Below are positions 1 through 42,710 of a DNA stretch of 42,710 nt, piece after piece. The stretch is from assembly GCA_001804805.1 (NCBI GenBank), contig MHBH01000045.1, positions 1-42,710 of the forward strand, written 5' to 3'. The notes under the pieces were generated by a model. The model ran no database searches. It was not told the origin of the DNA and saw only the letters and a program-made list of their open reading frames with translations. Made by a program: the position numbers and the translations under genes. How positions within the stretch are numbered: position 1 is the stretch's first letter; the number at the start of each line of letters is the position of its first letter. Source of the DNA: Lentisphaerae bacterium GWF2_49_21. GTDB lineage: Bacteria > Verrucomicrobiota > Lentisphaeria > Victivallales > GWF2-50-93.

Positions 1-119
1 GTGGAATGGGCATATTTTTTTGCGGTGATCAATGCCGGCAGAAGCAATGTAAACAATATTGCAATAATGGCTATGACCACTAACAGCTCAATCAAAGTAA
101 ATGAGAAATATTTTTTCAT
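1..119 (-). CDS. Type II/IV pseudopilin, N-terminal fragment (runs off the window)
   Basis: Reading the minus strand from the ATG at 119 gives a short basic leader (MKKYFS) followed directly by [16 protein letters not shown], the hydrophobic N-terminal helix of pseudopilins with the conserved Glu at mature position 5. The gene continues past base 1, so only 39 residues are visible. A strong GAGGAGG ribosome site lies at 121-132. The start is 18 bases after the stop of the GntR/LacI-type regulator at 138-1193, so the two are very likely co-transcribed, regulator first. The same regulator-pseudopilin order recurs at 25257-27103. The residue before the expected cleavage site is Ser instead of the usual Gly. 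Family members are processed by a prepilin peptidase and inserted in the inner membrane; the specific role here is unknown. Confidence 0.85.
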   Translation of the reverse strand, partial: MKKYFSFTLIELLVVIAIIAILFTLLLPALITAKKYAHS

Positions 120-137
120 TCGCGCCTCCTCGTCATA

Positions 138-1193
138 TTAGTCGATGTGATTTTCCCATACAGGTTCAATCTGCGCCCTTTTTAAAGGAATCTTATTTTT
201 CACATCGGGCGAAAACATTTCAATAACTTTAAGCAGGCAGTCTTCTGAACTGAAACCTATTCTTTTAACGTTAGACGGTGAGATGCCATGAGAAGGAAAA
301 TTGCAGTGCGAAACTACTTCGATGTCTTTGCCGGCCATAATATGCTTGTCAGCGAGCGTATGCATTACATATCCCGCTAGGTTCTCGTTAAGAATAATAA
401 TTCCATCCGGCCGCGACTTTTGATTTTCTGAAAAAAGAAGACGTGTTGTGTTCACAGCCCAAGGCAGCCCCAGTTTACATAGACATGCTCCCTGTATCCA
501 TTCGGGATGAGATATTGCGCCGAACTCCTTTACATTTTTCGAAAAAGAAACGATGTATTCCGATGGCATTTCCGTATTTGTGATCAATGCTATGTTCTTG
601 CGGCCCTTGCCGACCAGGTATTCTACCGATTTTCTAATTAAACTGTAATAGTCAAACCATATCTGCTTAAGATTTGAATTATCAAATTCTTCAAAAGAAA
701 ATATTAATGTGCTGGTGGAATAGAACTTTCTAAATAAATTATTGGGGAGTTTCTGGTGTCCGAGAAGAATAAGCCCGGCAATTCTGCGCTTGTTTATATC
801 CTCAAATATCTGCTCTGAGACATTTTTCTCATCATCAAGAAGTCCGTAATAATATTTAAAATCAACTTCATTTCTTGACTTGAACTGTCCTGCAGATCGT
901 ATAAATATGCTCCAGAAATTATCCCACGAAGAGTCATTTGCTTCTTTATTATACGGAACAGCTATACCATATCTGCTTAAATGCGGAGGATTCTCGCATA
1001 CCCTCATTCCCATTACTCCTCTTGACTCAAGAAATCCTTCTTTTATAAGCTTGGATATCGCCACCTGGACAGTTCCCTTGCTGGCATCATGCAGCTTCAT
1101 GAGTTCTTTTCTTATAGGAAGTTTATCTTCCGGCCTATATTTACCAGTAACGATTTCATCTCTGATGGCATTAGTAATCAATTCGGTTTTCAT
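138..1193 (-). CDS. GntR-type winged-helix regulator with LacI-type sensor domain
   Basis: The 351-residue protein starts with a winged-helix DNA-binding domain of the GntR type (about residues 1-65; IRDEIVTGKYRPEDKLPIRK, then a recognition-helix region around SKGTVQVAISKLIKEGF). From about residue 70 a periplasmic-binding-protein-like fold follows (RYGIAVPY, IAGLILLGHQKLP, GRKNIALITNTEM, RPDGIIILNENLAGYV), as in LacI/GalR and AraR regulators. Such proteins are one-component sugar-responsive repressors or activators in the cytoplasm. The ATG at 1193 is in frame with the HTH and follows an AT-rich leader containing a plausible promoter. The downstream gene on the same strand is a pseudopilin, so control of a pseudopilin operon is the likely job. 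The ligand is unknown; a plant or microbial sugar is an inference from the family. Confidence 0.85.
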   Translation of the reverse strand: MKTELITNAIRDEIVTGKYRPEDKLPIRKELMKLHDASKGTVQVAISKLIKEGFLESRGVMGMRVCENPPHLSRYGIAVPYNKEANDSSWDNFWSIFIRSAGQFKSRNEVDFKYYYGLLDDEKNVSEQIFEDINKRRIAGLILLGHQKLPNNLFRKFYSTSTLIFSFEEFDNSNLKQIWFDYYSLIRKSVEYLVGKGRKNIALITNTEMPSEYIVSFSKNVKEFGAISHPEWIQGACLCKLGLPWAVNTTRLLFSENQKSRPDGIIILNENLAGYVMHTLADKHIMAGKDIEVVSHCNFPSHGISPSNVKRIGFSSEDCLLKVIEMFSPDVKNKIPLKRAQIEPVWENHID

Positions 1194-1225
1194 AAGTAAT
1201 ATTCTTATTTTATTTTAAATATCTC

Positions 1226-1258
1226 ATTATATTATATTCTTTTATTAGGATATTGCAA
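1226..1258 (-). promoter_or_regulatory. Putative sigma70 promoter of the GntR/LacI-type regulator
   Basis: On the minus strand TTGCAA (1253-1258) is followed after 16 bases by TATAAT (1231-1236); a second overlapping TATAAT lies at 1226-1231. The -35 box sits next to AGCGCT (1257-1262), a palindromic core of the type found in LacI-family operators, which could be an autoregulatory site. The region is very AT-rich, so chance matches are possible. Confidence 0.4.
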
Positions 1259-1494
1259 GCGCTAATTCAATATTTCAATAAAATTATTCATAAAAAGCAT
1301 ATGCCAAGGGGATACTTTCAGTACGAATCGCGCACGATAAATTGCGGCAAGCTAATGGGAAACTTTCAGGCGGTTTATAATTCGCCACCATGAGGAGGCT
1401 TGGCTTTTTTGAAAATCAAATTGCATCCAATGCCTTCACCTAGGACCTTAATATGTCACCCTCTGGACTTCTGAAACATTTAAAATTTTTTACC

Positions 1495-1514
1495 GGCCAG
1501 ATGCCAGCGCTCCA
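1495..1514. repeat. Half copy of the GGAGCGC palindromic repeat; rest of 1260-1520 without a gene
   Basis: The sequence on the minus strand begins TGGAGCGCTGGC and matches one arm of the two full elements at 11827-11880 and 40162-40214. It lies just after the stop of the LarA-like gene. In the remaining 1260-1494 I see no ORF of useful length, no clear terminator and no RNA gene. Confidence 0.55.
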
Positions 1515-1520
1515 AACTCA

Positions 1521-2810
1521 TCAGGAAAACTTTTCCTTAAGAGCCCATAGGCCGAGGCCGGGGTTGCTGATGAAGAAAATCTCTTCGCCGTCGGGCATCG
1601 TGTTGAAGCCGTCCTTGAGCTTTGCATGATCGTAGATCTTCGACATCTTGTCGTAGAGTTCGGCGTTGAAACCGACACTGCGGATGTTCTCTAGGCTCAT
1701 GCCCGGCCCCGGACAGTATGTGACCTTGAACCTTCCCTCGCTGGAGCCGTGGATCAGGTGGGCGGCCGCGCTGAGGTTGTTCTGGAGTTCAAGATGCTTC
1801 TTGACTGATTCAAGGGTGGCCGGAGTTCCACGGTATCCATATTTGCGAATCAGGCGGTCTATCTCGGGATCCTCGCCGAACTCCTTAAGTCCGGGAGCAA
1901 GCACTATGAGTTCGCCGTCGTCCGCCATCGCCATGCGGGTGCGGTACACGGACTTGTTACCGAGCCAGGTGCTCTTGAATTCCTCGTGGTCGAGATGGAC
2001 GACTACTTTTTTCAGCGGCTTTCCCAGAAGATCCAGGTTCACCTGCTGACTGAGCTTAGCGCCATCGGAGAAAGTCTCCATGTCGTTCCCTACATACATC
2101 CCCCGCATCTCCATCTTTCCGCTATTCTGGTTCTTCTGCATCACTGTAAGGATATATTGGATCGGAAGGTTGTGCATGAAATTCTGGACGCCGTAGTTGA
2201 ATAGCTTCCGCACTGGCGTGTCGATACGCCCCATGATCCTCTCCATGCCGTAGACCGCACCGAGGAAATGGGATTTGTTGATGGTATCCTGTCCGCCGAC
2301 GCCGACACAGACATTCTTAGTGTAGTTCGCCATGCCCACGACTTCGTGCGGCACGATCTGTCCGATTGAAAGGATGAGATCATAGTTGTCGAAAAGGATC
2401 TTGTTTACTTCGATATTGACAGAATAGTCGAGTTTGCCTTCAGACCATTCGCTTATCAGTGGACCGGGAACCTGTCCGAGGCGATGGAGGCTGTTGCGCC
2501 AGTCATGAACTTTGAAAAGATCGAGCGGGATCTTGCTCCCGAACATCACGCGTATTTCCTTTTCAGTCATGGCGAAGTGCGTGCCGAGGGCGGGCATGAT
2601 GTCGATTTTGACGCCTTTCGGGGAAAGCATCTCGTAAATGATTTCGGTGATCTCTCCGGCATTGGAATTGAAGCGTGTAAGGTCGGGCGGGAGAAGCAGG
2701 ATCTTTTTCAGGCTGCTCCCGATCTTCTCAAAGAACTCCGCAACTATCTGTTCCTTGTCTTTCCTGTTAAGACACATATTGATTCCGCTTTTTCCACATA
2801 TAAAGGACAT
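1521..2810 (-). CDS. LarA-like nickel-pincer racemase/epimerase family protein
   Basis: The 429-residue product belongs to the lactate racemase LarA family (DUF2088). The residues used by LarA are all present with near-native spacing: DLTR (D43, R46), THF (H78), VPH (H155), the lysine that carries the nickel-pincer nucleotide (K165) and the nickel-ligand histidine (H181). The H-to-K spacing of 10 and K-to-H spacing of 16 equal those of Lactiplantibacillus LarA. Family members racemise or epimerise 2-hydroxyacids; the substrate here is not predictable. The start was set at ATG 2810 because TTGAGGAG lies 8 bases upstream; an in-frame ATG at 2885 lacks such a site and would run through the preceding small ORF. 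The cofactor genes larB, larC and larE are not in the window. The upstream 34-residue membrane peptide is probably in the same transcript. Confidence 0.85.
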   Translation of the reverse strand: MSFICGKSGINMCLNRKDKEQIVAEFFEKIGSSLKKILLLPPDLTRFNSNAGEITEIIYEMLSPKGVKIDIMPALGTHFAMTEKEIRVMFGSKIPLDLFKVHDWRNSLHRLGQVPGPLISEWSEGKLDYSVNIEVNKILFDNYDLILSIGQIVPHEVVGMANYTKNVCVGVGGQDTINKSHFLGAVYGMERIMGRIDTPVRKLFNYGVQNFMHNLPIQYILTVMQKNQNSGKMEMRGMYVGNDMETFSDGAKLSQQVNLDLLGKPLKKVVVHLDHEEFKSTWLGNKSVYRTRMAMADDGELIVLAPGLKEFGEDPEIDRLIRKYGYRGTPATLESVKKHLELQNNLSAAAHLIHGSSEGRFKVTYCPGPGMSLENIRSVGFNAELYDKMSKIYDHAKLKDGFNTMPDGEEIFFISNPGLGLWALKEKFS

Positions 2811-2841
2811 GTTCAGATTCTCCTCAATTTTACGGGAGTTA

Positions 2842-2946
2842 TTATTTACCGGTAAGGAAGGGAAGGATGAATGCAGAAAGAACAATCAAAATGATTATTA
2901 TAATAAGCATTTCCATCAATGCGAAATATTTCAAGCTTTTCCACAT
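2842..2946 (-). CDS. Small single-span membrane peptide (34 aa) upstream of the LarA-like gene
   Basis: An ATG at 2946 with GGGAGAG 6 bases upstream opens a 34-residue frame: a short basic N-terminus (MWKSLKYF), a run of Leu/Ile/Val/Phe from about residue 13 to 31 long enough for one transmembrane helix, and a C-terminal TGK. It ends 31 bases before the start of the LarA-like gene and the two share strand, so they are likely co-transcribed. I do not recognise it. Small hydrophobic peptides of this kind can regulate or anchor a neighbour, but that is speculation; a chance ORF in AT-rich DNA remains possible, although the ribosome site and operon position argue for translation. Confidence 0.45.
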   Translation of the reverse strand: MWKSLKYFALMEMLIIIIILIVLSAFILPFLTGK

Positions 2947-3013
2947 CCTTTACTCTCCCATCCCCTTGTGTGAAATATACCTCACCATACCCTTGTTCGA
3001 TAGCATCCGTTCA

Positions 3014-3043
3014 ATTATATCATAAATTATTTTTTTCAAGCAA
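3014..3043 (-). promoter_or_regulatory. Putative sigma70 promoter for the small membrane peptide and LarA-like gene
   Basis: Minus strand TTGCTT (3038-3043), 18-base spacer, TATAAT (3014-3019). The -10 is perfect and the -35 is weak. It would give a leader of about 60 bases before the ATG at 2946. Confidence 0.35.
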
Positions 3044-3053
3044 TCCAGAGTGT

Positions 3054-3106
3054 CATTATGTCTCCATATATAAGATTGCACCTGTCTCATAGATAGCGAC
3101 ATAATG
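3054..3106. repeat. Inverted repeat between the divergent LarA-like and clpB genes
   Basis: CATTATGTC (3054-3062) is repeated in inverted orientation as GACATAATG (3098-3106) with a 35-base loop. It lies in the divergent intergenic region; it could be a spaced operator or another dispersed repeat. The GCGACAT core is also seen at about 22237 and 22340. Confidence 0.4.
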
Positions 3107-3234
3107 CCCCTTCTTGAAATTATCAGCTATCTATATTATATTATCTGTCAAAGAGTTATAATTTTATAAATCATTTTGGCAGTACTCTTGCTTAAATTAA
3201 AAATAAATTTTACGACGATAGGAGGGAATTTTAT

Positions 3235-5820
3235 ATGAACATCGAAAAATTCACAAATAAATCTAAAGATCTTTTGCAGGCGGCCCACAATGTTGCCGTC
3301 GAATTTAAGCATCAGGAAATACGCCCGCTGCACCTTTTTGCCGCAATATGCAATCAGAAGGACGGAATAATCCCTTCAATCTTTGAAAGGCTCAAGGTCA
3401 ACGCCTCTTCCCTTTCAGACGATATAGAAAAGAAACTGAAAAAGATTCCATCAGTGGACGGCCCCGGCGCACAGGAAGTATATACCTCCAGGGATTTCAG
3501 TTCAGTCCTGGTCAACGCCGAAAAGAAATCCTCGGAATTCAAGGATGAATTCATCAGCGCTGAAATTCTGCTTCTTGCTCTTATCGAGGCGGACAAGGAG
3601 TCCGCCTCAATCGCAGCGAAGCATAATTTCAATTCTGAAAAACTTATGAATATATTCAAGGAACTGAGAGGAAATACGAGAGTCACATCACCCGATCCGG
3701 AAAGCACTTTCCAGGCGCTGGAAAAATACGGCAAGGACCTGACTGATCTCGCACGCAAGGACAAGCTTGATCCTGTAATCGGACGCGACGAGGAGATCCG
3801 CAGGGTGATCCAGATCCTTTCAAGAAGGACGAAGAACAATCCTGTTCTCATCGGCGAACCCGGAGTCGGAAAGACCGCCATTGTTGAAGGGCTCGCAGTC
3901 AGGATCATCCGCGGAGATGTTCCGGAAGGGCTCAAAAACAGGAAAGTCGTCGCGCTTGACATGGGCTCCCTCATCGCCGGTGCAAAATACCGCGGGGAAT
4001 TCGAGGAAAGGCTCAAGGCCGTGCTGAAGGAAGTCACCGAACGAGCTGGAGATGTAATTCTTTTCATCGACGAACTGCACACTGTCGTTGGTGCAGGCGC
4101 TGCGGAAGGCGCCGTCGACGCCAGCAACCTCCTGAAACCCATGCTCGCCCGGGGCGAACTGCACTGCATTGGCGCGACAACGCTCAACGAATACAGGAAG
4201 CATATTGAAAAGGATGCCGCCCTTGAACGCAGGTTCCAGACCGTACTGGTCTCGCAGCCCAGCGTCGAGGAGACCATCTCGATCCTGCGCGGACTCCGCG
4301 AAAGATACGAGATACATCATGGTGTCAAGATAAAAGACAGCGCCCTCGTTACCGCCGCCGTCCTTTCGGACCGCTACATCTCCGATCGTTTCCTTCCCGA
4401 CAAGGCGATCGATCTGATTGACGAGGCCGCCGCGAAGCTGCGCACTGAGATTGACAGCTCACCGACCGAGATCGACGAAGTAGAGCGCAGGAAGATGCAG
4501 CTTGAAATTGAAGTTGCCGGTCTTAAAAAGGAAAAGGATCCGGCTTCTGCGACACGTCTGAAAAACATTGAGAAGGAACTCAGCGAACTCAAATCTAAAA
4601 ATCGCGAACTTCGCAGCCGCTGGGACAACGAGAAGAAGGCCATGGCCGAACTCAGGACACTGCGCGAAAGCCTCGAACTCGCAAAACAGTCCTATGAAAA
4701 GGCCGAACGCGATCAGGACCTTGAGAAGGCCGCTGAATTCCGTTATGGCGTCATTCCCGGGCTCGAAAAACAGATCAAGACCGCTGAAGACAAGTTCAGG
4801 AAGAAGAATGCCGGAGACGATTTCCTCCTGAAGGAGGAGGTTTCCGACGAGGACATCGCGGAGATCATCAGCCGCTGGACGCGCATTCCAGTGAAAAAAC
4901 TCGTTGAAAGCGAAAAGGAGAAGATACTCGGACTGGCAAAGAACCTCCATAAGAGAGTTATTTCCCAGAACGAAGCAGTCGATGCGGTCGCCGATGCGGT
5001 TCTCAGGGCAAGAGCAGGACTCAAGGATCCCAACCGTCCTATCGCTTCATTCATATTCCTCGGACCGACCGGAGTCGGAAAGACCGAGCTTGCACGAGCC
5101 CTCGCCGCCGAACTTTTCGACGATGAAAAGGCAATGATCAGGATCGACATGTCCGAATACATGGAGAAGCATACCGTATCACGTCTCATCGGCGCCCCTC
5201 CGGGATATATCGGTTATGATGAAGGCGGTCAGCTTACCGAAGCCGTCAGGCGCCGCCCCTACTCAGTAATTCTTTTCGACGAGATTGAGAAGGCCCATCC
5301 GGACGTGTTCAACGTGTTCCTGCAGATTCTCGATGACGGGCGAGTCACCGATTCCCACGGAAGGACGGTGAACTTCAAAAATACCATAATAATCATGACC
5401 TCCAACATCGGAAGCCATCTTATCCAGGACAACAAGGGAGACTCCGACAATATCAAGGACAAGCTCCTCGAGGAGATGAGGCATCATTTCCGTCCGGAAT
5501 TCCTCAACAGGGTGGACGAGGTGCTGGTGTTCCATCAGCTGACAGAGGAAGACCTGCTGGAGATCGTCGACATACAGATTGCGAATTTCGCAGAAAGGCT
5601 CAAATCCAGGGAAATCGCACTCAGCGTCTCAAAGGATGCGAAGAAGCATCTCGCAAAATGCGGGTTCGACCCGGTCTATGGCGCCCGTCCGCTGAGGAGG
5701 GTGATCGTCAGGGAAATAGAGACCCCGGTTTCCAGGATGCTCGTTTCCGGAGAGCTCTCGGACAAGCAGGCCTTGAAGATCGATTCAGGAAAGGAAGGAT
5801 TGAAGTTCTCGGTAGCTTAA
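3235..5820 (+). CDS. clpB: ATP-dependent protein disaggregase ClpB
   Basis: The 861-residue protein is a full-length class I Hsp100 ATPase that, with DnaK, extracts polypeptides from aggregates after heat stress. Visible parts in order: an N-terminal Clp repeat domain (about 1-145), AAA+ module 1 with Walker A GEPGVGKT at 207-214 and Walker B LFIDELHT, a charged coiled-coil middle domain (about 395-520) that distinguishes ClpB from ClpA/ClpC, AAA+ module 2 with Walker A GPTGVGKT at 610-617 and Walker [14 protein letters not shown], and the C-terminal D2-small domain. No ClpP-binding loop was recognised, as expected for ClpB. The start follows AGGAGG with proper spacing. Length and domain order are normal. 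A sigma32-like CTTGAAA at 3113-3119 lacks a convincing partner -10 box, and no CIRCE element was found, so heat-shock control is not shown. Confidence 0.97.
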
Positions 5821-5843
5821 AACAGAATTCCAAAATAAAGGAG

Positions 5844-5886
5844 GGCGGACATTCTTGTCCGCCAAATCGCGGGTTGGAAAACCCGC
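5844..5886. repeat. Two tandem hairpin repeats behind clpB
   Basis: GGCGGACA-TTCT-TGTCCGCC at 5844-5863 and GCGGGTT-GGAA-AACCCGC at 5869-5886 are perfect short hairpins with four-base loops. They match the style of the REP-like hairpins seen throughout the window. Confidence 0.7.
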
Positions 5887-5938
5887 GCTCCGTTGAAGAG
5901 GAGACGAATCGGGACGATTTGCATATGGAGACACCCCT

Positions 5939-5990
5939 GACCGCCGTGACTGCATTATAATGCCCCATGATGCAGACACGGCGGTCTTTT
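5939..5990 (+). terminator. Rho-independent terminator of clpB
   Basis: GACCGCCGTG (5939-5948) pairs with CACGGCGGTC (5977-5986), extended inward by CTGCAT (5950-5955) with ATGCAG (5970-5975), and is followed by TTTT. It lies about 120 bases after the clpB stop. Confidence 0.75.
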
Positions 5991-6115
5991 ATCACCAATC
6001 AGGATATCCATAGTTTTCAAGAAACCGGACTGGTTTTCACGGGTTTATGCATTATATTAAGGGCCAGCTATTTATAAATCAAAAAAACATTCTCTATAAG
6101 AAAGCAGGCTTTTCC

Positions 6116-6691
6116 ATGAAGAAGAAGGCGAGTAATGCTGAAATATTGAAGCAGGTATTGTATGAAATGCTCACTCTTGCATACACCATCGATTTCCTTG
6201 CCAGGAACAAATGGCAGAAGGGTCAGAGCCATATAGACTCAAGCGAAGTGCTTCAGTCAATAGCCTCCATCAAGATAAGGCTCCTTTATGACTTCCTCTA
6301 CAGCCAGGAGGGCGAATCAAAGGCCGAGGGCGCACAGGATGTCTATTCGGCGATTGATGATTTCAAGATCAAGATCAAGAAGCCCTTCTTCGTCGGATGC
6401 GGCCCCAAAGGCATGTTCAGCACGGAATCCGTAGATAAATACATCCTCCACTTCACCGAGGAACGCATAAGCAAGCCCAAAGAGCTGCCAGAACCGAGAT
6501 TCAAAGGCGGAACCGAATCCATCATCAAAAATACAGCACTCATTCTTTCAAGCGCCGAGAAGTTTATCGACGCACAGGTGAAAGGTTCGTTCATGAACCT
6601 CAACCAGGAAAGCGAAAACTACCTCAAGGATTTCAAGCAGACTGTCGTGAAGCTCAAGGAATTCCCCGCCTTCAAGGCGAGTTATCACTAG
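6116..6691 (+). CDS. Hypothetical protein, 191 aa, mostly helical
   Basis: I do not recognise this protein. The start was placed at ATG 6116 (MKKKASNAEILKQ), since the upstream alternative at 6047 begins in AT-rich repeat-like DNA; no strong ribosome site marks either. The sequence is charged and soluble with no signal peptide or membrane segment. It shows several amphipathic helices, a central FFVGCGPKGMF segment and a C-terminal helical stretch rich in Lys, Glu and Phe. It lies between clpB (which has its own terminator) and the GH20 gene, so it probably has its own promoter. Codon use resembles the neighbours, which supports a real gene. Confidence 0.7.
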   Translation: MKKKASNAEILKQVLYEMLTLAYTIDFLARNKWQKGQSHIDSSEVLQSIASIKIRLLYDFLYSQEGESKAEGAQDVYSAIDDFKIKIKKPFFVGCGPKGMFSTESVDKYILHFTEERISKPKELPEPRFKGGTESIIKNTALILSSAEKFIDAQVKGSFMNLNQESENYLKDFKQTVVKLKEFPAFKASYH

Positions 6692-6717
6692 TTTCCTAGC
6701 GGCTTGCGCCGCAAATA

Positions 6718-6853
6718 AGATTCGAAATCCGAATATCGAGGTTCGAAACAAACTGGGAATTAATGAAATTTCAATGTTTCAAACATTGTTTTAATTTCAT
6801 AGTTTTCTCTGTTTCGAATTTGTTTAGGATTTCGTGCTTCGTACTTCGAATTT
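6718..6853. repeat. Large dispersed palindromic repeat (TTCGAA family)
   Basis: The two ends are imperfect inverted copies: TTCGAAATCCGAATATCGAG on the left and, read on the other strand from the right, AAATTCGAAGTACGAAGCAC. The centre holds a nested hairpin, ATGAAATT and AATGTTT pairing with AAACATT and AATTTCAT (6764-6800). Repeats of this wording are known from several PVC and candidate-phylum genomes. It lies directly upstream of the GH20 gene. Confidence 0.65.
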
Positions 6854-6874
6854 AACCTAAGGATTATTAAAAAA

Positions 6875-8395
6875 ATGCCATCTGAAATTGTCAGCATTAT
6901 ACCGAAACCCCAGAAAATAGTATTGAAGACAGGAGGATTCGTCTTTTCAGGGAAGACAATCATTTCCGCAGACAAGGCTCTCTCATCATTGAAGAACCAT
7001 CTTCAGGAGACGCTCACACATCTCGCCGGAAATAAGGGCATCAACGACAAACCATCGGAAATAGTTCTCGGGATCAGCAAGGAACTGAAAGCTCTCGGCG
7101 ATGAAGGATATGCCATCGACATCCAGCCCAGCAAGATGAAGATAGAATCCTCAACACAGAAGGGCGTCTTCTACGGCATCCAGACAGTCCGCCAGCTTCT
7201 ATTCTCTGCCCAGGAGGGAAGGATTCAGTGCATGGAGATCGAGGACAGCCCCCGGCTCGGATGGCGCGGGATGATGCTTGACGAAGGCAGGCATTTCTTT
7301 GGAAAGGAATTTGTAAAGAAATTCATAGATATTCTCGCCCTATACAAGATGAACAGCTTCCACTGGCATCTCACCGAAGACCAGGGATGGCGCATAGAGA
7401 TCAAAAAATATCCGAAGCTTACGTCAGTTGGCTCGAAAAGGACTGAATCACCAATTGAGGGCGACAGGAAGACCGGCGACGGCAAGCCGTATGGAGGATT
7501 CTACACGCAGGACGACATCCGCGAGATCGTCAAGTATGCAGGTGACCACTTCATAAATGTCGTACCCGAGATAGAAATGCCCGGACATGCGGCTGCGGCA
7601 ATCGCATCTTATCCGGAGTTCGGAAACACCGACATATTGGAATACAAGCCGGAAGTCAAGACATGCTGGGGCGTTCACCATTACACCTTCTCTCCCACGG
7701 AAAAGACTTTCAAGTTCCTTGAGGACGTGATCGAGGAAGTTGTTGCACTGTTCCCTGGGAAATATTTCCATATCGGCGGTGACGAGGCTCCGAAAGAGCA
7801 ATGGAAAGGTTCACCAACAGCGAAAAGGATCATGCTTGACAACGGCCTCAAGGACGAACATGAGCTTCAGAGCTTTTTCATCAAGCGCATCGAGTCTATT
7901 TTGAAAAAGCACAATCGCATTTTGATCGGCTGGGACGAGATTCAAGAAGGTGGACTCTCGCCGACGGCGACAATGATGGTATGGCGCGACTGGAAATGGG
8001 CGAGCATGGCCCTGAAGAACGGCAACAGCATTGTCATGGCCCCGAACTCCCATACTTATTTCGACCATTACCAGGAGGATCCGAAGGAGCACAAGGAACC
8101 CGAGGCGATCGGCGGACTTCTCCCTCTGGACAAAGTCTATCTTTTCAATCCCATCCTCGAAGGAATCACTCCTGAAGAGGAAAAACGCATACTTGGGGCG
8201 CAGGGACAGCTCTGGTCGGAATATCTTTTCAATACCGACAAGGTCGAATTCATGGCGTTCCCCAGGATGTTCGCGCTCGCGGAAGTCGTCTGGACCAGGC
8301 CCGAGAACAAGAACTACGAGGATTTCATGCTGAGGCTCAAAAGCACCCTCGCCCTTCTCGACCATATAAAGGTGAAATACAGGAATCCTTTCTAA
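6875..8395 (+). CDS. Beta-N-acetylhexosaminidase, glycoside hydrolase family 20
   Basis: The 506-residue protein has the two GH20 parts: an alpha/beta GH20b domain (about 1-125) and a TIM barrel that begins near the conserved R-G-MLDEGRHF segment. The catalytic Asp-Glu pair of substrate-assisted hydrolysis is D303-E304 in FHIGGDEAPKE. HWHLTEDQGWRIEIK and the C-terminal VWTRPENKNYEDF are also typical. It removes terminal GlcNAc or GalNAc from glycans. There is no signal peptide, so it should act in the cytoplasm on imported oligosaccharides, which fits the NagA-like gene at 19060. An AAGGA lies 10-14 bases before the ATG. The C-terminus ends with the barrel, without extra carbohydrate-binding modules. 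Confidence 0.92.
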   Translation: MPSEIVSIIPKPQKIVLKTGGFVFSGKTIISADKALSSLKNHLQETLTHLAGNKGINDKPSEIVLGISKELKALGDEGYAIDIQPSKMKIESSTQKGVFYGIQTVRQLLFSAQEGRIQCMEIEDSPRLGWRGMMLDEGRHFFGKEFVKKFIDILALYKMNSFHWHLTEDQGWRIEIKKYPKLTSVGSKRTESPIEGDRKTGDGKPYGGFYTQDDIREIVKYAGDHFINVVPEIEMPGHAAAAIASYPEFGNTDILEYKPEVKTCWGVHHYTFSPTEKTFKFLEDVIEEVVALFPGKYFHIGGDEAPKEQWKGSPTAKRIMLDNGLKDEHELQSFFIKRIESILKKHNRILIGWDEIQEGGLSPTATMMVWRDWKWASMALKNGNSIVMAPNSHTYFDHYQEDPKEHKEPEAIGGLLPLDKVYLFNPILEGITPEEEKRILGAQGQLWSEYLFNTDKVEFMAFPRMFALAEVVWTRPENKNYEDFMLRLKSTLALLDHIKVKYRNPF

Positions 8396-8407
8396 GGGAA
8401 TTATAAG

Positions 8408-8474
8408 TAGGGACGGGCTTTAGTCTGTCCCCTCTTTTGCAAATAAAATGGTACATGCTAAAGCACGTACCTAC
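8408..8474. repeat. REP-like hairpins with GGGCTTTAGYCY core
   Basis: GGGACGGGCTTTAGTCTGTCCC at 8410-8431 is a near-perfect hairpin, and GGTACATGCTAAAGCACGTACC at 8450-8471 is a related second one. They follow the GH20 stop codon closely. Confidence 0.65.
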
Positions 8475-8479
8475 TTCCA

Positions 8480-8599
8480 GAACAGCCCTTGCGGGCTTAA
8501 CTACAAACTTAGAGAATTTGTCTATTCGCTCGTAGTTAAGCCATTTTTGGCTGTGATTTTAAAAGCTAAGAGACACGCAAGAATGCGTTAACTACGAAC
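8480..8599. repeat. Dispersed repeat, copy A (about 120 bp)
   Basis: The segment starts GAACAGCCCTTGCGGG and includes TTGTCTATTCGCTCGTAG and AAGCCATTTTTGGCTGT, and ends in GCGTTAACTACG. A diverged second copy lies at 9773-10012 in the same orientation. Internal inverted words (CTTAACTAC and GTAGTTAAG) give it secondary structure. The two copies flank the ExbD-like gene. Confidence 0.7.
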
Positions 8600-8650
8600 A
8601 AATAATTATACCATTTCCCTAATTGTCGACCCCCATGCTATATTATTCTC

Positions 8651-9412
8651 ATGAACAGGGGGTTTTTACACAGGTTGAGCCGTCATACTGAAGAGTCGCC
8701 TTTGAATTTCACAGGATGGCTCGCGATACTCCTGATTATACTCGTTTTGACAATCACCACCTACTGCTTTTTAGAATCCTGTCCGAAAGATGGAAGACCG
8801 ATGGATATTGAACTTCCTTCCGTTCACGGATTGGGCTATGATCATGATGCGGGTAACCGGGAAATAAAAATAGATTTGCTCAGAAATGGCAAAATCAGGA
8901 TTGGCGACAGGTTTTTATCAGCCGATTTGCTTAGTCAGATATTGAAAAAGGCCGTTCAGGAATACGGTAAAGACATTTTCATGCATGTCCGTGCAGAAAA
9001 AAACTGCCTGTATAAGGATGTATGTCCAGTTATAAACGCTATCAAAGATTCGGGAAGGGACATTTTCTTTTTCGACGTGCTACCGATACATTCCGGTGAG
9101 ATTGATTATATTTACATCCGCTCATGGTATTCTGAAGACAAAAGGGATCTTATTCAGATAAACGTGAAAAAAGACCGGTTGATTCTAAATGACAGATTAT
9201 GCAAATATGACGATTTAAATATGATTTTGCAGAAAGCTTCAGAACTTGATCATGAATTAAAATGCTTTATAATCCCCGATTCCGATATTACCGTACAAAG
9301 ACTGGTCGATATCATTTACTTATGCCATCGCTGCTCAATTTTCCCAGTAATAGTTTCGGAAGAAAAAGCTATTCCGAATGAAGACCAGAACAAGGCTGAA
9401 AACGCAAACTGA
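8651..9412 (+). CDS. Membrane-anchored protein with two tandem ExbD/TolR-like periplasmic domains
   Basis: The 253-residue protein has a short cytoplasmic N-terminus, one membrane span (about residues 20-42, GWLAILLIILVLTITTYCFL) and two successive domains with the ExbD/TolR pattern: beta strand, 'G-K-I-x-I-x-D-R' turn, helix, 'HVRAEK' strand, helix. Domain 1 is about 65-135 (IKIDLLRNGKIRIGDRFL to FFFDVL); domain 2 is about 160-235 (IQINVKKDRLILNDRL to PVIVSE). ExbD and TolR are stator proteins that couple proton flow through ExbB/TolQ to TonB/TolA. No exbB/tolQ lies nearby. When the span is aligned to E. coli ExbD (NVTPFID), the essential channel Asp25 is replaced by Ala (NFTGWLA). It is therefore probably not an energised stator. 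No ribosome site is evident before the ATG. Confidence 0.65.
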   Translation: MNRGFLHRLSRHTEESPLNFTGWLAILLIILVLTITTYCFLESCPKDGRPMDIELPSVHGLGYDHDAGNREIKIDLLRNGKIRIGDRFLSADLLSQILKKAVQEYGKDIFMHVRAEKNCLYKDVCPVINAIKDSGRDIFFFDVLPIHSGEIDYIYIRSWYSEDKRDLIQINVKKDRLILNDRLCKYDDLNMILQKASELDHELKCFIIPDSDITVQRLVDIIYLCHRCSIFPVIVSEEKAIPNEDQNKAENAN

Positions 9413-9772
9413 AGTTTGTACTCCAACCTGATAATCATCCATTGTAGGAGTTCACAACTTAAGTTGTGCGTATTTTGTTTTTCCTAAGACACATCTGAAG
9501 CTGCCACGTGAGTCACGTTCCACGTGTCAATGTGGTCACGTGATGAACTCCTACCTAATTTCAATCCACTGCCGGAACACAAGATTCAGGCTAAAGCCCG
9601 TACTCCAAAACACGTTTACCTCTCTGACAACTGTTGATCACGAAACTCAGGTGTTTGGAGTACGGCCTTTCTTTGTCCGCCATAGCATCCCTGCGAAGGT
9701 GGGAGGCTGAATGTATTTAGAAATCTTTAAGAGATATAAATCTCGGGCAGGAATGCCCGAGTTACTCCGGAA

Positions 9773-10012
9773 GAACAGCCCTTACGGGTTTGACTCCTTT
9801 GAAGTAGGTCGGGCTTTCCAGCCCGACAAGATGGCGTCCAGGAATGACCGCCCTACTTAACCGGTAAAAGTTTCTTATTGATAAAACTGTGGCCACCGCA
9901 GTAGGCCGCTACAAACTTATACCAAAACAGAAGAGAATTGTCTATTCGCTAGTAGTCAAGCCATTTTTGGCTGTCATTCAAATTCAAGAACACGCAATAA
10001 TGCGTTAACTAC
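9773..10012. repeat. Dispersed repeat, copy B, interrupted by a REP-like element
   Basis: GAACAGCCCTTACGGG at 9773 matches the beginning of copy A (8480), and 9908-10012 matches the remainder, including TTGTCTATTCGCT, AAGCCATTTTTGGCTGT and TGCGTTAACTAC. About 110 bases with another hairpin (9808-9827) separate the two parts, as if one repeat had inserted into another. Confidence 0.6.
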
Positions 10013-10029
10013 AAGCAAAATAGAAATCC

Positions 10030-10049
10030 TTCGTAATACTATCCGTCAT
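10030..10049. repeat. 20-bp repeat shared in inverted orientation with 20195-20214
   Basis: TTCGTAATACTATCCGTCAT here is the exact reverse complement of the 20 bases at 20195-20214, ten kilobases away. Both lie in intergenic DNA next to hairpin repeats. Confidence 0.75.
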
Positions 10050-10186
10050 TTTCGTGTGATCAGTGCCTGTCCTCCGTCCTGTCCCTCGTAGCCCCTTGGG
10101 CGAAGTGGGAAGCTTCTCAGCGGCGGCGGAAGCATGTACCCTCTTTACTCCCAGGAATGGGACAGGCTAAAGCCCATCCCTACTTT

Positions 10187-10220
10187 AAAAAAAGCCGGCG
10201 GACTTTTACATCCGCCGGCC
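10187..10220 (-). terminator. Rho-independent terminator of gdhA
   Basis: On the minus strand GCCGGCGGA (plus 10211-10219) pairs with TCCGCCGGC (plus 10194-10202), followed by a run of seven T. A second perfect palindrome, AAATTTTTTC-ATC-GAAAAAATTT, lies between it and the stop codon (10223-10245). Confidence 0.85.
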
Positions 10221-10246
10221 TTAAATTTTTTCATCGAAAAAATTTA

Positions 10247-11602
<1,356 letters not shown>

Positions 11603-11713
11603 TTATTTTTCCCTCTGCGAATCCCTTCCGTCAACCCTACGGAATACCAAGATGTCGCGGAGTGTTGGGGGGATAAAATGGAGGGTTTTGGGGAAAAATC
11701 AAAGGATCTTGTG

Positions 11714-11754
11714 AAAAAAGACAAAAACCACCCTCCGCCGGAGAACGGTTTTTT
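11714..11754 (-). terminator. Probable terminator of the glutamine synthetase gene
   Basis: On the minus strand ACCGTTCTCCG-G-CGGAGGGTGGT forms a stem with three G-U pairs in the middle, followed by TTTTTGTCTTTTTT. It lies about 130 bases after the glnN stop, beyond the GGAGCGC repeat. Confidence 0.5.
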
Positions 11755-11826
11755 GTTGACTTCTCTTTCTATAAATCAGACGGCTACGGTAAAATCTGCA
11801 GCCGGTGTCTTTCAATAAATCTCAAA

Positions 11827-11880
11827 TGGAGCGCTGGCGTCCCGCCGGCAATAATTTGCCAGCAAGATGCTGGCGCTCCT
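11827..11880. repeat. GGAGCGC palindromic repeat, copy 1
   Basis: Left arm GGAGCGCTGGCGTCCCGCC, short AT-rich centre, right arm GCCAGCAAGATGCTGGCGCTCC. A second full copy lies in the opposite orientation at 40162-40214, and a half copy at 1495-1514. This copy is just behind the glutamine synthetase stop. Confidence 0.75.
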
Positions 11881-11885
11881 ATAAA

Positions 11886-14030
11886 TCAGTAAATAAACAG
11901 CATCTCTCCGTATTTCGGGAGAGGCCAGAGGTCATCGTCGATTTCCTGCTCGAGCTTGTCGACGGACACCCTCATTAAGGCTGTTTCCTTGACTACGGCT
12001 TCAATCTTGTGGTCTTCGATCGCCTTTTCGAGCTTCTCGCATGTGGCACAGAGATCGGATATGAGTTCGCCGATGACTATCGCCTTGTCCTTCTGCTCCG
12101 CAGCTCCGGCGGAAACTCCGATCTCCTTGAGCTTGATCACGTTGCCGGCAATCTCGCCCTGCTGTCTTATCGCCACTGGGAGGAATATCGTCTTCACCAT
12201 GTTGAGAGCGAGCTTGCCCTCGATCATGATGGTCTTCTTATACTCCTCGATATAGACTTCATAGCGCGAGTGGAGCTCGGTCTTGCTGAGGATCTTGTAT
12301 TTCGCGAAGAGGTGCTCCGCCTTCTTCGAAAGAAGTGAATCAAGGGCTTCCGGTGTCTTCTTGAAGTTCGGAAGTCCGCGTTTCTCGGCCTCCTTCGCCC
12401 ATTCCGCGGTATAGTTGTCGCCGTTGAATATGACACGCTTATGGTTCTTGATGATGTCCTGCAGCATTCCCTGGAGGGTGCTGTTGAACTTCGCAGCCGG
12501 AACCTTTTCAAGCTCGGTGGCGATCTCGTCAAGGGATTCTGCGACTATCGTGTTGAGCGCGATATTCGGCCCTGCGCAGGACTGGTTGGAACCGACCGCG
12601 CGGAACTCGAACTTGTTTCCTGTGAATGCAAACGGGCTTGTGCGGTTGCGGTCCGTCGCATCCTTCGGAAGAATCGGAAGAGTGTCAACTCCGACATGCA
12701 TCGTGCCGCTTGTCTTCGATGATTTCGAACCGCCCTTCTCAATCTGCTCGATCACGTCCGTCAGCTGTTCGCCGAGGAAGATCGAGATGATCGCCGGAGG
12801 GGCTTCGTTTGCACCAAGGCGGTGGTCGTTGCCGGCGTGCGCGACTGTTGCGCGGAGGATGTCGGCATGGCGGTCGACAGCCCTGATGATCGCGCAGAGG
12901 AACGTGAGGAACATGGCGTTCTCATGCGGATTGCTTCCGGGTTCGAGAAGGTTTTTCCCGTCATGGCCTACCATGAGGGACCAGTTGTTGTGTTTTCCTG
13001 AACCGTTGATGCCTGCGAAGGGCTTCTCGTGCAGGAGGCAGACCAGTCCGTGGTGGGAGGCGACCTGGCGGAGGATCTCCATTACTATCATGTTATGGTC
13101 TATCGCGAGATTGAGCTCCTCGAAGATCGGAGCAAGCTCGAACTGCGCGGGGGCGACCTCGTTGTGGCGTGTCTTCGCCGGAATTCCAAGCTTCCAGAGC
13201 GTCTGGTCGAGTTCGTTCATGAAGTTGAAGATGCGTTCCTTCACTGCACCGAAATAATGGTCTTCCATCTGCTGGTGCTTGGCGGAGACGCTGCCGAAAA
13301 GAGTGCGCCCGGCCTGTACAAGGTCGGGACGCGCAAGATAGAGCTCCCTGTCGATGAGGAAGTATTCCTGTTCCGGTCCGAGGGTGGCGACAATCCTGCT
13401 CTCGACTTTTTCGCCGAAGCATGCGAGTATCCTCTTGGCCTGTGCCGACACTGCCTGCATTGAACGGAGCAGCGGTGTCTTCTTGTCCAAGGCTTCACCT
13501 GTGTATGAACAGAATGCAGTAGGTATGCAGAGGACTGCGCCAGAGGCTGTGTGTTTTATGAAAGCGGGGCTTGTCGGATCCCAGGCGGTGTAGCCGCGCG
13601 CTTCGAAGGTGGCCCTGATTCCGCCTGACGGGAAGCTTGATGCGTCCGGTTCGCCCTTGACAAGCGACTTTCCGGAGAAGTCCATCATCACTCCGCCCTC
13701 GAGATCGGGTTCGATGAAGGAATCGTGCTTTTCAGCAGTTGACCCGGTGAGGGGCTGGAACCAGTGCGTGTAATGGCTTGCTCCCTTGCTGAGGGCCCAG
13801 CGTTTCATGGCGTTTGCTACGTCGTCTGCGATCGTCGGATCAAGAGTTATGCCGTTCCTTATAGTAAGGAGGAGCTTCTTGTATACCGGCTTCGGAAGAT
13901 AGTCCTTCATCGTCTTAAGGTTGAACACGTCCTCCCCGTAGATCTCGGTGATCTGGGTTTCCCTTCCGCTTCCTATGACGTCGAGCTTCTTGTTCGCGAT
14001 GTTCGAAATCACGTGCTTTCTCAGGTTCAT
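11886..14030 (-). CDS. glnN: Glutamine synthetase type III
   Basis: The 714-residue protein is a type III (GlnN) glutamine synthetase, the long dodecameric form common in Bacteroidota and related anaerobes; it makes glutamine from glutamate, ammonium and ATP. Supporting segments are HYTHWFQPLTGSTAEKHDSF near the N-terminus, FEARGYTAWDPTSPAFI, the LGPEQEYFLID metal-ligand loop, GINGSGKHNNWSL and NRTSPFAFTGNKFEFRAVGS. The length is typical of the type. The start at ATG 14030 (MNLRKHVI) is preceded by GGAGG at 5 bases; longer readings to 14225 have no ribosome site and would cross the promoter. The 104-base leader and sigma54-like promoter upstream suggest nitrogen control. Downstream is gdhA. 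Confidence 0.95.
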   Translation of the reverse strand: MNLRKHVISNIANKKLDVIGSGRETQITEIYGEDVFNLKTMKDYLPKPVYKKLLLTIRNGITLDPTIADDVANAMKRWALSKGASHYTHWFQPLTGSTAEKHDSFIEPDLEGGVMMDFSGKSLVKGEPDASSFPSGGIRATFEARGYTAWDPTSPAFIKHTASGAVLCIPTAFCSYTGEALDKKTPLLRSMQAVSAQAKRILACFGEKVESRIVATLGPEQEYFLIDRELYLARPDLVQAGRTLFGSVSAKHQQMEDHYFGAVKERIFNFMNELDQTLWKLGIPAKTRHNEVAPAQFELAPIFEELNLAIDHNMIVMEILRQVASHHGLVCLLHEKPFAGINGSGKHNNWSLMVGHDGKNLLEPGSNPHENAMFLTFLCAIIRAVDRHADILRATVAHAGNDHRLGANEAPPAIISIFLGEQLTDVIEQIEKGGSKSSKTSGTMHVGVDTLPILPKDATDRNRTSPFAFTGNKFEFRAVGSNQSCAGPNIALNTIVAESLDEIATELEKVPAAKFNSTLQGMLQDIIKNHKRVIFNGDNYTAEWAKEAEKRGLPNFKKTPEALDSLLSKKAEHLFAKYKILSKTELHSRYEVYIEEYKKTIMIEGKLALNMVKTIFLPVAIRQQGEIAGNVIKLKEIGVSAGAAEQKDKAIVIGELISDLCATCEKLEKAIEDHKIEAVVKETALMRVSVDKLEQEIDDDLWPLPKYGEMLFIY

Positions 14031-14145
14031 CACATCCTCCATATGTTTATTTTCAATTTCAAATTTATTGTCCTTGTCTACGGCGGGCGGCAGGCTGTTA
14101 TTTTCCCGACAAGCGCCCCCGCTCGTTTCAACGGGTGCCTGAGAC

Positions 14146-14161
14146 AGCACTCTCCATGCCA
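14146..14161 (-). promoter_or_regulatory. Sigma54 (-24/-12) promoter-like site upstream of glnN
   Basis: The minus strand reads TGGCATGGAGAGTGCT. It matches the RpoN consensus TGGCAYRNNNNTTGCW at all fixed positions but one, with GG and GC at the required 12-base distance. Transcription from it would begin about 100 bases before the glnN ATG. Glutamine synthetase genes are classical RpoN targets in other bacteria. Control by RpoN here is inference from this match. Confidence 0.55.
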
Positions 14162-14377
14162 ATCCTGAACTGCCTTTTATAACATATTCGTCATCAATGC
14201 AATATAAGAGCACCCCAGGAACCAAATTCTTGCACCGTATTACAATTATGTACTTTGCTTTTTTATATAATTACATTTTTGTAAGACATATACAAATACT
14301 CTAAGGCTCCGCATAAAGCAAGCGGAATCCCTTTAATTTGCCGATAATTCACCATGCGGCGGCTGAGAGGAGGAGGA

Positions 14378-16162
14378 TCAATGCATTATTATTATTACGG
14401 CAAGCATGACTGCGTTGTTGCAGCAGTGCAGGCATATCGGCACATAGATGCTCTTCGTCTTCTCGAAGGAATATGCGAATATCGCACCCATGACGAACAG
14501 CGGCATGAAGAAGGAAAGGCTCATGTGCATTGATGCGAAGACCGCGGAGGATATTGCAATCGCAATCCACGGCCTCATCATAGTTTTCAGCGACTGGTAG
14601 ACGATGCCCCTGAATATAAGCTCCTCCATGACGGGAATCGCGAACGATCCCGCGACATATACAAATGCAAACTGGAATCCCGAAAGGCTTTTAGAAGTAA
14701 AAAGCCCCGCAATGGCCTGTGGTTTCAGCTTTATCCCAAAGACTCCGCATCCCCAGGAATAAAGCACTTCAAGGGAAATCATGCAGACAAAGAATATAAG
14801 CGTCCAAATGAGCAACGTCTTCGCCGATGCTGTTCTCAAGGCGAACGCGTCCCTGAAATACGCCCCTCTCCGCCTGATCACGATCGCAAAGAACAAAATG
14901 CCGAATCCGAACATGAGCATCATCTGGATGATACCGTTAGTCAGAAAATGCAATGGGAGGAGGAGCACGGCCTGCGAGACAAATGCGAAAGGCGCAAGAA
15001 GAAGGAAAAGCGAGAAGAAGTCGAATAGGCACCATGGCCCGCCTTCACCATGCCCCATGCGCGACTTGGCATATATCCAGAATAGAATCGCCATCAGGAG
15101 CACGAAGCCTGACATCAGGGCCGAATATCCTAGGACCGTCATGAGGAAAATGGCCGGAAACTCACGCGCGGTACCTAATGCCTCCTTCAAGTCCCCTTTC
15201 TTGCAGTAGCCGGCCATAAGCAGCAATGCGGAAATATATCTGATCTCCCTCATTTGCGCCCCTATGCCCATCCTGGCATATCTTATCGACTTGTCCGTGT
15301 CCGCAGACGCCATCCCCACAACTATTGAATCGTCGCATTCGTCGACAAGGATGCAATATCCGTTGAAATAAGCACAGGCGCTGTAGAGCCGGGCTAAAAC
15401 CGAACCTTTTTCCGCAGCCGTTTCCAGACATGACATCGCCTTGGCGGAATTTGTTTCGAAACCGGCGGCGCCAAAATGATAGCAGGCCATCTGGATCAAC
15501 GCGTCTTCGTCGCCCTGTCCGGCCGCCTTCTCAAACCACTCGAAAGCCTTCTGCCTGTCAACTGCCACTCCTTTCCCCTTACCGTAGCATAACCCAAGTT
15601 CGCGCTGAGCCCTGTCTGTACCTTTTTCCGCAGATTTCCTTAGCCATTCAACAGCCTTGACATAATCTTTTTCGACTCCTCTGCCATTCTGATAACTCAT
15701 ACCTATATTATATTGGGCCCTTGCATGCCCCAGCTCCGCAGCCTTTCTATAAAATTGGAATGCCATTCTCTCGTCCTGGGAAGCGCCTATTCCTCTTTCG
15801 TGGCATGCACCAAGGTAGAATAATGCTTCAACATGCCCCTGTTCAGCCGCCCTAGAAAACCATTCAAATGCCTTTTTATCATCTTTCTCAACACCTATGC
15901 CTTCCCAATACATCAATCCTATAGTGCATTGGCCATAAACATCTTCCTTCTCCGCAACCTTCATGAACCACTCAAAGGCTTTTCTATCGTCCTTGGCAAC
16001 ACCCGTTCCCTTAGAATAGCAACGGGCAAGCTTCCATTGCGCATCAATATCTCCGTTCCCGGCTTTCTGCTGCAGATCCGCAATATCACTGCCGTCCCCG
16101 GCGAAAAGGCAAAATGAAAGCAAGGAAAAGACTAACGCTTGTAGCAGATGTTTCATGGTCAT
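14378..16162 (-). CDS. Sel1-repeat protein fused to a CPBP-family intramembrane protease
   Basis: The 594-residue protein starts with a signal peptide (MTMKHLLQALVFSLLSFCLFAG), followed by at least six Sel1-like repeats of about 36 residues to about residue 255 (for example AQWKLARCYSKGTGVAKDDR, with AxxxLGxxYxxGxGVxxDxxKAxxWxxKAAxxG periodicity). A linker and about seven or eight membrane spans follow. The C-terminal part carries the three CPBP (CAAX protease/bacteriocin-processing) motifs: EELIFR (E513-E514, R518), FASMH (H546) and HCCNN (H579, N582-N583). Sel1 repeats bind proteins and would face the periplasm; the CPBP active site lies in the membrane. A repeat-guided membrane protease or protein-maturation factor is a reasonable inference. 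No ribosome site decides between ATG 16162 and ATG 16156. Confidence 0.88.
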   Translation of the reverse strand: MTMKHLLQALVFSLLSFCLFAGDGSDIADLQQKAGNGDIDAQWKLARCYSKGTGVAKDDRKAFEWFMKVAEKEDVYGQCTIGLMYWEGIGVEKDDKKAFEWFSRAAEQGHVEALFYLGACHERGIGASQDERMAFQFYRKAAELGHARAQYNIGMSYQNGRGVEKDYVKAVEWLRKSAEKGTDRAQRELGLCYGKGKGVAVDRQKAFEWFEKAAGQGDEDALIQMACYHFGAAGFETNSAKAMSCLETAAEKGSVLARLYSACAYFNGYCILVDECDDSIVVGMASADTDKSIRYARMGIGAQMREIRYISALLLMAGYCKKGDLKEALGTAREFPAIFLMTVLGYSALMSGFVLLMAILFWIYAKSRMGHGEGGPWCLFDFFSLFLLLAPFAFVSQAVLLLPLHFLTNGIIQMMLMFGFGILFFAIVIRRRGAYFRDAFALRTASAKTLLIWTLIFFVCMISLEVLYSWGCGVFGIKLKPQAIAGLFTSKSLSGFQFAFVYVAGSFAIPVMEELIFRGIVYQSLKTMMRPWIAIAISSAVFASMHMSLSFFMPLFVMGAIFAYSFEKTKSIYVPICLHCCNNAVMLAVIIIMH

Positions 16163-16344
16163 AATCGACAGTATATCACTGAATAACGGGGTGCAAGGCT
16201 CTTATCGCATATTTTTCCCGAATTCCTATTGCTTTTCCGGGGTATTGGTCTAATTTATGCGCCCGGTCGGGGATTTCCATAAGAATGGGAATCCGTTATA
16301 AATTAAGTAAATCGGTAAACAGAACAACAAAACAAAGAAACAAA

Positions 16345-18117
16345 ATGGCAACAGAAACAATCAACGACGTAGCAAGCTTCATCGACCTCGAAAACATGCC
16401 CGCCTCCATGGAGGAAGTGCTCAAGCAGGAAACAAAACCCAACTTTGTGGAAGGCTCCATCCTCAAGGGGCGCGTAATCGAAAAACGCGACAACGGCGTC
16501 CTCGTGGACATTCAGTACAAGTCCGAAGGATTCATATCCTCAGAGGAATTCAAGAACTGGAACGACATCAAGCCCGACGACATGATCGACGTCTTCCTCG
16601 AACAGATCGAGGACGAAAACAACATGCCCAAGCTCAGCGTCTCAAAGGCCTCCTTCCAGAAGTCCTGGGACAAGCTCTGCTCCGAATACAAGGAAGGCCA
16701 GGTAATCAAGGGCCTCATGAAGCACCGCGTCAAGGGCGGAATCATCGTCGACCTCTTCGGAATCGAGGCGTTCCTCCCCGGCTCACAGCTCGACATCGCC
16801 CCCGTCCGCAACATGGACGATTTCATAGGCAAGGAATACGACCTCAAGATACTCAAGATCAACACCGACAGGAAAAACATCGTAGTGTCCCGCAGGGAAC
16901 TTCTCGAGGCCGACCGCGCCGACAAGCGCAGCACCCTCCTCAAGGACATGGAGAAGGGACAGGTCAGGAACGGCGTCGTCAAGAACATCACCGACTTCGG
17001 TGCATTCATCGACCTCGGCGGACTCGACGGACTCCTCCACATCACCGACATGTCATGGAAGCGCATATCCCATCCTTCGGAAATGCTCGAAATCGGCCAG
17101 AGGGTCGATGCAGTCATACTCGACATCGACAACGTCAAGGAGCGCGTCTCCCTCGGGCTCAAGCAGAAGACCGAGAATCCGTGGATCAAGATCGACGAGA
17201 AATATCCCGTCGGCGCCACGATCAAGGGCCGCGTAGTCAACATCATGCCGTATGGCGCGTTCGTTGAGATAGCCGAAGGAGTCGAAGGACTCATCCACGT
17301 CTCCGAAATGTCATGGACAAAGCGCATCACCAAGGCCGGCGAAGTGCTCAGCGTCGGCGAGGAAGTTGAAGCCGTCGTACTCGACATCCAGAAGGACCAG
17401 AAGAAAATATCCCTCGGCCTCCGCCAGACCACCCAGAATCCATGGGAAGTCCTCGCCCAGAAATATCCTGCAGGAAGCAAGATAAAGGGCAAGGTCAGGA
17501 ACATGACCAGCTACGGCGCGTTCGTCGAGATCGAAAACGACATCGACGGAATGATACACGTGTCCGACATGTCATGGACAAGGAAGATCAACAACCCGAA
17601 CGAGCTTCTCAAGGTCGGACAGGAAGTCGAAGCTGTCATACTCGACATCGATCCGGCGCAGCAGAGGATTTCGCTCGGAATCAAGCAGCTTGAGAACGAT
17701 CCGTGGCTCAAGATCGACGAGCTCTACAAGATCGGCGACCTCCTCAAGGGCAAGATCACGAAGATCACCGCCTTCGGAGCGTTCATCGAGCTTTCAAACA
17801 AGATCGACGGCCTCATCCACATCTCGCAGATCAGCGACGAGCATGTAAAGCGCGTCAAGGACGTGCTTACCCTCGGCGACGAGGTTGAAGCAAGAGTCAT
17901 CAAGATCGACAGGGACGAACGCCGCATCGGCCTGAGCATCAAGGCCGCGAAGGCGAACTACTCCGAAGAGGCCCTCAAGGCCGCAGGCGAGGAAGTCGCA
18001 GCAGCCCTTGGCAATATCAAGGTCGGCGAAATGCTCGACGAAGATTCCCTCTCCGCCCTCGACGCTGTCGAAACCAGCATCAGGAAGGAAGACGCCGAAA
18101 GGGAATCAAAGAAATAG
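16345..18117 (+). CDS. rpsA: 30S ribosomal protein S1
   Basis: The 590-residue protein has six S1/OB-fold RNA-binding repeats (roughly residues 35-105, 120-195, 207-280, 294-367, 381-454 and 466-540), each ending in the typical 'R-I-S-L-G-I-K' strand, followed by an acidic, Ala-rich tail. It unwinds and delivers mRNA to the 30S subunit. Domains 3-6 are the most alike (GAFV/IEI, GLIHISxxSW), as in other S1 proteins. The start was placed at ATG 16345; upstream ATG 16285 would add a basic tail read from intergenic DNA. No Shine-Dalgarno is present before 16345, only an A-rich leader, which is usual for rpsA. Strong use of C-ending codons fits a highly expressed gene. A clear terminator follows. 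Confidence 0.96.
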   Translation: MATETINDVASFIDLENMPASMEEVLKQETKPNFVEGSILKGRVIEKRDNGVLVDIQYKSEGFISSEEFKNWNDIKPDDMIDVFLEQIEDENNMPKLSVSKASFQKSWDKLCSEYKEGQVIKGLMKHRVKGGIIVDLFGIEAFLPGSQLDIAPVRNMDDFIGKEYDLKILKINTDRKNIVVSRRELLEADRADKRSTLLKDMEKGQVRNGVVKNITDFGAFIDLGGLDGLLHITDMSWKRISHPSEMLEIGQRVDAVILDIDNVKERVSLGLKQKTENPWIKIDEKYPVGATIKGRVVNIMPYGAFVEIAEGVEGLIHVSEMSWTKRITKAGEVLSVGEEVEAVVLDIQKDQKKISLGLRQTTQNPWEVLAQKYPAGSKIKGKVRNMTSYGAFVEIENDIDGMIHVSDMSWTRKINNPNELLKVGQEVEAVILDIDPAQQRISLGIKQLENDPWLKIDELYKIGDLLKGKITKITAFGAFIELSNKIDGLIHISQISDEHVKRVKDVLTLGDEVEARVIKIDRDERRIGLSIKAAKANYSEEALKAAGEEVAAALGNIKVGEMLDEDSLSALDAVETSIRKEDAERESKK

Positions 18118-18141
18118 TAGAAGTAAAGTTTTTGTCTATAC

Positions 18142-18178
18142 AAGAACCCCGGGAGAAACACCCGGGGTTCTTTATTTT
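18142..18178 (+). terminator. Rho-independent terminator of rpsA
   Basis: AAGAACCCCGGG (18142-18153) and CCCGGGGTTCTT (18161-18172) form a perfect 12-bp stem with a seven-base loop, followed by a T-rich stretch. Confidence 0.92.
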
Positions 18179-18277
18179 CCATGTCTGGCATCACTCCCTC
18201 TGAATTTGTATTTTCATAATTAGACGCTATTTTGGTAAGTCCTTCAAACAACTGTCTAAATATATTATGAGGCCAGA

Positions 18278-19090
18278 ATGAACAAATATATAAACCAGCT
18301 CCTCCAGATGCAGGATCTGGAAACAGCCCTCCGTGAACACAAGACCCTCAAAGGCGATACCGAAGAGGCCACCTGTGCCGAACTCAGGAAAAACATAGCA
18401 GGCCTCAAGAAGATACTGCCCCCGGAAGTAAATGTCATTTACGAGAGGATTTCGAAGAGATATCCGATCTATGTATCCCCGATGGTGAACAGCGCCTGCA
18501 CAAGCTGTTTCATGAAGATCCCTGTAGGTGTCGCAAATTCCGTACTGTCGACAAGCAATTGCATCTCATGCCCGTCATGCGGACGTTTCCTGTTCTTCGA
18601 CGAAGGCCATTTCAAGAGGCCCGGCGATGAATTCCACCAGTACAAGGGCGTGGCGAGATTCTCATCGCAGGATCTGATGATGCCCCACCTCAAGGCGAAG
18701 TCCAAGGAGGAGGTCATAGAGAAAATAGGACTCCATTGCTGCGAGACAGGCTTTGTCGAAAACCACGGAACTTTCATTAAAGGACTCCTCAAGCGCGAAG
18801 CATTGATCACGACGGCCGTCGGCTCCGGAATAGCCTTCCCGCATGCCAGGGCCATAAGGGCCTGCGGCCTTACACTCGCGGTCGGAACCGTGAAGCCCGG
18901 CATCAAGGAGAACGGCGACAACCTGTCCATATTCTTTGTTTCAGCAGTACCTACACAGACCAGTATCTTCTATATTGAACTGATCTCCAAGCTCGCTAAT
19001 TACTTCAGCAAGGCTGAAAACAGGAAGAAGATCCTCGACTGCACGAAGCCGGAGGAAATGTGGAAGATAATGGTGCAGATTGGAAAGTGA
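18278..19090 (+). CDS. Zinc-ribbon (COG1579-like) protein fused to a PTS EIIA domain
   Basis: The 270-residue protein combines two known parts. Residues 1-60 are a helical, coiled-coil-like segment, and residues 70-106 form a four-cysteine zinc ribbon (C74-x2-C77 and C98-x2-C101, with C95 nearby) ending in GRFLFF, as in the zf-RING_7/CdsZ family. Residues about 130-270 are an EIIA domain of the fructose/nitrogen type with the phospho-accepting His189 in GSGIAFPHAR. EIIA receives phosphate from HPr; without an EIIB/EIIC partner here it is more likely regulatory (PtsN-like) than a transporter part. A GAGG site precedes the ATG by 5 bases. It overlaps the next gene, a NagA-like deacetylase, so the two are translationally linked. 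The fusion is unusual. Confidence 0.85.
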   Translation: MNKYINQLLQMQDLETALREHKTLKGDTEEATCAELRKNIAGLKKILPPEVNVIYERISKRYPIYVSPMVNSACTSCFMKIPVGVANSVLSTSNCISCPSCGRFLFFDEGHFKRPGDEFHQYKGVARFSSQDLMMPHLKAKSKEEVIEKIGLHCCETGFVENHGTFIKGLLKREALITTAVGSGIAFPHARAIRACGLTLAVGTVKPGIKENGDNLSIFFVSAVPTQTSIFYIELISKLANYFSKAENRKKILDCTKPEEMWKIMVQIGK

Positions 19091-20010
19091 AGAATCCTCA
19101 CAATAGACCCAGTGGTTGGATAGATCTCCAGGTCAACGGCCTGAAAGGCATCAATTTCTCCGACACCAGCCTGACTCCTGACTCCTTTTCATCCGCCTGC
19201 AAAGACATCCTCAACGGCGGAACTGATATCTTCCTCCCTACGATGATAACCAGTCCGGTAAAAGTCTATGAACGCAACCTGGAACTGATGGTGAAATCCA
19301 TAGACGATAAAAAAGACTGGAACCGTATTCCCGGTTTCCATCTCGAAGGACCGTTCATATCCCCCGAACCAGGTTATGTAGGCGCGCACAATCCGGCTTT
19401 CACACAAAAACCGGATCCTGACCTCCTGAAGAAATTCCAGGAATGGTCCGGAGGAAAAATAAAGCTGCTGACGGTCGCCGCGGAGCTGGAAGGTTCCGAC
19501 AAGCTGGTGAAAACTGCAGTCAAACTCGGAATCACGGTCTCCATCGGCCATTCAAATTTCAATTCTGAAAACCTGAAGAGGATGGCGTCCCTCGGGGCAA
19601 AGGCGATCACCCATCTCGCCAACGGCCTTCCTCTCAATCTTGCGAAGTTCGCAAACCCGATATGGGCCGGACTCTGCGAGGAGAAGCTGATCGGGATGTT
19701 TGTCGGAGACGGACACCATATCCCCGGCAACATCCTCAAGAAGATGATTATGGCAAAAGGAATTGACAAGACCATAATAGTCAGCGACGCTTCACCTATT
19801 GCCGGATATAAACCGGGAAGATATGATCTTTTCGGAACGACTGCAGTGATAACCAAGGACGGTCGCCTCTACAATCCGGTCAAGCTGAATCTCATGGGAT
19901 CGTCATATACCATGCCGAAATGCATGGATTATCTTAAGAAATTGGATTTCCTATCCGAAAAGGAGCTATATAAGATAGGATACGAAAATCCGATAAAACT
20001 GATTTCATAA
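19060..20010 (+). CDS. Compact NagA-like amidohydrolase (N-acetylglucosamine-6-phosphate deacetylase family)
   Basis: About 310 residues, against about 380 for usual NagA. Family motifs are present: WIDLQVNGLKGINFSD, HLEGPFISPEPGYVGAHNP (metal-binding Glu), GHSN, THLANGLP, GDGHHIPG and the catalytic Asp in SDASPIAG. The N-terminal beta-sandwich half present in NagA before the barrel is missing, and the C-terminal part is short. NagA removes acetate from GlcNAc-6-phosphate. Two GTG starts are possible: 19060, with GGAGG 4 bases upstream and a 31-base overlap with the EIIA gene, or 19087, with a 4-base GTGA overlap. The overlap implies translational coupling. With the GH20 enzyme it suggests amino-sugar use, but the lost domain leaves substrate and activity open. 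Confidence 0.85.
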   Translation: MEDNGADWKVKNPHNRPSGWIDLQVNGLKGINFSDTSLTPDSFSSACKDILNGGTDIFLPTMITSPVKVYERNLELMVKSIDDKKDWNRIPGFHLEGPFISPEPGYVGAHNPAFTQKPDPDLLKKFQEWSGGKIKLLTVAAELEGSDKLVKTAVKLGITVSIGHSNFNSENLKRMASLGAKAITHLANGLPLNLAKFANPIWAGLCEEKLIGMFVGDGHHIPGNILKKMIMAKGIDKTIIVSDASPIAGYKPGRYDLFGTTAVITKDGRLYNPVKLNLMGSSYTMPKCMDYLKKLDFLSEKELYKIGYENPIKLIS

Positions 20011-20077
20011 CCACAGAAGACATTAATTTAACCACGAAACACTTGGAGCAGCTACGCCGCAACCAAATTTAAATTAT

Positions 20078-20145
20078 GACGGCGAAGCCGTCCCTGGAGT
20101 GCGCAGACAAAGTCTGCGCTAGCGGTGACTTTGTCACCGCACTCC
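20078..20145. repeat. Compound palindromic repeat with a junction-like fold
   Basis: GACGGC-GAA-GCCGTC (20078-20092) is followed by an outer stem, GGAGTGCG (20096-20103) with CGCACTCC (20138-20145). That stem encloses two perfect hairpins, GCGCAGAC-AAA-GTCTGCGC (20101-20119) and GCGGTGAC-TTT-GTCACCGC (20122-20140). The inner hairpins share a few bases with the outer stem, so alternative folds compete. No gene lies in 20011-20219. Confidence 0.75.
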
Positions 20146-20194
20146 CGGGAATGCTGTCGCATTCGTAAGAAAAATGTGCAAATAAAACAAGAAG

Positions 20195-20214
20195 ATGACG
20201 GATAGTATTACGAA
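20195..20214. repeat. 20-bp repeat, inverted copy of 10030-10049
   Basis: ATGACGGATAGTATTACGAA ends five bases before the ATG at 20220. It therefore takes the place where a ribosome site would be expected. Confidence 0.75.
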
Positions 20215-20219
20215 AATAT

Positions 20220-22079
20220 ATGGATGCAACTTTTTCAATTAATCCAATATCCCTTGAGAGTATTGGAATCCCTGACTTCACCTTGGACGGGAAGATAAGG
20301 GATGTCCTTGCAAAACCTCTCCCAAGGGACTGGAAGAAGACCGGGCTCAGCAGGGAATATTATCTTGACTTCATAGAAATAATCGTGCGCAACGCCGCGG
20401 GTTGGATCGATGAGAAGGGCGCGGTGATAGATCCTTATTATAAGAAGGAATGGGCGCAGACAACTCCGAGGTTCGCCTCATCCGCATCTGTCCTGCTGTA
20501 CTTCGGAAGAATCCCGGAACTGAAGGATATTGTCCACAGGACAATGACATATTCCTGCCGTCAGCTTGCTTCCGGAAAAGGTGGAAGCCCTGATTTCTGG
20601 ATGAGGGAGCTTGTCACCGCCTATGTCTGCCTTTCAAAATCCGCCGACAAGAAACTCGTTGATGAATGGAAAAACACCCTTGCGAAAATCGCACCGGAGA
20701 AGATCAACAAGGTCGTCAGTGTCGACGGCAGCAAGCTCGGAGAACTCCACAACTGGGCGGTCTACGGCTCCGCCGGCGAATCCATGAAGGAGTCGGCAGG
20801 GATAAGATGCGAGGACAAGGATGTCCTCTGGGGGAAAAAGTTCTTCGACAAATATATTTCCCCTCAGTTCAGGCATTTCAACTCCTTCGGAATGTACAGG
20901 GATCCGAACGATCCGATCACATACGACATAACGACAAGGCTACAGCTTGCGGCCGCCCTCTGGTACGGCTATGACTGGAAACTCAAGCCCCTCATCGATG
21001 AACTCCTGCGCAGAGGAGGAATAACGACGCTGATCTTCACCTCACCTGCAGGCTTTGCCCCTTTCGGCGGCAGATCCGGACAGTTCAATTTCCAGGAGGC
21101 GATAATTGCGGCCATCTGCGAAATCGAAGCTGGAAGATACAAGCAGAACGATCCCCGGCTTGCAGGCGCATTTAAAAGGCAGGCTCACCTGTCGGCAAAA
21201 TCAGTCGAGAGATGGCTGAAGGACATGACTCCTCTCCGACATATAAAAAATGCCTTCCCGCCAGAATCTCTCCACGGCATAGACGAATATGGACAATATT
21301 CCGTCTACAGCCTCTTCAACGCTTCTGTCTTCGGTCTTGCTGCGCTTTTCGCGGATGACACGATTGAAGAAGCGGCGTGTCCGGCCGAGATCGGCGGATT
21401 TGTCCTCGAAATATCGCCGTCATTCCACAAAGTTTTCGCCACGTGCCAGAGCACGCATATAGAACTTGATACTTGCGCTGATTTACATTATGACTCAACC
21501 GGCCTTGGCCGGTTCCAGGCAAAAGGGATTCCTGCGGAACTTGGACTCAGCATGCCTTTCACATCGACACCGAAGTTCAGGCTGGATAAGAAGCTTGTTC
21601 CGGATGAAATGCTCTCCATCTGTCCGTCATGGCAGGTTTCCGGAAAATGGATTTCGTTGGCTTCCCTGTCGGAAGGATTGAAGCATTCTCTTGAAATCAT
21701 CACAGAGTCCCAGGAAAAGATTGACCTTAAAGTCAAATATGTCCATGCAGGATCGAAATCTGAAATAACTGAACAATATCAGCTCTCGCAGAACAAGTTG
21801 GTCATCAAATCAAGCGTATCTGTAAATGGTGCTGGAACTGAAAGAATCAAGTTCATGGTTCCACTGCTGGTCACTGACGGCATGAGCAAGTCGGAAATAA
21901 TCAGCGGGAAGAATTCCGTGCAGGTCAAATATCTTGGCAAGACCTATGAGATTTCCTTTGATGAAAAGGCCAAAGCTGAAATCATTGATCACGAATTCGC
22001 GAACAGGAACGGCATCTACAAGCTGCTGGCCCTGGAAACCGGTGGAAATGAAATAGAAGTCAAACTCGAATTCCAGTAA
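20220..22079 (+). CDS. Large protein of unknown function, possible toroid plus beta-sandwich glycan-active enzyme
   Basis: I cannot assign this 619-residue protein to a family with certainty. The first 390 residues are mostly helical and rich in aromatic residues, with conserved-looking segments HNWAVYGSAGESM, YRDPNDPITYDITTRLQLA and FGGRSGQFNFQEA. The last 220 residues are beta-rich (IGGFVLEISPSFHKVFATC, MVPLLVTDGMSKSEII). A helical (alpha/alpha) toroid followed by a beta-sandwich is the layout of several polysaccharide lyase and glycosidase families, including heparinase II/III-like proteins, so a cytoplasmic glycan-degrading enzyme is plausible. There is no signal peptide. The ATG at 20220 lacks a Shine-Dalgarno; a dispersed 20-bp repeat sits immediately upstream. 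Neighbouring genes are saccharolytic. Confidence 0.75.
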   Translation: MDATFSINPISLESIGIPDFTLDGKIRDVLAKPLPRDWKKTGLSREYYLDFIEIIVRNAAGWIDEKGAVIDPYYKKEWAQTTPRFASSASVLLYFGRIPELKDIVHRTMTYSCRQLASGKGGSPDFWMRELVTAYVCLSKSADKKLVDEWKNTLAKIAPEKINKVVSVDGSKLGELHNWAVYGSAGESMKESAGIRCEDKDVLWGKKFFDKYISPQFRHFNSFGMYRDPNDPITYDITTRLQLAAALWYGYDWKLKPLIDELLRRGGITTLIFTSPAGFAPFGGRSGQFNFQEAIIAAICEIEAGRYKQNDPRLAGAFKRQAHLSAKSVERWLKDMTPLRHIKNAFPPESLHGIDEYGQYSVYSLFNASVFGLAALFADDTIEEAACPAEIGGFVLEISPSFHKVFATCQSTHIELDTCADLHYDSTGLGRFQAKGIPAELGLSMPFTSTPKFRLDKKLVPDEMLSICPSWQVSGKWISLASLSEGLKHSLEIITESQEKIDLKVKYVHAGSKSEITEQYQLSQNKLVIKSSVSVNGAGTERIKFMVPLLVTDGMSKSEIISGKNSVQVKYLGKTYEISFDEKAKAEIIDHEFANRNGIYKLLALETGGNEIEVKLEFQ

Positions 22080-22107
22080 TGTAAAAAATGCGTCTCGTGT
22101 CCGTCGC

Positions 22108-22201
22108 AGAAGTATGTTGGGATTCAGCCCGACATGGATTGAATAGTTTTCAACCTACAAGACGCCAATACGCGTGTCGGGCTAAAGCCAAACATACTTC
22201 T
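22108..22201. repeat. REP-like pair of inverted GGGCTNNAGCCC elements
   Basis: AGAAGTATGTTGGGATTCAGCCCGACA-type sequence (22108-22134) is repeated inverted at 22175-22201 (TGTCGGGCTAAAGCCAAACA...). The pair encloses 40 bases and could fold into one long hairpin. The remaining 22202-22383 holds no gene. It does hold two copies of AAAAGCGACAT-like sequence (about 22237 and 22340), a TATAAT at about 22352 and the ribosome site of the next gene. Confidence 0.65.
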
Positions 22202-22383
22202 GTCGAAAGATAAATGATTTAATCAAGCTCCTCCCAAAAGCGACATTCTGAGCTTTTTTACCACTCAGATTCATGAAATTCCCCTCCTCAAAGGTGCTTC
22301 CCTTTGATTTTTACAAAAAGTGACGGTAGATTCCTGAAAAAGCGACATGCCGTATAATTATATTTAGGATAAGGAGGAATATA

Positions 22384-22749
22384 ATGAAGGTCATAATCTT
22401 TGTAATGATTGCCTTAACTACGTTTGCCCCTTACTTAAAGGCAAATTCCGAAGTGGATAAATTGGGCAAGAGCATAAAGCCAATTTTGCATGGAACCGCT
22501 TGGGAAATGTCAACTGACTGGCGTTCAATTACTCTAATTCGTCGAAACTGTAATTTTCTAAATTCTGTCTCTTTGCCAACGGGTCCAGATGATGATAAGA
22601 CATGGGAAAAGTATAGCTTCATAACAGATTATCGCATTACAATCACTTTTGATACTAAGTTAACTGATGCCGAATATCAGCAACAGAGGGAATTGAAACA
22701 GCGATTCATTACAGAACGCACAAGAGGCCTACTTGATGGCACAAAATAA
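22384..22749 (+). CDS. Small secreted protein of unknown function
   Basis: The 121-residue protein begins with a signal peptide (MKVIIFVMIALTTFAPYLKA, probable cleavage after KAN or nearby). The mature part is polar and contains beta-type segments around TDWRSITLIRRNCNFL and FITDYRITITFDTKL, then a charged helix (DAEYQQQRELKQRF). AAGGAGG lies 5 bases upstream of the ATG, so translation is well supported. I do not recognise a family. Its last 14 bases overlap another frame (22736-22897) that could be a separate small gene or the displaced C-terminus of a longer ancestral protein. Lower GC than the neighbours and a toxin-antitoxin pair next door suggest recently acquired DNA. Confidence 0.7.
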   Translation: MKVIIFVMIALTTFAPYLKANSEVDKLGKSIKPILHGTAWEMSTDWRSITLIRRNCNFLNSVSLPTGPDDDKTWEKYSFITDYRITITFDTKLTDAEYQQQRELKQRFITERTRGLLDGTK

Positions 22750-22897
22750 CTTTTTCGATGTGCGTCCCAAAGGAGTACAGGATCAGGCTGAAGCAATACT
22801 CAAACTACTTGACAAACAGTTTACAAAATACGATATAGATATTAAAGAATCCACAGATTCCAAGAAGACTGACGCTGAGATTCCAGATAAAAAATAA
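22736..22897 (+). CDS. Possible 53-aa small protein or frameshifted C-terminus of the preceding gene
   Basis: ATG 22736 opens a 53-codon frame (MAQNNFFDVRPKGVQDQAEAI start; a hydrophilic Lys/Asp-rich end) that overlaps the preceding gene by 14 bases in another frame. No ribosome site is clear. The composition, helical then charged, would fit as a continuation of the helix that ends the preceding protein. Either a coupled small gene or a frameshift is possible. Confidence 0.35.
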   Translation: MAQNNFFDVRPKGVQDQAEAILKLLDKQFTKYDIDIKESTDSKKTDAEIPDKK

Positions 22898-22919
22898 ATA
22901 CAGACGATTCTAATACATT

Positions 22920-22946
22920 CAGGTGACAGCGTTCCGCTGTCACCTG
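22920..22946. repeat. Perfect 12-bp hairpin
   Basis: CAGGTGACAGCG-TTC-CGCTGTCACCTG. No T run follows on either strand, so it is more like a REP hairpin than an intrinsic terminator. It separates the secreted-protein gene from the toxin-antitoxin pair. Confidence 0.7.
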
Positions 22947-23032
22947 ATACTTGGACGTTCGCAGAGACCAGATTAATCTTGTAACAGGAATATTCAGAGA
23001 TATATTTATTTCTAGAATAATCGGAGGTATTT

Positions 23033-23251
23033 ATGATTGCCACTCTACCATTGAAGAAGATGAGCATACATGACAAAATTTCCACCATGGAATACATATG
23101 GGACGACTTATGCAAAAATGCAGGCGACATTACCTCTCCAGAATGGCACAAGGATGTCCTTGATGACAGGGAAAAAGCACTGAAATCCCGAACTGATTCA
23201 TTTGTTGACTGGGAAGATGCCAAGCGAAAAATCAGGAAAAACATCAAGTGA
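23033..23251 (+). CDS. Antitoxin of a type II toxin-antitoxin pair (TIGR02574-like addiction module component)
   Basis: The 72-residue acidic/basic protein fits the small addiction-module component family that partners RelE/ParE toxins: an N-terminal MSIHDKISTMEYIWDDLCK helix with the typical 'L-x-x-M-E-x-I-W-x-x-L' pattern, a central SPEWHKDVLDDRE segment and an SFVDWEDAKRKIR C-terminus. These proteins bind and neutralise the toxin and often repress their own operon. GGAGG precedes the ATG. Its TGA overlaps the GTG start of the toxin by four bases (GTGA), the classical coupled arrangement. Confidence 0.88.
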   Translation: MIATLPLKKMSIHDKISTMEYIWDDLCKNAGDITSPEWHKDVLDDREKALKSRTDSFVDWEDAKRKIRKNIK

Positions 23252-23556
23252 AAGTCAAGATATCTGGAGCGGCAAGCCAGGACTTGCTGGATGGATATAA
23301 TTTTTACGAGAAGCAGGACAAAGGGCTTGGTTCATATTTCCTTGATTCACTCTTTTCAGATATTGACTCCCTCTTGGTATACGCCGGCATACACCCTCTA
23401 TTCCATGCAAAATACCATCGTATGCTATCCAAGCGCTTTCCGTTTTCAGTATATTATCGAGTAGAGGAAAATGAAATACTCGTCTACGCAGTCCTTGACT
23501 GCAGAAGGAACCCAGCCTGGATAAGAAATAGATTGTCAGGCGAACAAAAAGATTGA
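23248..23556 (+). CDS. ParE/RelE-family toxin
   Basis: The 102-residue protein has the ParE/RelE fold pattern: the VKISGAASQDLLDGYNFYEKQ strand-helix start, a second helix (GLGSYFLDSLFSDIDSLL), the FHAKYHRMLSKRFPFSVYYRVEEN hairpin and the terminal ILVYAVLDCRRNPAWIR strand with basic residues. Members are gyrase poisons (ParE) or ribosome-dependent mRNases (RelE); which applies cannot be decided by eye. Translation starts at GTG 23248 inside the antitoxin stop. The length is normal and no damage is visible, so the module is probably functional. Confidence 0.9.
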   Translation: MKVKISGAASQDLLDGYNFYEKQDKGLGSYFLDSLFSDIDSLLVYAGIHPLFHAKYHRMLSKRFPFSVYYRVEENEILVYAVLDCRRNPAWIRNRLSGEQKD

Positions 23557-23558
23557 CC

Positions 23559-23579
23559 GGACCGGGGAACCACCGGTCC
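23559..23579. repeat. Hairpin behind the toxin gene
   Basis: GGACCGG-GGAACCA-CCGGTCC, three bases after the toxin stop codon. It has no U tract, so it may stabilise the 3' end or act as a weak terminator. Confidence 0.55.
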
Positions 23580-23639
23580 GCTCAGCACAGGGCGTTATGA
23601 GATTAAAACCAGCTGACCTTTTCTATTAGCGCGGGATTC

Positions 23640-24725
23640 ATGAAAATGTCCTACAAATTATTAATGGTCTTCGTGTTTTTCGCAGGGATAACGACCTTGG
23701 CGGACCAGGCCCCCATCACTCAACGTTCCTGGAGATCCGTGGCAACCGGAATGCCAGAGGAATGGTACGGTTCGGATGAGTCCAGGGCTGTAGCCGAGAA
23801 TGTCCTGTTATACCAGAGGAATTCGGGCGGATGGCCAAAAAACATTCCTTTCCACAATCCAATCACCGATGCACAGAAAGATCTGATATTGAAGGCGAAG
23901 GCCTCTCCGGACTCGATTCTGGACAACGGAGCTACGACCACCGAGATGAAGTTCCTCGCCAGAATGTATAACAGAACTAAAACCGAAAAATACAGCCTGT
24001 CATTCAAGAAAGGTCTTGATTATATTCTTGAAGCACAGTATGGCAATGGCGGATGGCCCATGTGCCATCCCCTGAAAAACGGATACTACACCCATATAAC
24101 CTACAACGATAATGCCATTGTAAACGTGCTCGAAATCCTAAGGGATATTTCAAACAAGAAACCGATATACGCATTTGCCGCCACGGAAGAAGTTATTTTA
24201 AAGACAAAGACCGCCTTCGACAAGGGAATTGACTGCATACTCAAGACACAGATAATGATAAAGGGCAGACCGACTGTCTGGTGTGCACAGCATGATGAAA
24301 GCACATTCCTACCCGCCAAGGCCCGTCCGTACGAACTGCCGTCCTTCAGCGGATACGAATCGGCAGGCATAATCAACCTGCTGATGGAAATTTCCGATCC
24401 TTCTCCTGCAATAGTCAATTCTGTCCAATCCGCGGTCGAATGGCTCGACAATCACAGGATAAAAAACACGAGATGGGAAAGTTTTACGAACAAGGATGGA
24501 TTGAAGGACAGAAAAATCGTTTCCGATCCGAAGGCAGGAGACATGTGGGCAAGGTTCTATGATCTTGAAACTGAACTGCCATATGTGTGCGACCGCGACG
24601 GGATAAAGAAAGACACCCTCGAAGAGATAGGATATGAAAGAAGAAATGGCTATGAATGGTATATCACTGCTCCCCAGAAGGTTATTGACAAGTATCCTTC
24701 ATGGAAGGCGAAGTGGGTGAAATAA
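23640..24725 (+). CDS. Secreted pectate lyase, polysaccharide lyase family 10
   Basis: The 361-residue protein has a signal peptide (MKMSYKLLMVFVFFAGITTLA) and a single PL10 catalytic domain. Family segments are the LLYQRNSGGWPKNIPF start, DNGATTTEMKFLARMY, DYILEAQYGNGGWPMCHPL, HITYNDNAIVNVLEIL, WCAQHDESTFLPAKARPYELPS, GYESAGIINLLMEI and the C-terminal YERRNGYEWY. PL10 enzymes cleave de-esterified homogalacturonan by beta-elimination with Ca2+ and have an (alpha/alpha)3 barrel. There are no carbohydrate-binding modules. ATG 23640 or 23646 could both serve; no strong ribosome site separates them. The gene stands alone: the toxin module is upstream and a MITE-like element follows. It extends the window's plant-polysaccharide theme. 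Confidence 0.92.
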   Translation: MKMSYKLLMVFVFFAGITTLADQAPITQRSWRSVATGMPEEWYGSDESRAVAENVLLYQRNSGGWPKNIPFHNPITDAQKDLILKAKASPDSILDNGATTTEMKFLARMYNRTKTEKYSLSFKKGLDYILEAQYGNGGWPMCHPLKNGYYTHITYNDNAIVNVLEILRDISNKKPIYAFAATEEVILKTKTAFDKGIDCILKTQIMIKGRPTVWCAQHDESTFLPAKARPYELPSFSGYESAGIINLLMEISDPSPAIVNSVQSAVEWLDNHRIKNTRWESFTNKDGLKDRKIVSDPKAGDMWARFYDLETELPYVCDRDGIKKDTLEEIGYERRNGYEWYITAPQKVIDKYPSWKAKWVK

Positions 24726-24753
24726 TTCAGGGAACTTATAAAGCGTAGCCCCT

Positions 24754-25076
24754 GTATGAAGGACTGTCTACTATACGCATATTTGCATATAAGAAATATC
24801 TCTGCAGGCTTGAGTAGTCCCAGAGGGACGAAATGGAAATAGGCAGGGGCTTCAGCCCCTGTTTATTGCCGTGGTTGTGTTCGCGTGCCATAGGTACGCG
24901 ATGTTAATGTCTCGGTTCTATGGTTTTCATGGCGTGCCTACGGTACGCCTAAATACATATAATCCATTCAACAGGGGCTGAAGCCCCTGCCTATTCTCAT
25001 CCTGTCCCAGCCGGGACAGTCAGCACACATCAACTTATTGTATTCCAAAATGCGTATAGTAGATAGGTATGAAGGA
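24754..25076. mobile_element. MITE-like non-coding element with terminal inverted repeats
   Basis: Terminal inverted repeats TCTACTATACGCAT (24767-24780) and ATGCGTATAGTAGA (25050-25063) match perfectly. Just outside them lies a 10-bp direct repeat, GTATGAAGGA (24754-24763 and 25067-25076), which looks like a target-site duplication. Inside are nested inverted copies of GGCAGGGGCTTCAGCCCCTG (about 24842 and 24976), two GTCCC/GGGAC hairpins, and central palindromes such as GGCGTGCCTACGGTACGCC. There is no ORF and so no own transposase. It fills the gap between the pectate lyase gene and the regulator promoter. Confidence 0.7.
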
Positions 25077-25196
25077 ATAGGTACAAAAGGCCAAAAACTT
25101 AACTGCAAATACCCGCTTTTAAAGAAATCCCGTATCCGCTCTAATAATATATCTACTTGTATTTACGTTTCTTATAACTAATTTTTCAACTGGGTA

Positions 25197-25225
25197 TTGA
25201 CAATGCTTTATAAGTGCTTTATAAT
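25197..25225 (+). promoter_or_regulatory. Consensus sigma70 promoter of the regulator-pseudopilin-GH5 operon
   Basis: TTGACA (25197-25202), a 17-base spacer and TATAAT (25220-25225): both hexamers and spacing are perfect. A direct repeat TGCTTTATAA (25204-25213 and 25216-25225) covers spacer and -10, and is a candidate operator for the regulator encoded next. The start of transcription near 25232 shows that translation must begin downstream, supporting ATG 25257. Confidence 0.85.
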
Positions 25226-25256
25226 TGAGTTAGTTATGATAATAAAGGAACTGGAA

Positions 25257-26450
25257 ATGATAGAATATTCAAGACAGCTAAAGTACAAGAAGATCTTCAG
25301 CGAGATCGAGAAATTCATATCGCAATCCCCTGCCGGAATCAAGCTCCCTTCAGAAAGGGAACTCGCAAAGACATTCGGATGCAACGCCCTCACTGTCAGA
25401 AAAGCCCTGGCCCCTTTTGTGATAAACAAGAAAATCGTAAGAATAATCGGCAGCGGAACCTTCATAAGCGAATCATCTGTTTCCGACAGCAAGAACATTA
25501 CATCGGTCAACACAAATCCCAATAGGCTCGGGATGCTCATCCATTCTGAAAGCGATCCATATGCCCTTCTGGTAGTCAGAAGCTGTCATGAGTTCGCTTC
25601 CAGAAAAGGCATAGAGCTCAGATATTCCTATGTGAAAGATTTCGGAGACGAAGCCCTGCGTGAAGCTGGAAGGTTTGCCGCAGAGGGATGCTGTGCGATA
25701 ATCCTGCCGTGGTTCCCGTCGAAATTTTCCGGCCAGGTATCCGACTTCATACGGAAATCCCCTGCCCCGGTCTCAATTCCATATCTCATTCCCGGTCTTG
25801 AACGAAACTGTTTTGAAAGGCAGGAGGTTTTCGGAAGAGGAACAATTGTCCAGACTGAGGCGGCATGCCGTTATCTCCAGATGCTGGGGCACAGATCAAT
25901 CGCTCTTCTCGGTCCGGATGCTCCTTCCGACAAGATAATGCAGCAGCGGCTTGGCTCATATTCATCATTCACCTGCCGTTCAGATCTTTCGAACATCTGC
26001 GGGCTTGTCGGAGGCACTTTTCCCGAGATGGACGCCCTTGCTTCAAAATGGAGCAAAACCAAGGACCGTCTTTCCGTGATATGCCACGATGACCTTCATG
26101 CAATCAGGTTCATGGCGGCGATGAGGAAGCTGGGCCTTTCAGCCCCTGCTAACTTCGCAATAATGGGTTGCAACAACACTCTCGAGGCGCGTTTCTCCGA
26201 TCCTCCTCTGACAAGCATCTATGACGACTACGGATATTCCGGCGAATGGCTGGCACGAAACGCCCTGGCCCTTGCCAAAGGGGAGATTGACCAGTCATCC
26301 ACCAACCCCAGACATCATCTCGTGGTAAGGAATTCCTGCGGAGGGCTCGAAAGAATAAATCCAAAACTCATTTCCGGGCTCGAAGCTTCAGGGATAATGA
26401 TCGAATATGACAAGGAACCACTAATTTCATCTATGGAGGTGCCGGCATGA
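25257..26450 (+). CDS. GntR-type regulator with LacI-type sensor domain, first gene of the GH5/pseudopilin operon
   Basis: The 397-residue protein has an N-terminal winged helix (about 1-70: [42 protein letters not shown], then the GSGTFI wing) and a periplasmic-binding-like sensor from about residue 85 ([79 protein letters not shown]). AraR of Bacillus has this architecture. It probably senses a sugar released by the linked enzymes and controls the operon and itself. ATG 25257 follows AAAGGA by 7 bases and lies after the promoter. The stop overlaps the start of the first pseudopilin (ATGA), so the two are translated together. The regulator at 138-1193 is a distant paralogue with the same neighbour type. 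Confidence 0.93.
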
Positions 26451-27103
26451 AGAGGAAAACAAAAGATACTGGATACTTGATACTTGAAACTCGATATCCG
26501 GAAAGGAAATCAAGATTTAAAATCCTGCATCCTGCATCCTGTATCCTGCATCACACTTTTACCCTCATCGAGCTTCTTGTTGTAATTGCGATCATCGCAA
26601 TACTCGCGGCGCTGCTGCTGCCCGCGCTGAAGAACGCGAAGGATTCAGCAAAAACCATGGTCTGCAACAGCCGTTTGAAACAGCTCTTTCTTCTGAGCAA
26701 CGAATATGTTGAGTATAATGAAGGATGGGCGCCGTATGTGTCTTGGGCCTGGAAGAGCAAGATATCCGAATATCTGCCCACATACACTTATTCCCCATCG
26801 GAAGGCTCCTTGACAGTCGGAGATGTGAAAAATCTCTTCTACTGCCCTTCCGCAATTCCAATTCCTCAGAATAAATGGGATGGCAGAAACTGCGCATTTA
26901 CAGCAAGCTATACCGGATCCGGAGTGATGAACGTATATAGGAAAAAGAGTCCGGAAAAGGACGCATGGCTTCATGATTCCGCAGTATCAGTAGCAAATGG
27001 TTATCGGGCAGGCGACTGGAACTGCTCTTCAGAACGCAGGCATATCGGATACAGGGCGAACAGGCTCTACTGGGACGGGCACGTGGAAACCTGGCCACAA
27101 TAA
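26447..27103 (+). CDS. Pseudopilin 1 of the operon, repeat-derived leader
   Basis: The 218-residue protein has an unusually long leader of about 41 residues, then [23 protein letters not shown], a helix ending near the CNSRLKQ segment, and a soluble beta-rich domain ending in an H-X10-DG-like motif ([18 protein letters not shown]). Proteins of this layout (DUF1559-like) are abundant in PVC bacteria; function is unproven. GGAGGTG precedes the ATG, which overlaps the regulator stop, so the start is firm although the leader is read from repeat DNA ([13 protein letters not shown] and HPASCILHH come from inverted GATACTGGATAC/ATCCTGCATCC units). The residue before the cleavage site is Thr, not Gly. 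It should sit in the inner membrane or be assembled into a pseudopilus after cleavage. Confidence 0.9.
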
Positions 27104-27134
27104 AGGAAACTGCAAACGCTAAGGTTTTTCAATT

Positions 27135-28016
27135 ATGATCAGTAAAATAACAGATGAAAGGAGACTGAAACTTGATGCTGGATACTGGATACTCGATACT
27201 CGATATCCTGAAGGAAGAACAAGGATCCAGTATCCTGAAACTATCATCCGGCATTGGTCATTTACACTTATAGAGCTCTTGGTGGTAATTGCAATTATCG
27301 CGATACTTGTGGCTTTGTTGCTACCCGCACTCAAGAGAGCCAAGGAGTCGGCAAAGAGCATCGTCTGTCTTAGCAATCTCAAGCAGATAGGAGGAGGTTT
27401 CCAGCTATATGTCGGTGATTCCGACATGTATCTGCCCCCTCTAAACCAATATGTTTCCTACAGATCGTATGCAGATGGAGGCCTCGAAAAGAACTATGGC
27501 ATGTGGAACTGCATCGGCCCCTATCTGGGGTTCCCGCAATGGGCAGGATGGGAAAGCCCTGCAACAAGCTCCGATGATCCTGTTCATATAAAATTTGACA
27601 GCTACTGGGGAACTTATAAGCTGAAAGACAAGCTCATCAAGACGGTTTGGGGATGTCCGAGCGCAAATGATAGTTCCTCGCCATGGGGCAATAATACCAA
27701 TACCGCCATATATGCTGAATCCCTTTACCTGCAGAAAACTCCTCCTGGCGCATCCAATCCCAGATCATGGAGCTTCGCTCGTTTGATAGTAAACATACCG
27801 GCCAGCCCTTCCAAGGCGATCCATGTTGGAGATGCGGGTGATTGGCATCTGGGTTCTCCAACCGAAGCAAGGACAGCCGTGCCGGGCACCAGCGAGTATA
27901 ACATTGCCAAATACAGGCACATGAACGGAGTAAATGTATCCTTTCTGGACGGACATGCCGGACACTACCCTGCGGTTGATGTCAAGAATGATATCCAGAA
28001 TGATTTCTCGTTATAG
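27135..28016 (+). CDS. Pseudopilin 2 of the operon, repeat-derived leader
   Basis: The 293-residue protein has a long leader (residues 1-43) containing [14 protein letters not shown], encoded by the same kind of GGATACTGGATAC repeat as pseudopilin 1. [16 protein letters not shown], the conserved [20 protein letters not shown] helix end and a C-terminal domain with [16 protein letters not shown] (H-X9-DG) follow. No other Met, GTG or TTG start lies between the repeat and FTLIELL, so the repeat must be translated. Ser precedes the cleavage site. It is a close paralogue of pseudopilin 5 (31488): shared [31 protein letters not shown]. It ends 24 bases before the first GH5 gene, indicating co-transcription. 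Confidence 0.9.
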
Positions 28017-28040
28017 TTAAATTATAAACAAGGGCCGTAC

Positions 28041-29759
28041 ATGAAATTCAGTCTTAAAGGAAAAATCACCTCTCGGCATCAAAAACACGGATGGATGAAA
28101 ACAATTGGAGTTTATATGAGCATATATGCAAGCGTCTTCGCCCTGACATCATGTGCGATTTCCGCAGATTCCACGACAAACACCAAAACCTCCCTCCTCA
28201 GCAATGGAGACTTCGAAAAGGACGGCGGAAACAGCTGGCCGGCGGAATGGACGCATCCTGAAGGTGCGACATGGGAGCTCGAAAACGGGAACCATTTCCT
28301 CAGATTGAAGCTCGTTAAACCGGATCAGATTCTCACCGTATACAGATCTGTGGATGTCAGGCCTGAACACAAGGCCTATTCCTTGAGCTTCCGCGTCAGG
28401 TACAGTGACATGAAGAAGGGCAAGGAGCAATGGCACGATGGCAGGGTCATGCTGGATTTCAAGGACAAGGACGGCAACAAGCTCGATCCAAGTCCGCGAG
28501 CCCCCTATTTCAACAAGGGAGCATCGGACTGGAAGGAGGACAGCGTCGAATTCTTAGTGCCTGAAGGAGCAGTGAAACTCGATATTCTCCCGTCGCTGAT
28601 CAAAGTATCGAGCGGAACAATCGACTTCGACGATTTCAAGCTGACGGCAGTTCCCGCGGAACCAATTATTGCAAGGCAGAAGGAGGCCGAGGAAAAGAGG
28701 CTTGCGGAAGTCGCAAAACGCGCCGCCGAAGTCAAGCCGCAGGTTCCGCAGCCACCGGCCAACAAGATCCCTTCAGAACTTCACGTGTCAGGCAACAAGA
28801 TACAGACCTCTGACGGCAAGGACGTCTGGCTGCAGGGACTGGCTGTCGCGAGCATGGAATGGAACGCCGCCGGAGACAACGTCCTAAAATCAATTGGAGT
28901 GGCGATCAAGGACTGGAAGTCCAACTGCATCCGTCTGGGAGTGAGGGAGCATTTCTGGATCGGGAAGGGTCCGTACCAGAAGGATGGTGGAGCGGCATAC
29001 CGTCAGCTTGTAGAGGATTCCGCCAACCTCTGTGCGGCAAACGGGGTCTATCTCGTGATCGATCTCCACAGGTTCCGGGCTCCCACTGAAAAAGATGCCG
29101 ACTTCTGGAAGGATGTCGCAACAAAATTCAAGAACAATCCGGCAGTGATGTTCGAGCTTTTCAACGAGGCACATGACATCTCCTGGGAAGTCTGGCGCGA
29201 CGGAGGGATTGTGATAGATGAAAAAAAGAAGGACAGCGATGCGTTGGCCGAGAACAAGGAGAAATTGAAGAGTTTCAATTCCGTCGGCATGCAGAAGCTG
29301 GTCGATGTCGTCCGCGAGACTGGAGCGAAGAACATTGTCATAGTCGGCGGACTTGACTGGGGCTACGATCTTTCCGGAATACTCAACGGATTTGCCTTGA
29401 ACGACCGTGGAGGGAATGGAATTGTCTATTCGAGCCATGTCTATCCGTGGAAGAGCGAATGGCAGAAATGTTTCATGGATGCTGCGGTGAAATATCCGCT
29501 TTTCATCGGTGAGACGGGCTGTGAAGTGGAGAGGATGCCTTTCATTCCTCCGGAACGCCATGAGGATCCGTATACCTGGGCGCCGGACATGCTCGGGATC
29601 ATCCAGAAGAACAAGTTGAACTGGACGGCATGGTGCTTCCATCCGAAATCGACTCCCCGCGTGATTCTTGACTGGGAATACACCCCTACTCCGTTCTGGG
29701 GCGTGTTCGTGAAGGAAGCACTGGCGGGAAAACAGTTCGAAATGAAAAAGATGAGGTAA
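28041..29759 (+). CDS. Secreted GH5 family glycoside hydrolase A (cellulase-like)
   Basis: The 572-residue protein has a signal sequence with a lipobox-like ALTSC (about residues 34-38), so it may be a lipoprotein. An N-terminal beta-sandwich of the carbohydrate-binding type (about 50-205; SLLSNGDFEKDGG, TIDFDDFKL) is followed by a Lys/Glu/Ala-rich linker (about 210-245) and a GH5 TIM barrel. The acid/base is E376 in FELFNEAHD and the nucleophile is E491 in FIGETGCE; HLHR-like DLHRF and SSHVYPW are also typical of clan GH-A. GH5 members cut beta-1,4-glucans or mannans; the exact substrate is unknown. The C-terminus AGKQFEMKKMR is shared with the two other GH5 proteins. It lies between pseudopilins 2 and 3. 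Starts at 28041 or at internal Met codons are possible. Confidence 0.92.
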   Translation: MKFSLKGKITSRHQKHGWMKTIGVYMSIYASVFALTSCAISADSTTNTKTSLLSNGDFEKDGGNSWPAEWTHPEGATWELENGNHFLRLKLVKPDQILTVYRSVDVRPEHKAYSLSFRVRYSDMKKGKEQWHDGRVMLDFKDKDGNKLDPSPRAPYFNKGASDWKEDSVEFLVPEGAVKLDILPSLIKVSSGTIDFDDFKLTAVPAEPIIARQKEAEEKRLAEVAKRAAEVKPQVPQPPANKIPSELHVSGNKIQTSDGKDVWLQGLAVASMEWNAAGDNVLKSIGVAIKDWKSNCIRLGVREHFWIGKGPYQKDGGAAYRQLVEDSANLCAANGVYLVIDLHRFRAPTEKDADFWKDVATKFKNNPAVMFELFNEAHDISWEVWRDGGIVIDEKKKDSDALAENKEKLKSFNSVGMQKLVDVVRETGAKNIVIVGGLDWGYDLSGILNGFALNDRGGNGIVYSSHVYPWKSEWQKCFMDAAVKYPLFIGETGCEVERMPFIPPERHEDPYTWAPDMLGIIQKNKLNWTAWCFHPKSTPRVILDWEYTPTPFWGVFVKEALAGKQFEMKKMR

Positions 29760-29822
29760 TGATAATTTAGTATGTTTTTTACCTGATTTATGATAGAATA
29801 TGTTATGATGCGAAGGGCTGAA

Positions 29823-30542
29823 ATGAATAGAATCGGAAATAAATTCACACTGATTGAACTACTCGTCGTAATCGCGATCATCGCAATTCTCGCGGCGATG
29901 CTGCTGCCAGCCTTGAAAAATGCCAGGGATACCGCAAAAAGCACCGTCTGCATGGGCTCGCTCAAGCAGATGGGGATTGCCAATCAGATGTATGCCGATG
30001 ACAGCGCCGACTACTGCGTTCCTCCTGGAAACTGGAGCTGGTCGAAATGCATGTTCGGCAATCCGCTGTTCCTGGATTTGCTAGGTGGAATAAAGGCATA
30101 CCAGACCGGAGCCAACTGGTCGCACGGCTATTGGCCGGTAAACATGCTCTGCCCATCTTCGAAACCCCCGGAACATCCGACAATACCGGGATTCTTCTTG
30201 GCGGCTGCAAGCTGGGGCATCAACACCTACAGCATGCATCCTACATACTATGTCCGCCGCAAGGACATATTGCCTTTCCCGGGCAAGGACAGCACCCGGG
30301 TTTTATTTCTTGACCACATTTCACTTGAAGCGCATGCTGGCACTGTCGACCCTTCAAAATATGCCTCCTACGGCGAGTACGGCGGCCATCCCAATGACGC
30401 ATCAGATGGATGCAAACGCACGGCATATCGACACAGCCGCTCCACCAACGTTGCATTTTACGATGGACATGCCGGTCCCATGAAACAGGAAGATTTATTT
30501 GGGGATGCCAATCTCAATAATATGGTTTGGAAACAGAGGTAA
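29823..30542 (+). CDS. Pseudopilin 3 of the operon, short leader
   Basis: The 239-residue protein starts at ATG 29823 (MNRIGNK, with GAAGGG about 6 bases upstream) and goes straight into [36 protein letters not shown]. The soluble domain ends with [17 protein letters not shown] (H-X9-DG). Lys directly precedes the expected cleavage site, which is unusual for a prepilin peptidase substrate. The stop codon overlaps the next coding region, so translation is probably coupled. Its leader lacks repeat DNA and shows what an uninvaded leader looks like in this operon. Confidence 0.9.
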
Positions 30543-30547
30543 TGGAT

Positions 30548-31477
30548 ATGGAGCTCAAAATACATGATACTGGATACTTGATACTGGATGTTGAATCCAG
30601 GGAGCTGCCATCAGTTGCCTGCCCTGAGCAAAGTCGAAGGGTCCGTCGTCAGTCGCCCGCCCTGACCTGTACTGAGCATAGTCGAAGTAGCAAGGTCGAA
30701 GGGTCGGCATTCACGCTGATAGAACTTCTGGTAGTAATTGCGATCATCTCAATCCTTGCGGCGCTGCTCCTGCCGGCCTTGAAGAAGGCCAAGGAAACTG
30801 CCAAGACAGCCCTGTGCATAAGCAATCTCAAGCAGATAGGAACTGCATTCCACGGTTATCTCGGCGACTGGAATGATTATCTGCCGCCGGTAGACGCCTA
30901 CGCCTCTCATGTGCCTGGAACTATTGGTGTAAGTCCATGGTGCTTTACAAAGGACTACATGATGTACCACTCCCTCGGCGTCTATTTGAACAAGCAGGCG
31001 TGGGGTGAAATGTCCGGCTCTGATTTCCTCTACGTGATACAAAAAGGCAAAATCAGGGGCAGTGTCTGGGAGTGTGAAGACAAAAAGACATATCCCAACT
31101 ACGACTATCCTTCCATGAACGGATATGCTGAATCAAGGTATCTCTTTAATCCTGCAACTGTCACCAACACCGGCTATCCCAGGCCATTCTTCAAGATTCC
31201 AAGCCCTTCCATCAAGGTCCAGGTTACTGATGCGTATTACTATCCGCCCACATCACCTTATCCAGGAAAAGGCCAGGTGAAAAATCTTGGAACAGCCCTG
31301 GGCACTAAAAATGGAACAGAGAAATACCTGGATCTCTTCCGCCACAACTCGGACAGGGGCGGAGTAATCCATTTCGCCGACGGTCATGCAATGTTCTACA
31401 CAAGGGAGGATGTGATGACGAACCTGACATATTCGGCATCATCTCCAAATTCCATGGACAACTTCAATCTGCCATGA
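30548..31477 (+). CDS. Pseudopilin 4 of the operon, very long repeat-derived leader
   Basis: From ATG 30548 (AGAGG 8 bases upstream; ATG 30542, in a TAATG overlap with the previous stop, is the alternative) the protein has 309 residues. About 58 leader residues precede [16 protein letters not shown]. The leader is made of known-type repeats: the same 20 bases as in pseudopilin 1 (30566-30585 equals 26465-26484), and then CCTGAGCAAAGTCGAAGG-like words that give CPEQSRRV. Ala precedes the cleavage site. The soluble domain ends with [17 protein letters not shown] (H-X11-DG). The helix end [19 protein letters not shown] is typical. It is co-transcribed with pseudopilins 3 and 5. Confidence 0.88.
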
Positions 31478-31487
31478 GGAAACAACA

Positions 31488-32261
31488 ATGAGAGAAAAGA
31501 CAATAAAATTATTTACATTGATTGAACTACTCGTCGTAATTGCGATCATCGCAATCCTCGCGGCCCTGCTCCTGCCGGCCCTGCAAAGGGCGAAGGAATC
31601 CGCCAAAAGCATATCCTGCACGAGCAACCTCAAACAGATAGGCGCCGCCTTTATGTTATATGTCGGCGACTGGAATGATTATCTGCCGCCTCTTAATCAA
31701 GCATATAAAGGGAATAACAATCCGCAATCAACGTCCGGGAGCTATGGGATGTGGAACTGCGTCGGGCCTTATACTGCCACTCTCAAGTGGCAATGGGGCG
31801 GCATCAATCCTCCTCCATGTGACAATACCGACCCGGAGGATTCCACTCGTATCAAATATGCCGATTATTGGGGGAAGTGCAAGAATAAGTATGGTCTTTA
31901 CAAAACAGTCTGGGGATGCCCTAACTCAAAGGATGATACCTGCCCGTGGGGCGACATTTATGGCGAGTCTCTTTATCTGATTGGTACCGTAGGATGGGGG
32001 AATGATTCGACTAGGACCTGGGCAGGCCCTCGTCTGACTGCGAAAATCATCAATCCATCCAAGGCAGTTCATGTTTCCGAAAGCAACAACTGGCACCTGA
32101 GCTCTCCTGCAAGTGCGAGGACTGCCGTCCCGGGAACAAGTGATTTTGAACTTTACAGGCATATGAAGGGGACAAACGTGCTGTTCGCAGATACTCACGC
32201 CACGTTCTATACGGCGACAGATGTAAAAAATAACATCGGAAATGATTTTACCCTTCCATGA
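31488..32261 (+). CDS. Pseudopilin 5 of the operon, short leader
   Basis: The 257-residue protein starts MREKTIKL followed by [16 protein letters not shown], with Leu before the cleavage site. GAGGAAACAACA precedes the ATG. It is a close paralogue of pseudopilin 2, with shared [41 protein letters not shown] and the terminal NDFTLP. In the H-X9-DG motif the Gly is replaced by Thr ([15 protein letters not shown]). It ends 59 bases before GH5 protein B. The similarity with pseudopilin 2 suggests that a pseudopilin-plus-GH5 unit was duplicated. Confidence 0.9.
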
Positions 32262-32320
32262 TGAATATAATAAAACATTAATTTGTTGCCTGAGTGCAAA
32301 TAAAATATAGGGAGATTCAT

Positions 32321-34258
32321 ATGTCAAAATTGAGAAGGTTCCTTGTAGCCGCAGCATGTCTTGCAATCATTATTTGTTCCATGCCCTCCTATTGCCAGGA
32401 GAAGCCCGACGCCAAGGAGCAGCAGAAGGCTGAACTCGAAGCCAAACCTGCAGATTCAAAATCCAAACTCCTATATGGATTTGAAAAGGACACCCAGGGC
32501 TGGTGGACTTTCAAGAAGGAAGCAGAAATAGACCTTTCGGTGGCGAAACGTGGCGCGGAGAAATCCAGCGGGGCCCTCGAAGTAACTTTTACATCCGGTG
32601 GTGGCAAATCATATCTCGGGGCTGGAATCGAAACAAAATACGCAATGGAAAAGGAACCTTGGAAAAACTACGCCGGCGGACATATGAGCATAAGCCTCAA
32701 GGGGGATGTCCCCTTGAGCGTGAGGGTAGAACTGAGATCCAAGGGACAGGGAAGCTTCGTTGTTCCAATGAAGGTTCAGGATTACTGGGTGAAATACTAC
32801 ATACCGTTCAGCCAGTTCAAGTCTGGAGAGAAGGTCCTCGATCTTGCTGAATCCAACATTGACGAAATCGTGATCATCCCGTCAGCCAGGGCCAAACAGA
32901 AGCATTCGCTGCTTGTCGACAACATCATCCTCTCGCCGGAGGAGATCAAGCTTCCTCCGCCGATCTCGTTCAGCGTCGCAGGAAAGGTCCAGGACGCCTC
33001 CGGGAAACCTGTTTCCGGGGCCGCTGTCCTCCTTGCAAGCAGGTATTCGAAGATAGCTGAGGCTCAGTCCGGCAATGACGGTGTATTTTCAATCTCATCG
33101 ACGGCCCAGCTGCATCGTTTCATATCAACTCCGACACTGGATTCGGCGACGGACATCGATGCAATGGTAACCGCTGACAAACCTGGACTCCTTAGTGCGT
33201 ATTCCCCGGTAAAGATCGTGGACAAGCTGAACCTTTCTACGTTCTGCCTGATACTGGCAACCGCAAAATCCGTGGAGGAGCTAAAAGTCGACGGCAACAG
33301 GCTGAAAACTGCCGGCGGCTCCGAAAAATGGCTGCAGGGAGTCTGCGTGGACAGCCTCGAGTGGTCCGCCTCCGGGGACAATGTCCTCCAGTCAATTTCA
33401 ATCGCCATAGACCTGTGGAAATCGAACTGCATACGACTGCCGATGAAGGACAGTTTCTGGTTCGGGAGGGAGGACGGACAGAAGGATGGAGGAGAGGCTT
33501 ACAGGAAACTTATTGATTCGGCAATTGAGACCTGCGCGAAAAGGGGTGCATATCTTGTCCTCGACCTCCACCGCTTCGGATCATCGCGTCAGGAACACGT
33601 GGAATTCTGGAAGGATGCTGCAACCCGGTATAAGGACAATCCTGCAGTGCTGTTCGAACTTTTCAACGAACCACACGGGATCTCCTGGGACATGTGGCGC
33701 AACGGAGGTGATCTGAAGGATCCGAACAAGAAGAACACCGATGTGAACGCCGCGGAGAACACTGAGAAGCAGGAAGGAACCCGTTCTCCGGGAATGCAGG
33801 CCCTCGTCGATGCAATCCGGGCAACAGGCGCAAAGAACATTATAATTGCCGGAGGCCTGGACTGGGGTTATGATCTTTCGGGCATCATGAACGGCTCCGC
33901 CCTCGACGACAAGGGAGGAAACGGCATCATGTATTCGAGCCATGTCTATCCATGGAAAAGCGACTGGGCCGGAAAAACTCTGATAGCTGCGGAAAAATAT
34001 CCCCTCTTTATCGGTGAGGTTGGCTGCCAGCCTGAACCTATGCCGTGGCAGAAGTCAACGGAGGATCCAAAAATATGGGCCCCTGACATGATCGGCTTCA
34101 TCCAGAAGAACAAATTGAACTGGACCGGATTCAGCTTCCATCCTGGCTGCGGACCAAGGGCGATCCTCGACTGGCAGTATACTCCGTCACCATACTGGGG
34201 CGCATACGTCAAGGAAGCCTTGTCCGGAAAACAGTTCGAAATGAAGAAAATGCGCTAA
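32321..34258 (+). CDS. Secreted multidomain GH5 family glycoside hydrolase B
   Basis: The 645-residue protein starts at ATG 32321 (GGGAG 6 bases upstream). Order: signal peptide (MSKLRRFLVAAACLAIIICS); short Glu/Lys linker; CBM11/CBM4-like beta-sandwich (about 45-210, LLYGFEKDTQGWWTF to SLLVDNIIL); carboxypeptidase-regulatory-like beta-sandwich (about 218-315, SVAGKVQDASGKPVSGAAV); GH5 barrel. Catalytic residues are E450 (FELFNEPHG) and E566 (FIGEVGC). The barrel is closely similar to that of protein A, including the ISWDMWRNGG, GGLDWGYDLSGI and SSHVYPWKS segments, but the N-terminal modules differ, so the barrel has been combined with different binding domains. The end is SGKQFEMKKMR. It is directly followed by GH5 protein C. 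Confidence 0.92.
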   Translation: MSKLRRFLVAAACLAIIICSMPSYCQEKPDAKEQQKAELEAKPADSKSKLLYGFEKDTQGWWTFKKEAEIDLSVAKRGAEKSSGALEVTFTSGGGKSYLGAGIETKYAMEKEPWKNYAGGHMSISLKGDVPLSVRVELRSKGQGSFVVPMKVQDYWVKYYIPFSQFKSGEKVLDLAESNIDEIVIIPSARAKQKHSLLVDNIILSPEEIKLPPPISFSVAGKVQDASGKPVSGAAVLLASRYSKIAEAQSGNDGVFSISSTAQLHRFISTPTLDSATDIDAMVTADKPGLLSAYSPVKIVDKLNLSTFCLILATAKSVEELKVDGNRLKTAGGSEKWLQGVCVDSLEWSASGDNVLQSISIAIDLWKSNCIRLPMKDSFWFGREDGQKDGGEAYRKLIDSAIETCAKRGAYLVLDLHRFGSSRQEHVEFWKDAATRYKDNPAVLFELFNEPHGISWDMWRNGGDLKDPNKKNTDVNAAENTEKQEGTRSPGMQALVDAIRATGAKNIIIAGGLDWGYDLSGIMNGSALDDKGGNGIMYSSHVYPWKSDWAGKTLIAAEKYPLFIGEVGCQPEPMPWQKSTEDPKIWAPDMIGFIQKNKLNWTGFSFHPGCGPRAILDWQYTPSPYWGAYVKEALSGKQFEMKKMR

Positions 34259-34281
34259 CTGATAAATACGCGGGTGTTCAA

Positions 34282-35964
34282 ATGGGGGAGATTATTAGAA
34301 ATAGAATTCGGGCAATGGTATTCTCATTGCTCGTTCTAGGGTTTTCCACTGCCATGGCTGAAGACGGCAAAGCATTGCTGCCAAATGGAAATCTTGAGAC
34401 TCCGGATGCGACCGGCAAATGGCCGGTGGGCTGGCAGAAAGGTCCTGTAGGAATAAACTGGGAAATCGAGGACGGAAACCACTTCCTCCGTTTCAAGCAG
34501 ACAACTCCCGGCGCTATGCTCAGGCTGTATGTCCCTGTCGATATCCCGGCTGGAGCCAAGGGTCTGCGTTTCAGCTTCCGCGTCCGTTTCAAGGATATAG
34601 CCGCCGGGGAGAAGCCATGGTTCGACGCGTATTTTAAACTGAATTATAAGGACGCCAGCGGAAAGGTGATGGAGCCGGATCCATGCGACTTCCATTTTTC
34701 CGGCACGAGCAAAGGCAGCGTGGATGAAAAGCAGAAGATCACCTGGGTTGAAAAGTCGCTTGTCATGCCAGTGCCTGATGGGGCCACCAAGCTGGAATTC
34801 TGGCCGTCATTGTTTAACGCCAAAGCAGGCATCCTGGATATTGACGATGTAAACGTAGTTGTTGCATCCGACGAGGAAACCACCAAGGCCATCGAGCATA
34901 AGAAGGCCATGACCGAACATCCGAATCCACCATCGGAAACTCCCAATCCGGAGAAATGGCCTTCTGAGCTTTTCGTGGCAGGCAATCAGATTCAGACCAA
35001 GGACGGCAAGAACGTCTGGCTGCAGGGAGTTTACATCTGCAGCCTTGAATGGAGCCCTCGTGGGGAGGGAGGCGTTGTGTATTCGGCAAAGGTGGCGATC
35101 GAAGACTGGAAGTCAAACGTCATACGCCTTGCGCTCATGGACGATTATTGGTTTGGAAAATCAGACAGGCAGAATGACGGAGGGACCGAATATCGTGCGC
35201 TGGTCAATGACATTGTCAGTTTCGCCAGCAACCGCGGCGCCTATGTTGTGCTGGATCTGCATCATTACCGTGCCATCAAGGAAGAACATCTGAAATTCTG
35301 GAAGGAAGTTGCAGCAAAGTACAAGAACCATCCTGCAGTCCTTTTCGATATCATCAACGAGCCTTATGACATTTCATGGGAGATCTGGCGCAACGGCGGT
35401 TTCGTGGAGGAAAAAGGCAAGCCCGCCGACATCGATGCCGTCCTGACAGCGGATCAGAAAAGCAAGAAGCTCAGCGGATTCAGTTCGCCCGGAATGCAGG
35501 CGGCTGTCAATGCGATCCGCGAGACCGGAGCCAGGAACATCATTGTCGCTGGTGGCATTGACTGGTCCGGCGATCTTTCCGGAATAGCAAATGGCTACGC
35601 GCTTGACGAAAAAGGTGGGAACGGGATCATGTATTCCTGGCACATCTACTGGTGGCATAAGAACTGGCAGGGGCGCGTTCTGGAGACAACGGTGAAGTAT
35701 CCGATCCTCGTCGGTGAATGCGGAGCTTCCGTCAACAAGATGTCCTTCATTCCGGCAAAGGACCATGATGATCCCTTCGAGTGGTCGCCTGATTTCATCG
35801 GCCTTGTCCAGAAATACAAGCTTAACTGGACAGCCTCCCTGTTCCATGTGAACGCGGCTCCTAACATGATCCAGGACTGGAATTACACTCCCACCCCGGC
35901 ATGGGGAGCTTTTGTCAAGGATGCCTTGTCCGGCAAACAGTTTGAAATGAAAAAAACGAGGTGA
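34282..35964 (+). CDS. Secreted GH5 family glycoside hydrolase C
   Basis: The 560-residue protein has a signal peptide (about residues 1-26, FSLLVLGFSTAMAE), a carbohydrate-binding-type beta-sandwich related to that of protein A (about 30-205; GNLETPDATGKWPVGW, ILDIDDVNVV), a linker rich in Pro/Glu and a GH5 barrel. The acid/base is E360 (FDIINEPYD) and the nucleophile E479 (ILVGECGAS). Differences from A and B around the active site (DLHHYR for DLHRF, SWHIYWW for SSHVYPW) suggest a different substrate preference. It ends SGKQFEMKKTR. It starts 23 bases after protein B and stops 3 bases before pseudopilin 6. Confidence 0.92.
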   Translation: MGEIIRNRIRAMVFSLLVLGFSTAMAEDGKALLPNGNLETPDATGKWPVGWQKGPVGINWEIEDGNHFLRFKQTTPGAMLRLYVPVDIPAGAKGLRFSFRVRFKDIAAGEKPWFDAYFKLNYKDASGKVMEPDPCDFHFSGTSKGSVDEKQKITWVEKSLVMPVPDGATKLEFWPSLFNAKAGILDIDDVNVVVASDEETTKAIEHKKAMTEHPNPPSETPNPEKWPSELFVAGNQIQTKDGKNVWLQGVYICSLEWSPRGEGGVVYSAKVAIEDWKSNVIRLALMDDYWFGKSDRQNDGGTEYRALVNDIVSFASNRGAYVVLDLHHYRAIKEEHLKFWKEVAAKYKNHPAVLFDIINEPYDISWEIWRNGGFVEEKGKPADIDAVLTADQKSKKLSGFSSPGMQAAVNAIRETGARNIIVAGGIDWSGDLSGIANGYALDEKGGNGIMYSWHIYWWHKNWQGRVLETTVKYPILVGECGASVNKMSFIPAKDHDDPFEWSPDFIGLVQKYKLNWTASLFHVNAAPNMIQDWNYTPTPAWGAFVKDALSGKQFEMKKTR

Positions 35965-35967
35965 TAA

Positions 35968-36681
35968 ATGGAAAACATTTTCAATTGCCAATTTCCGATT
36001 TCCGATTTAAAATCCAATAATAAAATTGGAAATCAAAAATCTGAAATCAAAAATGGATTTACGCTTATAGAGCTGTTGGTGGTAATTGCGATCATCTCAA
36101 TCCTCTTTGCACTGCTGCTTCCCGCAATAAGCAGGGCGAAAATGGTGGCGAAACAGGTGGTCTGCTTCGGGAACCTCCGCCAGCAGATGGTGTGCTTTTC
36201 CAGCTACGCAGGCGACCATGACGGCGGTCTTCCTCCTCTCAGATACAAGGACATGACCGCAGGAGCCTATTGGTACCAGACGCTTTATCCCTGGGGTTAT
36301 TCCAAGACATATTCGACGTCCAACCTCTACCAGTCGATATTCCGATGCGAGTCCTATCCGGCCCCGGTGAACTGGGGTCCCGGATACGGAATGAACTACA
36401 GGCTGGTCTGCGTCTTTGCACCGACAGTTGGATATCCCCAGCATGGAGGAGTAAGCCTCAAGGCGGATCGGATAAGCGATCCGGCATACTGGCCTCTTGT
36501 CGCCGACACTTCCAACTGGTTCAGTACTTCGAGCTCAAATCCCGGAATGGATTTTCCGCATATGGTAAGACATGAAGGCAATGAGGCCTGGACAACGAAA
36601 CATTATGGCAGCGGTTCAATCCTATACTGCGACGGGCACGTGGAGAGCATAACATGCGTCAGCTATAAGCCGACAAAATGA
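35968..36681 (+). CDS. Pseudopilin 6 of the operon, repeat-derived leader
   Basis: The 237-residue protein has a 30-residue leader ([20 protein letters not shown]) encoded by an inverted repeat of the AATTTCCGATTT type, then [16 protein letters not shown]. It is the only pseudopilin in the window with the canonical Gly before the cleavage site. The helix end is [16 protein letters not shown], and the C-terminus has [16 protein letters not shown] (H-X9-DG). GAGGTG is close upstream of the ATG. It is the last gene of the operon; a terminator follows 8 bases after the stop. Confidence 0.9.
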
Positions 36682-36689
36682 AAATAAGA

Positions 36690-36724
36690 ACGGCGGGCAA
36701 AAACTGTCCGCCGTCCTTGTTCTT
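36690..36724 (+). terminator. Terminator of the pseudopilin-GH5 operon
   Basis: ACGGCGGGCA (36690-36699) pairs with TGTCCGCCGT (36705-36714; one G-U) and is followed by the T-rich CCTTGTTCTTT. With the promoter at 25197 it bounds an operon of about 11.5 kb. Confidence 0.75.
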
Positions 36725-36739
36725 TAGGTTCCCTTTCAT

Positions 36740-36779
36740 CCATTCGATGTTCAAAGTTGGATGTTCGATGTTCATTGTT
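36740..36779. repeat. Dispersed TTCGATGTTC repeat overlapping a stop codon
   Basis: ATTCGATGTTCAAAGTTGGA is followed by a second TTCGATGTTCATTG unit. Repeats of this wording are widespread in PVC-group genomes. Its right end contains the TGA of the FAD oxidoreductase gene on the opposite strand (36772-36774). Confidence 0.6.
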
Positions 36780-38112
36780 TTATCGGGGCCACAATATCCT
36801 TCTCGCTTATGATCCCATCCTGTTTCCTGAGCTGGGACTGCAGTTTCTTTATATCGATCTCCCGTGGAGTTATTTTCTGTTTTATCGACATCGCTGAAGC
36901 CGTTCCCGCTGCTTCTCCCATTCCAATGCAAGGAACCATCACCCTTATCGAACCGAGTGCGATGTGCGTACAGCTCACGCATCGTCCGGCTGTCATCAGG
37001 TTTTCAATTCCAAGCGGAAGAAGTATCCTGTAGGGGATGTGGTATTTGAATCCTTTCCCCGGACGCCAGACGGTATGATCCATTCCTGCTCCGTCTATGC
37101 AGTGGATATCCACGAAGAATGATCCGTAACAGATGTTGTCATCGAACTCGCGCTGGGCCTTCACATCGTCTTCGGTCAGGATATAGTCTCCCATGATCCT
37201 TCTCGACTCCCTTATTCCGACGGTATTGGGAGTTGAAACCATATAGCAGTTTTCCATTCCCTTTACATATTTCCTGAAAACAGGAATACATTCATACGCC
37301 TGCTTACGGCCTTCGATGGTGGCGGCAGTAAGATCCTCGGCCTTTGTCGAATCAATATATATGATGTGCGTGAAATTAATCCCGACCTGGTCCGGACGGG
37401 TGGGTGTCCACCAGAAACCCATGACAGTCTTCTGGAACGGACGCATGTCCCCGTTCCTCTGGGCTTCCTCCCAGACACTTGCCATCGCGTAATCCTTCCT
37501 GCTTTTTTCAACCGTCGGCCAGTCAACTCCGCCAATCGTGAACATGAGCGTTACAGGCTGGCATTTCTGGTCCTTCTTCCTGCCCACCTCGTACTTGCAG
37601 CCCGCCTTGAACGCAACGTCACCGTCACCAGTGCAGTCAATTATCCTCTTGGCCTTGATGATCTGACGTCCACCCTTGTTCTGGATCACTGCACCTGTGG
37701 CGACACCGTCCTCGACAATTGTGTCACAGAAGAAAGTATGATAGAGGATTTGCACGCCCGCCTTCTCGAACATCTGCTCGAGTATCAGCTTGAGCCCTTC
37801 CACTTCGAACCACACTCCATGGTGGTTCATGTGCCCGAAATTCTGTTTTACGAGTTCGCATGCCACCTCATAGGCGACTCCGCCGACAATCCGTCTTCCA
37901 GTAGCCTGTTCGTCATATTTCGAGATATGTCCATGTCCGCCGGCTCCGGCAACTCCGCCGAGGCAGTTGAACTGCTCAATCACAAGGGACTTCATCCCGT
38001 TCCTGGCGGCAGAAAGGGCGGCTCCGATCCCGGCCGGCCCTCCTCCGACAACGAGAACATCTACATCATATGTGACCGGTAGCTGCTGTTCCAGATACTT
38101 GACCTTCTTCAT
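36772..38112 (-). CDS. FAD-dependent oxidoreductase (FAD_oxidored family)
   Basis: The 446-residue protein starts with a Rossmann FAD-binding motif (VDVLVVGGGPAGIGAALSAA, residues about 17-36), followed by IEQFNCLGGVAGAGG and a later IDCTGDGDVAFKAG motif. The C-terminal GRCVSCTHIALGSIRVMVPCIGMGEAAGTA closes the FAD site. Such proteins are common in PVC and Bacteroidota polysaccharide clusters; their substrates are mostly unknown. There is no signal peptide. GAGAGGA precedes the ATG by 7 bases. The gene lies 13 bases after the IclR gene on the same strand, so the IclR regulator and the oxidoreductase form one operon. The last codons lie in the edge of a dispersed repeat (36740-36779). Confidence 0.88.
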   Translation of the reverse strand: MKKVKYLEQQLPVTYDVDVLVVGGGPAGIGAALSAARNGMKSLVIEQFNCLGGVAGAGGHGHISKYDEQATGRRIVGGVAYEVACELVKQNFGHMNHHGVWFEVEGLKLILEQMFEKAGVQILYHTFFCDTIVEDGVATGAVIQNKGGRQIIKAKRIIDCTGDGDVAFKAGCKYEVGRKKDQKCQPVTLMFTIGGVDWPTVEKSRKDYAMASVWEEAQRNGDMRPFQKTVMGFWWTPTRPDQVGINFTHIIYIDSTKAEDLTAATIEGRKQAYECIPVFRKYVKGMENCYMVSTPNTVGIRESRRIMGDYILTEDDVKAQREFDDNICYGSFFVDIHCIDGAGMDHTVWRPGKGFKYHIPYRILLPLGIENLMTAGRCVSCTHIALGSIRVMVPCIGMGEAAGTASAMSIKQKITPREIDIKKLQSQLRKQDGIISEKDIVAPIKQ

Positions 38113-38125
38113 TATATAATCCTCT

Positions 38126-38860
38126 CTATTTAATAGTTATTTTGCCTATGATCATCTTTGAAACTGACTCTTTGAGAATCTTCTCCGCCTTCTCCTCGCC
38201 AATAAGATTATCCTTGCTGAATATTGCGAGTGCGGCATTTCCAGATCCGTCAGGAGATTCGAATCCTATGGCGGCATTGAACCTGTTCACATAAAAGTCA
38301 TTCAGGTAGAGGAATCCCCTTCCCCTGATCTGCGTATCAACAAGTTTGAACAGCTTTTCCGCATCAGCTCTTTTCATTTCCTTGTCTCCAAGCAGCCTTT
38401 TACGCAACGCCCTGCTGTCATCCATATGTGAAAGGACAAGTCCAAGCGATGACTTGGAGACGGGGAAATCCGATTCATCGACTATATGAAATGTCTTTTT
38501 GTCATCCGGAGATATCCAGGAGAGATAGACAATCCGATTCCTGACAAGGACCGCCACGGCTGCACCGACACCATATTTCGCACTGATGCCGGAACATATC
38601 TCGGCGGATGATTCGACCAAGGGGAACGCCTTCATCGCGGTACCGGCAAAGAGAAGGACTCCATAATCCGGGGCAAAGCTGTGGAAATCAGGTTTCCTGA
38701 CGTATCCGGCATCATAAAGGGACTTGAGGTGCCTGGAAGCGGAACTCTGGTGGATTCCGAGTATGCCTGCGAGCTCCGTCGCCGTCACTCTCTTCCTTTC
38801 TGCGACTATCCTCAGGATCTCAAGGCTCCTGTCAACCGACTGTATCCCATCTATTGCCAT
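38126..38860 (-). CDS. IclR-family transcription regulator
   Basis: The 244-residue protein has an N-terminal winged helix (SVDRSLEILRIVAERKRVTATELAGILGIHQSSASRHLKSL, about residues 8-50) and a C-terminal GAF-like IclR effector domain (about 75-240, VGAAVAVLVRNRIVYLSWI, FPVSKSSLGLVLSHM). IclR proteins respond to small carbon metabolites. AAGGA lies 8 bases upstream of the ATG at 38860. Its promoter is overlapped by a perfect palindrome at 38878-38898, a strong candidate for autoregulation. It is transcribed with the FAD oxidoreductase, which is probably its main target. Confidence 0.93.
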   Translation of the reverse strand: MAIDGIQSVDRSLEILRIVAERKRVTATELAGILGIHQSSASRHLKSLYDAGYVRKPDFHSFAPDYGVLLFAGTAMKAFPLVESSAEICSGISAKYGVGAAVAVLVRNRIVYLSWISPDDKKTFHIVDESDFPVSKSSLGLVLSHMDDSRALRKRLLGDKEMKRADAEKLFKLVDTQIRGRGFLYLNDFYVNRFNAAIGFESPDGSGNAALAIFSKDNLIGEEKAEKILKESVSKMIIGKITIK

Positions 38861-38877
38861 GACATGCTTCCTTTTTA

Positions 38878-38914
38878 ACTATGCATAATATGCATAGTCA
38901 TTTCCTGATGTCAA
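38878..38914 (-). promoter_or_regulatory. Promoter with overlapping palindromic operator of the IclR-FAD operon
   Basis: On the minus strand TTGACA (38909-38914), 18-base spacer, TATTAT (38885-38890). The -10 lies inside a perfect inverted repeat ACTATGCAT-AAT-ATGCATAGT (38878-38898). A bound repressor would block RNA polymerase directly. Confidence 0.75.
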
Positions 38915-38924
38915 GGCATAAGGC

Positions 38925-38957
38925 AAAAAAGATGCCGGAAATTTCTTTCCGGCATCT
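38925..38957 (-). terminator. Terminator of the isomerase-like gene
   Basis: GATGCCGGAAA (38931-38941) and TTTCCGGCATC (38946-38956) form a perfect 11-bp stem. On the minus strand a run of six T follows, so it terminates transcription coming from 39069-39977. It separates that gene from the IclR promoter. Confidence 0.85.
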
Positions 38958-38960
38958 TAA

Positions 38961-39064
38961 GTAGGTACGGGCTTTAGCCTGTACCATTCTTTGTTTCTTT
39001 AAATTCATGGGACAGCCTTCCGCCTTCGCAAAGAAGCTACGGCGGACAAGAAAGGCCGTCCCTA
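38961..39064. repeat. REP-like hairpins between terminator and isomerase-like gene
   Basis: GGTACGGGCT-TT-AGCCTGTACC (38964-38985) is a hairpin of the window-wide family. A second pair is GGGACAGCCTT (39009-39019) with AAGGCCGTCCC (39053-39063), enclosing CGCCTTCGCAAAGAAGCTAC-type sequence. Confidence 0.65.
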
Positions 39065-39068
39065 CTTT

Positions 39069-39977
39069 TCACACTGGGTTCGAAACAAAATTCCCGCCGC
39101 GGCAGTTCTTGAGATAGTTGAGGGAGTGGACCTGTCCGGTCATCTCGAGATCCTGCCTGTAGACCGGATCGTGCCAGCCTTCAATGTCGATCGAACCTTT
39201 GAATCCGCCCTTCCTCAGATCGGAAATGATGTCCGTCCAGTTGCTGTCGCCGAACCCGGGCGTGCGGTGGAATGCATACTGCTTCGCTCCATAGACTCCG
39301 AACTCACGGACTACGTCCCAGTGGACCGTGGCATCCTTGCCATGCACATGGAAGATCTTATTTACATATTTCCTGAGCTGCGGCATCGGATCTATGAGCT
39401 TGACCATCTGGTGGCAGGGCTCCCATTGAAGTCCGACATTTCCAGAAGGAATCGCATCGAACATCATGTCCCATATGACAGGAATCTGCGCGATGTTCCA
39501 GTCACCTGACTCCCAGCGTCCTCCCATGTCGCAGTTTTCAAATGCAATCCTGACGCCATTGTCCTTTGCGCGTTTCGCAAGAGGTCCGAAGACCTTCTTG
39601 TAGCGTGGAATTGAATCCGGAACTGATTTTCCTCTGACTCTGCCTGCGAATCCTGCGACAATGTCTGTCCCGAAAAGATGCGCATTGTCAATGAGCTTCT
39701 CCCAGCCCTTGAGCGTCTTCTTGTCCGTTTCACCGGTCTCAAGCGGATTCCCATAGATCCCGAGTGAGCTGATCACTACGCCGGTGCCCTCGAGCGTCGC
39801 ATTCACGTCCTTCGCGAGCTTCTTGATGTCGACATCGCCAGTAGTCTGCCAGAACGTGAGCGAGAAACTCTCGAATCCATGAGGTAGGATCTGCCTGATA
39901 TAGCCGCATGGATCCTTCTGTCCGGCACTTACAAGCGTCCCGATCCTGATGTTTTCCTTCTTCAAATCGTGTTTCAT
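39069..39977 (-). CDS. Sugar phosphate isomerase/epimerase-like TIM-barrel protein
   Basis: The 302-residue protein fits the xylose-isomerase-like (AP endonuclease 2) TIM-barrel family. Visible markers are the FESFSLTFWQTTGDVDI start, GVVISSLGIYGNP, VRIAFENCDMGG (metal-ligand Glu), VGLQWEPCHQMV, IFHVHGKDA (metal-ligand His region) and the C-terminal GSIDIEGWHDP. Members isomerise or epimerise sugars or inositol derivatives with a divalent metal. AAAGGA precedes the ATG at 39977. It lies downstream of a Gfo/Idh/MocA dehydrogenase on the same strand, a frequent pairing in sugar oxidation or inositol-like routes. Repeats lie between them, so co-transcription is uncertain. Confidence 0.88.
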   Translation of the reverse strand: MKHDLKKENIRIGTLVSAGQKDPCGYIRQILPHGFESFSLTFWQTTGDVDIKKLAKDVNATLEGTGVVISSLGIYGNPLETGETDKKTLKGWEKLIDNAHLFGTDIVAGFAGRVRGKSVPDSIPRYKKVFGPLAKRAKDNGVRIAFENCDMGGRWESGDWNIAQIPVIWDMMFDAIPSGNVGLQWEPCHQMVKLIDPMPQLRKYVNKIFHVHGKDATVHWDVVREFGVYGAKQYAFHRTPGFGDSNWTDIISDLRKGGFKGSIDIEGWHDPVYRQDLEMTGQVHSLNYLKNCRGGNFVSNPV

Positions 39978-40000
39978 GAAATTTTCCTTTCTTTAGTACG

Positions 40001-40048
40001 GCAGGCTTTCCAGCCTGCTATTTTCCTTGAACAGGCTAAAAAGCCTGT
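40001..40048. repeat. Two tandem REP-like hairpins
   Basis: GCAGGCT-TTCC-AGCCTGC (40001-40018) and ACAGGCT-AAAA-AGCCTGT (40031-40048), of the same family as at 9808 and 38964. The rest of 40049-40161 holds no visible gene. Confidence 0.7.
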
Positions 40049-40161
40049 CCTACTCAATTACAGCCGAGGCGTCTGTACCACTTTCTTTTTTCTTCAATGT
40101 GATACATGCGCATGTCCCGTCGAATGACTGGGATCTCGCCTGTAATTAGTTATTCTCTTAT

Positions 40162-40214
40162 TGGAGCGCCACCATCTTGGTGGCAATTAATGCCGGCGAG
40201 ACGCCAGCGCTCCA
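40162..40214. repeat. GGAGCGC palindromic repeat, copy 2 (opposite orientation to copy 1)
   Basis: Left arm GGAGCGCCACCATCTTGGTG, AT-rich centre, right arm GCCGGCGAGACGCCAGCGCTCC. It ends directly before the stop codon of the Gfo/Idh gene. Confidence 0.75.
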
Positions 40215-40217
40215 TAT

Positions 40218-41243
40218 TTAAATCTTAATCGCAACCTTCTTCCCAGTCTCCGCGCTTTTCACGGCCGCATGCACCATTGCCAGGCTCTTTATATTGTCAT
40301 GGCATATCGTCTGGGGAGTTCCACCGTTCTTCACACAGTCAATGAATTCACGTATTATACCGGCATGTCCTGTATGAACAAGATTTTTCGCGGCTGGAAT
40401 TGTAAAATCCTTCTGAGGCCTGAAGAAACCTTCGTTCCCACTGGCGGCCTGCGCCTTTATTATCTCGCGTCCATCCCAAAGGCAGGTGCCTTTTGAACCG
40501 ACAGCCCTCCAGTCGCATTCCCAGGAGGTGTTCATGCCTTCGGAGCACCAGCTTCCGCGGTATGTGAGAATAACTCCGTCGGTCATTTCAAAAATCACAA
40601 TGGCCGAAGCCCCGTGTGCATACCAGGACCCCTTCGGATTGAACTCCTGGCAATAAACGGAGACAGGATCCTTTCCGGAGATAAAACGCGCCTGGTCAAA
40701 TGAGTGTATGGCCATATCGACAAGAAGCACATGCTTCATCACGTCGCGGAATCCGCCGAAATGCGCCCCGATGTAGAAATCAGCATTCAGAGTGGTTATC
40801 TCACCTATCTCACCGGACTTGATGAAGTCGCGGTATGCGATGATGTTGTCCATGTACCGTCGGTTCTGGATGACGGCGTAGATCTTTTTCTTTGCATCTG
40901 CGGTCTTTACCATCTTCTGTGCGGCCTTCATGCTTTCAGCCATAGGTTTTTCACCGAGGACATGACAGCCCTTCTTCAAAGCTGTAATCGTAACATCAGG
41001 ATGGGCAAGGGGAATTGTGCTGTCAAAGACGACGTCCGGCTTTGTTTTCTTCAAGACAGTTTTCAGATCAGTTCCCGTGACAGCTTTATCCAGCTTGCAT
41101 TCCAGTTTGACCTTTTCGGCATTCTCAATCTTGATGTCGACAAGTCCAACTATCTCGATATCATTGAATCCGGCTATTGGATTCAGCCACGCCTTGCATA
41201 TCCCTCCGCACCCGCACAGGACAGCTTTGATTTTATCTCCCAT
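40218..41243 (-). CDS. Gfo/Idh/MocA-family NAD(P)-dependent oxidoreductase
   Basis: The 341-residue protein starts with a Rossmann fold (KAVLCGCGGICKAWLNPI), contains the HVLGEKPMAESMKAAQKM segment with the EKP motif of the family, and a C-terminal alpha/beta domain (TTLNADFYIGAHF, VDMAIHSFDQARFISG with the His/Asp-containing catalytic region). Such enzymes oxidise or reduce sugars and inositols, or act on glycosides by a redox mechanism. GGAGGAACAAG precedes the ATG. It is divergent from an AraC-type regulator; a perfect palindrome lies over its predicted transcription start. Confidence 0.93.
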   Translation of the reverse strand: MGDKIKAVLCGCGGICKAWLNPIAGFNDIEIVGLVDIKIENAEKVKLECKLDKAVTGTDLKTVLKKTKPDVVFDSTIPLAHPDVTITALKKGCHVLGEKPMAESMKAAQKMVKTADAKKKIYAVIQNRRYMDNIIAYRDFIKSGEIGEITTLNADFYIGAHFGGFRDVMKHVLLVDMAIHSFDQARFISGKDPVSVYCQEFNPKGSWYAHGASAIVIFEMTDGVILTYRGSWCSEGMNTSWECDWRAVGSKGTCLWDGREIIKAQAASGNEGFFRPQKDFTIPAAKNLVHTGHAGIIREFIDCVKNGGTPQTICHDNIKSLAMVHAAVKSAETGKKVAIKI

Positions 41244-41259
41244 CTTGTTCCTCCTTTAT

Positions 41260-41314
41260 AAATATCTTCCGGGCGGAAGATATTTATTATATAATCTGAT
41301 TTATAAATTATTAA
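41260..41314 (-). promoter_or_regulatory. Promoter and palindromic operator of the Gfo/Idh gene
   Basis: Minus strand -35 TTAATA (41309-41314), 17-base spacer, -10 TATAAT (41286-41291). AAATATCTTCCG-GG-CGGAAGATATTT (41260-41285) is a perfect 12-bp inverted repeat lying over the expected start of transcription. It may be an operator or a 5' hairpin in the mRNA. Confidence 0.55.
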
Positions 41315-41346
41315 TTTCCCTTGCACAACGCTGAACTTAGGATATT

Positions 41347-42237
41347 ATGAATATATTTCAAGTCCCAAACGCATATTTATTTAATTATTATTTTATACGA
41401 TTAATGGATATTCTAAAAGACATATACATTCTGGATGCGCTGCTCGGATACAATCCTCGGCCGGAACTTCACTGCCATGAGGACCACCACGAGTTCTTCT
41501 TCTGCGCCGAGGGACACGGGACACAGCATCTGCAGGGAAAGACCTTGAAGATGGTGCCGGGCGACTTCTTCCTTTTCCCGGCCGGACAGATCCACATCGG
41601 CAACGGTCCGGAGGGCGGAAAATGCCGGGGCTACGTGCTTAACATCACGGAATCGACACTGCTCAAGCTCGCTGGAAACGATCTTGAATTCGGAATGATC
41701 CTCAAGGTCATGAAGGAAAATGCCATGCGGGGCATGATCCGCATCAACCTTTCATCGGAAGGCACGGCGGCGGCAAGGAGGATATTCGAGGAAATCATAG
41801 AGGAGAACAAGATCCGCAAGATCGGCTACCAGCTTGCAATAAGATCGTGCATCGAAAGGCTGACGGTTGTCCTTCTGAGATATTCGAAGGTGAAGCCCGG
41901 CGCAAAACTCAAGCTCAAGGCATCCGCAGGTGAAAGATTAAAAGAATTCTGCCGTTTCGTCGAATCAAATTTCATGTACGATATCAACGTCGACCAGGCC
42001 GCCAAGATGACAAACCTCAGCAGAAGCCATTTCCATACCGTGTTCGTTGCAGAAAAGGGAACTACCCTGGTAAAATATCTGAACTCCGTCAGGATCAGGA
42101 AGGCAATTGGGATGCTTAAGGATTCCGACATGCCGTTCGAGCGCGTCGGCAGCGCCTGCGGCTTCAAATCACTGAGCCATTTCTACCTGGTGTTCCGCAA
42201 GGAGACCGGCAAAAAACCCGGCGACTTCAGGAAATAA
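41347..42237 (+). CDS. AraC-family regulator with cupin sensor domain
   Basis: The 296-residue protein has an N-terminal cupin domain (about 30-110; LHCHEDHHEFFFCAEG, VPGDFFLFPAGQIHIG) and a C-terminal double helix-turn-helix (about 200-295; ININVDQAAKMTNLSRSHFHTVF-like first HTH, then GSACGFKSLSHFYLVFRKETGKKPGDFR). Such regulators bind sugars through the cupin and usually activate nearby catabolic genes. ATG 41347 has AGGA 4 bases upstream; ATG 41404 has no site, so the longer form was kept. It is divergent from the Gfo/Idh gene and probably controls it. Confidence 0.92.
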   Translation: MNIFQVPNAYLFNYYFIRLMDILKDIYILDALLGYNPRPELHCHEDHHEFFFCAEGHGTQHLQGKTLKMVPGDFFLFPAGQIHIGNGPEGGKCRGYVLNITESTLLKLAGNDLEFGMILKVMKENAMRGMIRINLSSEGTAAARRIFEEIIEENKIRKIGYQLAIRSCIERLTVVLLRYSKVKPGAKLKLKASAGERLKEFCRFVESNFMYDINVDQAAKMTNLSRSHFHTVFVAEKGTTLVKYLNSVRIRKAIGMLKDSDMPFERVGSACGFKSLSHFYLVFRKETGKKPGDFRK

Positions 42238-42298
42238 ATTTCTGAAAAGGGAATTTGAACATTACTGCTTTTTATTAAAAGTTTTGATAGAAGCATCT

Positions 42299-42604
42299 TC
42301 ATTCTTTTTTGGGCGCTGAACCTGCCGAAACTTCTTCAACCTCTTTTTCTATAAACAATTCACGTAGAATAACCTTTTGAATATTAGGCTTTTGTCCAGT
42401 TCCTATCCATTCTTTCTGGATGATTTCGGACATGTTATTTTCAATTTCAGTACGGATATTTGGATTTATTAATTCATGAATTGTCTTGTTTTTCAAGGCA
42501 TCTCCCAATTTTTCATTTATCCACTTTGCTTCAGTGATGACATTGTCAACAGAAAATTTATCCTTGCAAAGTAGCGTGAGAGCTGCTGATGGCATGTACT
42601 TCAA
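42299..42604 (-). CDS. Unrecognised ORF at the window edge, possibly interrupted by an in-frame TGA
   Basis: An open frame from TTG 42604 (or ATG 42595) gives about 100 residues, polar and helical (ITEAKWINEKLGDALKNK, NIRTEIENNMSEIIQKEW), with a low-complexity acidic end. I do not recognise it. Five codons upstream, in the same frame, a TGA (42617-42619) is preceded by 25 further open codons beginning at ATG 42694 (MNVGRMCSDGKIRPK). The whole could be one gene broken by a nonsense mutation, or two small genes. No good ribosome site marks any of the starts. GC content is lower than in neighbouring genes. Confidence 0.4.
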   Translation of the reverse strand: MKYMPSAALTLLCKDKFSVDNVITEAKWINEKLGDALKNKTIHELINPNIRTEIENNMSEIIQKEWIGTGQKPNIQKVILRELFIEKEVEEVSAGSAPKKE

Positions 42605-42710
42605 CTTAATATCAGATCATTGCTGTCCTAAATAAGCTTCAAGTTTAGATTTGGGACGGATTTTTCCGTCTGAGCACATTCTTCCAACATTCATTTTTCA
42701 AAACCAGCCC

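Follow-up and report, generated by a model that had tools for sequence, protein, structure and literature searches.

A zinc ribbon-EIIA fusion protein that recurs across a bacterial phylum and is predicted to act as an output of a regulatory PTS

Results

Gene organization of the fusion locus

The window analyzed here, a stretch of 42,710 nucleotides of contig MHBH01000045.1 from Lentisphaerae bacterium GWF2_49_21, contains a gene whose predicted product joins a zinc ribbon to an EIIA domain, together with the neighboring genes and features listed in Table 1. The fusion gene lies downstream of rpsA, and the terminator-like hairpin between them suggests that the two genes probably belong to separate transcripts in this genome. 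Downstream, the gene of a NagA-like deacetylase has two possible GTG starts, at positions 19060 and 19087, which yield an overlap of 31 nt or of 4 nt (GTGA) with the fusion gene; the overlap described in the first-pass annotation therefore exists with either start. Genome G001 has ATGA where this genome has GTGA, and since the 4-nt overlap is kept in both, translational coupling is plausible there. The NagA-like protein covers positions 56 to 346 of the 380 positions of TIGR00221, so that 55 N-terminal and 34 C-terminal positions are absent. A further NagA relative with a longer frame is found elsewhere in the genome, at C40:136221. Farther downstream in the window, positions 20220-22079 code for a 619-aa protein that is 84% identical in G001 and gave no Pfam or NCBIfam match better than E 0.1.

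Table 1. Features of the fusion locus (positions in the window)
Feature	Position	Strand	Evidence
rpsA (30S ribosomal protein S1), upstream neighbor	16285..18117	+	NCBIfam
Terminator-like hairpin, intergenic region of rpsA and the fusion gene	18142..18172	+	12-pair stem, T run; -22.6 kcal/mol, z -3.8
Fusion gene, 270 aa + stop: short helical hairpin, C4 zinc ribbon, EIIA domain	18278..19090	+	ORF, Pfam, full-length relatives
Residues 1-62, three helices, predicted remnant of the COG1579 coiled-coil hairpin	18278..18463	+	Model, HP0958 superposition, gapped alignment against stand-alone COG1579 proteins
C4 zinc ribbon, residues 73-105, ligands C74, C77, C98, C101	18494..18592	+	PF02591; Cys invariant in 55/55
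EIIA domain, residues 123-270	18644..19087	+	PF00359 at 133-265; superposition on IIA-Ntr 1a6j
Arg173 codon, predicted active-site Arg	18794..18796	+	Invariant in 55/55; aligned with RE motif of PtsN chains
His189 codon, predicted phosphoacceptor	18842..18844	+	Invariant in 55/55; aligned with PH motif of PtsN chains
NagA-like deacetylase, without the ends of the NagA model	19087..20010	+	TIGR00221, 161.9 bits vs cut-off 225.65

The fusion joins a shortened COG1579 module to a complete EIIA domain

Pfam analyses of the window protein revealed a Zn_ribbon_9 domain (PF02591, residues 73-105, E 2.9e-7, above the curated cut-off) followed by a PTS_EIIA_2 domain (PF00359, residues 133-265, E 2.3e-25, 89.7 bits for a cut-off of 27). 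The latter is complete and of the fructose/mannitol/Ntr type; an EIIAGlc type was rejected for this genome, as PF00358 gave no match. His189, which the first-pass annotation had named as an intact phosphorylation site, sits in an FPHAR motif, and Arg173 lies 16 residues N-terminal of it. We take this motif pair to be the active site, as in EIIANtr. The protein scored below the NCBIfam cut-offs of the PtsN equivalog TIGR01419 (42.3 bits, cut-off 138.7) and of the CdsZ equivalog NF047363 (19.1 bits, cut-off 275).

A structure model based on 55 sequences (mean pLDDT 89.8, pTM 0.79) was used for superpositions, and a model based on 12 sequences (mean pLDDT 55.9) was set aside. Residues 123-270 of the predicted model superposed on IIA-Ntr 1a6j with Z 20.6 (145 residues, rmsd 2.0). 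The EIIA fold, the His and Arg motifs and an EIIC-less regulatory PTS are shared with PtsN/EIIANtr (1a6j, 2a0j, 3urr and 4gqx; Z 19.7-20.6), but the PtsN chains carry no zinc ribbon, and the fusion falls below the PtsN cut-off and is encoded off the rpoN contig. At the N-terminal end, where the model places helices at residues 3-25, 31-45 and 49-61, residues 1-109 superposed on HP0958 (Z 13.8, 109 residues, rmsd 2.4, chain span 1 to 234) and residues 1-108 on CT398 (Z 13.3, chain span 1 to 233). These superpositions cover the ends of the HP0958 and CT398 chains, which means that the stretch between the ends is skipped.

Alignment against stand-alone proteins pointed the same way. The fusions retain the N-terminal helix motif of COG1579 proteins and the ribbon, and numbering from the trimmed starts puts the first zinc cysteine of the 55 fusions at residue 69-76, versus residue 199-201 in 11 stand-alone COG1579 proteins. 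The helix motif and a C4 ribbon with two CXXC motifs are thus common to the fusion and to FlgZ (HP0958), CdsZ (CT398) and MSMEG_4306 of the COG1579/DUF164 family, whereas in these proteins the ribbon is preceded by a long antiparallel coiled-coil hairpin. On the basis of sequence and model, the zinc module is a COG1579 module of the FlgZ/CdsZ type from which about 125 residues of the coiled-coil hairpin are missing. The COG1579-like coiled coil and zinc ribbon proposed at first pass was right in part, most of the long hairpin being absent.

The fusion recurs across the phylum

Full-length fusions were found in 12 of the 60 genomes of the order, this one included; they occur in 8 of 8 genomes of its own family (f1) and in 4 of 4 of family f6 in the set. 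Among 387 genomes sampled from the phylum, a profile of these 12 f1/f6 proteins then recovered full-length fusions in at least 127, belonging to 39 families, counting matches that cover positions 1-15 to 268-272 of 272 among at most six candidates scored per genome, which makes this number a lower bound. Phylum-wide, the fusions stand at 133 places without internal stops, with two copies in six genomes. This result overturned a restriction of the fusion to its own order. The other 37 families may be Kiritimatiellia, which is a guess. A scan of named genomes with two patterns returned 11 loci, all of them in MAGs labelled Lentisphaerae, Lentisphaeria, Victivallales, Victivallis, Lentisphaera or Kiritimatiellota; since both patterns are peptides from f1/f6 proteins, the rest of the fusions are invisible to it.

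Residues C74, C77, C98, C101, R173, E174, H189 and R191 are invariant in all 55 aligned fusions, which comprise the 12 from f1/f6 and 43 more found in 42 further genomes. Each of the two Pfam models also matches all 55 at E 0.001. Three pairwise within-genus comparisons gave dN/dS of 0.04-0.06, with dS near saturation. Recurrence across genomes and the invariant residues rule out the assembly or frame artefact that had been considered at first pass. The fusion is thus real and, as the pairing recurs across the phylum, probably a genuine regulator as yet uncharacterized.

Partial EIIA copies of the fusion type, spaced by 11.5 kb, were seen in genome G147, at L155 (G147:C1:1-20000) and elsewhere on the same 3.1-Mb contig, near both of its ends. 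This pattern suggests either a repeat or an effect of the assembly.

Split forms and neighboring genes

The two halves occur as adjacent same-strand genes in at least four genomes (G249, G120, G330 and G062), which were noticed through stops in the profile matches, so that others may exist. Each pair codes for a short zinc-ribbon protein of 104-113 aa and an EIIA protein of 152-187 aa as picked; both starts are in one reading frame in all four, with one or two stops between them. Together with the spread of the fusion through the phylum, this adjacency of the unfused halves provides good genetic evidence for a joint function. The split pairs may either predate the fusion or derive from a fused gene that was divided afterwards. 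In a tree of 59 rows, inferred by a quick method with SH-aLRT support only, three sets separate from one another, namely the f1 plus f6 fusions, the remaining 43 fusions and the split pairs of the four genomes; its root was set by hand on the split rows, and the tree thus has no say on whether the split or the fused form is older.

Neighbors were tallied by crude ORF picking, especially so in G+C-rich genomes, and a first round had picked shadow genes. Among the 90 immediate neighbors of 47 other loci, EIIA genes (8) and class I/II aminotransferase genes (7) came first, and the rest occurred four times at most. The eight EIIA neighbors are the four split partners and four separate EIIA genes beside a fusion. 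The latter directly adjoin the fusion gene on the opposite strand, at L117, L127, L139 and L148. No conserved operon partner emerged among the neighbors of the fusion loci surveyed, which suits a general regulator and points to no target.

Phosphorelay components accompany the fusion

HPr is present in all 12 fusion genomes of the order, and PTS_EIIC was found in none of these 12, this one included, and in 2 of the 60 genomes overall. This genome, in which EI was searched for as well, has a ptsH-ptsI pair, a second HPr and a GAF-EI (PtsP-like), the gene of the latter lying at L051:6203-8494 (contig C40). The first-pass annotation had noted the lack of EIIC, and PTS_EIIC is absent from the whole genome; the phosphorylation-controlled regulator that it had proposed is supported, as a protein that does not belong to a sugar transporter. 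It had also named a genome without HPr or EI as grounds for rejection, which does not apply here, since both are present. The occurrence of EI, GAF-EI and two HPr proteins along with the absence of PTS_EIIC points to a regulatory phosphorelay with the fusion as one of its outputs. The PTS of this genome thus appears to serve regulation and resembles the incomplete PTS cascades that occur in Proteobacteria (PMC5024086, available text). A ptsN gene in the rpoN operon, as in PTSNtr-like systems, was not found; in this genome, rpoN is on contig C25, and the EIIA_2 domains are on contigs C20, C36, C44 and C45.

These EIIA_2 domains are four in number: besides the fusion, they belong to an HTH_17-EIIA protein, a CNNM-CBS-EIIA protein and an Na/H exchanger-Usp-EIIA protein. 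The three others likewise place an EIIA_2 module on a non-permease protein, but their effector domains differ from that of the fusion, with no zinc ribbon reported, and they may compete with the fusion for HPr~P. The HTH_17-EIIA gene (L053:7267-7947, C20) is located directly upstream of a gene run that, judged by eye, resembles membrane complex subunits. The EIIA domain of the Na/H exchanger (L055:1128-3665, C44) has kept its His; Thr and Leu replace the usual active-site Arg and Pro, which suggests that it may escape phosphorylation.

A second DUF164 match was found in 10 of the 12 f1/f6 fusion genomes, G019 and G030 having one, and in 38 of the 42 other fusion genomes examined. Since a second DUF164 protein usually coexists with it, the fusion is an added paralogue.

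Discussion

We propose, with a probability of roughly 0.6, that the fusion is the terminal output of an EIIC-less regulatory PTS in which the phosphorylated EIIA domain switches binding by the zinc ribbon, the likeliest partners being the transcription apparatus or RNA. EI (PtsI or GAF-EI) would take phosphate from PEP, and HPr would hand it on to His189. A minimal COG1579 module, made up of the zinc ribbon and the shortened helical hairpin that carries it, would be the effector, and phosphorylation of the EIIA domain would switch the ribbon's binding to a sigma factor, RNA polymerase or RNA; which partner is bound, and in which direction the switch works, is speculative. According to the available text of PMC5947703, the COG1579 proteins HP0958 and CT398 bind RpoN, an activity assigned in CT398 to the coiled coil alone, and HP0958 binds flaA mRNA through its zinc ribbon. 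The Waddlia homologue is described as associated with DNA, and RpoD as its partner, still unconfirmed, in a pull-down (PMC6426960). Because the ribbon is retained in the fusion and the coiled coil is mostly gone, RNA or a general partner in transcription seems to us more likely than RpoN. A bolder version is put forward tentatively, in which a sugar-independent PTS physically switches sigma-factor, RNA-polymerase or mRNA binding via a minimal zinc-ribbon adaptor. We found no description of such an output class. The EIIA half could also be the effector instead of the ribbon, by analogy with the published outputs of EIIANtr, which consist of phosphorylation-dependent binding by the EIIA domain itself (PMC5024086, same portion).

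In one alternative, the ribbon would bind mRNA or the translation apparatus under the control of EIIA phosphorylation, which would agree with the flaA mRNA binding of HP0958, with the presence of rpsA directly upstream of the fusion in 6 of the 12 f1/f6 loci, and with the ChIP targets of the Waddlia homologue of CT398, mainly translation and ribosome genes in the accessible part of PMC6426960. However, the rpsA neighbor cluster is confined to family f1 loci, the terminator-like hairpin separates the two genes in this genome, and residues 1-112 are not consistently positively charged (net charge between -3 and +4 across the 8 fusions examined out of 55), which leaves this reading doubtful. In another alternative, the zinc module would protect or recruit RpoN as FlgZ and CdsZ do, His189 coupling this sigma54 chaperone to the PEP or carbon/nitrogen state. 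FlgZ requires its ribbon cysteines for normal RpoN levels, contrary to the split of functions between coiled coil and ribbon (PMC3372290, in the portion available), which favors this possibility. Sigma54 is encoded in all 60 genomes, with or without the fusion, and its presence therefore cannot discriminate. The coiled coil by which CT398 binds RpoN is mostly absent from the fusion, the second DUF164 protein is usually still there and could do that job, and rpoN lies on a different contig in this genome; we consider an RpoN chaperone unlikely.

Two further readings concern the EIIA half and the downstream gene. The EIIA domain might be a scaffold that is no longer a phosphoacceptor, leaving a protein that is a zinc-dependent adaptor only. 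In favor of this, all 55 fusions have Tyr at position 232, where His is the commonest residue in the other EIIAs examined (18 of 33), and F231 occurs in none of these 33. Tyr232 might alter phosphotransfer; as a mark peculiar to fusions it was rejected, since 11 of the 33 share the Tyr. On the other hand, H189 and R173 are invariant, HPr accompanies the fusion in every fusion genome of the order, and the EIIA part has undergone few nonsynonymous changes (dN 0.07-0.12 versus dS of about 1.6 or more in the within-genus comparisons), so that a loss of phosphoacceptor function seems very unlikely. The first-pass annotation had connected the fusion to amino-sugar metabolism, and the fusion would then control or sense the translationally coupled NagA-like enzyme. 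Consistent with this are the 4-nt stop/start overlap in two genomes, the published finding that EIIANtr of Salmonella inhibits GlmS in a phosphorylation-dependent manner (PMC5024086, as far as its available text goes) and a gene located about 4 kb downstream of the fusion in G006, which belongs to the Glucosamine_iso family, a family that includes 6-phosphogluconolactonases. Yet the NagA-like gene lies 3' of the fusion at only 2 of the 12 f1/f6 loci, those of this genome and G001; it was not seen at the other ten, one of which, in G007, breaks off 61 bases downstream and so allows no judgement. The NagA-like gene of the window also belongs to no neighbor cluster common to at least four of the 59 loci, and close relatives (E 1e-70 or better) occur in 33 of 58 other genomes, most of them without the fusion. 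The relative in G002 (55% identity) is on a contig other than that of the G002 fusion. The amino-sugar link is thus not supported, the NagA-like gene looks like a local neighbor only, and we regard an amino-sugar regulator as very improbable.

In its bolder version, the proposal would directly link a PEP-driven phosphorelay to the transcription apparatus or RNA across many families of the phylum. The fusion joins two families whose cellular roles are unsettled, the regulatory PTS outputs and the COG1579 zinc-ribbon proteins, in a genome whose PTS lacks PTS_EIIC and has its EIIA domains on four different kinds of partner domain. No description of a zinc ribbon-EIIA fusion was found among the titles and abstract openings listed for searches of the open-licence literature, and the main text of a 2026 PTSNtr review, in the part available, makes no mention of zinc, fused or fusion (PMC13104625). 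In the fusion, DUF164 is in the middle of the protein, whereas it is near the C-terminus in the 349 Pfam proteins of a 2011 survey (PMC3372290, available portion). The same portion reports another DUF164 fusion, WS2117 of Wolinella succinogenes, but its partner is NIF3 and not a PTS domain.
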